Below are positions 1 to 55,587 of a stretch of DNA of 55,587 nucleotides, piece by piece. Made by a program: the position numbers and the translations under genes. The notes beneath the pieces were generated by a model. The model searched no databases and was not told the DNA's origin. It saw only the letters and a list, made by a program, of their open reading frames with translations. Within the stretch, counting starts at the first letter, position 1. Each line of letters starts with the position of its first letter. The DNA comes from Verrucomicrobiota bacterium (GTDB lineage Bacteria; Verrucomicrobiota; Verrucomicrobiia; Limisphaerales; UBA11358): positions 1 to 55,587 of the forward strand of contig JAJPJM010000113.1 in NCBI GenBank assembly GCA_021324235.1, read 5' to 3'.

Positions 1-36
1 TCGCGTATTTCGGGTATTTCGCGGTTTTTAGGCGAA
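1..36. repeat. Degenerate dispersed repeat at the left edge
   Basis: The edge of the window repeats the phrase TTTCG(C/G)G at roughly 9-10 bp steps. The same wording recurs at about 21945-21972, downstream of the hybrid kinase gene. It is an AT-leaning relative of the 9-bp-period family described for other intergenic regions here. It is too short and truncated to say more. Confidence 0.3.
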
Positions 37-141
37 TTTTGGTTTTCTCCGTCTGCTTCTGTGATATCCCTGCGCCCCTGGCGGTCTTCCGCCTTCATTA
101 GATCTCGGCGCGACAAGTTGCGGTAAATTCTCGTTGAGGAC

Positions 142-2289
142 CTAACGGATAAGCGCGGTAAGTACCCAAATCAAAATTACTACGAGAATCCAAATCAATC
201 GCCACGGCAGTCTCCCGATTCCCCATAGATATTTATTGGGTTCACGGTATCGGCGACGATGTCTTTGTGAAGAAGTGGTTTCGCGATAAACCGGCTGCAA
301 TGGCAGCGGCGGCGGCTTGATTTCCTTTTTGTCCGACGGCAATTCATCAAAGCCGGCCTTGGGACGGGAACGCGAATAGCCGCGCAAGAGCGACAACTCG
401 CGGCAGGCGGCGCGACAGATTTGCTCCACCATGTCCCCGTGCCTCTGCACCTGGTCGGCCGGCACGGCATCGGCATGGGTGGTCAGCTCCAACTTCATCA
501 CCAAATAACCGTGGCCGCTTCGGGTGTTCCGGCTGAATTCCACAAACGGACTGCGCAGATCCTCGCGCGGCTCATTCAACTTAATCCGCTGAATCGCCGG
601 CGAGTCGATGTCGGCGGTATACTGGATGTGGCAGGGATGCGGCAAAAGAAAAGGCGCGCGCCGTTCGGTCTTTTGCGGCATCAGCAACACGCCGGTCAGC
701 CAATTGCCGGGCAGGTTGAAGCGGCACAGTTTCGGATTCGGATGTTTGCCCAGTTCGAAACTGATTTCGAAGACTTCCACCAGCGTGAAACGATTGGCCG
801 CGCGGTCATCGCGGTATTTGATTTCCCCGACGCGTTTCACGCTTCGAAAGCGGTTGACCATCACTTGCAGCCGCTGTTTGGCCCATTCGGCCATGCCCGA
901 TTGTTTCAACTCCCGCCGGAGCACTTCAGCTTGTCCGCCTTCGGTTGTCAAAGTGACGGCCATCAGGGATGGTGCGTTGCTGGTGTCCAACAACACGTGC
1001 TCGCGCAAATCGAACAGGTCGGGCGGCTCGAATGGCGGCGTCGGGGCAAGGCCGGTGGCCGCGGCATCCACGGGCAAACCGACCCCGTAATCGGGAACGA
1101 TCCGATTGAACGCGCCTCCGCCCTGTTCTTTGAACGTGGTGTCAATCCAGCGCCGTTTGCCGTCGGCCTCAAATTCAACCACGACATGATTGAAAAGGGA
1201 CGGGGCCGGCAGAAAATCGGCAAGCGCTTTTCGGCAAAAGGTGTTGACCAGAACCGGCCGGGCCGCGACGCCAAGTTTTTTGAAAAGATTGGCGAGCAAA
1301 AAGGAAAGGTCTTTGCAGTCGCCGAACCGGCGGCGTGCGACCGTTCCCGGTGGAGTGGGGATTTGTCCTCCCAGTTCCAGATTGATGCTCAAATAGCGGC
1401 ACTCGTCCTGCACCAGTTCAATCGCCTTCTCCATTTGTGACGGCAAATCGGCGGCTTTACTCCGGATGTCCCGGACAATTTCCGCGACCGCGGCGGCATC
1501 CGCTTCCGCGGCCCACGCCTGCGCGATCCCGGCCGCGACCATTTGCCAGTCCGGAAAATCCGAGACCTGGATCCACGGATAGAAAATGTGCCAGGCCGGA
1601 CAGTTCAATTCGGGTTTCGTCCCGGGATACTTCCCGCCGGACCATTCCCAAAAGGTCATGGCGTTTTCCTTTTTCTCCACCGGCGCCAGATCCGCGCTGG
1701 AGGATTTCCATTTTCTTTGCCGCGCCTCGTTGAATTGGACGGCGAAATGGTATTTGCCGACCGGCACACCCTGCGGCAGCGTAAAAAAATGGCAGCCATG
1801 ATGTGGAAAAAGTGCTGATTCGTCCCGGATGGTGTAGGAAAAATCCAAAACGTCACCCGGCCGCACGTCTTCCAAAACCTTGAGCAGGGTGAACCAGCCA
1901 TGGATGATGAATCGTTCCAATCCTTCTTCACGTTGCAAGAGATGGAATTGATCCAGATGTGACTGGTCGATTTCCTGTTCGCCGCGCCGAATTTTCAGGG
2001 AGTGCAGCGTCACCTGTTGCGTCTTGGGCTCGAATTGCAGGCGCCACTGGGACCAATGCTGCACGGCCTGCATCGTTTCCAGCCGGACCACGTTATGAAC
2101 CAGGAGCGACTGTTGCTCGGCGTGAATCTGCGAATCCAAAAGCAAAAACGTGATTTGCGCATCCTGTTCGCTTTTGAATGTCGAATCATACGGACAGTGA
2201 GTCGCCCAATCCGGTGGCGGCCCGTTTTGCACACGACTTTTGGCGAGTGAAGCAGAATCCGACCCGACGACGTTACCTTCGTTGAGCAT
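142..2289 (-). CDS. DUF3857/transglutaminase-like membrane-anchored protein
   Basis: The protein has 715 residues. An N-terminal beta-rich DUF3857-type region (about 40-240) is followed by a transglutaminase-like core. The core shows the Cys-His-Asp triad: C325 in RRFGDCKDLS, H368 in FNHVVVEF and D383 in RRWIDTT. A basic stretch near 680-695 leads into one hydrophobic segment at the extreme C-terminus (GRLPWRLIWILVVILIWV), so the protein is probably tail-anchored in the inner membrane. There is no clear N-terminal signal peptide, so the side of the membrane on which the core sits is uncertain. DUF3857-transglutaminase proteins are common in Bacteroidetes and Verrucomicrobia; their substrates are mostly unknown, with protease or cross-linking activity suggested. 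The gene stands alone. The family call is firm; the function is open. Confidence 0.85.
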   Translation of the reverse strand: MLNEGNVVGSDSASLAKSRVQNGPPPDWATHCPYDSTFKSEQDAQITFLLLDSQIHAEQQSLLVHNVVRLETMQAVQHWSQWRLQFEPKTQQVTLHSLKIRRGEQEIDQSHLDQFHLLQREEGLERFIIHGWFTLLKVLEDVRPGDVLDFSYTIRDESALFPHHGCHFFTLPQGVPVGKYHFAVQFNEARQRKWKSSSADLAPVEKKENAMTFWEWSGGKYPGTKPELNCPAWHIFYPWIQVSDFPDWQMVAAGIAQAWAAEADAAAVAEIVRDIRSKAADLPSQMEKAIELVQDECRYLSINLELGGQIPTPPGTVARRRFGDCKDLSFLLANLFKKLGVAARPVLVNTFCRKALADFLPAPSLFNHVVVEFEADGKRRWIDTTFKEQGGGAFNRIVPDYGVGLPVDAAATGLAPTPPFEPPDLFDLREHVLLDTSNAPSLMAVTLTTEGGQAEVLRRELKQSGMAEWAKQRLQVMVNRFRSVKRVGEIKYRDDRAANRFTLVEVFEISFELGKHPNPKLCRFNLPGNWLTGVLLMPQKTERRAPFLLPHPCHIQYTADIDSPAIQRIKLNEPREDLRSPFVEFSRNTRSGHGYLVMKLELTTHADAVPADQVQRHGDMVEQICRAACRELSLLRGYSRSRPKAGFDELPSDKKEIKPPPLPLQPVYRETTSSQRHRRRYREPNKYLWGIGRLPWRLIWILVVILIWVLTALIR

Positions 2290-2367
2290 TTAAGCTATTT
2301 ACCCAGACGGCGGAAGCGGTATCAAACAGATTATGCGAGCGTTTGTTCTGAAGCCATCGATTCTCAA

Positions 2368-2406
2368 CTTGCGCGGGGCAGGGTGGCGGGGGGCTGGATT
2401 TGGGAA
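2368..2406. repeat. Dispersed repeat, copy 1 (pair with 6173-6212)
   Basis: The core GGGCAGGGTGGCGGGGGG is preceded by CTTGCGC and followed about 10 bases later by GGGAA. The same arrangement occurs at 6173-6212 in the same orientation. Both copies lie close to the start of a gene. The function is unknown. Confidence 0.7.
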
Positions 2407-2431
2407 CACGACATACCAAGCCAAAGTCGAA

Positions 2432-2466
2432 AACATAGAACATTCAACATCGGACATCCAATGATC
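2432..2466. repeat. 7-bp-period degenerate repeat array
   Basis: Five consecutive 7-base words start at 2432, 2439, 2446, 2453 and 2460. They share the pattern (A/G)ACATNN and drift at the last two positions; examples are AACATAG and AACATCG. The strict 7-bp step is shared with arrays at 10048, 14509, 24358, 32127, 44390, 44852, 53572 and 53970, although the word differs between arrays. Confidence 0.7.
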
Positions 2467-2510
2467 AAAGGCTCGTGCAGCGGATTCAGCAGGCGGTGGA
2501 CTGAAGACTT

Positions 2511-2586
2511 TGACAGGATGAACATGATTCACAGGATGCGTCTCCCGGGATATTTCAGAATCCTGACCATCCTGATAATCCTGTCA
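2511..2586. repeat. 9-bp-period inverted repeat element
   Basis: The left end begins TGACAGGAT (2511-2519) and the right end is its exact complement ATCCTGTCA (2578-2586). Inside each arm the word ACAGGATNN repeats in 9-bp steps, left arm forward and right arm reversed. Folding would bring the ends together around a loop of roughly 25 bases. The layout matches the gene-carrying elements at 53572-53997 and 54900-55337, but there is no gene inside. Confidence 0.65.
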
Positions 2587-2665
2587 TAAAGCCCTTGGAC
2601 ATTTGTCCCTTTTGCGCGAGCAGGCTTGGCCGAGATGGAAATGACCGCCTTTGGCCGCCAAAGGC

Positions 2666-2690
2666 AAATCCGCGTAATCCGCGGTTAAAA
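2666..2690. repeat. 9-bp-period repeat (ATCYGCG family)
   Basis: Two 9-bp words, ATCCGCGTA and ATCCGCGGT, lie in tandem and are followed by TAAAA. The same family recurs at about 5151, 9538, 11229, 23678, 24427, 54900 and 55308. Confidence 0.7.
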
Positions 2691-2840
2691 CCCGGACCGG
2701 CCCGGGATTCGAAGGTGTTCTCCCGCCCTGAAACGCGGAAAAATGCACAAAAAAGAACAAATCTGAAAAAATGGACTTGAGCTTGAGCAGGGCGCTGCAA
2801 AAATCACAAAAACCCAAGCCCGTCACGGGCAAGAGTGCAA

Positions 2841-4922
2841 ATGGAAAATCCCAGTCAAAAACCTTCCATGAACACACCGCAATCAAAAGCGGACGAGAAC
2901 TCCAGGCATTTGCTGGCGTTTCTCGAGGCAATGAAGGCCGAGCAAAAGAAAAGCCCCGTGGTGCAAGGTGACCCGTCCGCCAATCCGGTCGAGTCGTTGC
3001 TCAATCTTCTGCGCCTGATGCAACATCCGAGTCCGAAGCAGACCCCTTCGAAGTCACTGGGGCAGGCTGCGCTGTTTAACAACCTGGAATTGGTGAAACA
3101 GTTCCTGGCCTTCGGCGGCAATCCTGATGAAGGAATTTCCGGCGCTGTCGCCCGGCAAAATCTCGAAATGTTGAAGGTATTGATTGCAGCCGGCGCCAAA
3201 AATGCCGGTGATCGGATCGTGGACGCCGCGGCCGGCGGCAATATGCAAATCATCCAGCTGCTTTTTGAAGCCGGAGTGGACCTGGAAAAATACGGCGCGG
3301 ACGCCCTGGCCAAGGCAGCGTATCACAATCACGTCGAGCTCGTGAAGCTCCTGCTCGAAAAAGGCGTTCCCGTCAGCGCCGGCAATTATCGGGCCGTGGG
3401 TGAGGCCGCCCGCCATTGTTCCATGGAAGTCCTGCGCGTTCTTTTTGATTCGGGTGTGAAACCCGAGAACGCCGGTGAAGCGCTCAGGTTTGCCGCCGGA
3501 TGTCCGCTCTCATTCGCCGGAGTGAAATTTCTGGTTGATGCCGGAGTCGATCCAATCAACCACCCGCACTACTCGATGCGCATGGGAGAGCCGGTGGATC
3601 CGCCTTACCGGCCGGCGGATGCCGCGGCGGAACAGAATAAAACCGAGGTGGCGGATTTCCTTCGCGGGAAACCGATTGATGTGGAAGCCCTGCTCGCGCG
3701 TGAAGCCGAGCGCATCAAGTATTGGCGAAGTTCGGATGACGATGCGATTCGCAAGGAACATGAAAGAAAGACCGCGCATCTTCTTCGCGGAGAGAAACGG
3801 CTGGAGGCCGTGCAAGCCGCCGTTTTCATGGCGCGCGATCCGGCGTTGAAATCCAGTTTGAACAATCCGGGGGTCGACGGACAGACGGCGCTGGGTCTGG
3901 CCGCCACCAATGGCGACGTGGAGATCGTTGCCGCGCTGCTCGAGGCGGGCGCAGATCCGAACCGGCCCGACGGCAAACAAAAGCCGCCCCTGTACCGCGC
4001 CGCATCCGCCGGCCATACGCGAGTCGTTGAAAAACTGCTGCAAGGCGGCGCGGACCCGAACGCCAAAGACGACGTCGGATACACGGCCATTATCGATGCC
4101 GCAAATTGGGATGATGTCGAAATGCTCAAACTCCTGCTGGATGCGGGCGCGGATCCAAAGGTTGAAACCAAATATGGCGTGACACCGATGAACGTGGGGC
4201 TCGGCCTTCACGCAAAGATCATCAAATCCATGTTGCTCGAGGCCGTCCGGAAACGGCAGGGGGGCAAGCCGGAGAAAGGCCAGGGCCTCAGCTTCGTCAA
4301 ACGCAAAAAGGACTTCGAAGTCGGAAAGGCGCGCGGGGTCCAGGCGTTTCGCGATTTCTATTACGACAGCCATCCGGAGTGGGCGGTGGCGATGGTGCGC
4401 GGGCCGATTGACGACGTCGCCGGCGCGTTTGCCGGACTGGTGAAACCCGCGCGCGTGGAAAAGGACATTGCGAAAAGGAAAATCAGCCCCGGTTCGCAAT
4501 ACCAGTACCTCTTTCAACTCAAGGAGCACCCCTGGACCATCATCCTGCGATCGCTCGGCCGCCTGTCACTCGAGGACATGAAGGCAATCGCCGACCAGGC
4601 CCGCGAACTTTCCAGGTTGTTGAAGACGCGCGCCTACACCTACATGGCCGAGAATGCCTCGGGCGCCGAAGGGTATGAAATTTTCGAGAACGGCGAGTCC
4701 CTGGAAGAGGCCGAAAAGTGCGAACACACGAAGTTTCGTTCCAATTTCCGGTCCCAACCAAAATTCGATGACGAGCTGTTTCCGGATCCCATGCTGGCGG
4801 AGGACGGTATTTACCTGCCTGCGTGCTATCCGAAGGATTCGGGCTACGACATCAAGCTCGTCATCGAAGGCATCCAGCCCGGCGATGTTCTTCGTGCGGA
4901 TTATGTGGTATTGGGTGAATAG
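2841..4922 (+). CDS. Ankyrin-repeat protein with an unrecognised C-terminal domain
   Basis: I chose the ATG at 2841; an in-frame GTG lies two codons upstream at 2835. There are two blocks of ankyrin repeats. The first (about residues 70-240) has motifs such as NNLELVKQFLAFGG and HNHVELVKLLLEKG. The second (about 340-470) has GDVEIVAALLEAGADPN, GHTRVVEKLLQGGADPN and DDVEMLKLLLDAGADPK. A charged linker separates them. The last 220 residues contain no ankyrin repeats and form a compact alpha/beta-looking domain (start near VQAFRDFYYDSHPEWAVAM, end near GIQPGDVLRADYVVL) that I do not recognise. There is no signal peptide, so it is probably cytoplasmic. Ankyrin blocks imply protein binding; the partner is unknown. 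The gene stands alone. Confidence 0.85.
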   Translation: MENPSQKPSMNTPQSKADENSRHLLAFLEAMKAEQKKSPVVQGDPSANPVESLLNLLRLMQHPSPKQTPSKSLGQAALFNNLELVKQFLAFGGNPDEGISGAVARQNLEMLKVLIAAGAKNAGDRIVDAAAGGNMQIIQLLFEAGVDLEKYGADALAKAAYHNHVELVKLLLEKGVPVSAGNYRAVGEAARHCSMEVLRVLFDSGVKPENAGEALRFAAGCPLSFAGVKFLVDAGVDPINHPHYSMRMGEPVDPPYRPADAAAEQNKTEVADFLRGKPIDVEALLAREAERIKYWRSSDDDAIRKEHERKTAHLLRGEKRLEAVQAAVFMARDPALKSSLNNPGVDGQTALGLAATNGDVEIVAALLEAGADPNRPDGKQKPPLYRAASAGHTRVVEKLLQGGADPNAKDDVGYTAIIDAANWDDVEMLKLLLDAGADPKVETKYGVTPMNVGLGLHAKIIKSMLLEAVRKRQGGKPEKGQGLSFVKRKKDFEVGKARGVQAFRDFYYDSHPEWAVAMVRGPIDDVAGAFAGLVKPARVEKDIAKRKISPGSQYQYLFQLKEHPWTIILRSLGRLSLEDMKAIADQARELSRLLKTRAYTYMAENASGAEGYEIFENGESLEEAEKCEHTKFRSNFRSQPKFDDELFPDPMLAEDGIYLPACYPKDSGYDIKLVIEGIQPGDVLRADYVVLGE

Positions 4923-5224
4923 GCGCGGACAGGGAGATTTGAAAGAGTCGAGCCGTCTTCGTTCTGCATCCCGGGGTTTTGCCGCGCCAAGGGGGGTCGC
5001 AGGTTGAGGAAGCAGACGCGCTGGCCCGTGCTCCGCAGTCCCGCAATGCGGGACGGAGGGTGAACGCAATCCGCGGTTGTATCATGCCATGGCTCGACGG
5101 AGTCTCGCCCCACCTTTTGTGGCTTTTGTGCCTCTTTGCGGCAAAAAATAAATCTGCGGAATCCGCGGTTAAAAACAGGCTGGCTGGTGCGCTGATTTCT
5201 GCCTGCTCAACCGGCATCACCGTG
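4923..5224. other. Intergenic region with a dispersed repeat
   Basis: This is a convergent region between the ankyrin gene and the minus-strand secreted protein. The part from about 5114 to 5176 belongs to the dispersed family: TTTTGTGGCTTTTGTG, then CTTTGCGGCAAA, then the 9-bp words ATCTGCGGA and ATCCGCGGT. I see no gene and no strong terminator hairpin. Confidence 0.6.
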
Positions 5225-6034
5225 TTAAGGCAGACTCAGACGGTAATACAGGTTGCTCGCCGGCGCGGGCAGGACGATCTGGTTGCTGGAGCCAACCGTT
5301 ACCGGCGTGTTCGTCAACGTCACCCAGTTGGTTGTCTCCATCGACGCATTGGCCTGAAGGACGTATCCGTTGGTTGGGGAAGTCCAGGTGAAGACCAGCG
5401 TGTTGGTTGGGGAGAGGCTAAGGTTTAATTCCGGCGCGGAGGGAGCGGCCGGTGTCATGATCACGTTGTCCACCAGGATGGCGCTGTCGGCGTCAAAGCC
5501 GTGAAACGACAGAATCTCGGTGGCATTTGAAGCCGTGATGGTGGTGGTGAATTTTTGATAGGGCAGGGCGTTTGAAGAATCCGGCTCGTAGTCGGTCAGT
5601 TGCAAATCCTGGGAGTAATCGATGCCAAAAGAGGTGCCGATGACCACATACATGGCGGCGCCCGATCCGAGGGTCGTGCCATCCGTTGCCAGATAGTAGC
5701 TGATGGTGTATTGGGCGCCGACGGTCAAATGAACGGTCTGGCCGAGGCAATCTTGCGAACTGTCGGTGGGATGTCCGTGGAAATACGCGTAAAAATTGCC
5801 ATCCTCCGCCACATCGGGATAGACGCTCGATTGGGCGACGCCGTAATCGCTGTTGTTATCGGCCGGACCGATCTGGTCCCAGCCGGGAAAGTTCTCAATG
5901 CCCCCTCCGCCAGATTCGAAACTCCCATTGACGAGCATATTCGTCTGCGCGACCACCGCACCCGCAGACAGGCCGAGTGCCAGCACAACGGTTGAAAACA
6001 GGGCATTTATTTTGATGGTTGTGTTGTTTTTCAT
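5225..6034 (-). CDS. Secreted jelly-roll-like protein with C-terminal YYR module
   Basis: The protein has 269 residues. A signal peptide covers residues 1 to about 29, probably cleaved after AGAVVAQ. The mature part opens with the lectin/DUF642-like phrase NMLVNGSFESGGGG..FPGW and continues as a beta-sandwich-like domain to about residue 195, typical of carbohydrate- or cell-wall-binding modules. The last 65-70 residues (FTWTSPTNGYVLQ ... TNWVTLTNTP ... NLYYRLSLP at the very end) match the C-terminal module of four other secreted proteins in this window. A GAGG Shine-Dalgarno lies 4-5 bases before the ATG. The gene is single and convergent with the ankyrin gene. A role in polysaccharide binding or surface display is inferred from the architecture only. 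Confidence 0.75.
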   Translation of the reverse strand: MKNNTTIKINALFSTVVLALGLSAGAVVAQTNMLVNGSFESGGGGIENFPGWDQIGPADNNSDYGVAQSSVYPDVAEDGNFYAYFHGHPTDSSQDCLGQTVHLTVGAQYTISYYLATDGTTLGSGAAMYVVIGTSFGIDYSQDLQLTDYEPDSSNALPYQKFTTTITASNATEILSFHGFDADSAILVDNVIMTPAAPSAPELNLSLSPTNTLVFTWTSPTNGYVLQANASMETTNWVTLTNTPVTVGSSNQIVLPAPASNLYYRLSLP

Positions 6035-6172
6035 TGTCCCTCATTTCTGCCTGATAATTTCAGGTGTTTTACCTCCGTGCCATGATGAGGTGGATGATAG
6101 CACAGAAAGGTTCCGGAAACAAAAATTCTGTTGCAATCAGGACTTGCATGCGCCGCGGTTGGCAACCACAAC

Positions 6173-6212
6173 CTTGCGCAGGGCAGGGTGGCGGGGGGTA
6201 AGAATTCGGGAA
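6173..6212. repeat. Dispersed repeat, copy 2 (pair with 2368-2406)
   Basis: This copy has CTTGCGCA, then GGGCAGGGTGGCGGGGGG, then GGGAA, in the same order and orientation as at 2368-2406. It lies about 50 bases upstream of the zinc-ribbon gene. Confidence 0.7.
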
Positions 6213-6260
6213 TGTGGCTTGAGAAATGCGAGTGCTGAAATGGATTAAAGGCGCCATCCT

Positions 6261-6629
6261 ATGAAAATTTGCCCCGGTTGTGGGTGCTTGAATTATGATA
6301 CGGCGGGTCAGTGTCAAAAGTGTGACACTCATCTTCCCGAATATCATCCTCCGGCCAAACGAACGCCTTCAATTTTCCAGAAGCAGTTGGCCCGGTGGCT
6401 CGCGGTGGTTGCCTGGGCGATTGCCATATTTGTCATCGGCCTGCCATTTTGCACGGATACGTTTTATATCGAATGGGATTTACCGAACCTGGCACTGCTG
6501 GCATGGGTCCTGGCGGTGGTTTCCTTTGTGATTCATCGCACAATCCTTGCGGGCATTTTGTTTTTTTCCGGACTCATCTTCATTTTACTGCTCACGTCGT
6601 GCGCGCTGGCTGCGAGCTTTCAATCCTGA
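6261..6629 (+). CDS. Small zinc-ribbon membrane protein
   Basis: The protein has 122 residues. The N-terminus carries a double CxxC zinc ribbon (CPGCGCLN ... CQKCDTHLP, cysteines at about residues 4, 7, 18 and 21). A short linker and three hydrophobic segments follow (about 45-62, 72-88 and 90-118). Small proteins of this layout are common and their function is generally unknown. The gene stands alone between two repeat-bearing gaps. Its coding nature rests on the intact ribbon and the membrane segments. Confidence 0.7.
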   Translation: MKICPGCGCLNYDTAGQCQKCDTHLPEYHPPAKRTPSIFQKQLARWLAVVAWAIAIFVIGLPFCTDTFYIEWDLPNLALLAWVLAVVSFVIHRTILAGILFFSGLIFILLLTSCALAASFQS

Positions 6630-6757
6630 AGGCCCGTTTCATGATGTGATACCCTTTGGCTGGAAGCCGGACGTCAGGCGCAGTAGAGGGTGGGATTAAG
6701 CAAACAGAAGTGAACAAAGTAAACGAAGTTTTGCAAATCGCCTTGGCAGTCAAATCC

Positions 6758-6776
6758 GTGTTCATCTGCTGGTTCC
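6758..6776. repeat. Trace of the 9-bp-period repeat
   Basis: AATCCGTG and ATCTG, joined by TTC, match the ATCYGYG word family. The surrounding gap (6630-6874) otherwise shows no gene. Confidence 0.4.
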
Positions 6777-6874
6777 AATTGGTTCCAGGTAAAGCAACCA
6801 ACGCGGAACCTAAATCCTCGACACGCCCGGTTCTTTTTTGCTAGAGTCATGCCTCCGGGCTTCAAAGCAACCCA

Positions 6875-9385
6875 ATGAAATCGAAGTTCAAATCCTCCCT
6901 TCGAACCGCACTTCGCTCATTCGGGGAAGCACTGCCTTCCGTGACCAAAACGTCTTTCCTTCCGTCGGGCTGGACCGGATGTTTTTTGGCTCTTTTTCTG
7001 GCGCTGTCCGCGGCGAGTCCTCCGGTTCAGGCAGGTTACTGGTGGCGGAACGTGCCGGTCTTTGGCGGCGGTTACGTGACGGGCGTCGTCTACAATCGTG
7101 TTAGCGGCGACCTGTATCTTCACACCAACGTTGGCGGGGCGTTTCACTGGAACCCGAACACCGGCGAATGGGTTCCGCTGCTCGATTACATCGGCCAGAG
7201 CAAAATGTATTTTGCCTACGTGCTGAGCCTGGCCACGGATCCCAACAACCCGCAACGCCTTTATGTCGCGGTCGGCGGTTATCTGGCGTCCTGGGCCGGC
7301 AATGGCGCCGTGTTGTCCTCGACCGATGGCGGCAATACGTGGTCGGAAGTGGATCTGCCCTTTCGGATTGGCGGCAATGACAATGGCAGCCCGACCGGCG
7401 AGCGCCTGCAGGTTGACCCGAATTTGCCTTCCACGCTCTATCTGGCCAGCCAGGCGAACGGTCTCTGGCGCAGCCAGGATCATGGGCAGACCTGGTCGCA
7501 AATCACCGGTCTGACACAAACCAATTTGAATTTCATCACCCTCGATCCGACCAGCAGCCCGCCCGGAACGGCGTGCTCGCGATTGTTCGTAGGCGCGCAC
7601 GCGACCACGGGCAACCTCTGGTCGAGCAGTGACGGCGGCCAGACGTGGTCCGCCGTGTCCGGTCAGCCCGCCGCCTATTACCCGATGCGTTGCGCCCTGG
7701 CGGGGAATCTTTTTTATGTGAGCTATTCCACCGATGACAGTACGGATCCCAACAACGCCACGGCGGGCTCGGTTTGGTCCTACAATGTAACCACCGGCCA
7801 TTGGTCGAATATCTCCCCGCCCGACGGCGAGTACGGTTTCGGCGGCCTGTGCGTTGATCCCGGGAACCCCAATATTTTAATGGCCGGGACCATGGACGAT
7901 TACAGCCCCGGCAATGAAATCTACCGCAGCACCAACGGTGGCACGTCCTGGAAGGGTGTCCTGCTAAGTCCGAACACCATCGACTACTCCGAGGCTCCCT
8001 ACACCGGACAGAATTTTAAATATCAAAACTGGATCAGTGACATTGAAATCAATCCTCACAACAGCAACGAAGCCATTTTCGTGACCGGTTACGGCGTGTT
8101 CATGAGCGAAAACCTCACGCAAGCCGATGCCGGCCAGAACGTCAACTGGACCTTTCCGGATCGAGGCTTCGAAGAAACTGTCGTATTGGGTCTGGCCAGC
8201 CCGCCTTCCGGTCCACCTTTGCTGAGTGCCCTGGCCGACCTCGATGGTTTTCGCTACGACAATTTCAACACCTCGCCTCCCAACGGGGATTACTCTCCGT
8301 TCTTCCCGATCAGCTCCAGCATTGATTTTGCCGAACTCAATCCCAACATCGTCGCCCGTTCTCACACGCGCGATTACGTTGGTGATTCCGGTCCCCGCGG
8401 TTCCTATTCGACCGACGGCGGCCAAACATGGACGCGTTTTGCCACCGAGCCGTCCGGTGCCGCCGACTCCGGCGTTCTGGCCGTTGCCGCTGACGGTTCC
8501 CGCATCGTGTGGACACCTGCCGGCAAAGGACCTATTTACTCCAGCAACACCGGCGCCGGGACCTATTATTCGACCGATTTCGGCGCAACCTGGAACGCCA
8601 GTTCCGGGCTCCCCAATGATCTTGAACCTGTTGCCGACCGCGTTAACTCCCAAAAATTCTACGCCTACAACCCGGCCACCGGCGGCATCTACACAAGCGT
8701 CAACGGCGGCGCGTCCTTTTCGCAGACCACCTCCGTCAGCTACGGGGCGGTGGCCCCGGACTACAGCAGCACCCGCTCCAGTCTTAAGGCCGTTTTTGGG
8801 CGGGAAGGAAATCTATGGCTGGCGGCCGGCAATGGCGGCCTGTGGCGTTCCACCAATTCCGGTGCCAGCTTTCAGCCAGTCGCCACCGGTCATGTGACCG
8901 GTGCGCTTCTGGTCGGATTTGGCATGGCCGCGCCCAGCCAGACCTACCCGGCCATCTTCCTGGTCGGAACCGTCAATGGTGTTTACGGCTTTTTCCAGTC
9001 CGACGATCAAGGCAACACCTGGACGCGGATTAATGATGACCAGCACCAGTTTGGGACCGTGTATAGTTTGACCGGCGATCCGCGGATATACGGCCGGGTT
9101 TACGCAGGCACCGCCGGGCGGGGAACCGTGTACGCGGATCCCCTCAGCCCTTTGCCAGTGATTCTGCAAACCGTTCCCTTTGGCTTCTTCCCGCAGCTTG
9201 AGTACGGTTCCGAATCCGGCTTCGATTATGTCCTCCAGACAGCCCCAGCCCTCCCGGCCAATGGCAGCTCCGATGTCTGGAGCGCGGTCATCACCAACCC
9301 GGGCACCGGCGGCCTCTTGAGCTTTTCGAACGACCTTGCCGGGCCGCAGCAATTCTTCCGCGTCCGGGTCCAACCGCCGCAATAA
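6875..9385 (+). CDS. GH74-type secreted propeller protein, possibly catalytically altered
   Basis: The protein has 836 residues. A long n-region and a signal peptide end after about residue 53 (PPVQA). The mature part is a two-propeller GH74 (xyloglucanase/oligoxyloglucan reducing-end enzyme) protein: WWRNVPVFGGGYVTGVVYN, LATDPNNPQRLYVAVGGYLASWAGNGAVLSSTD, ERLQVDPN and several Asp-box motifs (S-x-DGGxTW at NTWSEV, QTWSQI, QTWSAV, QTWTRF, NTWTRI). In the family, the motif equivalent to LYLHTNVGGAFHW carries a catalytic Asp (RTDxGGA). Here that position is Asn85 (codon 7127-7129). The second catalytic region looks like SALADLDGF with Asp455 kept. The C-terminus carries the shared module ending QQFFRVRVQPPQ. 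It is probably a xyloglucan-active or xyloglucan-binding secreted protein. Whether it hydrolyses is doubtful. Confidence 0.85.
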   Translation: MKSKFKSSLRTALRSFGEALPSVTKTSFLPSGWTGCFLALFLALSAASPPVQAGYWWRNVPVFGGGYVTGVVYNRVSGDLYLHTNVGGAFHWNPNTGEWVPLLDYIGQSKMYFAYVLSLATDPNNPQRLYVAVGGYLASWAGNGAVLSSTDGGNTWSEVDLPFRIGGNDNGSPTGERLQVDPNLPSTLYLASQANGLWRSQDHGQTWSQITGLTQTNLNFITLDPTSSPPGTACSRLFVGAHATTGNLWSSSDGGQTWSAVSGQPAAYYPMRCALAGNLFYVSYSTDDSTDPNNATAGSVWSYNVTTGHWSNISPPDGEYGFGGLCVDPGNPNILMAGTMDDYSPGNEIYRSTNGGTSWKGVLLSPNTIDYSEAPYTGQNFKYQNWISDIEINPHNSNEAIFVTGYGVFMSENLTQADAGQNVNWTFPDRGFEETVVLGLASPPSGPPLLSALADLDGFRYDNFNTSPPNGDYSPFFPISSSIDFAELNPNIVARSHTRDYVGDSGPRGSYSTDGGQTWTRFATEPSGAADSGVLAVAADGSRIVWTPAGKGPIYSSNTGAGTYYSTDFGATWNASSGLPNDLEPVADRVNSQKFYAYNPATGGIYTSVNGGASFSQTTSVSYGAVAPDYSSTRSSLKAVFGREGNLWLAAGNGGLWRSTNSGASFQPVATGHVTGALLVGFGMAAPSQTYPAIFLVGTVNGVYGFFQSDDQGNTWTRINDDQHQFGTVYSLTGDPRIYGRVYAGTAGRGTVYADPLSPLPVILQTVPFGFFPQLEYGSESGFDYVLQTAPALPANGSSDVWSAVITNPGTGGLLSFSNDLAGPQQFFRVRVQPPQ

Positions 9386-9657
9386 TTAAAAAGGAGAATC
9401 CGTGTCCATCGGTGTCCACCTATGGCCAGAAACCGAACAGGCCCGGGCAGCAGATCCAGCAGGTATCAGGCGGGTGAAACAGCCGCAATAAGGCACACAA
9501 TTTTGCGTCTTGTGCGACTTTTCGCGGCAAATAAAAATCCGCGTCATCTGCAAAATCTGCGGATTAAAACTTGCCAGTCCTTGCGTCCCGGCAGTTTATC
9601 CAGGAGTAAAAGCGTGGCCTAAAAGAGCAAAAGAACTGGTATGGATTATGCGTTTGC
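9386..9657. repeat. Intergenic dispersed repeat block
   Basis: The gap contains CCGTGTCCATCGGTGTCC near 9400 and, from about 9489 to 9570, the long family phrase: GTGCGACTTTTCGCGGCAAA followed by 9-bp words ATCCGCGTC, ATCTGCAAA and ATCTGCGGA. No gene is seen. Confidence 0.65.
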
Positions 9658-10047
9658 ATGGTGACGATGATCAAACGCATTGACCGGCAACGACACATAC
9701 TGGTTGTGGACGACGAATCGCTCGTCCGCCGGAGCGTCCATATTCTGCTTCAGGGCGCCGGTTATCTCGTCGATGTGGCCAAGAACGGCGCCGAGGCGCT
9801 GGCCATGTTTGAGCCCGGCAAGTTCGACATGATTTTTATCGATTACCTGATGCCGGAGATGAAAGGCGACAAGTTGGCCGCGGCCATCAAAGAGCGCTCA
9901 CCCCAACAGCCGATCGTGATGCTGACGGCTTTTATTGAAAAATTTCAGTCTTCCGATTCTCCCCCCGGTGGCGTGGATTCATTTATCGGCAAACCTTTCG
10001 AGCTGGAGACCCTGCGCGCAGCAATCGACCGATACGCGCCCGCCTGA
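9658..10047 (+). CDS. Single-domain response regulator receiver protein
   Basis: The 129-residue protein is a stand-alone CheY-like receiver. It has the acidic pair in LVVDDES, the phospho-acceptor Asp in FIDYLMPEM, the Thr in MLTAF and the Lys in GKPFELETL. It has no output domain. ATG codons at 9658 and 9667 are both possible starts. There is no kinase immediately beside it. The nearest histidine kinase, at 17939, has its own receiver, so a partner cannot be assigned from context. Confidence 0.9.
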   Translation: MVTMIKRIDRQRHILVVDDESLVRRSVHILLQGAGYLVDVAKNGAEALAMFEPGKFDMIFIDYLMPEMKGDKLAAAIKERSPQQPIVMLTAFIEKFQSSDSPPGGVDSFIGKPFELETLRAAIDRYAPA

Positions 10048-10186
10048 AAGCCGGAAAGCGGAGGACGGAAGGCAGAAGCCAGAAGCCAGATGCCGGAGGG
10101 CGGAAGTCGGACGCCCCGGCGGGGCGTCCCTACCTGAAGCAAATCGCGGATAAAAGACCAGCGTTTCTGGCGCCTCGGCGATTGAT
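10048..10186. repeat. Composite repeat: 7-bp array plus GC hairpin plus tail
   Basis: From 10051 about nine 7-base words run in register, mostly GGANNNC or AGAAGCC. They lead into a hairpin with 9-bp arms GGACGCCCC and GGGGCGTCC (10109-10129) and the tail CCTACCTGAAGC...GACCAGCG. The last 78 bp (10109-10186) match 11253-11330 with five differences, all transitions by eye. A degraded third copy lies at 24358-24478. It begins one base after the receiver gene's stop, so the hairpin may also end that transcript. Confidence 0.8.
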
Positions 10187-10230
10187 AACCCGCCTTGTCA
10201 GGGACAAGCCTTTGAGGTAAGGGAACACCG

Positions 10231-11100
10231 GTGAATAACACCTCATCTCCGCCCGATGGCCCGCCGCCGCTGCCGGAGTCGCAACGCGCCGGAGTCGCTC
10301 CCGTCAATCGCCGGCGTTGGTGGATTCACCTGATTCTGGTCAGCGCCTACATCCTGCTGGTCGGGATGATGGGAAGGGAACACCGCGCCGCCCGCGCGCA
10401 GGTACCGGCCCTTTCGCACACCCCCGGCGGCCTGTTACTCGTTTGCACCATTGAGTTGTTGATTATTGCGGTTGTGCTCGGCCTGGCGGTGATGGCCTCC
10501 CGCGCCTCGCGCGACGACCTGTTGTTGCACTGGCGCCAGGGTTTCTGGCCGGTGCCGCTGGGCATCGGTTACTCCGTCGCCCTCCGTTTTGCGGTGGGCA
10601 TGGTCATGATCATCGCGGGGACCGCATTGATTGTCACACACGTGATGACCATACAATCCCTGCGCGAATTTCTTACGGAAAATCGTCCGGACCTGGAAGC
10701 CGTTGTGGATATTTCCGCCCTGCGCCAGAATCCTCTTTATTTCTGGCTGACGTTGACCGTGGTGAGTTTTGTTGTGGCCGGTTTGCGCGAAGAACTTTGG
10801 CGTTCGGCATTTCTGGCCGGACTGCGGACGCTCTGGCCACAGCACTTCGGTTCACGCACGGGTCAGGTCGCCGCCGTCGCCATCGCGGCCGTCATTTTTG
10901 GCTTTGCCCACCTGGGTATGGGACTGGTCGCCGTTCTGTTCGCGGGGCTGCTGGGCTTCGGACTGGGGCTGATCATGGTTTTTCACCGCTCCATCTGGCC
11001 CGCCGTGATTGCGCATGGGATGTTCGATGCGACCAGCTTCGCGCTGCTGCCGTGGGCGGCGGAAAAACTGCCGGTGATTCAGCGGACCCTTGGTCACTAA
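10231..11100 (+). CDS. CPBP-family intramembrane glutamic endopeptidase
   Basis: The protein has 289 residues and starts at GTG with an upstream GGTAAGGG. Several transmembrane helices are present. The CPBP (Abi, Rce1-like) signature is complete: E187-E188 with the following Arg in REELWRSAF, then FGFAHLG and AHGMFDATSF. Family members are membrane proteases that process peptides or prenylated proteins; many bacterial ones serve in bacteriocin immunity or membrane-protein turnover. The N-terminal 25 residues are Pro/Arg-rich and cytoplasmic. The gene stands alone between two copies of the same composite repeat. Confidence 0.88.
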   Translation: MNNTSSPPDGPPPLPESQRAGVAPVNRRRWWIHLILVSAYILLVGMMGREHRAARAQVPALSHTPGGLLLVCTIELLIIAVVLGLAVMASRASRDDLLLHWRQGFWPVPLGIGYSVALRFAVGMVMIIAGTALIVTHVMTIQSLREFLTENRPDLEAVVDISALRQNPLYFWLTLTVVSFVVAGLREELWRSAFLAGLRTLWPQHFGSRTGQVAAVAIAAVIFGFAHLGMGLVAVLFAGLLGFGLGLIMVFHRSIWPAVIAHGMFDATSFALLPWAAEKLPVIQRTLGH

Positions 11101-11154
11101 AAGCCGGGGCCGCAAGCGAACCGGCCCGTGCAGTGGGTTCAGGGGACGGATGAA

Positions 11155-11330
11155 CAGCCACAAAAAAGCACAAGAGGAACAAAAGTTTGCGCCTTCCGCG
11201 GCAAAATATTTTATGTGGTTTGCGTTCATCCGTGAAATCTGCGGTTAAACCCGGACGCCCCGGCGGGGCGTCCCTACCTAAAGCAAATCGCGGATAAAAG
11301 ACCAGCGTTCCTGGCGTCTTGGCGGTTGAT
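11155..11330. repeat. Composite dispersed repeat, second copy
   Basis: The first part (11155-11250) is the family phrase AGCCACAAAAAAGCACAAG, CTTCCGCGGCAAA and 9-bp words ATCCGTGAA and ATCTGCGGT. The second part (11253-11330) is a near-identical copy of 10109-10186 including the GGACGCCCC/GGGGCGTCC hairpin. The remaining gap up to 11428 is AT-richer and holds the likely promoter of the next gene, but I cannot fix its boxes. Confidence 0.8.
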
Positions 11331-11428
11331 CCGGATCAATTGCTGTTTTAAACACCAATGAAACATGCTATTTTATTGGCAATGAGTCCCTGGCCGTTTA
11401 ACCCTGCCTTAAACCTTCGATTCGACCA

Positions 11429-14413
11429 ATGAAACCCAGCCATCAAATCGCAGCCCTGGTAATCGTGCTCGGTGGCTTCGTCGCGGCTGTCCCCGCACAG
11501 ACCATATTCAATGAGAACTTTGACGGCGGATATACGGGTTATTTCAGCACCGGTTCGTATTCGGGAGGCAGCCCCACCGCCACCAACAACGCGGTGATCG
11601 CGACGGGCGGAAATCCGGGCGGCGCCTGGCAGGAAACCATGACGGCTACGAGCTGGAGCGACTATTACGGCGGGATGGTTCAGTTGATGACGGTTTCCGG
11701 GAACACGGATCCGAACCCGTCGGACTATGTATTGTCCTTTGATGCCAAAGGCAGCCAGGCGGTTACCATTCAGCTTACCATCCAGACCTGGCCGGGTGAT
11801 TATTATGCCGGCTCGGGCCCGGTCATAAACGTGCCGGTCAACGAGACGTTGGCGGCCGCCAACACCTGGCAGACCTTCAGCATAAACCTGGGCAGCATCA
11901 CGACGAACCTGCCAATCGGCGCAACCTGGCAGTTGATCTTCCCGCTTGATTCCTGGCTATGGAATGGCCCCGGCTTCACCGACACCCTGACCATCGACAA
12001 TATCAAACTGGTGAACATTGGTAATCCCATTGCGCTCACATCCTCGTTCAACCCTTCCTCGTACGGCGGCGGTGTCACCTTTACTGCCACGGTCCTGACC
12101 AACGGGACCACCGCCGGCGACGCCACCGGCCAGGTGGTTTTTTCATCTGCCAGCGGCCCGTTCAGCACCAACACGGTGACCGGCGGCAGCGCCACCAGTT
12201 CGCCGATTGCCAATCTCCCGGCGGGCACGGATTTGATCACCGCCACCTACTCCGGCGGCAACCATCCGGGCAGCGCCAATACGTTGAACCAGCTCGTCGC
12301 CACCGCCCCGGGCATCGCGCAAAACAACCTCTCGATTTATACCGACAATCTGGTGAACGGATTTCAAAATTGGAGTGGGGCAACGGTGAATCTGACGAAC
12401 ACTTCGCCGGTTCATTCGGGCACCTATGCCATCGGGGTCACGGATGGCGGCAACTCCCAGGCGCTGGTTTTTGAGCATCCCGATTTCAATACCAGCCTCT
12501 ACACCTATCTCAGTTTTTGGATTAATGGCGGCAGCTCTGGCGGACAAAAGGTGCAGGTATCGGGATTGCTGGATGGCACCAGTCAGTCGACCTATTCCCT
12601 GGGTGCATTGCCGGCCAATACCTGGCAGCAGGTGAACATTCTGCTCGCCTCCCTGGGCGTGGGCCGCAAGCCGAATTGCACCGGCTTTGAGATTCAGGGC
12701 AACAATGGCGGCGCGGCCCAACCGACATTTTACGTGGATGATGTGCAACTGGTGGCCGCGTCGGCGCCGCCCCTGGTCCATCTGGCGATTGACGCGGCAC
12801 ACGCCCTGCAAACCGTCGATGCGCGCCAGTTTGGAATCAATATCGGCACCTGGGACGACCGGCTGACCAATGCCCAAACGCTGCCACAGCTTGAAGCCAG
12901 CGGTTGTTTGAATTTGCGCTGGCCGGGGGGTTCGACTTCGGATGGATATCATTGGGCCAGTGATCCGACCGGGAATGCCACCTTTCGCAATATCGCCACC
13001 AATCTGGGCGCCCAGGTTTTCACCACGGTCAATTACGGCACCGGCACTCCCGGTGAGGCGGCCGCCTGGGTGCTCTCGGCCAACAAAACCAACAATTGCG
13101 GTTTCAAGTATTGGGAAATTGGCAATGAATGCTATGGCACGTGGGAAATCGATTCCAATGCGGTGCCGCATGACCCTTACACCTATGCCACCAACGCGGC
13201 CGCTTGCATTCAGCAAATGAAGGCGGCTTACCCGGCCGTACCCATCCACGTGGGCATTGTCGTCACGCCGGGAGAAGGAAGCTATTCCAACAACGCGACG
13301 CATTTTGCCATCAATCCGCGCACCGGGACGACCAACTATGGGTGGACGCCCATCGTCTTGTCCGAGTTGAAAAGCCTTGGCGTCATGCCCGATTTCCTCA
13401 TTTACCATTTTTACTGGCAATACACGACCTATGGCTGGACGCCTTACTCGGAATCCGCAGACAGCGACGCCCTCCTGTTGCAGGTGGCCGGCAACCCGTG
13501 TCCCGTGCTTTGGAGCGACTGGGCCAGCGCCGCTGCCGACCTGCGCCAGCAAATCAGCGATTACCTCGGACCCGCCGGCACCAACATCGAACTGTGCGTA
13601 ACAGAGAACAACAGCGATGCGGGGGCCATGGGCCGGCAATCCACCAGCCTGGTCAATGCCCTCTACCTCGCCGACAGCACCAGCCAGCTCCTGAAAACCG
13701 AATTCCGATCCAGCCTCTTTTGGGATTTCCAAAATGACGAACCGTCGGCGGGCGGTGATTATGACCCAACGATCTATGGCTGGCGGGGGGTGGGTGATTA
13801 CGGGATCGTGGACGGGTCAAACAATCCGTATCCCGCCTTTTACGCCGAAAAATTGCTCCAATATTTTGCGCGGCCCGGCGATTCCGTCCTCAATGGCACC
13901 AGCGATTCGCTTTTGCTTTCCGTTTATGCCGTTCATCGCACCAACGGCGCCCTCACGATGCTCGTCATCAACAAGGACATGACCACGAACCTCAATGCGC
14001 AGATCGTGCTGACCAATTTTGTGCCGTGGACCACCGCAACGATTCAATCCTACGGCATCCCGCAGGATCAGGCGGCGCAAACCAATGCCGGGGCGGCGCA
14101 GCAGGACATTACGACGACGAATTTCCCCATCGCCGGCACGAATTTTACCTGTTCGTTTCCACCCTTGTCGCTGACCCTCTTTACGTTTGCACCGGCAGCG
14201 TCGGCGCTCTCCGTGTCGGGCCTCCCACCCGGGCAGGTGCAGCTTCTCCTGCAAGGCCAGCGCGGCACGCCCTATGTCATTCAAAGTTCGCCGGATTTGA
14301 CGGCGTGGACCTCCGTCGCCACCAACCTGCTCATGGGGAGCACATCGAACATCACCATCCTGGTTTCTCCGGGTTCCCCGCGCCAGTTTTACCGCGCGGT
14401 CTGGCAGCCTTGA
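11429..14413 (+). CDS. Large secreted alpha-L-arabinofuranosidase-like glycoside hydrolase
   Basis: The protein has 994 residues. The signal peptide ends near residue 24 (AAVPAQ). In order: a beta-sandwich carbohydrate-binding-like domain (25-200), an Ig-like repeat (about 205-290, SSYGGGVTFTATV ... ATYSGGNHPG), a second carbohydrate-binding-like domain (about 298-440), a TIM-barrel catalytic region (about 450-860) and the shared C-terminal module (about 925-994, ending RQFYRAVWQP). The barrel has the clan-A pair: acid/base E567 in KYWEIGNECYG and probable nucleophile E726 in LCVTENNSDAG. The layout resembles GH51-type arabinofuranosidases. A paralogue lies at 24498-26801 with the same second binding domain and barrel but without the first two domains. 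Arabinan or arabinoxylan as substrate is inferred. Confidence 0.8.
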   Translation: MKPSHQIAALVIVLGGFVAAVPAQTIFNENFDGGYTGYFSTGSYSGGSPTATNNAVIATGGNPGGAWQETMTATSWSDYYGGMVQLMTVSGNTDPNPSDYVLSFDAKGSQAVTIQLTIQTWPGDYYAGSGPVINVPVNETLAAANTWQTFSINLGSITTNLPIGATWQLIFPLDSWLWNGPGFTDTLTIDNIKLVNIGNPIALTSSFNPSSYGGGVTFTATVLTNGTTAGDATGQVVFSSASGPFSTNTVTGGSATSSPIANLPAGTDLITATYSGGNHPGSANTLNQLVATAPGIAQNNLSIYTDNLVNGFQNWSGATVNLTNTSPVHSGTYAIGVTDGGNSQALVFEHPDFNTSLYTYLSFWINGGSSGGQKVQVSGLLDGTSQSTYSLGALPANTWQQVNILLASLGVGRKPNCTGFEIQGNNGGAAQPTFYVDDVQLVAASAPPLVHLAIDAAHALQTVDARQFGINIGTWDDRLTNAQTLPQLEASGCLNLRWPGGSTSDGYHWASDPTGNATFRNIATNLGAQVFTTVNYGTGTPGEAAAWVLSANKTNNCGFKYWEIGNECYGTWEIDSNAVPHDPYTYATNAAACIQQMKAAYPAVPIHVGIVVTPGEGSYSNNATHFAINPRTGTTNYGWTPIVLSELKSLGVMPDFLIYHFYWQYTTYGWTPYSESADSDALLLQVAGNPCPVLWSDWASAAADLRQQISDYLGPAGTNIELCVTENNSDAGAMGRQSTSLVNALYLADSTSQLLKTEFRSSLFWDFQNDEPSAGGDYDPTIYGWRGVGDYGIVDGSNNPYPAFYAEKLLQYFARPGDSVLNGTSDSLLLSVYAVHRTNGALTMLVINKDMTTNLNAQIVLTNFVPWTTATIQSYGIPQDQAAQTNAGAAQQDITTTNFPIAGTNFTCSFPPLSLTLFTFAPAASALSVSGLPPGQVQLLLQGQRGTPYVIQSSPDLTAWTSVATNLLMGSTSNITILVSPGSPRQFYRAVWQP

Positions 14414-14508
14414 AAAATCAGAGCGCCCGGTTTTCCCGGTCAAACGGCATCGTTGCCCGCCGCAAATGGTTGGGCGCATTTCGGCGCAGCAAGTGGCGGT
14501 TGATCTGC

Positions 14509-14536
14509 GGTTGAAAGTTGAAGGTTGAGAGTGAAA
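14509..14536. repeat. Short 7-bp-period array
   Basis: GGTTGAA, AGTTGAA, GGTTGAG and AGTGAAA follow in exact 7-bp steps between two convergent genes. A GATCTGCGG word of the 9-bp family lies just before it. Confidence 0.55.
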
Positions 14537-14596
14537 ACAGATTTCGCGTGTTGGCCGTCTTTCGCGGCCAGAACCTTTGGCTCTCCTTCGCTGAAT

Positions 14597-17503
14597 TTAT
14601 TGCACGCCGACGCGGTAGAAAACGGAATCGCCGTTGTCGGCCGTGGTGTCTGTGTAGCTGGTGGTGAGCGGCTGGCCGGCAATGTTGCTTTGGATGGTCG
14701 TGAACGGGGAGGGCGCACCCAAATCCGTGCCGCTTTGGATGTAATAAGTTATGCCGCTGACACTCTGCCAGGTGACGGTGGTGCCGGAAACCCCATTGGG
14801 TACGACGGACATCAGCTTCAGGACGGACGTGTTGTCCACGGGATCCGTACCGGCAATCCATTCCTGCCAGTTGTTCATGCCGTCGCCGTCGGAATCAATG
14901 TAATCGGCCGAACCATCGAGCGGCAGGCCGTATCGCCGAAGCCACGGAATGGGGATGGGCAGCCCCTGGTTCGAGCCCTGATACTCGTAAGCCCCCATGT
15001 CCTCGATGCCGCCGACGATGCGCGGGTTGCCGTCCAGGTCCGTGATGATGGTCGGCACCGTCGGCGTAATATTGATGCCGCCATTGATGGTCGGCGAATT
15101 GGTTTGCTGGTGGTAATCGCCGGCGGCCGGGTTCACAAACACCGGCGGGTTGGTAAAGCTGTCCACATCGGGGGCAGCCGGGAAGGTACAGCAGTAAGAG
15201 AAGGTGCCGCCCGACCAGTTGGAACTGACGGGTGCGACGTTGTAATAAACGATGGTATTGAAAAGCGTACAGGTGACCGTTCCGCCGCCGATGTTGGTTG
15301 CCGTATTGTTGCAGACCGTGCAATTGTAAAGTGTGGCGCCTTGGGCGCCGCCGCCGTCGAGGCGGGCGGTGTTTCCGTATAGAAGGCAGTTGTACAGGGT
15401 CCCCAGCAAGGCGCCGCCGCCGTTGCCGGACGAATTGGCCATGAAGACGCAGTTGGAGGACACCCCCCCGTTCGCGCCGCCGCCGTCGTTGCCGGAATTG
15501 TCCGACAAGGTGCAGAAATAATTGGTGGATTGATAGGTCCCGCCGGTATTGCCGTGATTGTTGCTGATCGTGCAGTGATCCAACCGGCTTTGGTAGGCGC
15601 CACCGCCGGAAGAACCCGCCGTGTTCGAGATGACCAGGCAGTTGAACAGCGTGCTTTGATAGGCGCCGGCGCCGAAACCACCGGGGCTTGAATTCGTGGA
15701 GATCGTGCAATTGTAGAGTGTGCTCTGGTAAACGCCGCCGGCGCCGTAATAAGACCAGTTGGCCGTAATCACGCAATTGGAGGCCGTGGCCTGGCACAGT
15801 CCGCCGCCAAAGTGTCCGCCGGCATGCCAGGAATTGCTCACGACCGTGCTGCCGTAAAGCATTGCCAGGGCCGCGCCACCACCGTACGCCGCGTTGTTGT
15901 TCGTAAGCACGCTGTTGTAAATCGTGCCGCCGAAGACGCCGCCGCCCAGTCCGGCGGTGGTATTGGCGTAATTCCCAACCACCACGCAATTGGACACCAC
16001 CCCGCCCGGAGCGCACCAGGCACCGCCGCCGCTCCCTTCATTGGTGATGTCTCCCCCAATCACCCCACTGCCATTCCCGTTGGTCAACGTAAATCCCATC
16101 AGGACGGCATTGGTGCCGACATAAGCGCAGCGCGTCTGCTGGCCGCCCGCAATCACCGCTGCGCGCGGTCCCCCCGCACTCACCAATGTGATGGCGTTGG
16201 TCAATGCCACGCGATTGGTTTCCGCGCCGTAAACGACCGCGCCGCTGTTCGTGTATACGCCGTCACCGGCAATAACCCATTCTCCCGCCTGGGCTGAGGC
16301 GACGGCGTCCTGCAGGTTGGTGGCGGCCGTCGGCCAGTTCGTGTAGGGCGCGACGGGATTGGTGCTGGTCAGGCTTACATAGTGCGCCGTCCCCGAGAAC
16401 GGCGATTGGTTTTCGTAAGCGCCCATGTCCACGGCGGCGCCGACGATACGCGGGTTGCCGTCCAGGTCCGTGTTGTTGGTGGCGTAGGCATTGTTGCCGG
16501 CATCAAGACAGCGGGACCACGGGGTCAGATGGAAATCACCCGCGGCCGGATCCACAAAGCCGGGCGCGTTGCTGATGCTGTTGTTCGGCGCAGTGAGGTT
16601 GCCGTTTCCCAGTGTCGTGCAACAGTTGGTCAGGCGGCACATGTAACAATCGGCGTAGATTCCGTTGACGTTGTAATAGATGATGCTGTTGATCAGGGTG
16701 CAACCGTTCGCCGCGCCCAGACCGCGCGAGAAATTTCCCGTGAGGGTGCAATTGTAAAGGGTGCTGATGTAGGCGGCTCCGCCCGAGGCGCCGCTGACAA
16801 CATTGGTGCTGCCGTTGCCGGTAAGGAGGCTGTCATAGACCGTGCAGTTGCCGACGCCGCCGCCGTTGGCCGCGTTGTTATTGGTAATGATGCAATTGAC
16901 CAGTGTGCTGCCGTAGGCCCCGCCGCCCGAACCTCCGCTCAACGCGGTATTTCCGCTCAGGACGCAGTTCACCAACAGACTGTTGTTGAACGATTCGCTG
17001 CCCGCGCCGTTGCCGGCGGACACATTGCCGGTGATGACGCAGTTGCTGATGACACAAAACGTCTCCGAAACCACCCCGCCGCCGTAGCCGGAACCGGACG
17101 CGCCATTGGTCAGCGTGAAACCGGACAGGGAGGAAAATTCAGTCAGATAAACACAGCGGACCGCGTTGGGCCCATTTGTGGTGGCGGGGTCCCAATAGCC
17201 CTTGTTCACGGTTACCGCAGGGCCATTGACGCTTTGCAGCGCCACCCCGTTGATGACATGAACCCGGTTGGATCCGTTAAACGATGCACCGCCGTATTGA
17301 TAAATGCCGTTCGTGACCAGGACGGTGTCGTTAAAGCTGGTGACGTCCATGGCATCCTGGATGTTCGTCGCCGCCGTGGCCCAGCTCGTGTACGGCGCAA
17401 CCGGATTCGTCCCGCCGGCGTCCACATAATGCGTCGTGACCGCCGGGGCGGTATAAGCCAGCAGCAAGGAACAAACAGCCGCCAGGAACGACGTGGATTT
17501 CAT
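14597..17503 (-). CDS. Secreted right-handed beta-helix protein, internally duplicated
   Basis: I chose the ATG at 17503, which gives a clean signal peptide (MKSTSFLAAVCSLLLAYTAPAV). An in-frame start 16 codons upstream would precede it with non-signal sequence. The body is a parallel beta-helix with many NCxxxxN turns. It is built as two similar halves, each opening with HYV.....NPVAPYT.W.TAATN.QDA and each closing with the choice-of-anchor-Q-like signature TDLDGNPRIVG...DMGAYE. A calcium-loop segment DSDGDGMNNWQEWIAGTDP and the shared C-terminal module (FYRVGVQ) follow. Such proteins act as pectate-lyase-fold polysaccharide lyases or adhesins. No catalytic residues can be fixed by eye. An AT-rich stretch (17510-17560) lies upstream as the likely promoter. 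Confidence 0.8.
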   Translation of the reverse strand: MKSTSFLAAVCSLLLAYTAPAVTTHYVDAGGTNPVAPYTSWATAATNIQDAMDVTSFNDTVLVTNGIYQYGGASFNGSNRVHVINGVALQSVNGPAVTVNKGYWDPATTNGPNAVRCVYLTEFSSLSGFTLTNGASGSGYGGGVVSETFCVISNCVITGNVSAGNGAGSESFNNSLLVNCVLSGNTALSGGSGGGAYGSTLVNCIITNNNAANGGGVGNCTVYDSLLTGNGSTNVVSGASGGAAYISTLYNCTLTGNFSRGLGAANGCTLINSIIYYNVNGIYADCYMCRLTNCCTTLGNGNLTAPNNSISNAPGFVDPAAGDFHLTPWSRCLDAGNNAYATNNTDLDGNPRIVGAAVDMGAYENQSPFSGTAHYVSLTSTNPVAPYTNWPTAATNLQDAVASAQAGEWVIAGDGVYTNSGAVVYGAETNRVALTNAITLVSAGGPRAAVIAGGQQTRCAYVGTNAVLMGFTLTNGNGSGVIGGDITNEGSGGGAWCAPGGVVSNCVVVGNYANTTAGLGGGVFGGTIYNSVLTNNNAAYGGGAALAMLYGSTVVSNSWHAGGHFGGGLCQATASNCVITANWSYYGAGGVYQSTLYNCTISTNSSPGGFGAGAYQSTLFNCLVISNTAGSSGGGAYQSRLDHCTISNNHGNTGGTYQSTNYFCTLSDNSGNDGGGANGGVSSNCVFMANSSGNGGGALLGTLYNCLLYGNTARLDGGGAQGATLYNCTVCNNTATNIGGGTVTCTLFNTIVYYNVAPVSSNWSGGTFSYCCTFPAAPDVDSFTNPPVFVNPAAGDYHQQTNSPTINGGINITPTVPTIITDLDGNPRIVGGIEDMGAYEYQGSNQGLPIPIPWLRRYGLPLDGSADYIDSDGDGMNNWQEWIAGTDPVDNTSVLKLMSVVPNGVSGTTVTWQSVSGITYYIQSGTDLGAPSPFTTIQSNIAGQPLTTSYTDTTADNGDSVFYRVGVQ

Positions 17504-17822
17504 GGTCAGGGTTGTGACTTTGTAACATTTAATAAACTTATATTCAAGCAAAAAAATTGAAACCGATCCAGGCAGGATGATGTGGATGGGGCAAGAATGA
17601 ACGGGCCGGGCTTAAGTTCAAATTGAACAGGGCCTGGCAGCGGATTCGGCCGTGGGAATAAGGACCAACAGAAGCCAACGAACTCCGTGGAAAGCTTCGT
17701 CATGCGATAGTGGTTTTCATTTGAAGCATCGACCCCTGGCTGGCAACCGGATTTCTGTTGTTAAACCGCATGCAAATAGCGTTCCCGATGGCAGACTGAT
17801 TGCTGTTAATCAAGGGTTAGCC
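17504..17822. other. Divergent intergenic region
   Basis: This region separates the beta-helix gene from the receiver remnant and kinase. The first 60 bases are AT-rich and probably hold the minus-strand promoter. I see no repeat family member and no further gene. Confidence 0.5.
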
Positions 17823-17942
17823 ATGAGAACACCGCCGCCCATTCTGCATTTGGAACCTGATCGGGAGGACGCCGGGCTTGTGCAAGCAGCCTTGGGAGTC
17901 CGGCGCATTGTTTGCCCGGGCAAGCGTGCCGGCCACCCATGA
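17823..17942 (+). pseudogene. Receiver-domain N-terminal remnant overlapping the kinase start
   Basis: The 39-codon frame begins PPILHLEPDREDAGLVQAAL, which reads like the first strand and helix of a response-regulator receiver (acidic pair region, DAxLVxxAL). It then runs into unrelated residues and stops. The TGA stop at 17940-17942 overlaps the kinase ATG at 17939 as ATGA, so it could still be translated and coupled to the kinase. I read it as the decayed or truncated start of a receiver gene, possibly now acting as a leader peptide. A chance match over 20 residues cannot be excluded. Confidence 0.5.
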
Positions 17943-20900
17943 ACCAAAACGCGAATAAAAAACATCGCGACCCGCTCAGGAGTCTGCTCCTGCTGGGTTT
18001 CGCGCTGCTCTTCATCGGGGATGCCTCCCAGGCGCTGGCACTTGACCCGAATCGAAGCATTTATCAATACAATTGCCGGACCTGGCATCGGGCCAACGGA
18101 CTGCCCGCCAATGCCGTCACGTCAATCGCGCAATCCAAGAACGGCCGTCTTTGGCTGGGGACTTCCCAGGGATTGGTTTTTTTTGACGGTGTCGGTTTCC
18201 GCATTTTCACCCTGTCCGAAGAGGAAGCCATCGGGAGCAAGGTCATTACCAGCCTGGCCAGCCGACCCGATGGAGGATTGTGCCTGGGATTGGATCGCGG
18301 GGGCCTCGCCATTTTTGACGGGAAACAATTCTGCCCGCTGAAACAGGATCAGTGGAACCTGCCGGTGCCGACGACCATTCGCACGGTACAGCTGCTGAAG
18401 GATGGAACGATGCTGGTGGGAGGTTGTGGATTTGCCGGACGGTTGATGGATACGAATACGTTCCAGTCTCTTATTCCCACCAACAATGCAGACGTATTTT
18501 CAGTGTGTGAAGATGCCAAAGGTCGCATTTGGATGGGAACGGCGGATGACGGACTGTTTTACCTGGAACACGGGCAGATGAAACAATTTCCCGACCCCAC
18601 GCTTCAACACCTGATCATCTCCTCGATTGTGGTGGATCCGGCCGGGAACATCTGGTTGGGAACCGTGAACGGATTACGGTGCTACGGAGCCAATTTCCGC
18701 AGCAAACCGGTGAACATCATTCCCTCCCAACCACGTGCACTGTTGCTGGACCGGCATGGAGTGTTGTGGATTGGAACCGCCGCTTCAGGACTGTATCGCT
18801 ACTTCAATGGACAATTCACCTCATTGACCCGGGAAGACGGACTGGCAAGTGATCGGATCTTGTCACTGGCCGAATCGGACGACGGGAGTTTATGGGTGGG
18901 AACCGAAGATGGATTGAGCCAACTGTCAGATGTCAAGTTTCCGATCCTGAGCTCCAGGGAAGGTTTGGTGGATGATGATTGTCTGGCGGTCGCCGCGTCG
19001 CCTCAAGGTGGTATTTGGGCGGGCACGGCCAATGGCCTGTCATATTTTCGCGACGGGCACTTTGAAAATTTCAGTCAGGATGGATTGAATGGTCTCGGTT
19101 CGCGTTGGGTCAAACGCCTCTTTGCCGCCCGCAACGGCGATCTCTATTATATCGACGCCAGCAAGAATCTCGGCCTGTTCCGCGGCGACCACGTCGTTTT
19201 CAACTGGACCAACAGCGTTTGGCCACGGGCAGTGGCGGAAGATTCACACGGCATCCTCGTCGCGATCGTCGGGGATCTGATGCGAATCGAGAATGATAAA
19301 ATGGTTCCCGTTCGCCTCGCCGACGGGTCAAATGTCTCGTTAAGATGGATTAGTGACGTCCTGGTGGCGCGTGATGACTCAATCTGGGTGGCCGCCACCG
19401 AAGGCATTTTCCAGATTAAAGATGGCGTCATCCACAACTGGTGCCATGAAAATGGCGTCTATCAGAGTACTTTTTATTTCCTGAGTGAGGATGATAACGG
19501 AAACATCTGGGCGGCGCAAAATACCGGAATCGCACGTTTCAAAAATGGGGGACTGCAACAGATTACCCAGAAACAGGGGCTGCACGAGGATTTCGTTTAC
19601 GCGATGGTTCCGGACAAACAAGGAAATTTCTGGATGGATTCCAGCCGCGGGATCTTCCGCGTGAGCCAAAGCCAGTTGAATGCGGTTGCGGATGGCACAG
19701 CCAAACAGGTGCAATGCAGCGTGTATGACGGTGAAAATGCGGTGAAAAGCAACGACAAGGGCGCCCAGGAATACTCCGGCTGCCGCTCGTTGGACGGCCG
19801 GATTTGGTTCCCCAGTTCCAAGGGAATCATCATGATTGACCCCGCCCACGTTCCGAGCGATTCCCAGCCGCCGGTGGTGTCCATCGAGCGCGTGCGTATC
19901 AACGGCCGGGAATATCCCCCGGACCAGAAACCCGTGCTGCAGCCGGGTCCCGGCAATCTGGAATTTGACTATTCGGCGCTGGATTACCAGGCGCCGCAAA
20001 AAATCCAGTATCGCTACCAGCTTGCGGGGTATGATTCCGACTGGGTGAATGCCGGCAGCCGGCACGAGGCGTTTTACACGAACCTTAAGCCCGGCCGCTA
20101 CCGATTTCAGGTGCAGGCATGTAACGCGGATGGCGTGTGGAACACCACCGAGACCGGTTTTGCCCTGGAATTGCCCCGCGAGTTCCATGAGACGCCCGCG
20201 TTCCGGTTGACCTGCCTCGTGGCGGCCCTGGGATTTGGCGCTTACGTCGGGTGGGTCTGGCATCTGCGGCGGCGGCACATCCAGTTGCAACGAACCAGCG
20301 CGCTCCTGGAATCCAGGGTCCAGGAACGCACGTCTGAATTGCGGAACGAAATCGAGGAACGCAAACGGGTGGAAGAAACGTTGCGCGAAAGTGAGGAGAA
20401 ATTCCACCAACTGGCGGAAAACATCACCGACTTGTTCTGGATCACCTCGCCCGACCGGCAGAAGATATACTATGTCAGTCACGCCTATGAACCGATCTGG
20501 GGCCGTTCGGTTGCAGACCTGTATGCGCATCCGGAGCAATGGCTCGAGGCGATTTTAGCGGCGGACCGTGAACGGGTTCTCGCTGCTTTCGCCCGGCTGA
20601 AGGGCGACGAATCGACCGTGAGCGTGGAGTATCAAATGACCCGCCCCGATGGCACCACCCGCTGGATCCACGACCGTGGTTTTCAGGTGCGGGATGCCGC
20701 AGGCAAGGTGGTCCGCCTCACCGGCATCGCGTCCGACATCACCGAACGCAAACAACTCGAGGCCCAATTGTTTCAATCCCAGAAGATGGAGACGGTCGGC
20801 CGGCTCGCAGGCGGCGTGGCGCACGAGTTCAACAGCATCCTGACTGCGATCATCGGCCAGAGTGAGTTGCTGATCGAGGACCTTCCCTCGGAAAGTCCGC

Positions 20901-21907
20901 TGGCCCAAAATGCGGCCGAAATCAGCAAAGCCGCCGACCGGGCCGCCCGGCTCACGCGGCAACTCCTGGCATACGGCCGCAAACAATTTCTGCATCCGAA
21001 AAAACTCAATCTCAACGAGATCGTGGCCGGCATGGAAGCCATGTTCCGTCATCTCATGGGGGGCGACGTGGACGTGCGCATCATTTCAGACGCGGGTCTG
21101 CACTCGGTGACGGCGGATGCCGGACAGATTGAGCAGGTGATCATCAACATGGCCATCAATGCGCGCGATGCCATGCCGCACGGCGGCAAATTGACGCTGG
21201 AAACCGCGAACGTGACGTTCCCTCGCGAGGGTGTGGGCCTCAATCCGGAAATGAAACCGGGTGATTATGTGATGCTGGCCATCACGGACACGGGCACGGG
21301 AATGAACGCAAAGGTGAAAGCGCAGGTGTTTGAACCGTTTTTTTCCACCAAGGAAGTCGGCCGGGGCACGGGTCTGGGTCTGGCCACCTGCTACGGCATC
21401 GTCAAACAAAGCGGCGGGCACATCAATGTGTATAGCGAGCCGGGCCGGGGCACCACGTTCAAAATCTACCTGCCGCAGGTGCCGGACGAGACCCAGGCGC
21501 CCGCCCCGCTCCGGGAGACTCCCGGGCTGCCGCACGGGACGGAGACGATCCTGATGGTTGAAGACGACCCGGCGTTGTGCGCAATGGCCGCGGAATTGTT
21601 GCGCCGGCTGGGTTACTCTGTGCTGGCGGCGTCCAATGGCATGAGCGCCCTGCAGTTGGTGGAGCAGCGCGGCAAAGAACCCATTGACCTGCTGTTCACC
21701 GATGTGGTGATGCCGCAACTGAACGGCAAGGAACTGTCCGAGCGTGTGCGGGCGTTGCACCCGGAGACGGGGATTCTTTTTACCTCCGCGTACACCGAGA
21801 ACGCCATCCTCCATCAGGCAATGCTGAGTCCCGGTGTGGCCATTCTGCAAAAACCGTTCACGCCATCCAAGCTGGCCTGCAAGGTCCGCGAAGTACTGGA
21901 CCAATGA
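17939..21907 (+). CDS. One-piece hybrid sensor kinase with periplasmic propeller
   Basis: The protein has 1322 residues from the ATG at 17939; a TTG nine codons upstream is less likely. An N-terminal signal/anchor (RSLLLLGFALLFIGDASQALA) is followed by two-component-regulator propeller repeats up to about 630 (RLWLGTSQGL, RIWMGTADDGL, SLWVGTEDGL), a Y_Y_Y domain (about 670-740) and a transmembrane helix (FRLTCLVAALGFGAYVGWVW). After that come a short coiled coil, a PAS domain (ENITDLFWITSPD ... DITERKQ), a HisKA with H962 (GGVAHEFNSIL), a HATPase (NMAINARDAMPHGG, TDTGTGM, GRGTGLGLATCYG) and a C-terminal receiver with D1255 (LFTDVVMPQ). No DNA-binding domain is present, unlike the BT4663-type hybrids of Bacteroides. 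Sensing of a periplasmic sugar product is inferred from the propeller type and the nearby glycan genes. Confidence 0.92.
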   Translation: MNQNANKKHRDPLRSLLLLGFALLFIGDASQALALDPNRSIYQYNCRTWHRANGLPANAVTSIAQSKNGRLWLGTSQGLVFFDGVGFRIFTLSEEEAIGSKVITSLASRPDGGLCLGLDRGGLAIFDGKQFCPLKQDQWNLPVPTTIRTVQLLKDGTMLVGGCGFAGRLMDTNTFQSLIPTNNADVFSVCEDAKGRIWMGTADDGLFYLEHGQMKQFPDPTLQHLIISSIVVDPAGNIWLGTVNGLRCYGANFRSKPVNIIPSQPRALLLDRHGVLWIGTAASGLYRYFNGQFTSLTREDGLASDRILSLAESDDGSLWVGTEDGLSQLSDVKFPILSSREGLVDDDCLAVAASPQGGIWAGTANGLSYFRDGHFENFSQDGLNGLGSRWVKRLFAARNGDLYYIDASKNLGLFRGDHVVFNWTNSVWPRAVAEDSHGILVAIVGDLMRIENDKMVPVRLADGSNVSLRWISDVLVARDDSIWVAATEGIFQIKDGVIHNWCHENGVYQSTFYFLSEDDNGNIWAAQNTGIARFKNGGLQQITQKQGLHEDFVYAMVPDKQGNFWMDSSRGIFRVSQSQLNAVADGTAKQVQCSVYDGENAVKSNDKGAQEYSGCRSLDGRIWFPSSKGIIMIDPAHVPSDSQPPVVSIERVRINGREYPPDQKPVLQPGPGNLEFDYSALDYQAPQKIQYRYQLAGYDSDWVNAGSRHEAFYTNLKPGRYRFQVQACNADGVWNTTETGFALELPREFHETPAFRLTCLVAALGFGAYVGWVWHLRRRHIQLQRTSALLESRVQERTSELRNEIEERKRVEETLRESEEKFHQLAENITDLFWITSPDRQKIYYVSHAYEPIWGRSVADLYAHPEQWLEAILAADRERVLAAFARLKGDESTVSVEYQMTRPDGTTRWIHDRGFQVRDAAGKVVRLTGIASDITERKQLEAQLFQSQKMETVGRLAGGVAHEFNSILTAIIGQSELLIEDLPSESPLAQNAAEISKAADRAARLTRQLLAYGRKQFLHPKKLNLNEIVAGMEAMFRHLMGGDVDVRIISDAGLHSVTADAGQIEQVIINMAINARDAMPHGGKLTLETANVTFPREGVGLNPEMKPGDYVMLAITDTGTGMNAKVKAQVFEPFFSTKEVGRGTGLGLATCYGIVKQSGGHINVYSEPGRGTTFKIYLPQVPDETQAPAPLRETPGLPHGTETILMVEDDPALCAMAAELLRRLGYSVLAASNGMSALQLVEQRGKEPIDLLFTDVVMPQLNGKELSERVRALHPETGILFTSAYTENAILHQAMLSPGVAILQKPFTPSKLACKVREVLDQ

Positions 21908-21993
21908 CAACTTCAGTCTTTGTTCCCTTTGTTTCCTTCTGGGAAAACAAATTTCGTGTGTTTCGCGGTTGAAGATGGCTGTGTTCTTTACGG

Positions 21994-23610
21994 TTAGTCC
22001 GCGGTGTCGCTGCCTTTTCCATGTCGCAACCGCGCTTCCGCCAGATCGATGTCCCGCTGAATGCGGCGCAGGACTTCATCGTTGATGACGCCCCGGTTGC
22101 GCAACTGCAGAATGGTCTTTCGCTCCTCCGTCAAGGTTTCGTAAGACAGATGTTCGTATTCGGAGGAAAACAGGTGGCGCGGGGTATTGGCATTTTCCGT
22201 TTCGGTGACCTCCAACTGGCGGATGCGGTCCTCGTATTCGATGCTCAATCGCCGTTTTGCGTCGGCCTTGGCCGGGTTGTGTTCGGGAATTTGCCGGAGC
22301 CGGGCGAGGGCTGCTTGATTGGCCTTGAGCCGGGCTTCGCGTTCTTCCCGGGCGGTGGCGCCGTCGTCCTTGATGCCGAGCCGGCGAATCAGCAGGGGCA
22401 GGCTCAACCCTTGCACCACGAGCGTTGCCAGGATCACGATAAAGGTGAGGAACAGGATTAGATCGCGGTAGGGAAAAGGATCACCGCCCTGGATCGTGAA
22501 CGGCAACGCCAGGGCCGCGGCGAGCGAAACCACCCCGCGCATGCCCGTCCAGGCCACAATCGTGACATGACGCCAGGACGGATACGGGTCCTTGTCCCGA
22601 ATGCGCTTGAACAACAGGCGCGGCAGGTAGGACGCGGGGAACACCCAGAGGATGCGGATGAGAATCACCGCCAGGCTGATGACCAGCGCATACCACACCA
22701 GCCGGCCGAAGGAATAATGGGTATGGTCGGACAACGCGCGCAACACTTCGGGCAGTTGCAGCCCAATCAGGATGAAGACAAAGCCGTTCAGGAGAAATTC
22801 CACCATTTCCCAGACCGGCCCGGCCTGAAGCCGGGTCCGGAAACTGAGTAGTTCAGGCATGCGCCGGCCGAGATACAAGCCGGCGGTCACAACGGCGAGC
22901 ACCCCGGAAACGCCCAGGTGTTCGGCTGACAAATACGCAACAAACGGTGTCAGCAGCGAAACGGTGATTTCAATCGGCGCATCATCGACGCGCTGGTGGA
23001 ATTGCGTCGCCAGCCAGCCCACCGCCAGACCGGCCAAAATCCCGCCGATGCCGATGATCACAAATTCCCCGCCGGCCCGGGCCAGGGAAAACGAACCGGT
23101 TGCCACCGCGATCACCGCGAAGCGATAGGCGACCAGGGCGGTCGCATCGTTGACCAGACTCTCGCCTTCCAGAACGGTGACGATGCGGCGCGGGACGTTC
23201 AGCCGTTCGGCAATGGCCGTGGCGGCGATGGCGTCGGGCGGGGAGATGATGGCGCCCAGGACAAATCCGACCGCGAGCGGCAGATGGAAGAAATAAAACG
23301 CCAGCCCGGCAACCGCCACCGTGGTAAAGAGGACGAGCCCGATGGCGAGCAATGAAATGGGACGGAGGTTGGCGCGGAAATCGCGCCACGAGGTAAACAG
23401 CGCCGCCGGAAACAGGAGCGGCGGCAGGAAGAAAAGGAACACCAGTTCCGGATCGAGCCGGACCTTGGGCAGCCCCGGAATCAAACCGATCAGCAATCCC
23501 CCGATGACGAAAAAGATCGGATAGGGAATGTGCAGGCGGCGGGCCAGCAGCGCCAGAACCGCCACGGCCAGCAACAATCCCACAAAAATATCAACGATGT
23601 ACCCCGTCAT
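21994..23610 (-). CDS. CPA1-family Na+/H+ antiporter
   Basis: I took the ATG at 23610 (MTGYIVDIFVGLLLAV). Upstream in-frame residues are read from a repeat. About 12 transmembrane segments occupy residues 1-400. Family motifs are clear: FFLPPLLFPAAL, the ion-binding SPPDAIAATAIAERL and EGESLVNDATALVAY. The last 120 residues are cytoplasmic, charged and predicted helical (RLRQIPEHNPAKADAKRRLSIEYEDRIRQLE). Such antiporters exchange Na+ (or K+) for protons to control pH and sodium. The gene stands alone, followed downstream by repeat-bearing DNA that it shares with the kinase's 3' end. Confidence 0.9.
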   Translation of the reverse strand: MTGYIVDIFVGLLLAVAVLALLARRLHIPYPIFFVIGGLLIGLIPGLPKVRLDPELVFLFFLPPLLFPAALFTSWRDFRANLRPISLLAIGLVLFTTVAVAGLAFYFFHLPLAVGFVLGAIISPPDAIAATAIAERLNVPRRIVTVLEGESLVNDATALVAYRFAVIAVATGSFSLARAGGEFVIIGIGGILAGLAVGWLATQFHQRVDDAPIEITVSLLTPFVAYLSAEHLGVSGVLAVVTAGLYLGRRMPELLSFRTRLQAGPVWEMVEFLLNGFVFILIGLQLPEVLRALSDHTHYSFGRLVWYALVISLAVILIRILWVFPASYLPRLLFKRIRDKDPYPSWRHVTIVAWTGMRGVVSLAAALALPFTIQGGDPFPYRDLILFLTFIVILATLVVQGLSLPLLIRRLGIKDDGATAREEREARLKANQAALARLRQIPEHNPAKADAKRRLSIEYEDRIRQLEVTETENANTPRHLFSSEYEHLSYETLTEERKTILQLRNRGVINDEVLRRIQRDIDLAEARLRHGKGSDTAD

Positions 23611-23632
23611 GCCGGGCAGAAGATAGCAAGGC

Positions 23633-23730
23633 CAAAGGCAGAAGCCAGAAGGCAGAGTTCGAAGAAAATCTGCGTTCATCTGCGCAATCTGCGGGTAGAA
23701 CCTGGCGTTCCCGGTGGCTTGGCGGTTAAA
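23633..23730. repeat. Mixed 7-bp and 9-bp repeat block
   Basis: AGAAGCC and AGAAGGC words step by 7 bp from about 23633 to 23660. Then the 9-bp family follows (ATCTGCGTTC, ATCTGCGCA and ATCTGCGGG, 23679-23696), and the tail CTGGCGTTCCCGGTGGC and TTGGCGGTTAAA resembles the tail of the composite repeat at 11253-11330. Confidence 0.7.
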
Positions 23731-23808
23731 TCATTTCGCGAGTTTGGCGGTCATAGCGACAATGAAATGCTTCTGGTGTTCGACCATGGATAGTGCACAA
23801 TCGCAAAC

Positions 23809-24357
23809 ATGGAAGAATCATCGCATCAAAAAATGTCTTTACCCCCGCCGGTGTCCGAACCGGAAATGGTTTCCGCCAAAACTGATTACGCGGACGCGGA
23901 GGTGCAATTCGGCATGGGTTTGAAGTTCGCCGCGGACACCGGAGCGGCGCAGGATTACCGGCAGGCGGCGGAGTGGTACCACAAAGCGGCGGAGCAAAAC
24001 CATTCCCTGGCGCAGTTCAATCTGGGAGTGATGTACGCCCAGGGACAGGGGGTAGCCCGGGACGCCGCCCAGTCGGCGATTTGGTTTGGCAAGGCTGCGC
24101 ACCTGGGAGATGCCGGGGCCCAGTATCATCTGGGGGACAGTTATCACCGGGCCAGCGTAGTGCAGACATCGACGGAGGCGACGGAATCCAGGATTGAAGC
24201 GTACAAGTGGTATCGGCTGGCTGCCGCGCAAGACTACCGGAATTCGGTGATGGCCTGGTCAAACCTGACACTCACCATGACCCGGGCGGATGTTGCCGCC
24301 GGTGACCGGCGTGTGGCCGACTTTAGGGTTACCCGGACACAAGGCGGCGGTCAGTAA
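23809..24357 (+). CDS. Sel1-like repeat protein
   Basis: The protein has 182 residues and no signal peptide. Tandem Sel1-like (TPR-related) repeats run from about residue 27 to 140: AEVQFGMGLKFAADTGAAQDYRQAAEWYHKAAEQ, AQFNLGVMYAQGQGVARDAAQSAIWFGKAA and AQYHLGDSYHRA...EAYKWYRLAAAQDY. Sel1 proteins are helical scaffolds for protein-protein contacts. No partner gene is evident. An alternative start at codon 9 (23833) is possible. Confidence 0.85.
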   Translation: MEESSHQKMSLPPPVSEPEMVSAKTDYADAEVQFGMGLKFAADTGAAQDYRQAAEWYHKAAEQNHSLAQFNLGVMYAQGQGVARDAAQSAIWFGKAAHLGDAGAQYHLGDSYHRASVVQTSTEATESRIEAYKWYRLAAAQDYRNSVMAWSNLTLTMTRADVAAGDRRVADFRVTRTQGGGQ

Positions 24358-24478
24358 CCGGAAACCGGAGGTCGGAGACCGGCAGTCGGAGGCCGGACGC
24401 CCCGGTGTGCATCCCTACCCAATACAAATCTGCGCATCCGCGTAATCTGCGGATAAAAACGGACGCGGTGGCGCGGCG
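24358..24478. repeat. Composite repeat, degraded third copy
   Basis: Seven-base words GGAAACC, GGAGGTC, GGAGACC and so on run in register from about 24360 to 24401. They lead into GGACGCCCCGGTGTGC (a broken form of the hairpin at 10109), CATCCCTACCC, then 9-bp words ATCCGCGTA and ATCTGCGGA, and a second GGACGC...GCGTCC hairpin (24460-24480). It fills the convergent gap between the Sel1 and arabinofuranosidase-like genes and may act as terminator for both. Confidence 0.7.
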
Positions 24479-24497
24479 TCCCTCCGGTTCAAGCGAA

Positions 24498-26801
24498 CTA
24501 AGGCTGCCAGATGGCCCGCCAGAACTGCATCGGGAAGGGGGGATTCACGGAGTTGGTGATGTTGATGGTACTGGCCAGGGGCGTGTTGGTGCTGACGGAG
24601 GTCCACGTCACCATGTTGGTGGAGTTTTGAATGACATAAGGGACACCGGCCTGACCCTGCAGTTGAAAGACGAACTGGCTGGCGGCCGGCGAAACCGGCA
24701 GGGCCAGCAAGGTTGCCGGTGCCGGTGAGAGTGACAGCACGGTGGCCGAGTACGGTCCGAAAGCATAATTGAAATTTGTGCCGGCACCGGACAGGTTGGT
24801 TTGGGCGATGTCCGGCGAGCCGATGCCGAATTCCGCGGCGTTATCCTGGGGAATCCCGTAAGAGTAAACCGTGCCGCTGGAGGCCGGGACGAAACCGGCC
24901 ACGGCCACCTGACCGGTGGACGTATTGGACGGATCCTTGTTGATGGCCAGCACCGTCAGGCTGCCATCCAGCCGCCGGACCGCATATACCGAGAGCAACG
25001 AATAATCGCTCGCCGCCGTCAGTACGGTATCACCGGATTGAACAAAGTGTTGCATGAGCTTGAAGGTATAGAACGTCGGGTAGAGCGTGTTCAGGTTGCC
25101 GATGATGCCCAGGTCACCGTTGGTGCGCCAGCCGTAGAGCGAAGCCGAAAAGTCGCCGCTCGTGTCCGGGCCATTCCGCAAATCCCACCAGACGAATGAA
25201 TTAAACTCCGTCTTCGTCAACTGCGCGAGGCTGTCGGCCATATAAAGGCCGTTGACGAGGCTGGTGGATTGTTTGCCTTCCGGGCCGGAATCGGCGTTGT
25301 TCTCCGTGGCCAGCAGTTGAATATTGGTGCCCGGAGCACCAATATAATCCGTGATTTGCTGACGCAGGTTCGCGGCGTCGGACGCCCAGTTTGCCGAAGC
25401 CTGCAGCAGGGCCGAGTCGTTGTCCGAGCCGGATTCGGAATAAAAGTGATCCACGAGAAAATCCGGCAATACGCCGGATGCACTTAACGTGGCAAGCATC
25501 ACGGGCGTCCAGCCATTGTGAGATACCCCCTCTCGCGAATTAAACGCCGGATGGTTGCTGTAGGTGGCATAACTGTCCTCGCCGGGCGCGGACACCACGC
25601 CGATTTGAATGGTCGGGTCCACGGCTTTCATCAAGCCAATGTAATTCGTGGCGCGCAGGGCGTAAGTATAGGGGCTGTTGGGCGGCGTATTGTTGTCGGT
25701 TTCCCAACTGCCGTAAACCTCGTTGCCAATCTCCCAATCCTTGAAACCCAGCGGCGTGGTCCGCGAGATGCGGAGAAAATTTTTGCCGTCGTCCGTTCCC
25801 AACGGCGCGGCGGCGCGCAACGAAGCCCAGTATCCCGCCGTCTGCCAGTTGACACCATTGGCATCCACACCTAGGGACACCGTGCTCGCGGTGGTGGCAT
25901 TGCAATACGCCACCCAGGCGGCCGCTTCCTGCGGTGTGCCGGTGCCGTAGTTGACGGTGATGATGGCCTGGGCATTGACACTGGCATTGGTGATGACGTG
26001 GATGAAATTGGCGAAGGACGTTTGCCATTGCCAGGTATTGGTAAGCGTCGTGTTCGAGACCCAGTGGTATTGGTCGGAGAGCGAACCCCCGGGCAGGCGA
26101 AGGAGGCGCGTGTCCAGTTGGTTGAGCAGCGAAACCGTCGTAGGCGTGTCGTAGTAACCGTCCCACACGGCCGCGTTCAGCCCGAACCAGCGCGCGTCGG
26201 CGGTGCGCAGGGGCTGAACGGCATTGATGGTAAAATGCGTCAATGTGGGCGGCGGCACGACGGCGTTGAGCTGGATGTCATCCAGATAGAAGGTGGGTTC
26301 GGTCGAACCGGCGGCGTCCTGCAGGGCGAAGCCGGTGAAGTTGTTCGTGTTGGCCACGCCCAAGGCCGACAGGGGAACCGTGTACAGTTGCCAGGAGTTG
26401 GCCGATGGCGACGCCAGATGATAACGGGCGCTTTGCGTGCCCGAGCTCAGATTGCCATACATCTGGAGCTGCTGGCCGCCGCTGGATCCGCCGTTGAGCC
26501 AGAAGCTGAGGCTCGCAAAGCCGGTGGTGGTGAGGCTGGAATGATTCAACGCAATGCCGCCGTAGGCGTTGGTGATGGTGACGCTGATGGAATGGCTGCT
26601 TCCGGTATAGACCGGTGAAGTATTGGCGTAGTTCAGCGTGACATTATAACTGCCGTCCGACCAGCTGTTGACCAGCGAATTGGTGTAGATGGCCATATTG
26701 GTCTGTGCCAGGGACAATGCCGGCAGGATCAGTAAAAGGGCCGGAATGAATTTCAAGAGGGTGAGAGGGATTCTTCCCGGAACCTGTTTTAGTTGAGTCA
26801 T
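24498..26801 (-). CDS. Secreted alpha-L-arabinofuranosidase-like glycoside hydrolase (paralogue)
   Basis: The protein has 767 residues. The signal peptide is near residues 10-33 (FIPALLLILPALSLAQ). A carbohydrate-binding-like domain (about 35-185, SFWLNGGSSGGQQLQ ... TFYLDDIQLN) is followed by the TIM barrel (about 190-620) and the shared C-terminal module ending MQFWRAIWQP. Acid/base E361 lies in KDWEIGNEVYGSWE and probable nucleophile E500 in LLATENNADSG. It is clearly a paralogue of the 994-residue protein at 11429-14413, lacking that protein's first binding and Ig-like domains. A role in arabinose release from hemicellulose is inferred. The upstream gap to the hydrolase gene is only 69 bases, so the two minus-strand genes may be cotranscribed. 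Confidence 0.8.
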   Translation of the reverse strand: MTQLKQVPGRIPLTLLKFIPALLLILPALSLAQTNMAIYTNSLVNSWSDGSYNVTLNYANTSPVYTGSSHSISVTITNAYGGIALNHSSLTTTGFASLSFWLNGGSSGGQQLQMYGNLSSGTQSARYHLASPSANSWQLYTVPLSALGVANTNNFTGFALQDAAGSTEPTFYLDDIQLNAVVPPPTLTHFTINAVQPLRTADARWFGLNAAVWDGYYDTPTTVSLLNQLDTRLLRLPGGSLSDQYHWVSNTTLTNTWQWQTSFANFIHVITNASVNAQAIITVNYGTGTPQEAAAWVAYCNATTASTVSLGVDANGVNWQTAGYWASLRAAAPLGTDDGKNFLRISRTTPLGFKDWEIGNEVYGSWETDNNTPPNSPYTYALRATNYIGLMKAVDPTIQIGVVSAPGEDSYATYSNHPAFNSREGVSHNGWTPVMLATLSASGVLPDFLVDHFYSESGSDNDSALLQASANWASDAANLRQQITDYIGAPGTNIQLLATENNADSGPEGKQSTSLVNGLYMADSLAQLTKTEFNSFVWWDLRNGPDTSGDFSASLYGWRTNGDLGIIGNLNTLYPTFYTFKLMQHFVQSGDTVLTAASDYSLLSVYAVRRLDGSLTVLAINKDPSNTSTGQVAVAGFVPASSGTVYSYGIPQDNAAEFGIGSPDIAQTNLSGAGTNFNYAFGPYSATVLSLSPAPATLLALPVSPAASQFVFQLQGQAGVPYVIQNSTNMVTWTSVSTNTPLASTINITNSVNPPFPMQFWRAIWQP

Positions 26802-26870
26802 TACCGCCCATTATAACTCAAATCAGCATCAAAGTCCAAACAAGCTTGAAGGGAATGCCCCCGTACGGTG

Positions 26871-27923
26871 TCAGCGAGCGAGCCGGTTGTGGAACCAGTC
26901 GATCACCGGGCCGCGAAGTTGGTTGATGCACATGCCAACCACGAGATGGTTGGCCAGGGGAACTTCCTTGATCTCCGACCCCGGCGGGGCCGCGGTTTGA
27001 AAACGGCTCAAATCCTCCCGGAGGCACACCTCATCCTGTTCACCGCGCACAAACAAAATCGGATGTTTGATCTGCCGGATCGCGGTTTCCGTGGCCAGGT
27101 CCGGAAATCCGGCAAGGCGGGACGCCACCAGTGCGGCCACCTTCCGGTCCGTTCGCCAGGTCAGGTTGGGAGCAAACGTCTGGAGATACCGGTCCGCAGC
27201 GGTGCCGGGATCGGGGTAAGGTGAGATGGCCGTCACGCTATGCACGCGCGGATCGATGGCGGCCCACTGCAACGCCAGCACCGCGCCATACGAAATGCCC
27301 AGCACCCCGACCGGCCCTTCGCAAACACGCCGTTGCACCAGTGCATCCAGACATTGTACCAGGTCCGTCCGTTCGATGCCGCCAAAGTAGATGCGGTCGC
27401 CGGTGGAACGGCCGTGCCCCCGCAAATCCACGAGCACCACCCGGTAACCCGCTTTGGCCAGCACCAATCCCCATGGCAACATGATCTCCTTGTTCAACCC
27501 GTAACCGTGCAGCAAAAAAATAGTGCCGCGAAGGTCGTTCGTGCCCGGCCTCGGTTTCGGGTTTAAATTTGAAAAATTGAAACTAAAGTTGAAGTCGTAA
27601 CGATGCCGGTCGTTTCGTTTCCGCGGATGATGCGGGGTGATGGTCGAGGTCAGTTTCGCGTCGTAGTCTCCCGGTTCGAGCACCATCAATTCCAGCGTGG
27701 CCGGAGGCGGGCCGACGGCGATCCGTTGGATCGGAAAATTTGTGGCCAGGGTTGCGTCCAGGTGCTGGAATTCCTTGGGAAGCTTGATCTGTTGATTCGG
27801 CGCGTGCAGCGCGCGATCGGCGATGGTGCGGGACGACACGCAACCGATGCACGCCAGGCTCAGGAGCAATGCGGCCACCAGGATTTGCAGTCCCAACTCC
27901 CTCCGCCATTCCTTCATGTCCAT
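26871..27923 (-). CDS. Alpha/beta hydrolase, probably exported
   Basis: I chose the start MDMKEWRR (27923; the next Met is at 27917). The upstream in-frame Met at 27953 lies in a dispersed repeat. An N-terminal hydrophobic stretch LGLQILVAALLLSLACIGC suggests export or a lipoprotein, though the lipobox is imperfect. The fold is alpha/beta hydrolase: FLLHGYGLNKE (oxyanion region), DLRGHGRST, nucleophile S211 in GVLGISYGAVLAL, acid in RGEQDEV and His in LANHLVVG. The substrate is unknown; esterase or lipase is likely. It lies upstream of the second arabinofuranosidase-like gene on the same strand, so a side-chain esterase role is possible but unproven. Confidence 0.8.
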   Translation of the reverse strand: MDMKEWRRELGLQILVAALLLSLACIGCVSSRTIADRALHAPNQQIKLPKEFQHLDATLATNFPIQRIAVGPPPATLELMVLEPGDYDAKLTSTITPHHPRKRNDRHRYDFNFSFNFSNLNPKPRPGTNDLRGTIFLLHGYGLNKEIMLPWGLVLAKAGYRVVLVDLRGHGRSTGDRIYFGGIERTDLVQCLDALVQRRVCEGPVGVLGISYGAVLALQWAAIDPRVHSVTAISPYPDPGTAADRYLQTFAPNLTWRTDRKVAALVASRLAGFPDLATETAIRQIKHPILFVRGEQDEVCLREDLSRFQTAAPPGSEIKEVPLANHLVVGMCINQLRGPVIDWFHNRLAR

Positions 27924-27933
27924 CACGATTCCA

Positions 27934-27962
27934 TTTAGCCACAGATACCACACGGATTAAAC
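27934..27962. repeat. Short dispersed repeat at a gene start
   Basis: The phrase AGCCACAGATACCACACGG followed by ATTAAACAGGG combines words of the 9-bp families seen at 2511 and 54900. It lies just upstream of the hydrolase start, so the long form of that reading frame would be a repeat translation. Confidence 0.45.
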
Positions 27963-28060
27963 AGGGATATTTTGCCGGCGAAGGCGCCGCTCGGCGCTTG
28001 CTGCCACCGGTTCGGTTGATATAGTCGCAGCGGTTTTGGCGAACCAATGAGGGCCCGACC

Positions 28061-29068
28061 ATGTTACGACCGCCATCCTTGACGCAGGTACTGCGATACC
28101 CGGTGACGACGTTTGTCGCGGGGCTGGCGCTGGCGGTCACCGGCATGTGGTGGTCGGGACAGAGCATCGATGGGATGGTCATGAACGGCCGGGTCTGGGC
28201 GGACTGGGAATTATGGCGTGCCCTGACCAGCACGCTGCCGCACGTCAACTTCTTCCATCTGGCGTTCAACCTGTACTGGTTTTGGACGTTTGGAACGCTG
28301 GTGGAACGGGTGTACGGCCATTTAAGATGCGCGGGAATTTTTTTGCTGCTGGCGTTTGGCTCCTCGCTTGCACAATTCACATTTTTCTCCGGCGGGGTGG
28401 GTCTGTCCGGGGTGGGCTACGGGCTCTGGGGCATGTTGTGGGTGCTGGAGAAGCGAGATGCGCGGTTTGCCGATGCCGTGGACCAGCAAACATCACAATT
28501 GTTCGTTTTCTGGTTTTTCCTTTGCATCGTGCTGACCATTGCCAACGTGATGCCGGTGGCGAATGCCGCGCATGGCGCGGGGGCGGTCATGGGTGCGCTG
28601 CTGGGATTGGCCGCGAGCAGCCGGGGCGCGGTGCGCTGGCGGAGCATTGCGGGCCTGGTGGCCGTGGTCATTTTGGGCCTGGCCGGAGCCACCGTGTTCT
28701 GGCCCTGGGTCAATCTTACGTCCTACGCCCAACCGGTGGTCGAACAAGCCGGACTGGACGCCTTGACCCGCAACAACATTCCCCGCGGGGTAAAACTGTT
28801 GGAACTGTCCACGCGGATGAGGCGGGCACCGGCCCGGACCTGGTACAACCTGGGAACTGCCTATCAAGCCCTGGGGAAGTATGACGACGCACTGGCAGCC
28901 TACGAACACGCCGCCCAAATGCCCGACGCCGACAACGATATGCAACAGGCAGCACAGCAGATGAAGGATTATTTGACCGGGAGAAAGAGCGTTTCAGAAC
29001 AGGAACCGGAACCAGGACACCAAACCAACGCCGTCCCGGCGGCTTCGAACCCGCAAACCAATCAATAA
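28061..29068 (+). CDS. Rhomboid-family intramembrane protease with C-terminal TPR tail
   Basis: The protein has 335 residues. The rhomboid core (about 1-215) has HLAFNLYWFW in helix 2, catalytic S116 in GVGLSGVGYGLWG and H171 in NAAHGAGAVMGALLG. These are the Ser-His dyad positions expected for serine rhomboids. A seventh helix (AGLVAVVILGLAGATVFW) leads to a soluble tail with one or two TPR-like helices (ARTWYNLGTAYQALGKYDDALAAYEHAAQMP) and a disordered, Glu/Pro-rich end. Rhomboids cleave substrate helices in the membrane; the TPR tail may recruit substrates. The next gene is convergent and separated by a strong terminator. Confidence 0.9.
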   Translation: MLRPPSLTQVLRYPVTTFVAGLALAVTGMWWSGQSIDGMVMNGRVWADWELWRALTSTLPHVNFFHLAFNLYWFWTFGTLVERVYGHLRCAGIFLLLAFGSSLAQFTFFSGGVGLSGVGYGLWGMLWVLEKRDARFADAVDQQTSQLFVFWFFLCIVLTIANVMPVANAAHGAGAVMGALLGLAASSRGAVRWRSIAGLVAVVILGLAGATVFWPWVNLTSYAQPVVEQAGLDALTRNNIPRGVKLLELSTRMRRAPARTWYNLGTAYQALGKYDDALAAYEHAAQMPDADNDMQQAAQQMKDYLTGRKSVSEQEPEPGHQTNAVPAASNPQTNQ

Positions 29069-29105
29069 GTGATTGCGCGTTCCCGTCAGTAAATTTTCGT
29101 AAAAA

Positions 29106-29142
29106 AAAACCGCCCCTCCCGCAACGCGAGAGAGGCGGTTTT
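29106..29142. terminator. Bidirectional intrinsic terminator
   Basis: The arms AAAACCGCC and GGCGGTTTT, with an extra inner CTC/GAG pairing, form a stem around CCGCAACGC. On the plus strand it ends in TTTT, and on the minus strand in a run of nine T. It lies between the convergent rhomboid and phosphoesterase genes and should stop both transcripts, most strongly the minus-strand one. Confidence 0.88.
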
Positions 29143-29188
29143 GATTCCAGTGGTTGGCCGTCAAAGTGACGGCCTCGGTTCTTTCAGT

Positions 29189-30778
29189 TTAAGGCGCCGG
29201 TGTGACGGACAACACGCGCGGGTTGTAGCTGATGGCGTCGTCGCTCGGGTCGAGGAACTCCAGCAGGACCGTCCGGGTTTCGTGCGGACGCAGGACGTCA
29301 TCGCTGTCAGCATCGCCATCGCCAACGGGGACTCTGACATACGGGCTGCCGAGCGGTGCGAGCACGGCCGTCGAGCCATCCGAATTGACCAACGCGGCAC
29401 CGCTGCTGAGATTGTCCAGCACCAGGAACAAGGGAGCAGGCGCCGGTGTGTTGCCGTTATTCGTGATTTGCACTGTCTGCAGCAGATGCTGCGTATGATG
29501 GTCCAGCACGAAATTGCCTTGAGTCACCGACAGGCTCGGGGCGGTCGGGATGGCCCCGGGCACAAACAGGTCGCTCAGGTCATTGGCGGTCGCGACGTTG
29601 TTGTAGCCGCCGTCGAAGTTGGTTTCGGCGGCCGGAATCGGATTGTTGATCATCGGCAGGCCGAAAATTTCCTCCATGGTTTTGACATCCGAGGAATGGT
29701 TCAAGGGTACGCTGCTGGCGTAGGCGTTGCCCTTGGCCAGCGGCGAGATGATGATCTCGGGCACCGTGAAGCCGGCGCTGTCGCCGCCTTCACTCTCGTC
29801 CCACCAAAGGATGATCACACCGTTGTTCTGGTAGGCCTTCGAAGCCATGATTTGCGGAATGACGGTGGAGAGGAAATTGTCCGCGGCGGCGATGGAGGAC
29901 TGGTCACCGGTGTAGTGGACTCCCTGGTAGGTAAACCCGCCGTTCAACGAGCTGTGGGCTTCGTTATATTGGTCGGGCGTGATCCAGTTGTATCTCCCGA
30001 CCGTGTTGGCGTTGAGATCAGAGAAGAGCGTGGCGAGCGGAGAGACATTCTCGAGGGCGGTGTCGCTGAAAAGGGCCATCGGGTTGTGCTTTACGGCGTA
30101 GTTGTACTGGGTGGTGCCGTTATAAGGATTGACCGGGCCGTTGGTGCCCGAGGCGCTGTTCGTCGGACTGAGACTCAATTGAATATCTTCCTGGTAATTT
30201 TTCCAGGGGATCCCGGCCGCATCCAACAGTTCAGCCAGGTGGGGGGTATGGTTCCGATGCCAGAATACCAGGGTGTTGCCGTTGGCGGTCAACTGGCTGA
30301 CCAGATGGGGCGAGTTGTAATAAAACGTATTGCCGTTGGCGGGGTTGGGGTCGGCATCCGAGTGAAACCCGAAATCCGAACCCGCTTCAGCCCAGACGTA
30401 ATTGGGCTCGGAGGGATGGACACCCACGCCGGCGTTGTAATAGGCCGTGGCATACGAAACCTGCATCGCGTTCGAGTTGCCCGGGGTAATCAGGCTGTTG
30501 AGGTAAGGCGCCGCCGGATTGCCGAAAATCTGCTGCGGGCTCGACGTCGGGTTGGGCTGGGTGAAATTGTGGTTCTCCAGCGCAATCACGAAGATGTCGC
30601 CCACCCGTTGGTTCGGGAACGGCAACGCCGGCGCGGTTGCGGCCGTCAGCAGAGCGCCCGCCATGAGGGCGGTGCCGAGCAGCGCGGTTTTGAGCCCCGG
30701 TTTTCCGGGTCGCAGACGGGAGCCTTCCAGTGTGTGGTTTGTGCTGTGTGTTTGATGGATATGCGGTTTTGTTTTCAT
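29189..30778 (-). CDS. Secreted phosphoesterase-family (phospholipase C/acid phosphatase-like) protein
   Basis: The protein has 529 residues. A long n-region and signal peptide (KTALLGTALMAGALLTAATAPA) end near residue 51. The catalytic domain matches the phosphoesterase family of phospholipases C and acid phosphatases: VGDIFVIALENHNF at its start, LVFWHRNHTPHLAELLDAAGIPWKNYQ, then WWDESEGGDS and LNHSSDVKTMEEIFGLP carrying the metal-binding Glu/Asp/His residues. The last 110 residues form an Ig-like beta domain (QTVQITNNGNTPAPAPLFLVLDNLS). It probably releases phosphate from organic esters outside the cell. Upstream there are TGTCC direct repeats 11 bp apart (about 30919-30934) and a CGTGAC/GTCACG inverted repeat (30859-30885) that could be regulator sites. 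Confidence 0.85.
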   Translation of the reverse strand: MKTKPHIHQTHSTNHTLEGSRLRPGKPGLKTALLGTALMAGALLTAATAPALPFPNQRVGDIFVIALENHNFTQPNPTSSPQQIFGNPAAPYLNSLITPGNSNAMQVSYATAYYNAGVGVHPSEPNYVWAEAGSDFGFHSDADPNPANGNTFYYNSPHLVSQLTANGNTLVFWHRNHTPHLAELLDAAGIPWKNYQEDIQLSLSPTNSASGTNGPVNPYNGTTQYNYAVKHNPMALFSDTALENVSPLATLFSDLNANTVGRYNWITPDQYNEAHSSLNGGFTYQGVHYTGDQSSIAAADNFLSTVIPQIMASKAYQNNGVIILWWDESEGGDSAGFTVPEIIISPLAKGNAYASSVPLNHSSDVKTMEEIFGLPMINNPIPAAETNFDGGYNNVATANDLSDLFVPGAIPTAPSLSVTQGNFVLDHHTQHLLQTVQITNNGNTPAPAPLFLVLDNLSSGAALVNSDGSTAVLAPLGSPYVRVPVGDGDADSDDVLRPHETRTVLLEFLDPSDDAISYNPRVLSVTPAP

Positions 30779-31115
30779 ACTGTCCTTGTCCTTGTTTTCT
30801 TGTTTATCCCCCCTTTATGGTCGTGCCCACTTAACCACGCCCGGGCGGCGAAAGTAAACGTGACGATTGTAATGTTTCGGTCACGGATATGGCGGTAAAG
30901 TGGCGGCCAGGTTACGTGTCCTGAAAGTGTCCGTGAAAAGTGCGTAACGAAAATTTTCTGTTACAACATCGTGCTGCGGCGGGATGGACGGGATGGACTC
31001 GCAAAGGATCAGCGCCCATCGACGCCATCCGCGGATTCAAAGGTTGGGACAGCCGCGCTTTCTCCGCCCGGTTGGCGGAGAGGCTGAAGCGCGGCGGGGA
31101 TGCCGGATTCGGAAA
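30779..31115. other. Intergenic region with candidate regulatory repeats
   Basis: The left part holds the phosphoesterase promoter area with the inverted repeat CGTGAC...GTCACG (30859-30864 and 30880-30885) and the direct repeat TGTCC near 30919 and 30930. The right part holds the long hairpin at 31053-31094. No gene is seen. Confidence 0.5.
31053..31094. terminator. Long GC hairpin downstream of the nifJ cluster
   Basis: The arms CCGCGCTT (31053-31060) with CTCCGCC, and GGCGGAGA with AAGCGCGG (31087-31094), pair with one asymmetric bulge. It lies about 20 bases after the stop of the DHOD-like gene. There is no T-run, so it may be a processing or stabilising hairpin or a dispersed element rather than a classical terminator. 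Confidence 0.5.
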
Positions 31116-32123
31116 TTACCGGTTTACCGTGGGCAGGGGATAGCTGGAAAGCGCCCGCATGTATTGTGCCCGTTCGAACATGGCCGGGTCGGCGCAATTC
31201 TTCTGGCTCAGGCTGCCCTGGAGTTGGGCCACGGATTCGTATTCGTGTTCCTCCAGCCACGCGACCATTTCCCGCTCGATCACGCCGATTTGCTGGACGC
31301 CATGCCGGATGAGCACGGAACAGAGCATCGTCACATCCGCGCCGGCCATGAGCATCTTCAGCACATCGGTTGCCCGGTGAAGGCCGCTGGTCGCCGCCAG
31401 GCTGGCGTTGAGGCGGAGGTAAAGAATCGCGATCCAGCGCAGCGGCAACCGCATGGCCATCGGCGTGCTGAGCAGGATATTCGGTTTTACCTCCAGCGTT
31501 TCCAGATCAATGTCCGGCTGGTAAAACCGGTTGAACAGCACCAGGCCGTCGGCGCCGGCGGTGTCGAGCCGCTTGGCCATGTTGGCAAAATTGCTGAAGA
31601 ACGGGCTGAGCTTGACCGCCACGGGAATCGTCACCTGGGACTTCACGGCCTTGAGGATGTCCAGGTAGGTTTGCTCCACCTTCGCGCCGGGCAGATCAAG
31701 GTCCGTCGGGATGTAATAGATGTTCAGTTCCAGCGCGTCCGCGCCGGTCTGCTCAATCTGCTTCGCATAGCTCGTCCAGGCGCCGGTCGAGGAACAGTTC
31801 AAGCTCGCAATAATCGGGATGCGCGTCGCCTTTTTGGCCCGGGCGACGTGCTGGAGATATTCCTCGGGGCCCAGATGAAACGACTCCGGTTCGGGGAAAT
31901 ACGTGAGCGCCTCGGCGAAGCTTTCGGTGCCCTGTTCCAGGTGATGCGCCAGTTCGGCGCGGTCCTGGCGCAGTTGCTCCTCAAACAGGGAATACAGCAC
32001 CACCGCCGACGCCCCCGCGTCTTCCATCCGTTTGATGTTGTCAATTTCCTCCGACAACGGCGAGGCGGCGGCGACCAGCGGGGTCCGCAGTTTCAGGTCC
32101 AGATAAGTGGTGGTCAAATTCAT
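31116..32123 (-). CDS. Dihydroorotate dehydrogenase-like flavoprotein
   Basis: The protein has 335 residues and a TIM-barrel FMN-binding fold: [87 protein letters not shown] and [19 protein letters not shown]. Members of this group are often encoded directly after pyruvate:ferredoxin oxidoreductase, as here (93 bases downstream of nifJ, same strand). They are annotated as DHOD-like but are probably not the pyrimidine enzyme. A role as an accessory ferredoxin- or NAD-linked flavoprotein is possible. I give no gene symbol. Confidence 0.82.
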
Positions 32124-32126
32124 GGC

Positions 32127-32215
32127 ATTTATGATTTTTGATTTACGATTTACGATTTACGATTGGTTCAGGCTGCCGACGCTGCCTGAAATCGGAAATC
32201 ATCAATCATAAATTA
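32127..32215. repeat. 7-bp-period inverted-arm element without a gene
   Basis: The left arm steps by 7 bp from 32127 (ATTTATG, ATTTTTG, then ATTTACG three times). The right arm from 32188 steps by 7 bp in reverse (GAAATCG, GAAATCA, TCAATCA). TTTATGATT (32128-32136) pairs exactly with AATCATAAA (32204-32212), TGATTT and CGATTT pair further in, and CAGGC/GCCTG (32169-32173 and 32184-32188) continue the stem. It fills the whole gap between nifJ and the DHOD-like gene and would be a large hairpin in their shared transcript. Confidence 0.8.
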
Positions 32216-32216
32216 A

Positions 32217-35200
32217 TTACGGTTGTTGGTCGGCTGTGGCGGCCGGTTTGGAGGTCGCGGTGACGGTCGCGCCGTTGCCGTTCGTTTTCAGATCGCGTCC
32301 GCCCAGATACTGGTAAAATTTCCAGCGCCGTTCGGAATCGGCCTGGGCCTGGGCGAAAAACTGTTTGGCCGCCTCCGGTTTGCTTTTGGTGAGCATTTTA
32401 AAGCGGTTTTCCGACAGCAGAAAATCCTGCACCTTGGACTTCGCCGCCAGGGAATCCATTTGCAACGGGTTCTCGCCGCGTTCGGCGCGGCGCGGATCGA
32501 ACCGGTAAAGCAGCCATTGGCCGGAATCCACCGCGAGCTTCTGTTGCCGCGCACCCACGCCCATGTCCACCGCGATGCCATGGGCAATGCAATGGCTGTA
32601 GCCGATGATGAGCGATGGGCCGGGATAGGATTCCGCCTCGACAAAGGCGCGGAGTGTCTGTTCGTCCTTGGCGCCGAGGGCCACGCTCGCGACGTAGATG
32701 TGGCCGTAGGTCATGGCAATGAGGCCGAGGTCTTTCTTGCCCATGGCCTTGCCGCCGGCGGCAAACTTGGCCACCGCGCCGCGCGGCGTGGACTTGGACA
32801 TCTGCCCGCCGGTGTTGGAATAAACCTCCGTGTCGAGCACCAGCACGTTGACGTCACGCCCGCTGGCCAGCACATGATCCAGGCCGCCGTAGCCAATGTC
32901 ATAGGCCCAGCCGTCGCCGCCGACAATCCACACGCTCTTCTTCACCAGTTGATCGGCGAGGCTGAGCAGCAATTTCGCCTCCGGCGAGCCGGGCTTCGAC
33001 AACTTTTGTTTCAACGCGGTCACGCGCTCGCGTTGGTCGTAGATGCCGGCTTCGTCGGATTGATCGGCATTGATGATGCCGGTCACAAGGTCGTCGCCCA
33101 GTTGTGGCGCGAGTTTCTTCACCAGTTCGGTCGCAAATTCCCTTTGTTTGTCAATCGAGACCCGGAAACCGAGGCCGAACTCCGCGTTGTCCTCGAACAA
33201 CGAGTTGCACCAGGCCGGGCCGCGGCCCTCGGCGTTTTTCGCGTAGGGCGTCGTCGGCAGGTTGCCGCCGTAAATGGAGGAACAACCGGTGGCGTTGGCG
33301 ATGATGGCGCGGTCGCCGAACAATTGTGACAACATTTTGAGATAAGGCGTCTCACCGCAACCGGCGCAGGCGCCGCTGAATTCGAACAGCGGCCGCAGGA
33401 GCTGTTGCTGGCGGAGCTGCGTCATCTTGATCTTGCGCCGGTCCAACTCGGGCAGGTTGAGGAAGAAATTCCAGTTCTCGCGCTCCGGCAATCGCAGCGG
33501 CGCCTGCGGCCGCATGTTGATCGCCTTGAGTTTCGTCTCGGTTTTGTCGCGCGCGGGGCAGACGTCCACGCACAACGAACAGCCGGTGCAATCCTCGGCG
33601 GCCACCTGGAGCGTGAACTTCCAGCCCTTGAACTCCGGGTTGCGGCTGTCCACGCTCCTGAACGTCGCGGGCACCTTGGCCAGCGCCGCCGGTTCATAAA
33701 TCTTTGCGCGGATGGTGGCGTGGGGACAGATGGCCACGCATTTCAGGCATTGGATGCAGATTTTTTCGTTCCAGACCGGAATCTCGACGGCGAGGTTGCG
33801 TTTTTCGTATTGGGCGGTGCCGGTGGGAAACGTGCCGTCGGCAGGGAACGCACTCACGGGCAGTTCGTCGCCTTCACCGGCCGTGAGCCGGCCCAGCACG
33901 TTCGTCACAAACGCCGGAGCGTCGGGTGAAAGGGGCGGAAACAATCCGCCGCTGCCGTTCACACGGTTTGGGATCGGCACTTCGTGCAGATGCTCGAGGG
34001 TGTTGTCCACGGCCTTGAGGTTCATGGCCACGACTTCTTCGCCCTTTTTGCCATAGGTTTTCTTGATGGAATACTTGATGGCTTCGATGGCTTTGTCGCG
34101 CGGCAGGACGCCGGACAGCGCAAAGAAGCAGACCTGCATGATGGTGTTGATGCGCCCGCCCATGCCGCTCTCTCTCGCCACTTTCGTCGCATCAATCACA
34201 TAAAACTTCACCCTCTTGGCGATGAGCGATTCCTGCACCGGCGTCGGCAGTTGGGACCAGATTTCGTCCTTTGAGAAAGGCGTGTTGAGCAGGAAGGTCC
34301 CGCCGGGCACCAGCGGTTTGACCATGTCGAATTTCTCCAGAAACATCGGCAGATGACAGGCCACAAAGTTCGCGCGCGTAATCAAATACGTCGAGCGGAT
34401 CGGCTTCGGCCCGAATCGCAGATGCGACACCGTCATGCTTCCGGATTTCTTGGAATCATAGACGAAGTAGCCCTGCGCGAAATTGCCGGTGCCTTCGCCG
34501 ATGATTTTGATGGAATTTTTGTTCGCGCCCACCGTGCCGTCCGCGCCCAGACCGTAAAACAACGCGCGAATCACGTCGTCGGATTCGGTCGAGAAGTTGT
34601 GGTCCACCGGCAGGCTGGTGTGGGAAACGTCGTCGTTGATGCCAACCGTAAAGTGGTTCTTCGGCTGGGCGGCGGCGAGATTGTCGTAGACGGCCTTGAC
34701 CATCGCGGGGGTGAATTCCTTGGAGGACAAACCGTAGCGCCCGCCGTACACCTTGGGCAGCCACTTGAGATTGCCCCAGCCGCTGGCCATGCCTTCCAGG
34801 ATCGCCGCGACACAATCCTGATACAGCGGTTCGCCGGTGGCGCCCGGCTCCTTGGTGCGATCCAGCACCGCCACCGCCTTGACCGAGCGCGGCAACGCCT
34901 CCACAAATCGTTTGCTGTCGAACGGCCGGTACAAACGCACCTTGATCAGGCCGAGTTTGGCGCCCTGCCGGTTCAGCGACTCCACCGTTTCGTGCGCCGC
35001 TTCACAGCCCGAACCCATCAGCACGAGGACGTGTTCCGCGTCCGGCGCGCCCACGTATTCAAACAGATGATATTCGCGCCCGGTGTATTGGAGGAATTCG
35101 TCCATGACCTTTTGCACCAGGTCCGGGCATTTGGCATAAAACGGATTGGCCGCTTCGCGTCCCTGGAAGAACGCGTCGGGATTTTGCGCCGTGCCGCGCA

Positions 35201-35849
35201 ACACCGGCCGGTCGGGCGTCAGGCCGCGGGTGCGGATTTCGGCAATCAATTTGTCATCGATCAACGCCCGCATGACCTCTTCGGGCATCAATTCAATCTT
35301 GGAAACCTCGTGGGACGTGCGGAACCCGTCGAAGAAGTGGATGAACGGCAGCCGGGCGCGCAGGGTGGCGGCCTGGGAAATCAGGGCGAAATCCGCCGCT
35401 TCCTGCACGGACGCCGAACCGAGCATCGCCCAGCCGGTGGACCGGGCCGCCATGATATCGCTGTGATCGCCGAAAATGGAAAGCGCATGGGTGGCCACCG
35501 CGCGGGCGGTGACGTGGAAGACCGCGGGCAGCAGTTCGCCGGCGATCTTGAACATGTTCGGAATCATTAACAGCAGTCCTTGCGAGGCCGTGAACGTGGT
35601 GGCGATGGAGCCGGTCTGCAACATGCCGTGGACCGCGCCCACCGCGCCGCCTTCGCTTTGCATTTCGACGATGGACGGAATGGTGCCCCAGAGATTTTTT
35701 CTGCCTTCGGACGCCCACTGATCACACCACTCGGCGATGGTTGAGGACGGGGTGATGGGGTAAATCGCCATGACTTCATTCAAGCGATAGGCCACGTGGG
35801 CGACCGCCTCATTGCCGTCCACGGTCAGTAACGTCGGTTTGGCATTCAT
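32217..35849 (-). CDS. nifJ: Pyruvate:ferredoxin (flavodoxin) oxidoreductase, single chain
   Basis: The protein has 1210 residues, the usual size for homodimeric PFOR. It converts pyruvate, CoA and oxidised ferredoxin to acetyl-CoA, CO2 and reduced ferredoxin. Order: N-terminal domain I (GNEAVAHVAYRLNEVMAIYPITPSST), domain II, the gamma domain (DGTVGANKNSIKIIGEGT), the two [4Fe-4S] motifs CIQCLKCVAICP and CTGCSLCVDVCP, a fourth cluster site starting GACAGCGETPYLKML, and the TPP region GGDGWAYDIGYGGLDH with NTGGQMSKSTPRGA. It ends in a low-complexity tail. The enzyme is oxygen-sensitive in most bacteria. It lies downstream of the ADP-forming acyl-CoA synthetase gene on the same strand, forming a pyruvate-to-acetate route. 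Confidence 0.95.
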   Translation of the reverse strand: MNAKPTLLTVDGNEAVAHVAYRLNEVMAIYPITPSSTIAEWCDQWASEGRKNLWGTIPSIVEMQSEGGAVGAVHGMLQTGSIATTFTASQGLLLMIPNMFKIAGELLPAVFHVTARAVATHALSIFGDHSDIMAARSTGWAMLGSASVQEAADFALISQAATLRARLPFIHFFDGFRTSHEVSKIELMPEEVMRALIDDKLIAEIRTRGLTPDRPVLRGTAQNPDAFFQGREAANPFYAKCPDLVQKVMDEFLQYTGREYHLFEYVGAPDAEHVLVLMGSGCEAAHETVESLNRQGAKLGLIKVRLYRPFDSKRFVEALPRSVKAVAVLDRTKEPGATGEPLYQDCVAAILEGMASGWGNLKWLPKVYGGRYGLSSKEFTPAMVKAVYDNLAAAQPKNHFTVGINDDVSHTSLPVDHNFSTESDDVIRALFYGLGADGTVGANKNSIKIIGEGTGNFAQGYFVYDSKKSGSMTVSHLRFGPKPIRSTYLITRANFVACHLPMFLEKFDMVKPLVPGGTFLLNTPFSKDEIWSQLPTPVQESLIAKRVKFYVIDATKVARESGMGGRINTIMQVCFFALSGVLPRDKAIEAIKYSIKKTYGKKGEEVVAMNLKAVDNTLEHLHEVPIPNRVNGSGGLFPPLSPDAPAFVTNVLGRLTAGEGDELPVSAFPADGTFPTGTAQYEKRNLAVEIPVWNEKICIQCLKCVAICPHATIRAKIYEPAALAKVPATFRSVDSRNPEFKGWKFTLQVAAEDCTGCSLCVDVCPARDKTETKLKAINMRPQAPLRLPERENWNFFLNLPELDRRKIKMTQLRQQQLLRPLFEFSGACAGCGETPYLKMLSQLFGDRAIIANATGCSSIYGGNLPTTPYAKNAEGRGPAWCNSLFEDNAEFGLGFRVSIDKQREFATELVKKLAPQLGDDLVTGIINADQSDEAGIYDQRERVTALKQKLSKPGSPEAKLLLSLADQLVKKSVWIVGGDGWAYDIGYGGLDHVLASGRDVNVLVLDTEVYSNTGGQMSKSTPRGAVAKFAAGGKAMGKKDLGLIAMTYGHIYVASVALGAKDEQTLRAFVEAESYPGPSLIIGYSHCIAHGIAVDMGVGARQQKLAVDSGQWLLYRFDPRRAERGENPLQMDSLAAKSKVQDFLLSENRFKMLTKSKPEAAKQFFAQAQADSERRWKFYQYLGGRDLKTNGNGATVTATSKPAATADQQP

Positions 35850-36179
35850 TTTTATTGATAAAAAGGTTGAAAATCCATGCGCCGTGAAACGGCACCGGCC
35901 ATCGCAGCGGCTTTGAAATCAAAATAAGCCGCCGGGCCGCGCGAGCCCTCACCTTTTTTGCCAAAGAAGCAACATGGGTTGCTTCACGCGTCCCGATGTC
36001 GAAAAACCATTGTCGGGGCGGATGGTTTCAACCCGAAAATTGTTTTCCGGTGGCGGTCGCCGCACTCGTCCGCGAGGGGTGATCGGCCGGATAAAATGTT
36101 GCTGACCGAAACTTCCCGGGTCGGAGCCCGGCGGAATGACCGCCGGGCTGAAGTTGATTTTGTGTGGCCGAGTCGGGGC
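35850..36179. other. Intergenic region upstream of nifJ
   Basis: The stretch holds the upstream region of nifJ and, near its right end, the hairpin at 36125-36149. I see no gene. Promoter boxes are not clear by eye. Confidence 0.4.
36125..36149 (-). terminator. Hairpin downstream of the acyl-CoA synthetase gene
   Basis: A perfect 10-bp stem, AGCCCGGCGG (36125-36134) and CCGCCGGGCT (36140-36149), has a 5-base loop and lies about 30 bases after the stop codon. There is no T-run in the minus direction, so it may be a weak or protein-assisted terminator, leaving nifJ partly linked to the upstream gene. Confidence 0.5.
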
Positions 36180-38936
36180 TCAAAAAACGTATTCCGCAAG
36201 ATATTCACGATTGCCGGAACAGGCGGTCAGCTTGAAACCGACCTTTTTGCTGACCTTTTGCATGGCATGGTTGTCGGCCATGATTTCGGCGGAGAGGCGC
36301 GTGAGTTTCTCGTCCCGTCCGATTTGCACGAGGCGTTTGAGCAGCTCGGTGCCCAGTCCCTGTTTTTGGCACTGGTCGTTGACGAGCAGGGCAAACTCGC
36401 CTTCGTTCAGGCCGTGCTCCTTGCTTAGCCGGCCCACCCCGAGGATTTCCCGTTGTTTGGTTTTGGGATCCTTGCGTTCGACCACGAGCGCGATTTCGCG
36501 GTCGTAATCGTTGAAGCAAATGCGGGTCAACCGTTCGTGCGCAATGCGCTGGTCGAGCTTCAACTGGGTGAAATAACGATGATACACGCTTTCCTCGGAG
36601 AGGGTTTCATGGAACTTGACCAGCAGCGGTTCGTCCTCGGGCTGGATCGGACGGATGATGACCGGGGTCCCGTCCTTCAGCTTCCATTTCGTTACGTACT
36701 GGGCCGGCCACGGACGAATCGCCAGCCGGGGCAGCTGGTCTTCCGTGGTCTTCGGATCGTGCAGAATGACCCGGGCATCGAGCGCCACCAGGTCGTCGGC
36801 GGAGGCGAACATGGGGTTGATGTCGATTTCCTTGATCCAGCGTTGTTCGGCCACGAGCTGGCTGAACCCGACCATTAATTTTTCGAGTGCGGCGAGGTCC
36901 ACCGACTTGCGGCCGCGGACGCCCTTGAGCGCGCTGTAAATTTTGGTCGTTTCCATCATGCGCCGGGCCAGCGTGGTGTTCAACGGCGGGAGCGCCAGCG
37001 CCTTGTCCTTGAACACTTCGACGAGCTGGCCGCCCATGCCGAACAGGAGCACCGGTCCGAATTGCGGGTCAATGCTGCTGCCGAGGATGATTTCGTAGCC
37101 TTCGCTCAGCTTGATCATCTTTTGGACGGTGACGCCTTGAAAATGTTGCGCCCCGGCCTTTTCCGTGCAGGCGGTTTTGATGGCTTTGAACGCGCGCTTT
37201 ACCTCGGCTTCGTCCTTGAGATTCAACTGCACACCGCCGACGTCGGTCTTGTGCGTGATGGTTTCGGAATAAAGCTTCAGCACGATGGGATAACCGATTT
37301 CCTGAGCCAGTTTCGCCGCCTCCGCCTCGGTCTTCGCCACTTTGGTGACCACGGTCGGGATGTTGTAGCACGCGAGCAGTTCCTTGGATTCGGATTCGGT
37401 GAAGATGGTGCGACCACTCTTTTTTACGGATTCAATCAGGGTGTGGGCCCGGGCGCGGCCGGATTTGAGGTCATCGGCATCGGCGGAAGGCACGGGGGTT
37501 TCGTACAGCGCGCGGAGATTATCCGCGTAACGCCACATGGAAGTAAACACGCGCGCGGCCGTGTCGGGGTAGGGAAAGGTCGGGATGCCGGCGGCGTTCA
37601 GGATCTGTTCGCCTTCGGCAACATCCTTGCCCCCCATCCAGCTGGCGAGCACCGGCTTGCCTTCGATATGGCCGAACGCCTTCAGTTTCTCCGCCGTGTT
37701 GGTGCATTCGGTCATGGACTGCGGTGTTAAAATGACCAGCAAACCGTCGCTGTTGGGGTCGCGTCCCGCGATTTCAAGGGTCCGGGCGTAAACTTCCGCA
37801 CTGGCATCACCGAGCACGTCCACCGGGTTGTTGCGCGACCAGGAAGGGGGCAGAAATTTGTCCAGTTCCGCGATGGTTCCCTTGGAAACTTCCGCCAGTG
37901 CGCCCCCGGTGGTGATCAACGCGTCGGTCGCCAGCACCCCCGGACCGCCGGCATTGGTAATCATGGTCAGGCGATTGCCCCGGGGACGCGGCTGCCGGCC
38001 CAGCACTTCGGACATGTAAAACAAATCGGAAATATTGTTCACGCGCAGCACACCGCAGCGCTTGAAGGCGGCCTCCAACACGTCGTCGCTGCCGGTCAGG
38101 GAACCGGTATGCGACGCGGCGGCCTTGGCGGCGCCTTCCGTGCGACCGGGCTTGATGACGATGATCGGCTTGGTCAGCGCCACTTCACGGGCGGCGGACA
38201 GGAACGAGCGGGCATCACCAATGGTTTCCATGTAGATGACGATGCTCTTGGTGTTCGGGTCATCACCCAGGTAATAAATCAAATCGCCCCAGCCGACGTC
38301 GAGCATCGACCCGAGGGAGGCGAAGCAGCTGAACCCGACGTTTTCCTTGAGGCTCCAGTCGAGCACCGCGCAGCAGAGCGCGCCACTTTGACTGAGAAAA
38401 CCGACGTTGCCGGGCCGGGCAATGGTGGCTGCAAAACTGGCGTTGAACCCGATGTTCGGCATCATGATACCGAGGCAATTGGGACCGACGATGCGCATGC
38501 CGGCAGCGCGCGCGTCGGCGAGGATTTGTTGTTCCAGTTTCACGCCTTCGGGGCCGGTTTCCTTGAAACCCGCGGAGATGATGATGACGCCGGCAACCCC
38601 GGCTTTCGCACAATCCCGGATCAACCCGGGCACGGTTTTGGCCGGCGTGCAGATGACCGCCAGGTCCACCTTTTCCGGCACGGCGTCGATGCTGGGATAA
38701 GCCTTGACGCAAAGCACGGAGGCGCGTTTGGGGTTGATGGGATAGACCACGCCAGTGAACCCACCGCGGCCGAGGTTTTCGAAGAGCATCCGCCCGACGC
38801 TGCGAGGTTTGTCCGTGGCGCCGATCACCGCGACCACTTTGGGGGCGCAGATGGGATCCAGCGGATGCTTGCGCGTCTGATGCAGGATGTCGTGGGCGGG
38901 TTCAAGGCGTTGCGGTACGGAAGCGACAGTGGTCAT
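36180..38936 (-). CDS. ADP-forming acyl-CoA synthetase fused to a GNAT acetyltransferase domain
   Basis: I chose the ATG at 38936 ([20 protein letters not shown]), giving 918 residues. Upstream in-frame codons look like leader DNA. The N-terminal half is the alpha part (CoA-binding [44 protein letters not shown]) with the phosphohistidine candidate H276 in [14 protein letters not shown]. An ATP-grasp beta part follows ([41 protein letters not shown] is its lid region). The last 180 residues are a GNAT domain ([26 protein letters not shown]). The layout equals that of bacterial Pat/YfiQ acetyltransferases, but those lose the catalytic His, which is kept here. It may therefore make acetate and ATP from acetyl-CoA, acetylate proteins, or both. 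It lies upstream of nifJ. Confidence 0.9.
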
Positions 38937-39275
38937 GTTGGATCCAAAATGTTTGACGTGTTTATAAATACCAGTCCGGACATTGCTTCCATCTGCGGTC
39001 AACCCGGCCGGAGTCGACGGGGCAGCATGTCCCGGGTACAAAAATACCTTGCCTACAACTTCGTCCTTTTGCGTAAAACTACTTACCAAACCTTGTTGAA
39101 GACTTTACCGATTTTGCGGAGCCTGGCCAATGGGATAAAAAAACGGTGTCGGGCGGGCGGGCTTCCGGGGTCGAATTCCCTGATCGAATGAAATGAAGTA
39201 TTCTTCTTTTATTATTTTTACATTTCAGTTTATCTGATTTATAGTTATCACCGAAGCAGGCAACGAAAGGTTTTT
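38937..39275. other. Divergent promoter region
   Basis: This gap separates the divergent acyl-CoA synthetase and GNAT genes. The right 80 bases are strongly AT-rich and hold the promoter listed at 39217-39245. The left part is GC-rich and shows no gene or repeat family member. Confidence 0.5.
39217..39245 (+). promoter_or_regulatory. Predicted sigma-70-type promoter of the GNAT gene
   Basis: A -35 box TTTACA (39217-39222) and a -10 box TATAGT (39240-39245) are separated by 17 bp, each with one mismatch to the consensus. Transcription would start near 39252, and a GAAAGG ribosome site (39265-39270) lies 5 bases before the ATG. Confidence 0.6.
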
Positions 39276-39860
39276 ATGATACTGGACTACGCGTTGGAAA
39301 AGTTTCCGCTCTTTGTGAAATTGCGCGACGGCACGGAGTGTGTCGTCCGCCCGCTGGGCAAACGGGACGCCGCGCGGCTGCACAAATTTTTTCTCGCGGT
39401 GCCGGAAGAGGAACGGCTGTTCGTCAAACAGCCGGTTTCCGACCGGGCCCTGTTCCAGGAGTGGTGTCGCGACGCCGACTTCGAGCGCAACCTGCCGCTG
39501 CTCATGTTGCACGGGGAAAAAATCATCGGCGAGGCGACGTTGCATCAGCGCCTCGGCGGCTGGAAACGCCATATCGGCCTCGTGACGGTCTTGACGCATC
39601 CCGAATACCGCGGGCGCGACGTGGCCCGGATTCTGGTGGCGGAACTGGTGGAAGTCGCGCGTTCCCTGGGACTGCGCCGGCTGGAGGCGGAATTGAACGG
39701 CGAACGCAAGGTGGCCATTCGCGCGCTGGAGCAACTCGGTTTTTGCCAGTTGATGCGTTTGCCGCAACATGTCCTGGACATGAAAACCGTCCCGCATGAT
39801 TACGTGTTCATGGGCGCGGACCTGCACCTGAACGAGGAGTACGCCGGCACGGGCGGGTGA
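39276..39860 (+). CDS. GNAT-family N-acetyltransferase
   Basis: The protein has 194 residues. It has a GNAT fold with the acetyl-CoA motif in LTHPEYRGRDVARILVAELVEVARSLGL and a closing strand/helix NGERKVAIRALEQLGFC. Its start (FVKLRDGTECVVRPLGKRDAARLHKFF) resembles the first residues of the GNAT domain at the end of the divergent acyl-CoA synthetase ([26 protein letters not shown]), so the two are probably related by duplication. It may acetylate proteins or a small amine; the substrate is unknown. The stop is 3 bases from the convergent regulator gene. Confidence 0.85.
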   Translation: MILDYALEKFPLFVKLRDGTECVVRPLGKRDAARLHKFFLAVPEEERLFVKQPVSDRALFQEWCRDADFERNLPLLMLHGEKIIGEATLHQRLGGWKRHIGLVTVLTHPEYRGRDVARILVAELVEVARSLGLRRLEAELNGERKVAIRALEQLGFCQLMRLPQHVLDMKTVPHDYVFMGADLHLNEEYAGTGG

Positions 39861-39863
39861 ACC

Positions 39864-40541
39864 TCAGGCGCCGGATTCCCCGGTTTCCAGCCAGCGGACG
39901 GCGTGGCGGACGAGATCCGTCGCCGTCTTCAGCTTCAGTTTTTTCTTGATGTTCAGACGGTGAACTTCAACGGTCTTGGCGCTCAAGTGCAGGTGCACGG
40001 CGATTTCGCGCGTGCTTTTGCCCTGGCCAATCAATTGAAACACTTCAAACTCCCGGTCGGAAAGCTGGTGGACCGGGGAACCCGCCGCTTCGGCCTGCCG
40101 CCCGGAAAAAGTTTCGAGGATCCCGGCGGACACTTTTTCGCTCACATAAATCTGCCCGTTCAACACCTGGCGGATGGCCTGGAGCAGTTTTTTGCCGCCT
40201 TCCTGCTTCATGATGTAACCACGCCCGCCGGCCCGCAGCACCCGTTCGGTGTACAGCGCCTCATCGTGCATGGAGACCGCGAGGATGGGCAGGCCGGGCT
40301 TGAGCGCCCGGATGTCCTTGATGAGTTCCAGGCCGTTCTTGTCGGGCAGGGAAATGTCGAGCAGGATCAAATCGAGCGTCTGGCTGACGGCGATGTCCAG
40401 CGCCTGACCGGCGTTTTCGGCCTCGGCACAGACTTTCAGGTCCGTCTCGTTGTCAATCAATTGCGCCAGCCCGGTGCGCATCATCGGGTGGTCGTCCACG
40501 ATCAGCACCCGCTTTACGGCGGGTTTATTTTTTGTGGCCAT
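39864..40541 (-). CDS. NarL/FixJ-type response regulator
   Basis: The protein has 225 residues. The receiver domain (about 10-125) has DDHP, phospho-acceptor in LILLDISLPDKNG, Ser in AVSMHDE and Lys in YIMKQEGG. A LuxR-type helix-turn-helix follows (about 155-215: LSDREFEVFQLIGQGKSTREIAVHLHLSAKTVEVHRLNIKKKL). Its start overlaps the end of the upstream sensor kinase gene by 17 bases, so the two are translationally coupled and form a two-component system. Confidence 0.93.
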   Translation of the reverse strand: MATKNKPAVKRVLIVDDHPMMRTGLAQLIDNETDLKVCAEAENAGQALDIAVSQTLDLILLDISLPDKNGLELIKDIRALKPGLPILAVSMHDEALYTERVLRAGGRGYIMKQEGGKKLLQAIRQVLNGQIYVSEKVSAGILETFSGRQAEAAGSPVHQLSDREFEVFQLIGQGKSTREIAVHLHLSAKTVEVHRLNIKKKLKLKTATDLVRHAVRWLETGESGA

Positions 40542-42045
40542 GGGGTGTGTTCATTTTTTGCCGGCGATTCCGGCTCGGGGCCCTGACCGTCACGCTCGCA
40601 CCACCGGCGGCGTTCCGTTCGATGGCCAGTGTGCCACCAATCATTCCGACCCGCGATTGCATAATGCGCAAACCCATGCCTTTCGACCTCGGAAGTTGCG
40701 GGGGGAACCCCAAGCCGTTGTCGACCACACTCAGAATCATCTGTCCCCGTTCCTCTTTCAATCGAATTAAAATCCGCTTCGCCTGGCCGTGCTTGATGGC
40801 ATTGGAAACCGCCTCCTGCGCCAGCCGGAACAGATGAGTGGCGGCGGGAAAATCCGAGACCAGCACCGGCGGGTCGCAGTCGAACCGGCAGGCGACGCGG
40901 AAGATTTTCTCCGTGCTCAGGGCCAGTTCCTGCAACGCGGACATGAGTCCCTCCGATTCCAGGGTGACGGGTGAAAGGCCGCGCGCCAGCAGGCGTGTGT
41001 GGCTGATGGCTTCGCGGACGTTTTTGGCGATGTCACCCGCGCGCGCGGCGGCGGCTTTCGAGCGCCGGGCCAGTTTTTGTTCCAGCACCTGGCTCATGAG
41101 TTCAATCCCGGCCAGATGCTGGCACAGGCCGTCGTGCAAATCGTGTCCGATGCGGCGTTGTTCGCGCTCGCTGATCTCCAGAATCTCCTTTTCGAGCCGT
41201 TTTCGTTCGGTGATGTCGCGCGCCACCTTGGAGGCCCCGATGATGTTTCCTCCGCCGTCGCGGATGGGGGAAACGGTCACCGAAATATCAATCAATTTTC
41301 CATCCTTGCGCCGGCGGAGGGTTTCATAGTGGTCAACGGATTCGCCGCGTCTGATTTTTTCCAGAATTGCCGGCTCTTCACCCTTCCGGTCCGACGGGAT
41401 GAGGATGGCAATGTTTTTTCCCAGCATCTCGTTGCGCGTGTAACCGAAGACCGTTTCTGCGCCGTGGTTCCAACTGGTGATGCGACCATCCAGCGTTTTG
41501 CCGATGATGGCGTCGTCCGACGATTCCACCAGCGCGGCGTAATGCCGGAGCGCTTTTTCCGCCTCCTTGCGCTCGGTGATGTCGCGGATGAATCCGGTGA
41601 ACAAACGCCGGTCGGCCAGCCGCACTTCGCTGACGGAGAGGTCCATGGGAAACACGGTGCCGTTCTTGCGGCGGGCGACGATTTCACGGCCGATGCCGAT
41701 GATTTTGGCGTGACCGGTACGGAGATAATTGCCCAGGTAAGAGTCGTGCTGCTCGTGATGTGGTGAAGGCATGAGGACACTGACATTTTTCCCGATGACC
41801 TCCTTTGCCCGGTAACCAAAAATCCGTTCCGCCGCCAGATTGAAGGACTCAATGAGGCCGCGTTCGTCAATGGTGATGATGCCCTCCACCGCCGTTTCCA
41901 GGATTGCGCGAAGGCGTTCGGCACTGTCGCTCAACGCAGAGGCCGCCCGGTGGCGCTGGGTCCGGGTGCGCATGGCATGCCGGGAACGAAGCCGGCGGAT
42001 CCATGCCAGCAATTCGGCTTTGGACATTTTCCGATAGTCCTTCAT
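40525..42045 (-). CDS. PAS-PAS sensor histidine kinase, FixL-like first PAS domain
   Basis: I chose the ATG at 42045 (MKDYRKMSKAELLAWIRRLR), giving 506 residues; an upstream in-frame start is possible but adds unlike sequence. There is no membrane segment, so it is a soluble sensor. PAS-A covers about residues 40-160 and PAS-B about 165-285, each ending in DITERK. A HisKA_3 dimerisation region follows (EREQRRIGHDLHDGLCQHLAG) and then a HATPase (RLAQEAVSNAIKHGQAKRI, VVDNGLGF, GMGLRIMQSR). PAS-A matches FixL haem domains: the His of EQHDSYLGNYLRTG (residue 100) is where FixL binds haem and the Arg of IIGIGRE (residue 120) is the oxygen-contacting Arg. Oxygen sensing is therefore likely. It pairs with the overlapping NarL-type regulator. 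Confidence 0.92.
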   Translation of the reverse strand: MKDYRKMSKAELLAWIRRLRSRHAMRTRTQRHRAASALSDSAERLRAILETAVEGIITIDERGLIESFNLAAERIFGYRAKEVIGKNVSVLMPSPHHEQHDSYLGNYLRTGHAKIIGIGREIVARRKNGTVFPMDLSVSEVRLADRRLFTGFIRDITERKEAEKALRHYAALVESSDDAIIGKTLDGRITSWNHGAETVFGYTRNEMLGKNIAILIPSDRKGEEPAILEKIRRGESVDHYETLRRRKDGKLIDISVTVSPIRDGGGNIIGASKVARDITERKRLEKEILEISEREQRRIGHDLHDGLCQHLAGIELMSQVLEQKLARRSKAAAARAGDIAKNVREAISHTRLLARGLSPVTLESEGLMSALQELALSTEKIFRVACRFDCDPPVLVSDFPAATHLFRLAQEAVSNAIKHGQAKRILIRLKEERGQMILSVVDNGLGFPPQLPRSKGMGLRIMQSRVGMIGGTLAIERNAAGGASVTVRAPSRNRRQKMNTPHGHKK

Positions 42046-42184
42046 TTCGAGAGCGAAGAAACTATCGGGAAAACCGGCGCCCATGCCAACTGCAAACGAG
42101 CGCCGGGAGGCCGCCGATAAATGGCGGGAACCGCGCGTTTTGATCCTTCTGGTCACGTCACTCGCCACCCGTCACCGGCCCCTT

Positions 42185-43222
42185 TTAGTGCGTCAACAAC
42201 TGGGCCCGGTACTCGGTGGGGGATTGGCCCAGGAGTTTTTTGAAAACGCGGTTGAAGTGTGTCAACGATTGGAAGCCGACCTCAAACGCGATCTCGCTCA
42301 CGCGCAGGTTCGGGTTGAGCAGGAGGTTTTTCGCCTTCTCGATGCGCACCCGGGAGAGATAATCGGTGAAGTTGATGCCCGTGACCCGTTTGAACATCTT
42401 GCAAAAATAGAAGGCGCTCATGTTGACCGCCTTGGAGACGTGGCCGAGTGACAGTTTCTCGGCCTGATGTTCGCAGATGTAATCCTTCGCCCGCTTGATG
42501 ACCGGCGATTCGGAGTTTTCCTGCTGGATGAAAACCTGGTTGCTGATCATGGCCAGGTGTTGGGCGAAAATCGTGAGCAATTTGACAACCGAATCATGCT
42601 CCTTGGCGGGCACCACTTTGCCGGCAAAATAGGCTTTCTTCAGTGTGTCGCGATTTATGTCCATGCCCCATTCCGACACCTGTTTGGCCACCCGTCCGAA
42701 CTGTGTCTCGGTCGGTTTCTTGCGGAATAGTTGCCCGGTTTGCAAATAACCGATCAACCGGTCGCTCAACCGCACCGGGACGGCGGTTTCGCAAAGGCCG
42801 GAATGACAGGTGATTGACTGCGGTTCGAGCGTCGCCTTTTCGCACAGGCGCTCCCGCGTTTGCAAACACGCCGCGCAGGCGCGGCTTTTCTGTGACATCA
42901 ACGCGCAAAACGGGTTCTCATTGCGCCGGCCGTGATACGGCAACTGCCAGGTTTCAATCGGCTGCAACACCATCGGCAAACCGGTCATGTCGCCAAAGGC
43001 GCGCTCGTATTCCTGATAAACCTTGGAGCCGATGAGCGCCTCGATCAGGGCGCGGTTGGCGTTGCCGTTCCCGTTCCCGTTCCCGTTCGGCGCCGCCGTG
43101 CCGGCCTTGGTCACCGCCGCACCCGTGTCCCGTGCCGGCAACTGGGGCGCGGCGGAATGCCCTTGAAAGTCAGAGGGAGCCGGGTGACTGACCGAATCTT
43201 GCCTAACAAATGTTGTTTGCAT
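42185..43222 (-). CDS. PocR-domain AraC-family transcriptional regulator
   Basis: The protein has 345 residues. The N-terminal 55 residues are low complexity, including an Asn-Gly run encoded by a 6-bp microsatellite. A PocR sensory domain follows (about 60-225) with its cysteine pattern in CALMSQKSRACAACLQTRERLC and CHSGLCETAVPV. The C-terminal 100 residues are an AraC double helix-turn-helix (LSLGHVSKAVNMSAFYFCKMFKRVTGINFTDYLSRVRIEKAKNLL, then VSEIAFEVGFQSLTHFNRVFKKLLGQSPTEYR). PocR domains bind small hydrophobic ligands in known cases. The target genes are unknown; the palindromes in its upstream gap are candidate sites. Confidence 0.9.
   Translation of the reverse strand: MQTTFVRQDSVSHPAPSDFQGHSAAPQLPARDTGAAVTKAGTAAPNGNGNGNGNANRALIEALIGSKVYQEYERAFGDMTGLPMVLQPIETWQLPYHGRRNENPFCALMSQKSRACAACLQTRERLCEKATLEPQSITCHSGLCETAVPVRLSDRLIGYLQTGQLFRKKPTETQFGRVAKQVSEWGMDINRDTLKKAYFAGKVVPAKEHDSVVKLLTIFAQHLAMISNQVFIQQENSESPVIKRAKDYICEHQAEKLSLGHVSKAVNMSAFYFCKMFKRVTGINFTDYLSRVRIEKAKNLLLNPNLRVSEIAFEVGFQSLTHFNRVFKKLLGQSPTEYRAQLLTH
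43061..43090. repeat. 6-bp microsatellite inside the PocR-AraC gene
   Basis: GTTCCC occurs three times in tandem, flanked by GTTGCC and GTTCGG variants. It encodes an Asn-Gly run in the linker before the sensory domain. Because the unit is 6 bp, gain or loss of units would keep the frame and change only linker length. Confidence 0.85.
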
Positions 43223-43245
43223 GACGACAAATTAAGTGAAGGAGC

Positions 43246-43262
43246 CAATTCCGACAATTGGT
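43246..43262. promoter_or_regulatory. Inverted repeat in the AraC/aroE divergent region
   Basis: CCAATT and AATTGG flank the 5-base spacer CCGAC, 24 bases upstream of the AraC start codon. It is a candidate operator for autoregulation. Confidence 0.4.
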
Positions 43263-43301
43263 GCCCAGCCTGATTGCGTACGAGGGAAAACCACTAGCCA
43301 C

Positions 43302-43318
43302 CTAAGGAAATTCCTTAG
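43302..43318. promoter_or_regulatory. 17-bp perfect palindrome in the AraC/aroE divergent region
   Basis: CTAAGGAA and TTCCTTAG surround a single A. It lies 80 bases upstream of the AraC start and about 125 bases before the aroE promoter. It could be a regulator site for either gene or an RNA hairpin. Confidence 0.45.
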
Positions 43319-43440
43319 TGAGGCGGCCGATGGGGTTGTTTCTTTCGGTGGTGGACTTCCGGGTTACGGCGGGGCGGCCGATTTCGGTTTTTGACACTGG
43401 CGGACGGGAAAAAAGGGTGGGACTCCGCGGACTTTGCGCT

Positions 43441-43468
43441 TTGAACTCGCGGGTTGGCCGCATATAAA
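43441..43468 (+). promoter_or_regulatory. Predicted aroE promoter, possibly giving a leaderless mRNA
   Basis: A -35-like TTGAAC (43441-43446) and a -10 box TATAAA (43463-43468) are 16 bp apart. The expected start of transcription, about 7 bases after the -10 box, coincides with the GTG codon at 43475. Confidence 0.5.
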
Positions 43469-43474
43469 TTTCGC

Positions 43475-44428
43475 GTGTCACAATCCGGCCTGCCCGCCAT
43501 CAATGCCGCCACGCGCTGCTGCGCGGTTTATGGTTTTCCCATCCGTCATTCCGCGTCGCCGGCCATGCACAACGCCGCCTTCGCCGCCCTCGGCCTGAAC
43601 TGGCGTTATCTCGCCTTGGAAGTGCGCCCTGATGATCTGCCCGCCGCCCTTGCGGGCGCCCGCGTGATGGGATTTGCCGGACTGAACCTGACCGTGCCCC
43701 ATAAACTGCTCGCGCTGGAACTGGTGGATGCCTTGGATGTATCAGCAAAAGTTTGGGGTGCAGTTAATACAATTCTTTTTGAAGGCCGGCATACGCGTGG
43801 TGGCTGGCGGCCGTTGCGGGAATTCAAGCAGGACTCGCCCGTCGAGATTCGCACGCGCGGATTTAATACGGACGCCGACGCGATTGTTGTCGCAGTGCGG
43901 GAGGATCTAAAAATCGAGTTACGCGGAAGAAAAGTTTTATTGCTTGGCGCGGGTGGGGCCGGGCGGACGGCGGCATTACGTTTTGCGACGGAAGGAATTT
44001 CAGAATTATTTTTAGTCAATCGCACATTTGGCAAAGCTCAAAAAATCCAGAGAGAAATCACAAAACAGTTTCCTTCGGTATACGTCGGTCTCGGCTATCC
44101 CAAAACCGAAGTCGATCTTGTGGTTAACGCGACGTCGCTGGGCTTGCAGCCGGGCGACCCAATACCGTTGGACGGAAAACAATTCCCGCTGAAACAGGCG
44201 GGGGCGGTTTATGACCTGATTTATCGTCCGGCGGAAACACCCTTGTTGAAGGCCGCCCGCAAGGCCGGGTGCCAAACGGGCAACGGCCTGGGCATGTTGC
44301 TGCACCAGGGCGCAAAGGCATTCGAAATCTGGACGGGCAAACCCGCGCCGCTCGGCGTGATGCGCCGCGCGCTGGAAGCGGAAGTTTATCGGTCCAGCGT
44401 CCACCGTCCACCGTCGAGCCCACACTGA
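43475..44428 (+). CDS. aroE: Shikimate dehydrogenase
   Basis: The enzyme reduces 3-dehydroshikimate to shikimate with NADPH in aromatic amino-acid synthesis. Substrate residues are visible: S-A-S-P in RHSASPAMHN, catalytic K77 in NLTVPHK and D133 in FNTDADA. The NADP site is LLLGAGGAGRTAALRF, and NATSLGLQ, YDLIYRPAETPLL and GNGLGMLLHQGA are typical. The start is uncertain: GTG at 43475 fits the promoter, and TTG at 43454 is the alternative. About 19 extra residues (EGRHTRGGWRPLREFKQDS) lie between K77 and D133 compared with E. coli AroE. The last dozen residues (SSVHRPPSSPH) are read from a 7-bp repeat array, so the natural C-terminus may have been replaced. Confidence 0.9.
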   Translation: MSQSGLPAINAATRCCAVYGFPIRHSASPAMHNAAFAALGLNWRYLALEVRPDDLPAALAGARVMGFAGLNLTVPHKLLALELVDALDVSAKVWGAVNTILFEGRHTRGGWRPLREFKQDSPVEIRTRGFNTDADAIVVAVREDLKIELRGRKVLLLGAGGAGRTAALRFATEGISELFLVNRTFGKAQKIQREITKQFPSVYVGLGYPKTEVDLVVNATSLGLQPGDPIPLDGKQFPLKQAGAVYDLIYRPAETPLLKAARKAGCQTGNGLGMLLHQGAKAFEIWTGKPAPLGVMRRALEAEVYRSSVHRPPSSPH

Positions 44429-44438
44429 AAGGTTGACC
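44390..44438. repeat. 7-bp-period array, left arm of the first four-helix-bundle cassette
   Basis: Seven words in exact register start at 44390, 44397, 44404, 44411, 44418, 44425 and 44432, and end at the base before the ATG at 44439. The first four share NCGTCCA or CCGTCGA. In reverse complement the word is TGGACNG, the same as in the array at 44852-44900 on the other side of the gene. Confidence 0.8.
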
Positions 44439-44828
44439 ATGAGCAAAATCCAAAAATTCGAGGACGTTCTCGCGTGGCAAAAAGCACGGGAACTGACCAG
44501 GGAAATTTATGCTCATGCCGAAGCCGGTCTATTTGCAAAAGATTTTGGACTGCGGGACCAAATTCAGCGCGCCTCGGTTTCGATCATGGGGAATGTTGCT
44601 GAAGGATTTGACCGGGGTGGGGATAAAGAGTTCATCCAGTTTCTTTCGATTTCAAAAGGCTCTTGTGGGGAAGTAAAATCGCACCTTTACGTTGCATTGG
44701 ATCAACAATACGTCAATTCCGCGCAGTTCAACCAGCTTTACAAGTCGGCTGATGAAGTGGGCCGGCTGCTCGCCGGATTCATGACTTACCTTGAACAATC
44801 CGATTTGCGCGGCAGGAAATTCAAATGA
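44439..44828 (+). CDS. Four-helix-bundle protein of the 23S rRNA intervening-sequence family
   Basis: I chose the ATG at 44439, with GAAAGG 6 bases upstream; the upstream in-frame TTG is less likely. The protein has 129 residues. The family signature is clear: FEDVLAWQKARELTREIYAHA, FGLRDQIQRASVSIMGNVAEGFDR, EFIQFLSISKGSCGEVKSHLYVALDQQYV. This S23/23S_rRNA_IVP family was first known from inserts in 23S rRNA genes of Leptospira and others. Crystal structures of relatives show pentameric bundles; the role is unknown. The gene lies between aroE and the prepilin peptidase gene, whose ATG overlaps its stop as ATGA. Inverted 7-bp arrays flank it. A paralogue is at 53569-53976. Confidence 0.9.
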   Translation: MSKIQKFEDVLAWQKARELTREIYAHAEAGLFAKDFGLRDQIQRASVSIMGNVAEGFDRGGDKEFIQFLSISKGSCGEVKSHLYVALDQQYVNSAQFNQLYKSADEVGRLLAGFMTYLEQSDLRGRKFK

Positions 44829-45970
44829 CACCAAACACTATTAGCTTGGTCGCTTGGACTGTGGACTGGCGACCGTGGACTGCGGACTGGTCACTGGTCC
44901 CGTTCCATTTCTGGTCACTGGTCTTCTTCGTGTTCGGTTGCATCGTCGGCAGTTTCCTGAATGTGTGCATTTACCGGCTGCCGCTGGGAATGAGCATCGT
45001 CACGCCGCCATCGCACTGCCCGCATTGCCAGTATTCCATTCCCTGGTACCTCAATGTGCCGCTGCTGACCTGGCTGGTGCTGCGCGGCCGCTGCAAAAAC
45101 TGCGGCGCGCCGATTTCACCGCGCTATTTCATCGTCGAGCTGCTGACGGGCGTGACGTTCCTGGGTTGCTGGCTGGCCTTTGGAAAGGTATCGCCGGTCA
45201 TCGTCATCCTTTACGTCATCCTGCTCGCCGGACTGATCGTCGCCACGTTCATTGACTTCGAACATTTCATCATCCCCGATGAAATCACCTATGGCGGCAT
45301 GGCCGTCGGATTGATCGCCTCGTTTTTGTTTCCGGCGCTGCACGGCGTTCACACGCTGACCGCGGGCATGTGGCAGAGCGTACTCGGCCTGGGCGCAGGG
45401 GCGGGAATCATTTACGCGATCCTGCGGCTGGGGAAACTGTTGTTCGGGCGACAGCGATTGAAATTGCCGCCGGACACCAAAATTGTCTTCACCGAGACGG
45501 CCGTGCAGCTGCCCGACCGGGAGATTGCCTACGACGAATTATTTTACCGCCAGTCGGACGTGATTACGCTGCGGGCGCGGACGGTGGAACTGGTGGATCG
45601 GGGTTACTCGGACGTGCGGGTGCGGCTGGCGCTCCGGTCGGGCTGGCTGGAAATCGGCGGGGAACGGCTGAATCCCGTCGAGGTGCCGTTCCTGGAGGCG
45701 GTCAGCGCGGAAATCGTGCTGCCGCGCGAGGCGATGGGCCTGGGCGACGTAAAATTCATGGGTGCCATCGGCGCATTCATCGGCTGGCAGGGCGTGGTGT
45801 TCTCGCTGATGGTCAGCTCCATGATCGGCGCGTTGGTGGGCATCGTTCTGATCTTGATGCGGCGTCGCGAATGGTCATCGCGGATGCCGTATGGTCCTTA
45901 CATCGCGCTGGCGGCGGCGATCTGGATTTTTTGCGGCAGGAGAATTATCCACGCCATTTTTGAGATGTAA
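44825..45970 (+). CDS. pilD: Prepilin peptidase (type IV leader peptidase) with a large internal insertion
   Basis: The protein has 381 residues. This A24 aspartic protease cleaves and N-methylates type IV prepilins. It has the N-terminal FGCIVGSFLNVCIYRLP, the zinc tetracysteine CPHC...CKNC and the catalytic pair D144 (TFIDFEHFIIPDE) and D308 (GLGDVKFMGAIG). The two aspartates are 164 residues apart versus about 64 in typical enzymes, because roughly 100 soluble residues (GRQRLKLPPDTKIVFTETA ... GWLEIGGERLNP) are inserted. Residues 9 to about 33 (WTVDWRPWTADWSLVP) are read from the 7-bp array at 44852-44900, so the N-terminus is partly repeat-derived. No pilus genes are adjacent. The symbol follows the family. 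Confidence 0.9.
   Translation: MTPNTISLVAWTVDWRPWTADWSLVPFHFWSLVFFVFGCIVGSFLNVCIYRLPLGMSIVTPPSHCPHCQYSIPWYLNVPLLTWLVLRGRCKNCGAPISPRYFIVELLTGVTFLGCWLAFGKVSPVIVILYVILLAGLIVATFIDFEHFIIPDEITYGGMAVGLIASFLFPALHGVHTLTAGMWQSVLGLGAGAGIIYAILRLGKLLFGRQRLKLPPDTKIVFTETAVQLPDREIAYDELFYRQSDVITLRARTVELVDRGYSDVRVRLALRSGWLEIGGERLNPVEVPFLEAVSAEIVLPREAMGLGDVKFMGAIGAFIGWQGVVFSLMVSSMIGALVGIVLILMRRREWSSRMPYGPYIALAAAIWIFCGRRIIHAIFEM
44852..44900. repeat. 7-bp-period array, right arm of the first four-helix-bundle cassette
   Basis: Seven words start at 44852 and step by 7 (for example CTGTGGA and CCGTGGA). Read one base on, the word is TGGACTG, the reverse-complement match of the left arm at 44390-44417. It lies inside the 5' end of the prepilin peptidase gene. 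Confidence 0.8.
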
Positions 45971-45977
45971 ACGTCGG

Positions 45978-48900
45978 CTACCGGAATTGCAAATAAGCCC
46001 GGCTGCCGTCGCTGCGCACGCCGCCAGTCTGGTTCTCCGCCAGGAACAGCCGTGAAGCTTCCACCTTGCCCGTCGAAAGAATGTAGGCGCGCACGGCCTT
46101 GGCGCGGTCGGTCGCCAGCGCCTCGAAATCGTTGCCAGTAACAGGAATGGAGGCCAGCAATAACACTTCCAACGGGTCGGCAACCGGCGGGAGCTTCAGT
46201 TGTGAAGGCGTGGTGGCCACCACGGTGCCGGAAGTGGGTGACGCGGAAGGATGAAAGCTTTTCATCATAATGGTCACGTCTTTTTGAACTTTTGGTGATC
46301 GAGACTGGATTTGCGCCATCGCGGCCACGAGATTCGTATTCGCGGCCAGCATGGCCGGCGTGATCTGGCCGTGGGCCCACGCCTCGCCATAAAGTTTTTT
46401 CACCAAAATCGCGTGTTCTTCCGGTGTCAGGGTGACCTGCTCGGGCGTCAGCGTCGTCTGCTGGGATTTGCGAAGCGACTGCCATTTCCGCAAATGCAGT
46501 TGTTTGTCCAGAAAGACCCGCTGCAAACCGTCCTTGTCGGCGACGGGATCGTCGCTGCCGGAAATTTCCAGGTTCACTCCCGGGTGCGCATAAAGTCCCT
46601 TGACCAGGGTATCGAGTTTTTGTTTGTCGACGGGGGTCAACTGCGCGTTGCCGGGCGCAAAATCCTCGTAACTCAGTTCCTCGCCGCCGCCAAAAGCCGC
46701 GCCAATCAGCGAGAACGGCGACGTGGCGACCTTGGTGAGGATGTTCATAATCGCGCGGGTGACGACCTTGCCGATGCGAAATTTCGGGTCATCGAGACTG
46801 CCCTCCACCGGCACGTCCAAAACAATTTGTCCGTTCCGATCCTTGAGAATCGCGACCGCCAGCCGCACGGGCAGATGCGTCGCATCGGGACTGTTTACCT
46901 TTTCGCCAAAGGTAAACTGGTCCAGCGTGATGACGTTTTTCGACTGCAATTTTTGCCCCACCAGATTGTACTCGAGGTCCAGGTTCAGTTTTCCCATGGC
47001 GATGCGATAGCCCGCGAACTTCGCTGCGTAGGGGCTGGCCGGTGTCAAATCCATTTCCTTGACCGAAACCTGCAGATGGTTCGTCTCCGTTCCGCTGAAC
47101 GGATTGATTTGGCCGGTGATGTTCACCGGGCCGACCCCGTCCACGGCCGCGTGCAGGTTCACGTCGGCGTGTTGGAGCTCCTTGGAGGAGATGCCCGCAA
47201 TTGTCCCGCCCGCCTGCAGGATGGTCAGGTGCACGTTCGGCGTGAGCGAACGGTCGGTGAAACTCATCGTGGCGTTGGAAACGACGATGCGATCAACGGT
47301 AATTTCCGGCAACGACGGGGCCGGCGTTACGGGATTTACGGTCGTTGAGTTTTTGGCGGTGATGACCGTGTTGGTGGCGGCGGGCGCGTTGGTTTCGGCC
47401 GGGTGCAGCGCCGTCAGCAGATTGATGGTGTGATTGGTTTCAACCACGACACGGGCGTAGGCGTTGTCCAGGACGATTTCCTTGATGGCGACCGATTGAG
47501 GATTCAGGTTCGCTTCAATGCCGTCAAACCGCAGGGAATCCCATTTCAAAAGGTCCTGGCCCATCACGCCGTCCACGGTGCGGAAATCGTCGAGCCGCGC
47601 GTCGCCCGAAAACGTGACTTGCGGCAATGCGTTTTCCGGCGTGCGCAAATGGATGTCGCCGTCGAGCCCGAGCCGGCTGCCGAGGATGAACAGGTTCAGT
47701 TTGGGTTCGAGATATGGATCCAGGGTCCCGAGGTCCAGGTTGGAGAGTGACAGGTGGATGTCGGCGGTCGGTGGGGAAAAGGAAGCCGCGATCTCCTCGT
47801 GGATGGCGCCATTGGTGTTCCAGCGCAGGGACAGGTCGGCGGTCAGGTTGGTGTGCGGCAGGTTGGAAATATTTCTGGCCGCGAACGTGATGTCATTCAA
47901 ATCCAGCCGCGCCGGGCGCGAATTCACGAGGTCCTCGAGATGCAGCGCGCAATTGGTGAAATCCACGTCGTGGACCGTGCCGCTCCACTGGTTCGTGCTG
48001 TTGAGCAACATCGCGACGGCGTTGGTGACCGAGCGCAACAGCAGCAAAATGCCGCCCGGCGCGTTGGTCGCGTTCTCGACCGGTTTCGCAGCTTCCAGGG
48101 CGTTGATGCTGGCATCCGGGTCGCGTTGCAAAAATAATTGCGCGCCGGTGGCGGACACTGAATCCACCTCGGCCTGCCGCGCTTCCAGGTCCACGCTCGC
48201 GCCGGTCACGGCAAAGTGCGTCAGCGCGACGATGTCATTGCTGCCGCCCGTTTGGGCGAGCCGGAAATCGCGCAGGGAAAAGTCGGTGTTCGTGACCGCG
48301 GCGACGCGGTTGCTGGCACTGAGTTCAAAGCGATAATCCGATTTGACCCCGATCACGCCGCTGCGGATTTCGAAATGCACAAAATCCTGGTACAGGGGCG
48401 CATATTTGTTGAGCGTGATGTCATCGAGCGTCAACCGGCCCTGGGAACGCAACGGATCCAGGTAAAAAAAGCCGCTCCAGTTGAACCGTTCGCCGGCGTC
48501 GGTGGTGCCGGCAAACGAATAAGGATTTTTATTGTCCGGGTCGGTGCGGAAATCCTGCAGGGTCACATTGAGCGGGCCGATGGTCCGCTCGAACGGCTCG
48601 CGCGTGGTGAAGTCGGTGAACGATGCCGAGGCGCCGGTGATTTGCAGCCGGCCCACGCGCAGCGCGAGCGGCCGGGGCGGCGCGGTCGGCGCAGCGGCGG
48701 GGGCGTTGGTCGAGAATTTAGCGACAAGGTCGGAAAAATTCAGCGTGTAATCCTTGTAGATCTGCACCCGGGCGTACGGTTTGGTCACGCTGATTTCCTT
48801 GAAAACCCAGGGATGGCCAAAAAACGACGAGAGCTGGAAGTTCACATAGACTTCGTCCCACGAGATGAACGGCTGGCCGTCCTTGTCCTTGATCAGCAGC

Positions 48901-49121
48901 CCGCGCACGGTGGTCGAAAGCACAAAGGGATTGATTTTGACCTTGTCGATCGAAACCTCGCGGCCGAGTTGCCGGGACAATTGTTTGACGGCGACGGCGC
49001 GGATGACGGGGGGCAGGATGAGAAAGCCCAGAATGGCGTAGCCCGACAGCAGGCCCAGGATCCAGACCAACAGTTTGCGTCGGCGTGGCGGGGCCGAATT
49101 TCCAAAGTTTACGCTCTTCAT
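45978..49121 (-). CDS. DUF748/AsmA-like envelope protein
   Basis: The protein has 1047 residues. One N-terminal transmembrane segment (LLVWILGLLSGYAILGFLILPPVI) is followed by the typical AsmA/DUF748 start (AVKQLSRQLGREVSIDKVKINPFVLSTTVRGLLIKDKDGQPFISWDEVYVNFQLSS). A long beta-rich body contains the DUF748 repeats (LDLEYNLVGQKLQSKNVITLDQFTFGEKVNSPDAT, LKDRNGQIVLDVPVEGSLDDPKFRIG). A C-terminal OmpA-like stretch ends it (ATDRAKAVRAYILSTGKVEASRLFLAEN). AsmA-type proteins bridge the envelope and are linked to lipid transport and outer-membrane assembly. The gene is convergent with pilD, with a gap of only 7 bases. Confidence 0.88.
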   Translation of the reverse strand: MKSVNFGNSAPPRRRKLLVWILGLLSGYAILGFLILPPVIRAVAVKQLSRQLGREVSIDKVKINPFVLSTTVRGLLIKDKDGQPFISWDEVYVNFQLSSFFGHPWVFKEISVTKPYARVQIYKDYTLNFSDLVAKFSTNAPAAAPTAPPRPLALRVGRLQITGASASFTDFTTREPFERTIGPLNVTLQDFRTDPDNKNPYSFAGTTDAGERFNWSGFFYLDPLRSQGRLTLDDITLNKYAPLYQDFVHFEIRSGVIGVKSDYRFELSASNRVAAVTNTDFSLRDFRLAQTGGSNDIVALTHFAVTGASVDLEARQAEVDSVSATGAQLFLQRDPDASINALEAAKPVENATNAPGGILLLLRSVTNAVAMLLNSTNQWSGTVHDVDFTNCALHLEDLVNSRPARLDLNDITFAARNISNLPHTNLTADLSLRWNTNGAIHEEIAASFSPPTADIHLSLSNLDLGTLDPYLEPKLNLFILGSRLGLDGDIHLRTPENALPQVTFSGDARLDDFRTVDGVMGQDLLKWDSLRFDGIEANLNPQSVAIKEIVLDNAYARVVVETNHTINLLTALHPAETNAPAATNTVITAKNSTTVNPVTPAPSLPEITVDRIVVSNATMSFTDRSLTPNVHLTILQAGGTIAGISSKELQHADVNLHAAVDGVGPVNITGQINPFSGTETNHLQVSVKEMDLTPASPYAAKFAGYRIAMGKLNLDLEYNLVGQKLQSKNVITLDQFTFGEKVNSPDATHLPVRLAVAILKDRNGQIVLDVPVEGSLDDPKFRIGKVVTRAIMNILTKVATSPFSLIGAAFGGGEELSYEDFAPGNAQLTPVDKQKLDTLVKGLYAHPGVNLEISGSDDPVADKDGLQRVFLDKQLHLRKWQSLRKSQQTTLTPEQVTLTPEEHAILVKKLYGEAWAHGQITPAMLAANTNLVAAMAQIQSRSPKVQKDVTIMMKSFHPSASPTSGTVVATTPSQLKLPPVADPLEVLLLASIPVTGNDFEALATDRAKAVRAYILSTGKVEASRLFLAENQTGGVRSDGSRAYLQFR

Positions 49122-49349
49122 TCCGATGCGAAAGCATCCGCCGAAACGCGTGCGCCGTCAATATTTTCAGAGGCGAGACGGTGGTCCGGTTGGGTGGGGC
49201 GGGTCGGTTCACCCCGCCGAAAGTTGTGCGAATATTTCCGGTTGTCATCAGGAAAAGATATGCCAGATTCAAGCTGACTTGTGTGTGACGTCGGCGCTGT
49301 GCGCCGATGGGAGTCGAGCCGCAGGCCCGACCCTGCAAAGGAGATGATT

Positions 49350-50366
49350 ATGCCAAAAATGCGCGCTGCTCAGATTGCCCGGCCCGGTGGGCCGTTTGAA
49401 ATTGTTGAACGTGAAATCCCCCAACCCGGCGCCGCCCAGGTGCGGATCAAGGTCCAGGCCTGCGGTGTTTGCCACAGCGATTCGCTCGTGAAGGAAGGTC
49501 ATTGGCCGGGCATTCAATATCCGCGGGTTCCGGGCCATGAAGTGGTCGGGACCATTGATGCCGTTGGCGCGGGAGTGACCCAGTGGAAACCCGGCCAGCG
49601 CGTGGGCGTGGGCTGGCATGGCGGTCATTGCGGTTATTGCGATGCCTGTCGCAGCGGCGATTTCTTCGCCTGCAAGGTTGCGCTACAGGTTACCGGCATT
49701 TCCTTTGATGGCGGTTATGCGGAATACATGGTGGCCCCGGCCGTTGCCGTGGCGCTGGTGCCGGATGATTTGTCCCCCGTGGAAGCGGCGCCACTCATGT
49801 GCGCGGGCATCACCACCTACAACGCGTTGCGGAACAGCGGCGCGCGCGCCGGCGAGGTCGTCGCCGTGCTCGGTCTGGGCGGCCTGGGTCATCTGGGCGT
49901 GCAATACGCCGTGAAGATGGGTTTCCGGACGGTGGGCATTGCGCGCGGGAAGGACAAGGAACCGCTGGCGCGGAAATTGGGCGCGCACCATTACCTTGAC
50001 AGCCAATCACAGGACGTGGCGGCGGAACTCCAGAAACTCGGCGGCGCCAAAGTCATCCTGGCCACCGTGACGAACGGCGATGCCATGAGCGCGGTACAGG
50101 GCGGCCTGGGCGTCAATGGAACGCTGATGGTCATCGGCGCGGCGCAGTCGATGCAGGTTTCGCCGTTGGCGCTGATCATGGGTTGCCGTTCGGTGAAGGG
50201 CTGGTATTCGGGAACGGCGGTGGATTCGCAGGATGCCCTGGCGTTCAGCGTGCTTTCCGGCGTGCGTTCGATGAATGAAATTTATCCGCTGGAAAAAGTG
50301 GCTGAGGCTTACGAGCGCATGGAGAGCGGCAAGGCCCGGTTCCGGGCGGTACTCGCCATTTCGTAA
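49350..50366 (+). CDS. Zinc-dependent medium-chain alcohol dehydrogenase
   Basis: The start is the ATG at 49350, preceded by AAGGAGA 5 bases upstream. The protein has 338 residues. The catalytic zinc motifs are CGVCHSDSLVKEGHW and GHEVVGTIDAVG, the structural-zinc cysteines are in HCGYCDACRSGDFFAC, and the NAD(P) site is AVLGLGGLGHLGVQYAVKMG. It oxidises alcohols or reduces aldehydes. The acidic or basic residue after the Rossmann strand is ARGKDKE, which would fit NADP or NAD, so cofactor choice is open. It could consume reduced cofactor from fermentation. The gene stands alone and is divergent from the DUF748 gene. Confidence 0.92.
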   Translation: MPKMRAAQIARPGGPFEIVEREIPQPGAAQVRIKVQACGVCHSDSLVKEGHWPGIQYPRVPGHEVVGTIDAVGAGVTQWKPGQRVGVGWHGGHCGYCDACRSGDFFACKVALQVTGISFDGGYAEYMVAPAVAVALVPDDLSPVEAAPLMCAGITTYNALRNSGARAGEVVAVLGLGGLGHLGVQYAVKMGFRTVGIARGKDKEPLARKLGAHHYLDSQSQDVAAELQKLGGAKVILATVTNGDAMSAVQGGLGVNGTLMVIGAAQSMQVSPLALIMGCRSVKGWYSGTAVDSQDALAFSVLSGVRSMNEIYPLEKVAEAYERMESGKARFRAVLAIS

Positions 50367-50418
50367 CCGCGGCCCGGCAACCGGCCGGACAGATTTTAAA
50401 CGCTATGGCAAAAGCGGC

Positions 50419-50441
50419 AACCGGCCGGTTTTAGACCGGTT
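50419..50441. terminator. Candidate hairpin between convergent genes
   Basis: AACCGGCCGGTT (50419-50430) is a perfect palindrome and AACCGG also pairs with CCGGTT at 50436-50441 across TTTTAGA. The phrase GGCAACCGGCCGG also occurs about 40 bases earlier at 50375-50387. It lies between the dehydrogenase and GH39 stops and may stop both transcripts. Confidence 0.45.
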
Positions 50442-52078
50442 CACATCTTCTCGGGCAGAAGTTTGACAAAATACACGTCGTTCTGCCGCATCGGGAACGT
50501 TCGGACAAAGGGTTTGCCTGCTTCAACCTGGATGGTCTCGACGGTTTGGGGGTCCCCGCTGCTCTGTTCACGCAGAATCCCGACCTGGGCGGGTGTCAAT
50601 TGCGAAGGTGCCCCGAGATCGAGATAACCCGTGAAGACGTCGTTGGCGCGATAGCCGGTCTGGTAAACCTCCAGGGTATAACTTCCGGCGGGAAGGTTGG
50701 TGATGCACAGCTGAACCCGGCCGTCGGCTTTGGCTGGAATTTCGTGTTGATAGAACTGCTGGTCGTTTACTCCCGCCGGCGGCACGATGGGGGTGTAATT
50801 CCAAAACAATGCCTGGACGGAATGGTCCGGGTTCTGGCATACCCAGGAGGCTGGGTCAGGGTTGACCAGTTCAGATTGACCCAGTTCGTTCAGGAACTTG
50901 AACGCGTAGAACGCGGGTTTCTTCAAATCCTGGTAATTGATCATTCCGAAGCCGCCATGGAACGGAGTCATCCGCGGCCCGTTCTCCTCGAAAATATCGG
51001 TGAAGGTCCAGTAGGACATCGAGTTCACGGACTGGTAGGCGGCTTTGACCTTGCTCAGGATGAACGCCGCCTGCTGGTAGGTGTCGTGCATGAAGTCGGT
51101 GGGCGTGTAGGCTGAACTCCACTCCGTGAAATGCAACGGCAGCCCGGGCATCGGCGATTGGTCAATCATCTTGCGCTCGGCGATCATCCGGCCAGTCACC
51201 GAATCCGGGCTGGCGTCAATGATCGTTCCCCGTTGGCCGCTTTCATCCAGATAACCGCCCTTGACGCCGTAGTTATGGGAGGAAACAAAATCGAGCGGCA
51301 CATTGTTGGTGTGACAAAAATCAATGAACGATTTGTCCCACTGACCCATCGCCGTGGCCGGGCCGCCCACCCGATAATCCGGTGAAACGCTCTTGATGGC
51401 CCGGGCGGTGACGTCGTACAGCTTGAAATAATCCTCGCGGGTGCCGGTCCAGAAGCCATCGTGCAAGTCGGGTTCATTCCACACCTCAAAATACCAGGTC
51501 TTGACCTCGTCATGGCCGTACCGTTCCTGGAAGTGGCTGACCAGATGGCGGATCAAGTCGGCCCACTTGTCATAGGATTTCGGCGGGGTGACGTTGCCCT
51601 TCCACCAGAAAATGGTTCGGCTGCCGCTGGCCAGATCCTTGGGCATGAACGAAAGCTCCACGAAGGGTTTCACGTTTATGCTCAACAGAAAATCGTAAAG
51701 CCGGTCAATGTATTGCCAGTTGTACATCGGATTCCCCTGCGCGTCCTCCTTGTAAACCCCCATGTCGTCGGTGAGCAGGCCGTGCATGCGGATGTATTGG
51801 AACCCGCATTCGCGCTGTGCCACGCGCAACTGATCCTGCCAGTCCGCCCGCAGCCCTTCGTTGGCGCGACCGGCCCCGACGCACACCTTGAAGGAAGTAT
51901 CCAGCGGCCCCTGGACTTGATTCACATCCGCCGCGATGATTCGTGCACGCGCACTGGATTCGTTGTCATTCGCTTCTCCAGCTGCCGCCGGTTGTCCGGG
52001 CAGAAGACCGGCCCCGGCCCCGGTCAGCAGTATTACGAGGGCAGGCAACGACACGAACGAAGCTGGTTTGTTTTTCAT
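50441..52078 (-). CDS. Secreted GH39-type glycoside hydrolase (beta-xylosidase-like)
   Basis: I chose the ATG at 52078 (MKNKPASFVSLPALVILLTGAGAGLLPG), a clean signal peptide. The protein has 545 residues. The TIM barrel shows QYIRMHGLLTDDMGVY, acid/base E202 in WYFEVWNEPDLHDGFW and nucleophile E319 in LHFTEWSSAYTP, matching GH39 beta-xylosidases. A C-terminal beta domain (about 440-545) follows, as in other GH39 enzymes. It probably removes xylose from xylo-oligosaccharides, though alpha-iduronidase-like or other specificities exist in the family. It lacks the C-terminal YYR module of the other secreted enzymes here. The gene stands alone. Confidence 0.88.
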   Translation of the reverse strand: MKNKPASFVSLPALVILLTGAGAGLLPGQPAAAGEANDNESSARARIIAADVNQVQGPLDTSFKVCVGAGRANEGLRADWQDQLRVAQRECGFQYIRMHGLLTDDMGVYKEDAQGNPMYNWQYIDRLYDFLLSINVKPFVELSFMPKDLASGSRTIFWWKGNVTPPKSYDKWADLIRHLVSHFQERYGHDEVKTWYFEVWNEPDLHDGFWTGTREDYFKLYDVTARAIKSVSPDYRVGGPATAMGQWDKSFIDFCHTNNVPLDFVSSHNYGVKGGYLDESGQRGTIIDASPDSVTGRMIAERKMIDQSPMPGLPLHFTEWSSAYTPTDFMHDTYQQAAFILSKVKAAYQSVNSMSYWTFTDIFEENGPRMTPFHGGFGMINYQDLKKPAFYAFKFLNELGQSELVNPDPASWVCQNPDHSVQALFWNYTPIVPPAGVNDQQFYQHEIPAKADGRVQLCITNLPAGSYTLEVYQTGYRANDVFTGYLDLGAPSQLTPAQVGILREQSSGDPQTVETIQVEAGKPFVRTFPMRQNDVYFVKLLPEKM

Positions 52079-52244
52079 AAAAGATGAATGGTTTTGGAAG
52101 CTATCATTCCTGGTTTTAAATCCAAGGCCTTTTTGAAGGTGACGCTCATGACGGCGGGGCGGTTCTTGATCGGGACACAATTCCCGCGGGTTTCGGTTGG
52201 CGCTGGTGGCTCGTCCCAACCATTGCTTTCCGGCTGAAGGGAAT

Positions 52245-53564
52245 TCAAATGGCGAAGTCGGTGTATTCCGGCTTTACCGCCTCGGTGGGTGCGGACAGCA
52301 TGCCGGCGGCGGCAGTCGCATTCGTGCCTTGCTCAATCAGGATGAATGAGCCGGTCAGCCGGTTCGTGGTGTAACCGTCGAAAACAATCGGCTTGGAAAT
52401 TTTCAGGCGGACGACGCCGATGTCATTGATGGCCAGCGCCGGCGGTTCCGGTTCCGGCTCAAAGGTGGCCATGTTGATGCGGCTTTCCAGGACGGTGACG
52501 ACGGCCTGGACGGTTTGAGTGGCGTGCTTAAGGAAGAATTTCTTGCCGGGTTGCAACGGCCGCTGGTGCATCCAGCAGATGCGTGCGTGCAAATCCGACC
52601 CGCATCCGGGGAGGTTTTCCAACCCCACAATCATGTCCCCGCGACTGACGTCAATGTCATCCTTCAAGCACAGCGTGGCGGATTGCGGGCAGAACGCCTC
52701 CACCAGCGGACTGTCGTAAGTCCAAATTTCCTTGATGGTGGTCTTCAAACCGGCAGGCAGCACAATGACCGTCTGGTCTTTGTGGACGATGCCGCCGGCG
52801 ATCTGGCCGCTCAAACCGCGAAAATCGTGCAGCTTCGGGTCGCGCGGATTGTTCGGGCGATTGACCCATTGCACCGGGAAACGCAGCGCATTGAGATTCC
52901 AGTCGCTGGCGATGTGCACCGTCTCCAGATGGCCCAGCAGCGCCGGACCCTGGTACCAGGGCGTTTTTGCCGACGACGTGACCACATTGTCGCCGTTCAG
53001 CGCGCTGAGCGGAATGAATTTCACGTCGCGGAACACGTCCAGTTTCGGGATGAAATCCTCGATCTCATCGCGAATTTCCAGGAAACGTTCCTCGCTCCAT
53101 TCCACCAGATCCATTTTATTGACGGCGATGACCAGGTGGGGAATGCCGAGCAGGGCGGCCAGGTAAATATGGCGGCGGGTCTGCTCGATGACCCCCTGGC
53201 GGGCGTCCACCAACACGATGGACAGATTGGCGGTGGAAGCGCCCGTGACCATGTTGCGGGTGTATTGCACGTGGCCCGGCGTGTCGGCCACGATGAATTT
53301 GCGACGCGGCGTGGCGAAGTAACGGTACGCGACGTCAATCGTGATGCCCTGTTCGCGCTCGGCGCGCAAACCGTCGGTAAGATTGGCCAGATTGATCTGG
53401 CCGCCACCGGTGATGTCGGCGCTGCGTTCCAACGCTTCCAGTTGGTCCTCCATCAAATTCTTGGAATCGTAAAGCAATCGGCCAATGAGCGTGGACTTGC
53501 CGTCGTCCACCGAACCGCAGGTGTTCAAACGCAGAATTTCAACGGGATGTTGCGTGTGGGGCAT
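52245..53564 (-). CDS. cysN: Sulfate adenylyltransferase subunit 1 (GTPase)
   Basis: The start is the ATG at 53564 (MPHTQHPVEILRLNTCGSVDDG). The longer reading frame runs into the four-helix-bundle gene and is a shadow. The protein has 439 residues. GTPase motifs are SVDDGKSTLIGR (P-loop), DTPGHVQYTRNMVTG and AVNKMDLVEWSE, followed by EF-Tu-like beta domains. With CysD it activates sulfate to APS, driving the reaction by GTP hydrolysis. No fused CysC (APS kinase) domain is present. It is the third cys gene of the operon; the four-helix-bundle gene ends 4 bases before its start. Confidence 0.94.
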   Translation of the reverse strand: MPHTQHPVEILRLNTCGSVDDGKSTLIGRLLYDSKNLMEDQLEALERSADITGGGQINLANLTDGLRAEREQGITIDVAYRYFATPRRKFIVADTPGHVQYTRNMVTGASTANLSIVLVDARQGVIEQTRRHIYLAALLGIPHLVIAVNKMDLVEWSEERFLEIRDEIEDFIPKLDVFRDVKFIPLSALNGDNVVTSSAKTPWYQGPALLGHLETVHIASDWNLNALRFPVQWVNRPNNPRDPKLHDFRGLSGQIAGGIVHKDQTVIVLPAGLKTTIKEIWTYDSPLVEAFCPQSATLCLKDDIDVSRGDMIVGLENLPGCGSDLHARICWMHQRPLQPGKKFFLKHATQTVQAVVTVLESRINMATFEPEPEPPALAINDIGVVRLKISKPIVFDGYTTNRLTGSFILIEQGTNATAAAGMLSAPTEAVKPEYTDFAI

Positions 53565-53568
53565 TTTC

Positions 53569-53976
53569 TCAGGAGATGGAAGTTGGCAGATTGGAGTTGG
53601 GATTTGTGGTTCGCGCGCGGGTGGAGCGAATGAGGCCGGAAACCAGACGGCCGGTTTGAGCAACCAGTTCCAGCAATGTTTTGTGTTCCGGTTCCGAAAT
53701 GTAATCCGCATCCAGCATGACGCAGGATAACGAGCGCACCTCGCCGCAGGAAGCGCGGGCAACGTTGTAAAATTGCAACTTTTCGCCGGGGTGAACGCGC
53801 TCGAATCCTTCAGCAATATTGGTCATGGCCGAAACGGATGCCCGTTGAGCTTGTTCGCGCAACCCGAAATCAAGGGCCGCTGGTTTGCGTCGGAAGCAGG
53901 CATAAACTGCGCGGACAAGTTCTCTTGCCGTTTGCCACGCTGCCAGTTGCTCGAAGTTGTTTATCCTGTCTGCCAT
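53569..53976 (-). CDS. Four-helix-bundle protein inserted between cysD and cysN
   Basis: The protein has 135 residues and shares the family pattern of its paralogue at 44439-44828: FEQLAAWQTARELVRAVYACF, FGLREQAQRASVSAMTNIAEGFER, EKLQFYNVARASCGEVRSLSCVMLDADYI. The start codon sits inside a 7-bp repeat array that also supplies its ribosome site (AGGAG, 7 bases before ATG). The last dozen residues (TNPNSNLPTSIS) are read from the other repeat array. The two arrays are inverted to each other. No sulfur function is suggested by the protein, so its place in the operon looks like an insertion. Confidence 0.9.
   Translation of the reverse strand: MADRINNFEQLAAWQTARELVRAVYACFRRKPAALDFGLREQAQRASVSAMTNIAEGFERVHPGEKLQFYNVARASCGEVRSLSCVMLDADYISEPEHKTLLELVAQTGRLVSGLIRSTRARTTNPNSNLPTSIS
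53572..53606. repeat. 7-bp-period array, left arm of the cysD/cysN cassette
   Basis: Five words start at 53572 and step by 7: GGAGATG first, GCAGATT third, GGATTTG last. GGAGATGG (53572-53579) is the exact complement of CCATCTCC (53973-53980) in the right arm. It covers the 3' end of the four-helix-bundle gene. Confidence 0.8.
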
Positions 53977-53997
53977 CTCCGATCTCCTATCTGCTAG
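53970..53997. repeat. 7-bp-period array, right arm of the cysD/cysN cassette
   Basis: Four words start at 53970, 53977, 53984 and 53991 (CTGCCAT first, CTGCTAG last). Read on the minus strand they are of the type GCAGATN/GGAGATN, as in the left arm. The array reaches exactly from the cysD stop codon to the four-helix-bundle start codon. Confidence 0.8.
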
Positions 53998-54896
53998 AAG
54001 TATCCCGCTTTCTTGCGGTCTTCCATCGCCGCTTCGCTCGCCTTGTCATCGGCGCGGGAACCGCGCTCGGTCACCCGCGCGGCCGCGATTTCGGCGATGA
54101 TGTCGTCCACGGAATCCGCCGGCGACTCGACCATGCCGGTGCTGATGATGTCGCCGATGGTGCGGACGCGGACGACGAGGTCCTTGATTTCGTCCTTCGG
54201 TTTCAACGGCAACAGGTCGCTGATTGGCAGCCACTGGCCATTGCGCCGGACGCACTTTCGTTGGTGGCTGAAATAAATCGTCGGGACCTGAAGTTTCTCG
54301 CGCTTGACGTATTCCCACACATCCATTTCCGTCCAGTTCGAGAGCGGAAAGACACGCATGTGTTCGCCCGGATTGACGCGGGCGTTGTAGAGGTTCCAGA
54401 TTTCCGGCCGCTGGTTTTTGGGGTCCCACTGGCCAAAACTGTCGCGGAAGCTGAAGAACCGCTCCTTGGCGCGGGCCTTTTCCTCGTCGCGCCGCGCGCC
54501 ACCGATCAGACAATCAAACTGAAATTCCTCGACCGCGGCGAGCAAGGTCGGAATTTGCAGCTGATTCCGGCTGATTTCACCGGACCGCGGCACGGCAATG
54601 CCTTTGGTGATGGCGTCTTCGACCTTGCGGACGATGAGCCGGGCGCCCAGTTCCGTGGCGCGCTGGTCGCGGAACTCGTTCAGTTCGGGAAAGTGATGTC
54701 CCGTGTCAATGTTGAGCAACGGCATGGGGATGTCCGACGGACGGAACGCCTTTTCAGCGAGGCGCAGCAGGCAGATGGAATCCTTGCCGCCGGAAAACAG
54801 CAGGGCCGGGCGCTCAAATTCCGCCGCAACTTCACGCATGATGTGAATCGCCTCGGTCTCGAGATACTGCAAATGGTCCAGGTGGTAGCTGTTCAT
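53994..54896 (-). CDS. cysD: Sulfate adenylyltransferase subunit 2
   Basis: I chose the ATG at 54896 (MNSYHLDHLQYLETEAIHIMREVA), the conserved start of the family. The nine codons further upstream are repeat sequence. The protein has 300 residues. The ATP-pyrophosphatase PP-loop is LLFSGGKDSICLLRLA, followed by NIDTGHHFPE, CLIGGARRDEEKARAKERFFSFRD and the usual end DRKKAGYF. It forms APS from sulfate and ATP together with CysN. The 9-bp repeat arm begins 3 bases before the start codon and leaves no obvious ribosome site, so its translation initiation may be altered. Confidence 0.95.
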   Translation of the reverse strand: MNSYHLDHLQYLETEAIHIMREVAAEFERPALLFSGGKDSICLLRLAEKAFRPSDIPMPLLNIDTGHHFPELNEFRDQRATELGARLIVRKVEDAITKGIAVPRSGEISRNQLQIPTLLAAVEEFQFDCLIGGARRDEEKARAKERFFSFRDSFGQWDPKNQRPEIWNLYNARVNPGEHMRVFPLSNWTEMDVWEYVKREKLQVPTIYFSHQRKCVRRNGQWLPISDLLPLKPKDEIKDLVVRVRTIGDIISTGMVESPADSVDDIIAEIAAARVTERGSRADDKASEAAMEDRKKAGYF

Positions 54897-54899
54897 TTT

Positions 54900-54930
54900 G
54901 ACACGGATTTCACGAATTGACACAGATTCA
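54900..54930. repeat. 9-bp-type array, left arm of the GxxExxY cassette
   Basis: GACACGGATT (54900-54909), running into TTTCACGAATT (54908-54918) and then GACACAGATT, repeats ATTNCACGR-type words in 9-10 bp steps. Both blocks are exact complements of AATCCGTGTC and AATTCGTGAAA in the right arm at 55308-55337. Confidence 0.8.
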
Positions 54931-55302
54931 TAAAATGACGCGCTTCCATTCTAGCGAATCCGCACCAAAATTAACAAGCAATCCCAAACGAAGCTTTGCG
55001 GCGGCCAGATAATTCAAGACCTGCTTGACGTGCGCATCGACGAGTTGCTCGACCGCCTTTGCCTCGAACAAAATCTTGTCCCATACGACAAAATCAGCGC
55101 GGTAGGAATGTGGAAGAATCACACCTTTGTATTTTATTTCGTATTTGTTCTCGCGGGCGAAAGGAATTTTCTCCCGGCTCAATTCCACGACCAACGCGTC
55201 CTTATAGATAACTTCGTCGTGCCCCTTACCCAGTTCACGGTGAATCTCCATGCAAAACCCAATCAGACGGTGAGTTTCTTCGCGGTAGAGCAGTTCACTC
55301 AT
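54928..55302 (-). CDS. GxxExxY-family protein (PD-(D/E)XK nuclease-like)
   Basis: The protein has 124 residues. The name-giving motif is GKGHDEVIYKDAL near residue 27. The core looks like a PD-(D/E)XK nuclease fold: YRADFVVWDKILFEAKAVEQL gives the Asp and the ExK pair, and HVKQVLNYLAAAKLRLGLLVNFG is the following helix/strand. The family (PDDEXK_3 group) is spread across Verrucomicrobia, Planctomycetes, Leptospira and others, with no settled function. The gene lies between cysH and cysD, and inverted 9-bp repeat arms flank it just outside the start and at the stop. It has no visible Shine-Dalgarno. Nuclease activity is inferred, not shown. Confidence 0.88.
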   Translation of the reverse strand: MSELLYREETHRLIGFCMEIHRELGKGHDEVIYKDALVVELSREKIPFARENKYEIKYKGVILPHSYRADFVVWDKILFEAKAVEQLVDAHVKQVLNYLAAAKLRLGLLVNFGADSLEWKRVIL

Positions 55303-55307
55303 GGATA

Positions 55308-55337
55308 AATTCGTGAAAATCCGTGTAATCCGTGTCC
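55308..55337. repeat. 9-bp-type array, right arm of the GxxExxY cassette
   Basis: AATTCGTGAAA (55308-55318), AATCCGTGT and AATCCGTGTC (55327-55336) are the inverted counterpart of the array at 54900-54930. It begins 5 bases outside the GxxExxY start codon and ends 11 bases before the cysH stop codon. Confidence 0.8.
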
Positions 55338-55348
55338 AAGTCTTTGGG

Positions 55349-55587
55349 TTAAATCCCAGACCCCAAAGCCTGCGAACCCCAGGTCGCGTGCAAACCGCAT
55401 TCGCGTTTGTCGTCGGCCTTCGCCGGATCGAAATAATCCCATTCGTTCGGCAGTTGCTGCTGTTTCAGGTAATTTTCCATGTCCGCGTCGCTCCAATAAA
55501 AGACCGGGTTGACCTTCAAAGCGCCAAAATTTTTGTCCTCGGAAACAATGTCCAGTCCGGCACGATTTGAGTTTTGCACTTGGCGCA
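55349..55587 (-). CDS. cysH: Phosphoadenylyl-sulfate/adenylyl-sulfate reductase, C-terminal part
   Basis: The frame is open to the right edge; only the C-terminal 79 or so residues are in the window. VNPVFYWSDADMENYLKQQQLP is the late helix/strand of PAPS-reductase enzymes, and DKRECGLHATW carries the catalytic Cys of the ECGLH motif. The preceding RQVQNSNRA corresponds to the substrate-binding GLRxxQSxxR region. The Cys-Cys pairs of iron-sulfur APS reductases would lie partly outside the window; only the ECGLH Cys is seen here. It is the first seen gene of a cysH-cysD-cysN operon. Confidence 0.85.
   Translation of the reverse strand, partial: RQVQNSNRAGLDIVSEDKNFGALKVNPVFYWSDADMENYLKQQQLPNEWDYFDPAKADDKRECGLHATWGSQALGSGI

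Follow-up and report, generated by a model that had tools for sequence, protein, structure and literature searches.

The stretch of DNA analysed here, 55,587 nucleotides in length and hereafter called the window, carries towards its end, in minus-strand order, cysH, a GxxExxY gene, cysD, a four-helix (S23/IVP) gene and cysN. The features that matter for what follows are these:

55349..55585, minus strand: 3' part of cysH, phosphoadenylyl-sulfate reductase, the upstream host gene, truncated at the window end (NF002537, PF01507)
55305..55339, minus strand: gene-proximal (5') arm, units CACGGATT, CACGGATT and CACGAATT, spacing 9 + 10 (inverted pair and unit fit)
54928..55302, minus strand: GxxExxY protein gene (PD-(D/E)XK_3 nuclease family), 124 aa (TIGR04256, PF13366)
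54897..54931, plus strand: gene-distal (3') arm, units CACGGATT at 54902, CACGAATT at 54911 and CACAGATT at 54921, spacing 9 + 10 (inverted pair and unit fit)
53994..54896, minus strand: cysD, sulfate adenylyltransferase subunit 2, the downstream host gene (TIGR02039/NF003587)
53569..53976, minus strand: four-helix-bundle (S23/IVP) gene, belonging to a sister cassette in the cysD-cysN gap (PF05635 with 90 bits, TIGR02436)
53571-53595 and 53964-53988: period-7 arms of this cysD-cysN S23 cassette (L007)

That a GxxExxY gene lies between cysH and cysD, as a first-pass annotation made from the letters had claimed, is confirmed by profile searches: the gene matches TIGR04256 with 135.2 bits (cut-off 35; E 1.3e-39) and PF13366, PDDEXK_3, with 124.8 bits (cut-off 22; E 2.8e-36), and its product has both GHDEVIY, which corresponds to the GxxExxY motif, and the D..ExK residues. 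To our knowledge, this is a large family with no assigned function, and it receives passing mention in the open literature. Neither the window nor the scanned loci had an Rfam match, a search of a defence-system library gave none either, and phage records and E. coli genomes likewise had no match. Among the PHROGs, the GxxExxY protein drew a weak RNA-binding match (E 0.002), on which we do not rely, and the S23 protein an Avd-like one. No solved structure related by sequence to the GxxExxY protein was found, and a structure model from 23 close homologues was of low confidence (pLDDT 53). Elsewhere in the window, another four-helix (S23) gene at 44460-44774 has period-7 arms of the GTCCACC type, the upstream one of which apparently encodes the C-terminal end of an aroE-like gene product.

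The two arms around the GxxExxY gene are oppositely oriented, with three units of CACGRATT type in each. Both complementary pairs reported in the first-pass annotation are exact, namely GACACGGATT (54900-54909) with AATCCGTGTC (55327-55336) and TTTCACGAATT (54908-54918) with AATTCGTGAAA (55308-55318); the two matches join units in different registers. Of the inverted 9-bp-type repeat described there, the inverted arms stand, and the single 9-bp repeat gives way to three-unit arrays spaced by 9 and then 10 nt. Treated as a single repeat, the arms measure 35 nt with 77% complementarity, and no inverted pair spaced within 700 nt is longer anywhere in the window. The near base-for-base enclosure of the gene is likewise borne out: the inner arm ends abut it, with the start codon at 55300-55302 and the stop codon (54928-54930) inside the arm edge, and 3 nt lie between the arm and the cysD ATG. 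When both 100-nt flanks were dinucleotide-shuffled 5000 times, the observed complementarity score was reached in two shuffles; on this ground and that of the array survey against shuffled flanks given below, a chance origin of the arms was set aside, as was a transcription terminator, the arms being 373 nt apart.

Arms of this kind accompany the family as a whole. Four GxxExxY and 10 S23 genes occur in the genome of the window, and their unit sequences vary from copy to copy; in most of these copies the upstream flank best fits its own downstream flank (diagonal 13-27; off-diagonal mean 11). For a broader survey, we assembled 124 GxxExxY loci from same-order relatives and a genome collection covering other Verrucomicrobiota. 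Gene and arrays co-occur in many genomes: as had been expected of other GxxExxY genes, 117 of the 124 loci (94%) have a three-unit array on one or both sides and 100 have one on each side, as against a single one-sided match (1/124) with shuffled flanks. Own-arm complementarity has a median of 25, compared to 12 for arms swapped in from other loci, and lies above the cross-family 95th percentile in 92% of loci. Control genes have a median of 11, and nearly all high-scoring controls proved to be mislabelled GxxExxY or S23 genes, or cysD copies between cassettes. The earlier suggestion that two unrelated protein families have a common layout with different periods also holds: GxxExxY arms have a period of 8-10, with 9+10, 8+8, 9+9 and 8+9 as the main spacings, versus 7 in 51 of the 52 S23/IVP (four-helix) arms with a clear period. 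The repeat period thus goes with the protein family. In 23 of the 100 two-sided loci the direct orientation gives the best array match, and in some of these one flank carries a complete hairpin; pairing of the two sides into one stem is therefore not universal. By way of individual cases, the GxxExxY genes of L119, L137 and L236 lie between matching unit arrays that point the same way instead of being inverted, and those of L132 and L067 have on either flank a full hairpin, not a single arm.

The operon junctions in which these cassettes sit have turned over among related genomes. An empty cysH-cysD site had been proposed as a check, and the junction is indeed bare in the relatives L024, L030, L040 and L043. 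It holds a GxxExxY cassette in the window, in L037 and in the collection loci L074-L077, L079, L080, L094, L098, L100, L103 and L110; armless versions of this arrangement, named in the first-pass annotation as evidence that would speak against its reading, were not encountered, arms being present in all of the latter set. In L025, L033, L035 and L017 the same gap is occupied by an S23 cassette, and in others by gene-less hairpins built of CCACAGAT units (L027, L028, L042), CGCAGAT units (L031, L044), 7-nt units (L032, L039) or CCACGAAT units (L020, L038). Two near relatives, G022 (L017) and G023 (L016), retain in this gap the lone first two units of the GACACGGATT arm, upstream of a different, S23-type cassette with TTAAAT-unit arms. 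This remnant suggests that the GxxExxY arm was probably present in the ancestor of these two genomes and the window genome, the rest having been lost in the two descendants, and its position beside the TTAAAT-arm cassette implies that cassettes replace or bury one another at one site. The cimA-valS junction presents a comparable picture: it is empty in L212 (2-nt gap) and L218 (no gap), has GxxExxY cassettes in five genomes and elsewhere gene-less hairpins in which six or more unit types are represented; the hairpin in the window's own genome is of the CCACAGAT type. The window-type subfamily occurs with the same arms at cysH-cysD, cysD-cysN and cimA-valS, and other subfamilies occupy gaps of the rmlD-rmlB type, nuoK-nuoL, trpS-methyltransferase and RuBisCO-like/kinase, with the neighbours on the cassette strand. 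The placement is tight, arm onset lying at a median of 0 nt from the upstream stop codon (quartiles -7.5 to +3) and arm end at a median of 7 nt from the next start codon. Automatic calls of neighbour direction suffer from noise, since long antisense frames can pass for genes; they have 60 of 103 loci co-directional on both sides, and we therefore rely on loci in which both neighbours were identified. Inverted terminal sequences together with empty sites in relatives, by which a transposon is recognised, are both found here. No nearly identical filled and empty pair was found among the genomes compared, and the flanks of the cimA-valS gap, read by eye, gave no consistent target-site duplication.

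Gene-less hairpins also occur in dispersed form. The pattern CCACAGAT(N3)CACAGAT(N4)CACAGAT, with up to three mismatches, is found 14 times in the 3.1-Mb own genome, as against 0 in the reversed control, and several of these 14 dispersed CCACAGAT arrays are gene-less hairpins of ~80-130 nt. The window itself contains two gene-less hairpins of other types. One, at 32127-32213, has period 7, units of TTTATGATTTTTGATTTACGATTT and arms 88% complementary around a 37-nt loop; the other, at 2511-2586, is built of 9-nt GACAGGATGAACATGATTCACAGGAT units, which are of the type found in the ACAGGAT GxxExxY clade.

Unit and protein are co-inherited. On a tree of 106 GxxExxY proteins, 96 of which had their unit scored, there are 41 changes of the unit 7-mer, versus 76.5 with shuffled labels (shuffle minimum 70), and 21 changes of spacing, versus 49.9. 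Individual clades have units of their own, e.g., CACGGAT/CGCGAAT, CGCAGAT, CACAGAG, CGCAAAG, ACAGGAT and AACAAAG, within a shared form C-R-C-R-R-A-[T/G/A], and in the window's subfamily the units of both arms shift in step among CACGGATT, CACGAATT and CGCGAATT. Such joint inheritance, with both arms shifting together, is as expected of a protein that reads its own unit. The PD-(D/E)XK catalytic residues are conserved in 117 homologues (E 1.00, D 1.00, E 0.95, K 0.99, and Q 0.92), and the nuclease is therefore under selection. As a separate case, L216, in the cimA-valS gap of G023, has a divergent GxxExxY-like gene with CACGGAT units at 10+10 spacing, whose ExK motif is apparently altered (VDRKV), possibly that of a decaying nuclease.

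Taken together, these features lead us to propose that the GxxExxY cassette is probably a one-gene mobile element of REPIN/RAYT-like kind that lacks an HUH transposase and in which the encoded nuclease recognises the arrays at the element's ends. The parts of this proposal differ in strength. On the comparative evidence above, the gene and its arrays very probably form a mobile unit; the protein rather likely recognises its own unit; and it is possible, somewhat short of probable, that the nuclease makes the cuts needed for mobility. Briefly, the element would comprise an array of three direct repeats, the GxxExxY gene and the same array inverted, set in the gap that separates the stop codon of an operon gene from the start codon of its downstream neighbour, and read in the same direction. 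The protein would bind its unit at three sites per end, and would bring the ends together or bind them as a DNA hairpin or cruciform. The PD-(D/E)XK active site might then cut, with the cassette being copied or moved into intercistronic gaps, and gene-less hairpins might be copied or moved in trans by the same protein. The whole would work like a RAYT and its REPINs with a different enzyme. As the S23 cassettes have the same layout with no known nuclease domain, elements of this layout cannot in general depend on their own protein for catalysis; binding may account for part of the mechanism and host enzymes for the remainder.

One alternative, which we regard as unlikely, is that an unrelated enzyme (e.g., Y1/RAYT or an unseen one) moves non-autonomous elements whose ends are the arrays, with GxxExxY and S23 as passengers or accessory binders. 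Such a reading would suit the frequent occurrence of gene-less hairpins with arrays of these kinds, the sharing of the layout by two unrelated proteins and the four Y1_Tnp matches in the own genome. However, none of the Y1_Tnp genes checked in that genome has unit arrays beside it, two having ordinary palindromic repeats instead, and Y1/RAYT mobilisation was set aside for this reason. Further, a unit that tracks the GxxExxY lineage and a period that tracks the protein family would be unlikely for passengers, and the conserved nuclease active site speaks against the same role.

We also consider it improbable that the arms act in RNA, where a stem in the operon transcript would enclose the gene and be cut out or processed, e.g., by RNase III, in the manner of the S23-carrying intervening sequences of 23S rRNA. 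There is precedent in the Coxiella rRNA intervening sequence, which has a 28-bp terminal stem around its S23 gene and is excised in vitro by RNase III (PMC4990558). Arm pairing is predicted in the cassette transcript too, and cassettes are co-oriented with the operon where checked. The predicted pairing, however, arises because the arms are repeats, and the advantage of the fold over shuffled sequence is no more than moderate (z -1.75). An RNA stem under sense-strand selection should favour G-U over A-C, yet the transition mismatches have no G-U excess, with 68 G-U versus 90 A-C in GxxExxY arms and 14 versus 24 in S23 arms. The direct-orientation arrays (23/100 loci, among them L119 and L137) are unable to form the stem at all, and RNA pairing leaves unexplained why the unit follows the protein tree. 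Because of the lack of G-U excess and the direct-orientation arrays, we infer that recognition is probably of DNA. As for the arrays being operators through which GxxExxY regulates only its own gene or operon at an immobile locus, the three direct units flanking the gene do resemble multi-site operators and protein-unit co-inheritance is compatible with binding, but empty sites, varied elements and gene-less hairpins in one gap, and the recurrence of one subfamily across several unrelated operons point to insertion, and an array 3' of the stop codon is unexpected for an operator, which makes this very improbable.

The mobile cassette proposed here has partial counterparts among known systems. 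RAYT genes are single genes always flanked by inverted REPs, with gene-less REP pairs dispersed in the genome (PMC2817692, PMC3116915). The likeness extends to one gene between inverted repeat copies, dispersed gene-less inverted doublets between genes and a repeat type tied to the gene lineage. By its sequence, the GxxExxY cassette is nonetheless outside RAYT/REPIN: the gene has no Y1/HUH domain (a Pfam scan gives PDDEXK_3 alone), and the ends, rather than bearing a GT(A/G)G-headed palindrome, are arrays of three 7-8-nt units. GxxExxY-type elements also differ in having many unit types per genome and a strong intercistronic placement. With the 23S rRNA intervening sequences, the cassette has in common a small ORF within ~28 nt complementary ends, and their S23 family is that of the window's sister cassette; it differs in its operon gap (cysH-cysD), its protein family and its periodic-array arms, and the operon-gap arms of GxxExxY and S23 bear no sign of RNA-level selection. 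The cyanobacterial STRRs, 7-bp repeats forming intergenic hairpins with no assigned function (PMC2670836), resemble the gene-less period-7 hairpins of this genome set and the period of S23 cassettes, in contrast to GxxExxY arrays with their period of 8-10 and the 9+10 spacing of the window cassette. In Thiomargarita, a PD-(D/E)XK_2 (YhgA-like) protein was proposed as the parent enzyme of a MITE (PMC4853749); there too a PD-(D/E)XK protein is the suggested parent of gene-less inverted-repeat elements, but it is of another family, and the elements combine long direct repeats with an inverted repeat of 19 bp, as against the three-unit arrays here. A study of the TAACTGA heptamer suggested a repeat-binding protein as a possible mobile element (PMC4679880). 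Within the open literature, subscription papers being outside the scope, we found no report linking GxxExxY to repeats, or STRR or TAACTGA-type repeats to S23 or GxxExxY genes.

More tentatively, we advance the possibility that GxxExxY and S23 genes together represent a new class of minimal mobile elements of operon gaps in many phyla, with lineage-specific unit arrays at a period set by the protein family (8-10 or 7 nt). Widespread gene-less hairpins, among them the 7-bp STRRs of cyanobacteria, would descend from these elements, and the rRNA intervening sequences would be related to them. The comparison with relatives places the GxxExxY cassette in a widespread and for the most part undescribed group of small elements in bacterial operon gaps, and the data connect the protein of the rRNA intervening sequences with a wider mobile-element life style. 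The GxxExxY family gains a testable context in the form of a candidate cognate DNA unit per clade, ends, empty sites and gene-less derivatives, and the short intergenic hairpins common in bacteria (the CCACAGAT, CGCAAAG and 7-bp types) a possible origin. Lying between operon genes, such elements may alter translational coupling and gene dosage.

The arms extend beyond Verrucomicrobiota to Bacteroidota, Gemmatimonadota, Pseudomonadota and, weakly, Spirochaetota. We inspected eight GxxExxY genes from plasmid or second-replicon records: clear arms are present in Bacteroides, Bernardetia and Gemmatirosa and partial ones in Treponema, and the Persicobacter and Fusobacteria records have none. In Prevotella, unit-like arrays lie on either side in direct orientation, as read by eye. 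Arms are also present in Sphingomonas, where the GxxExxY gene lies between fabD and fabG; in this locus (L235, from a Sphingomonas parapaucimobilis replicon) the annotated GxxExxY CDS runs through the downstream arm, implying that its C-terminus is probably mis-annotated or repeat-encoded.
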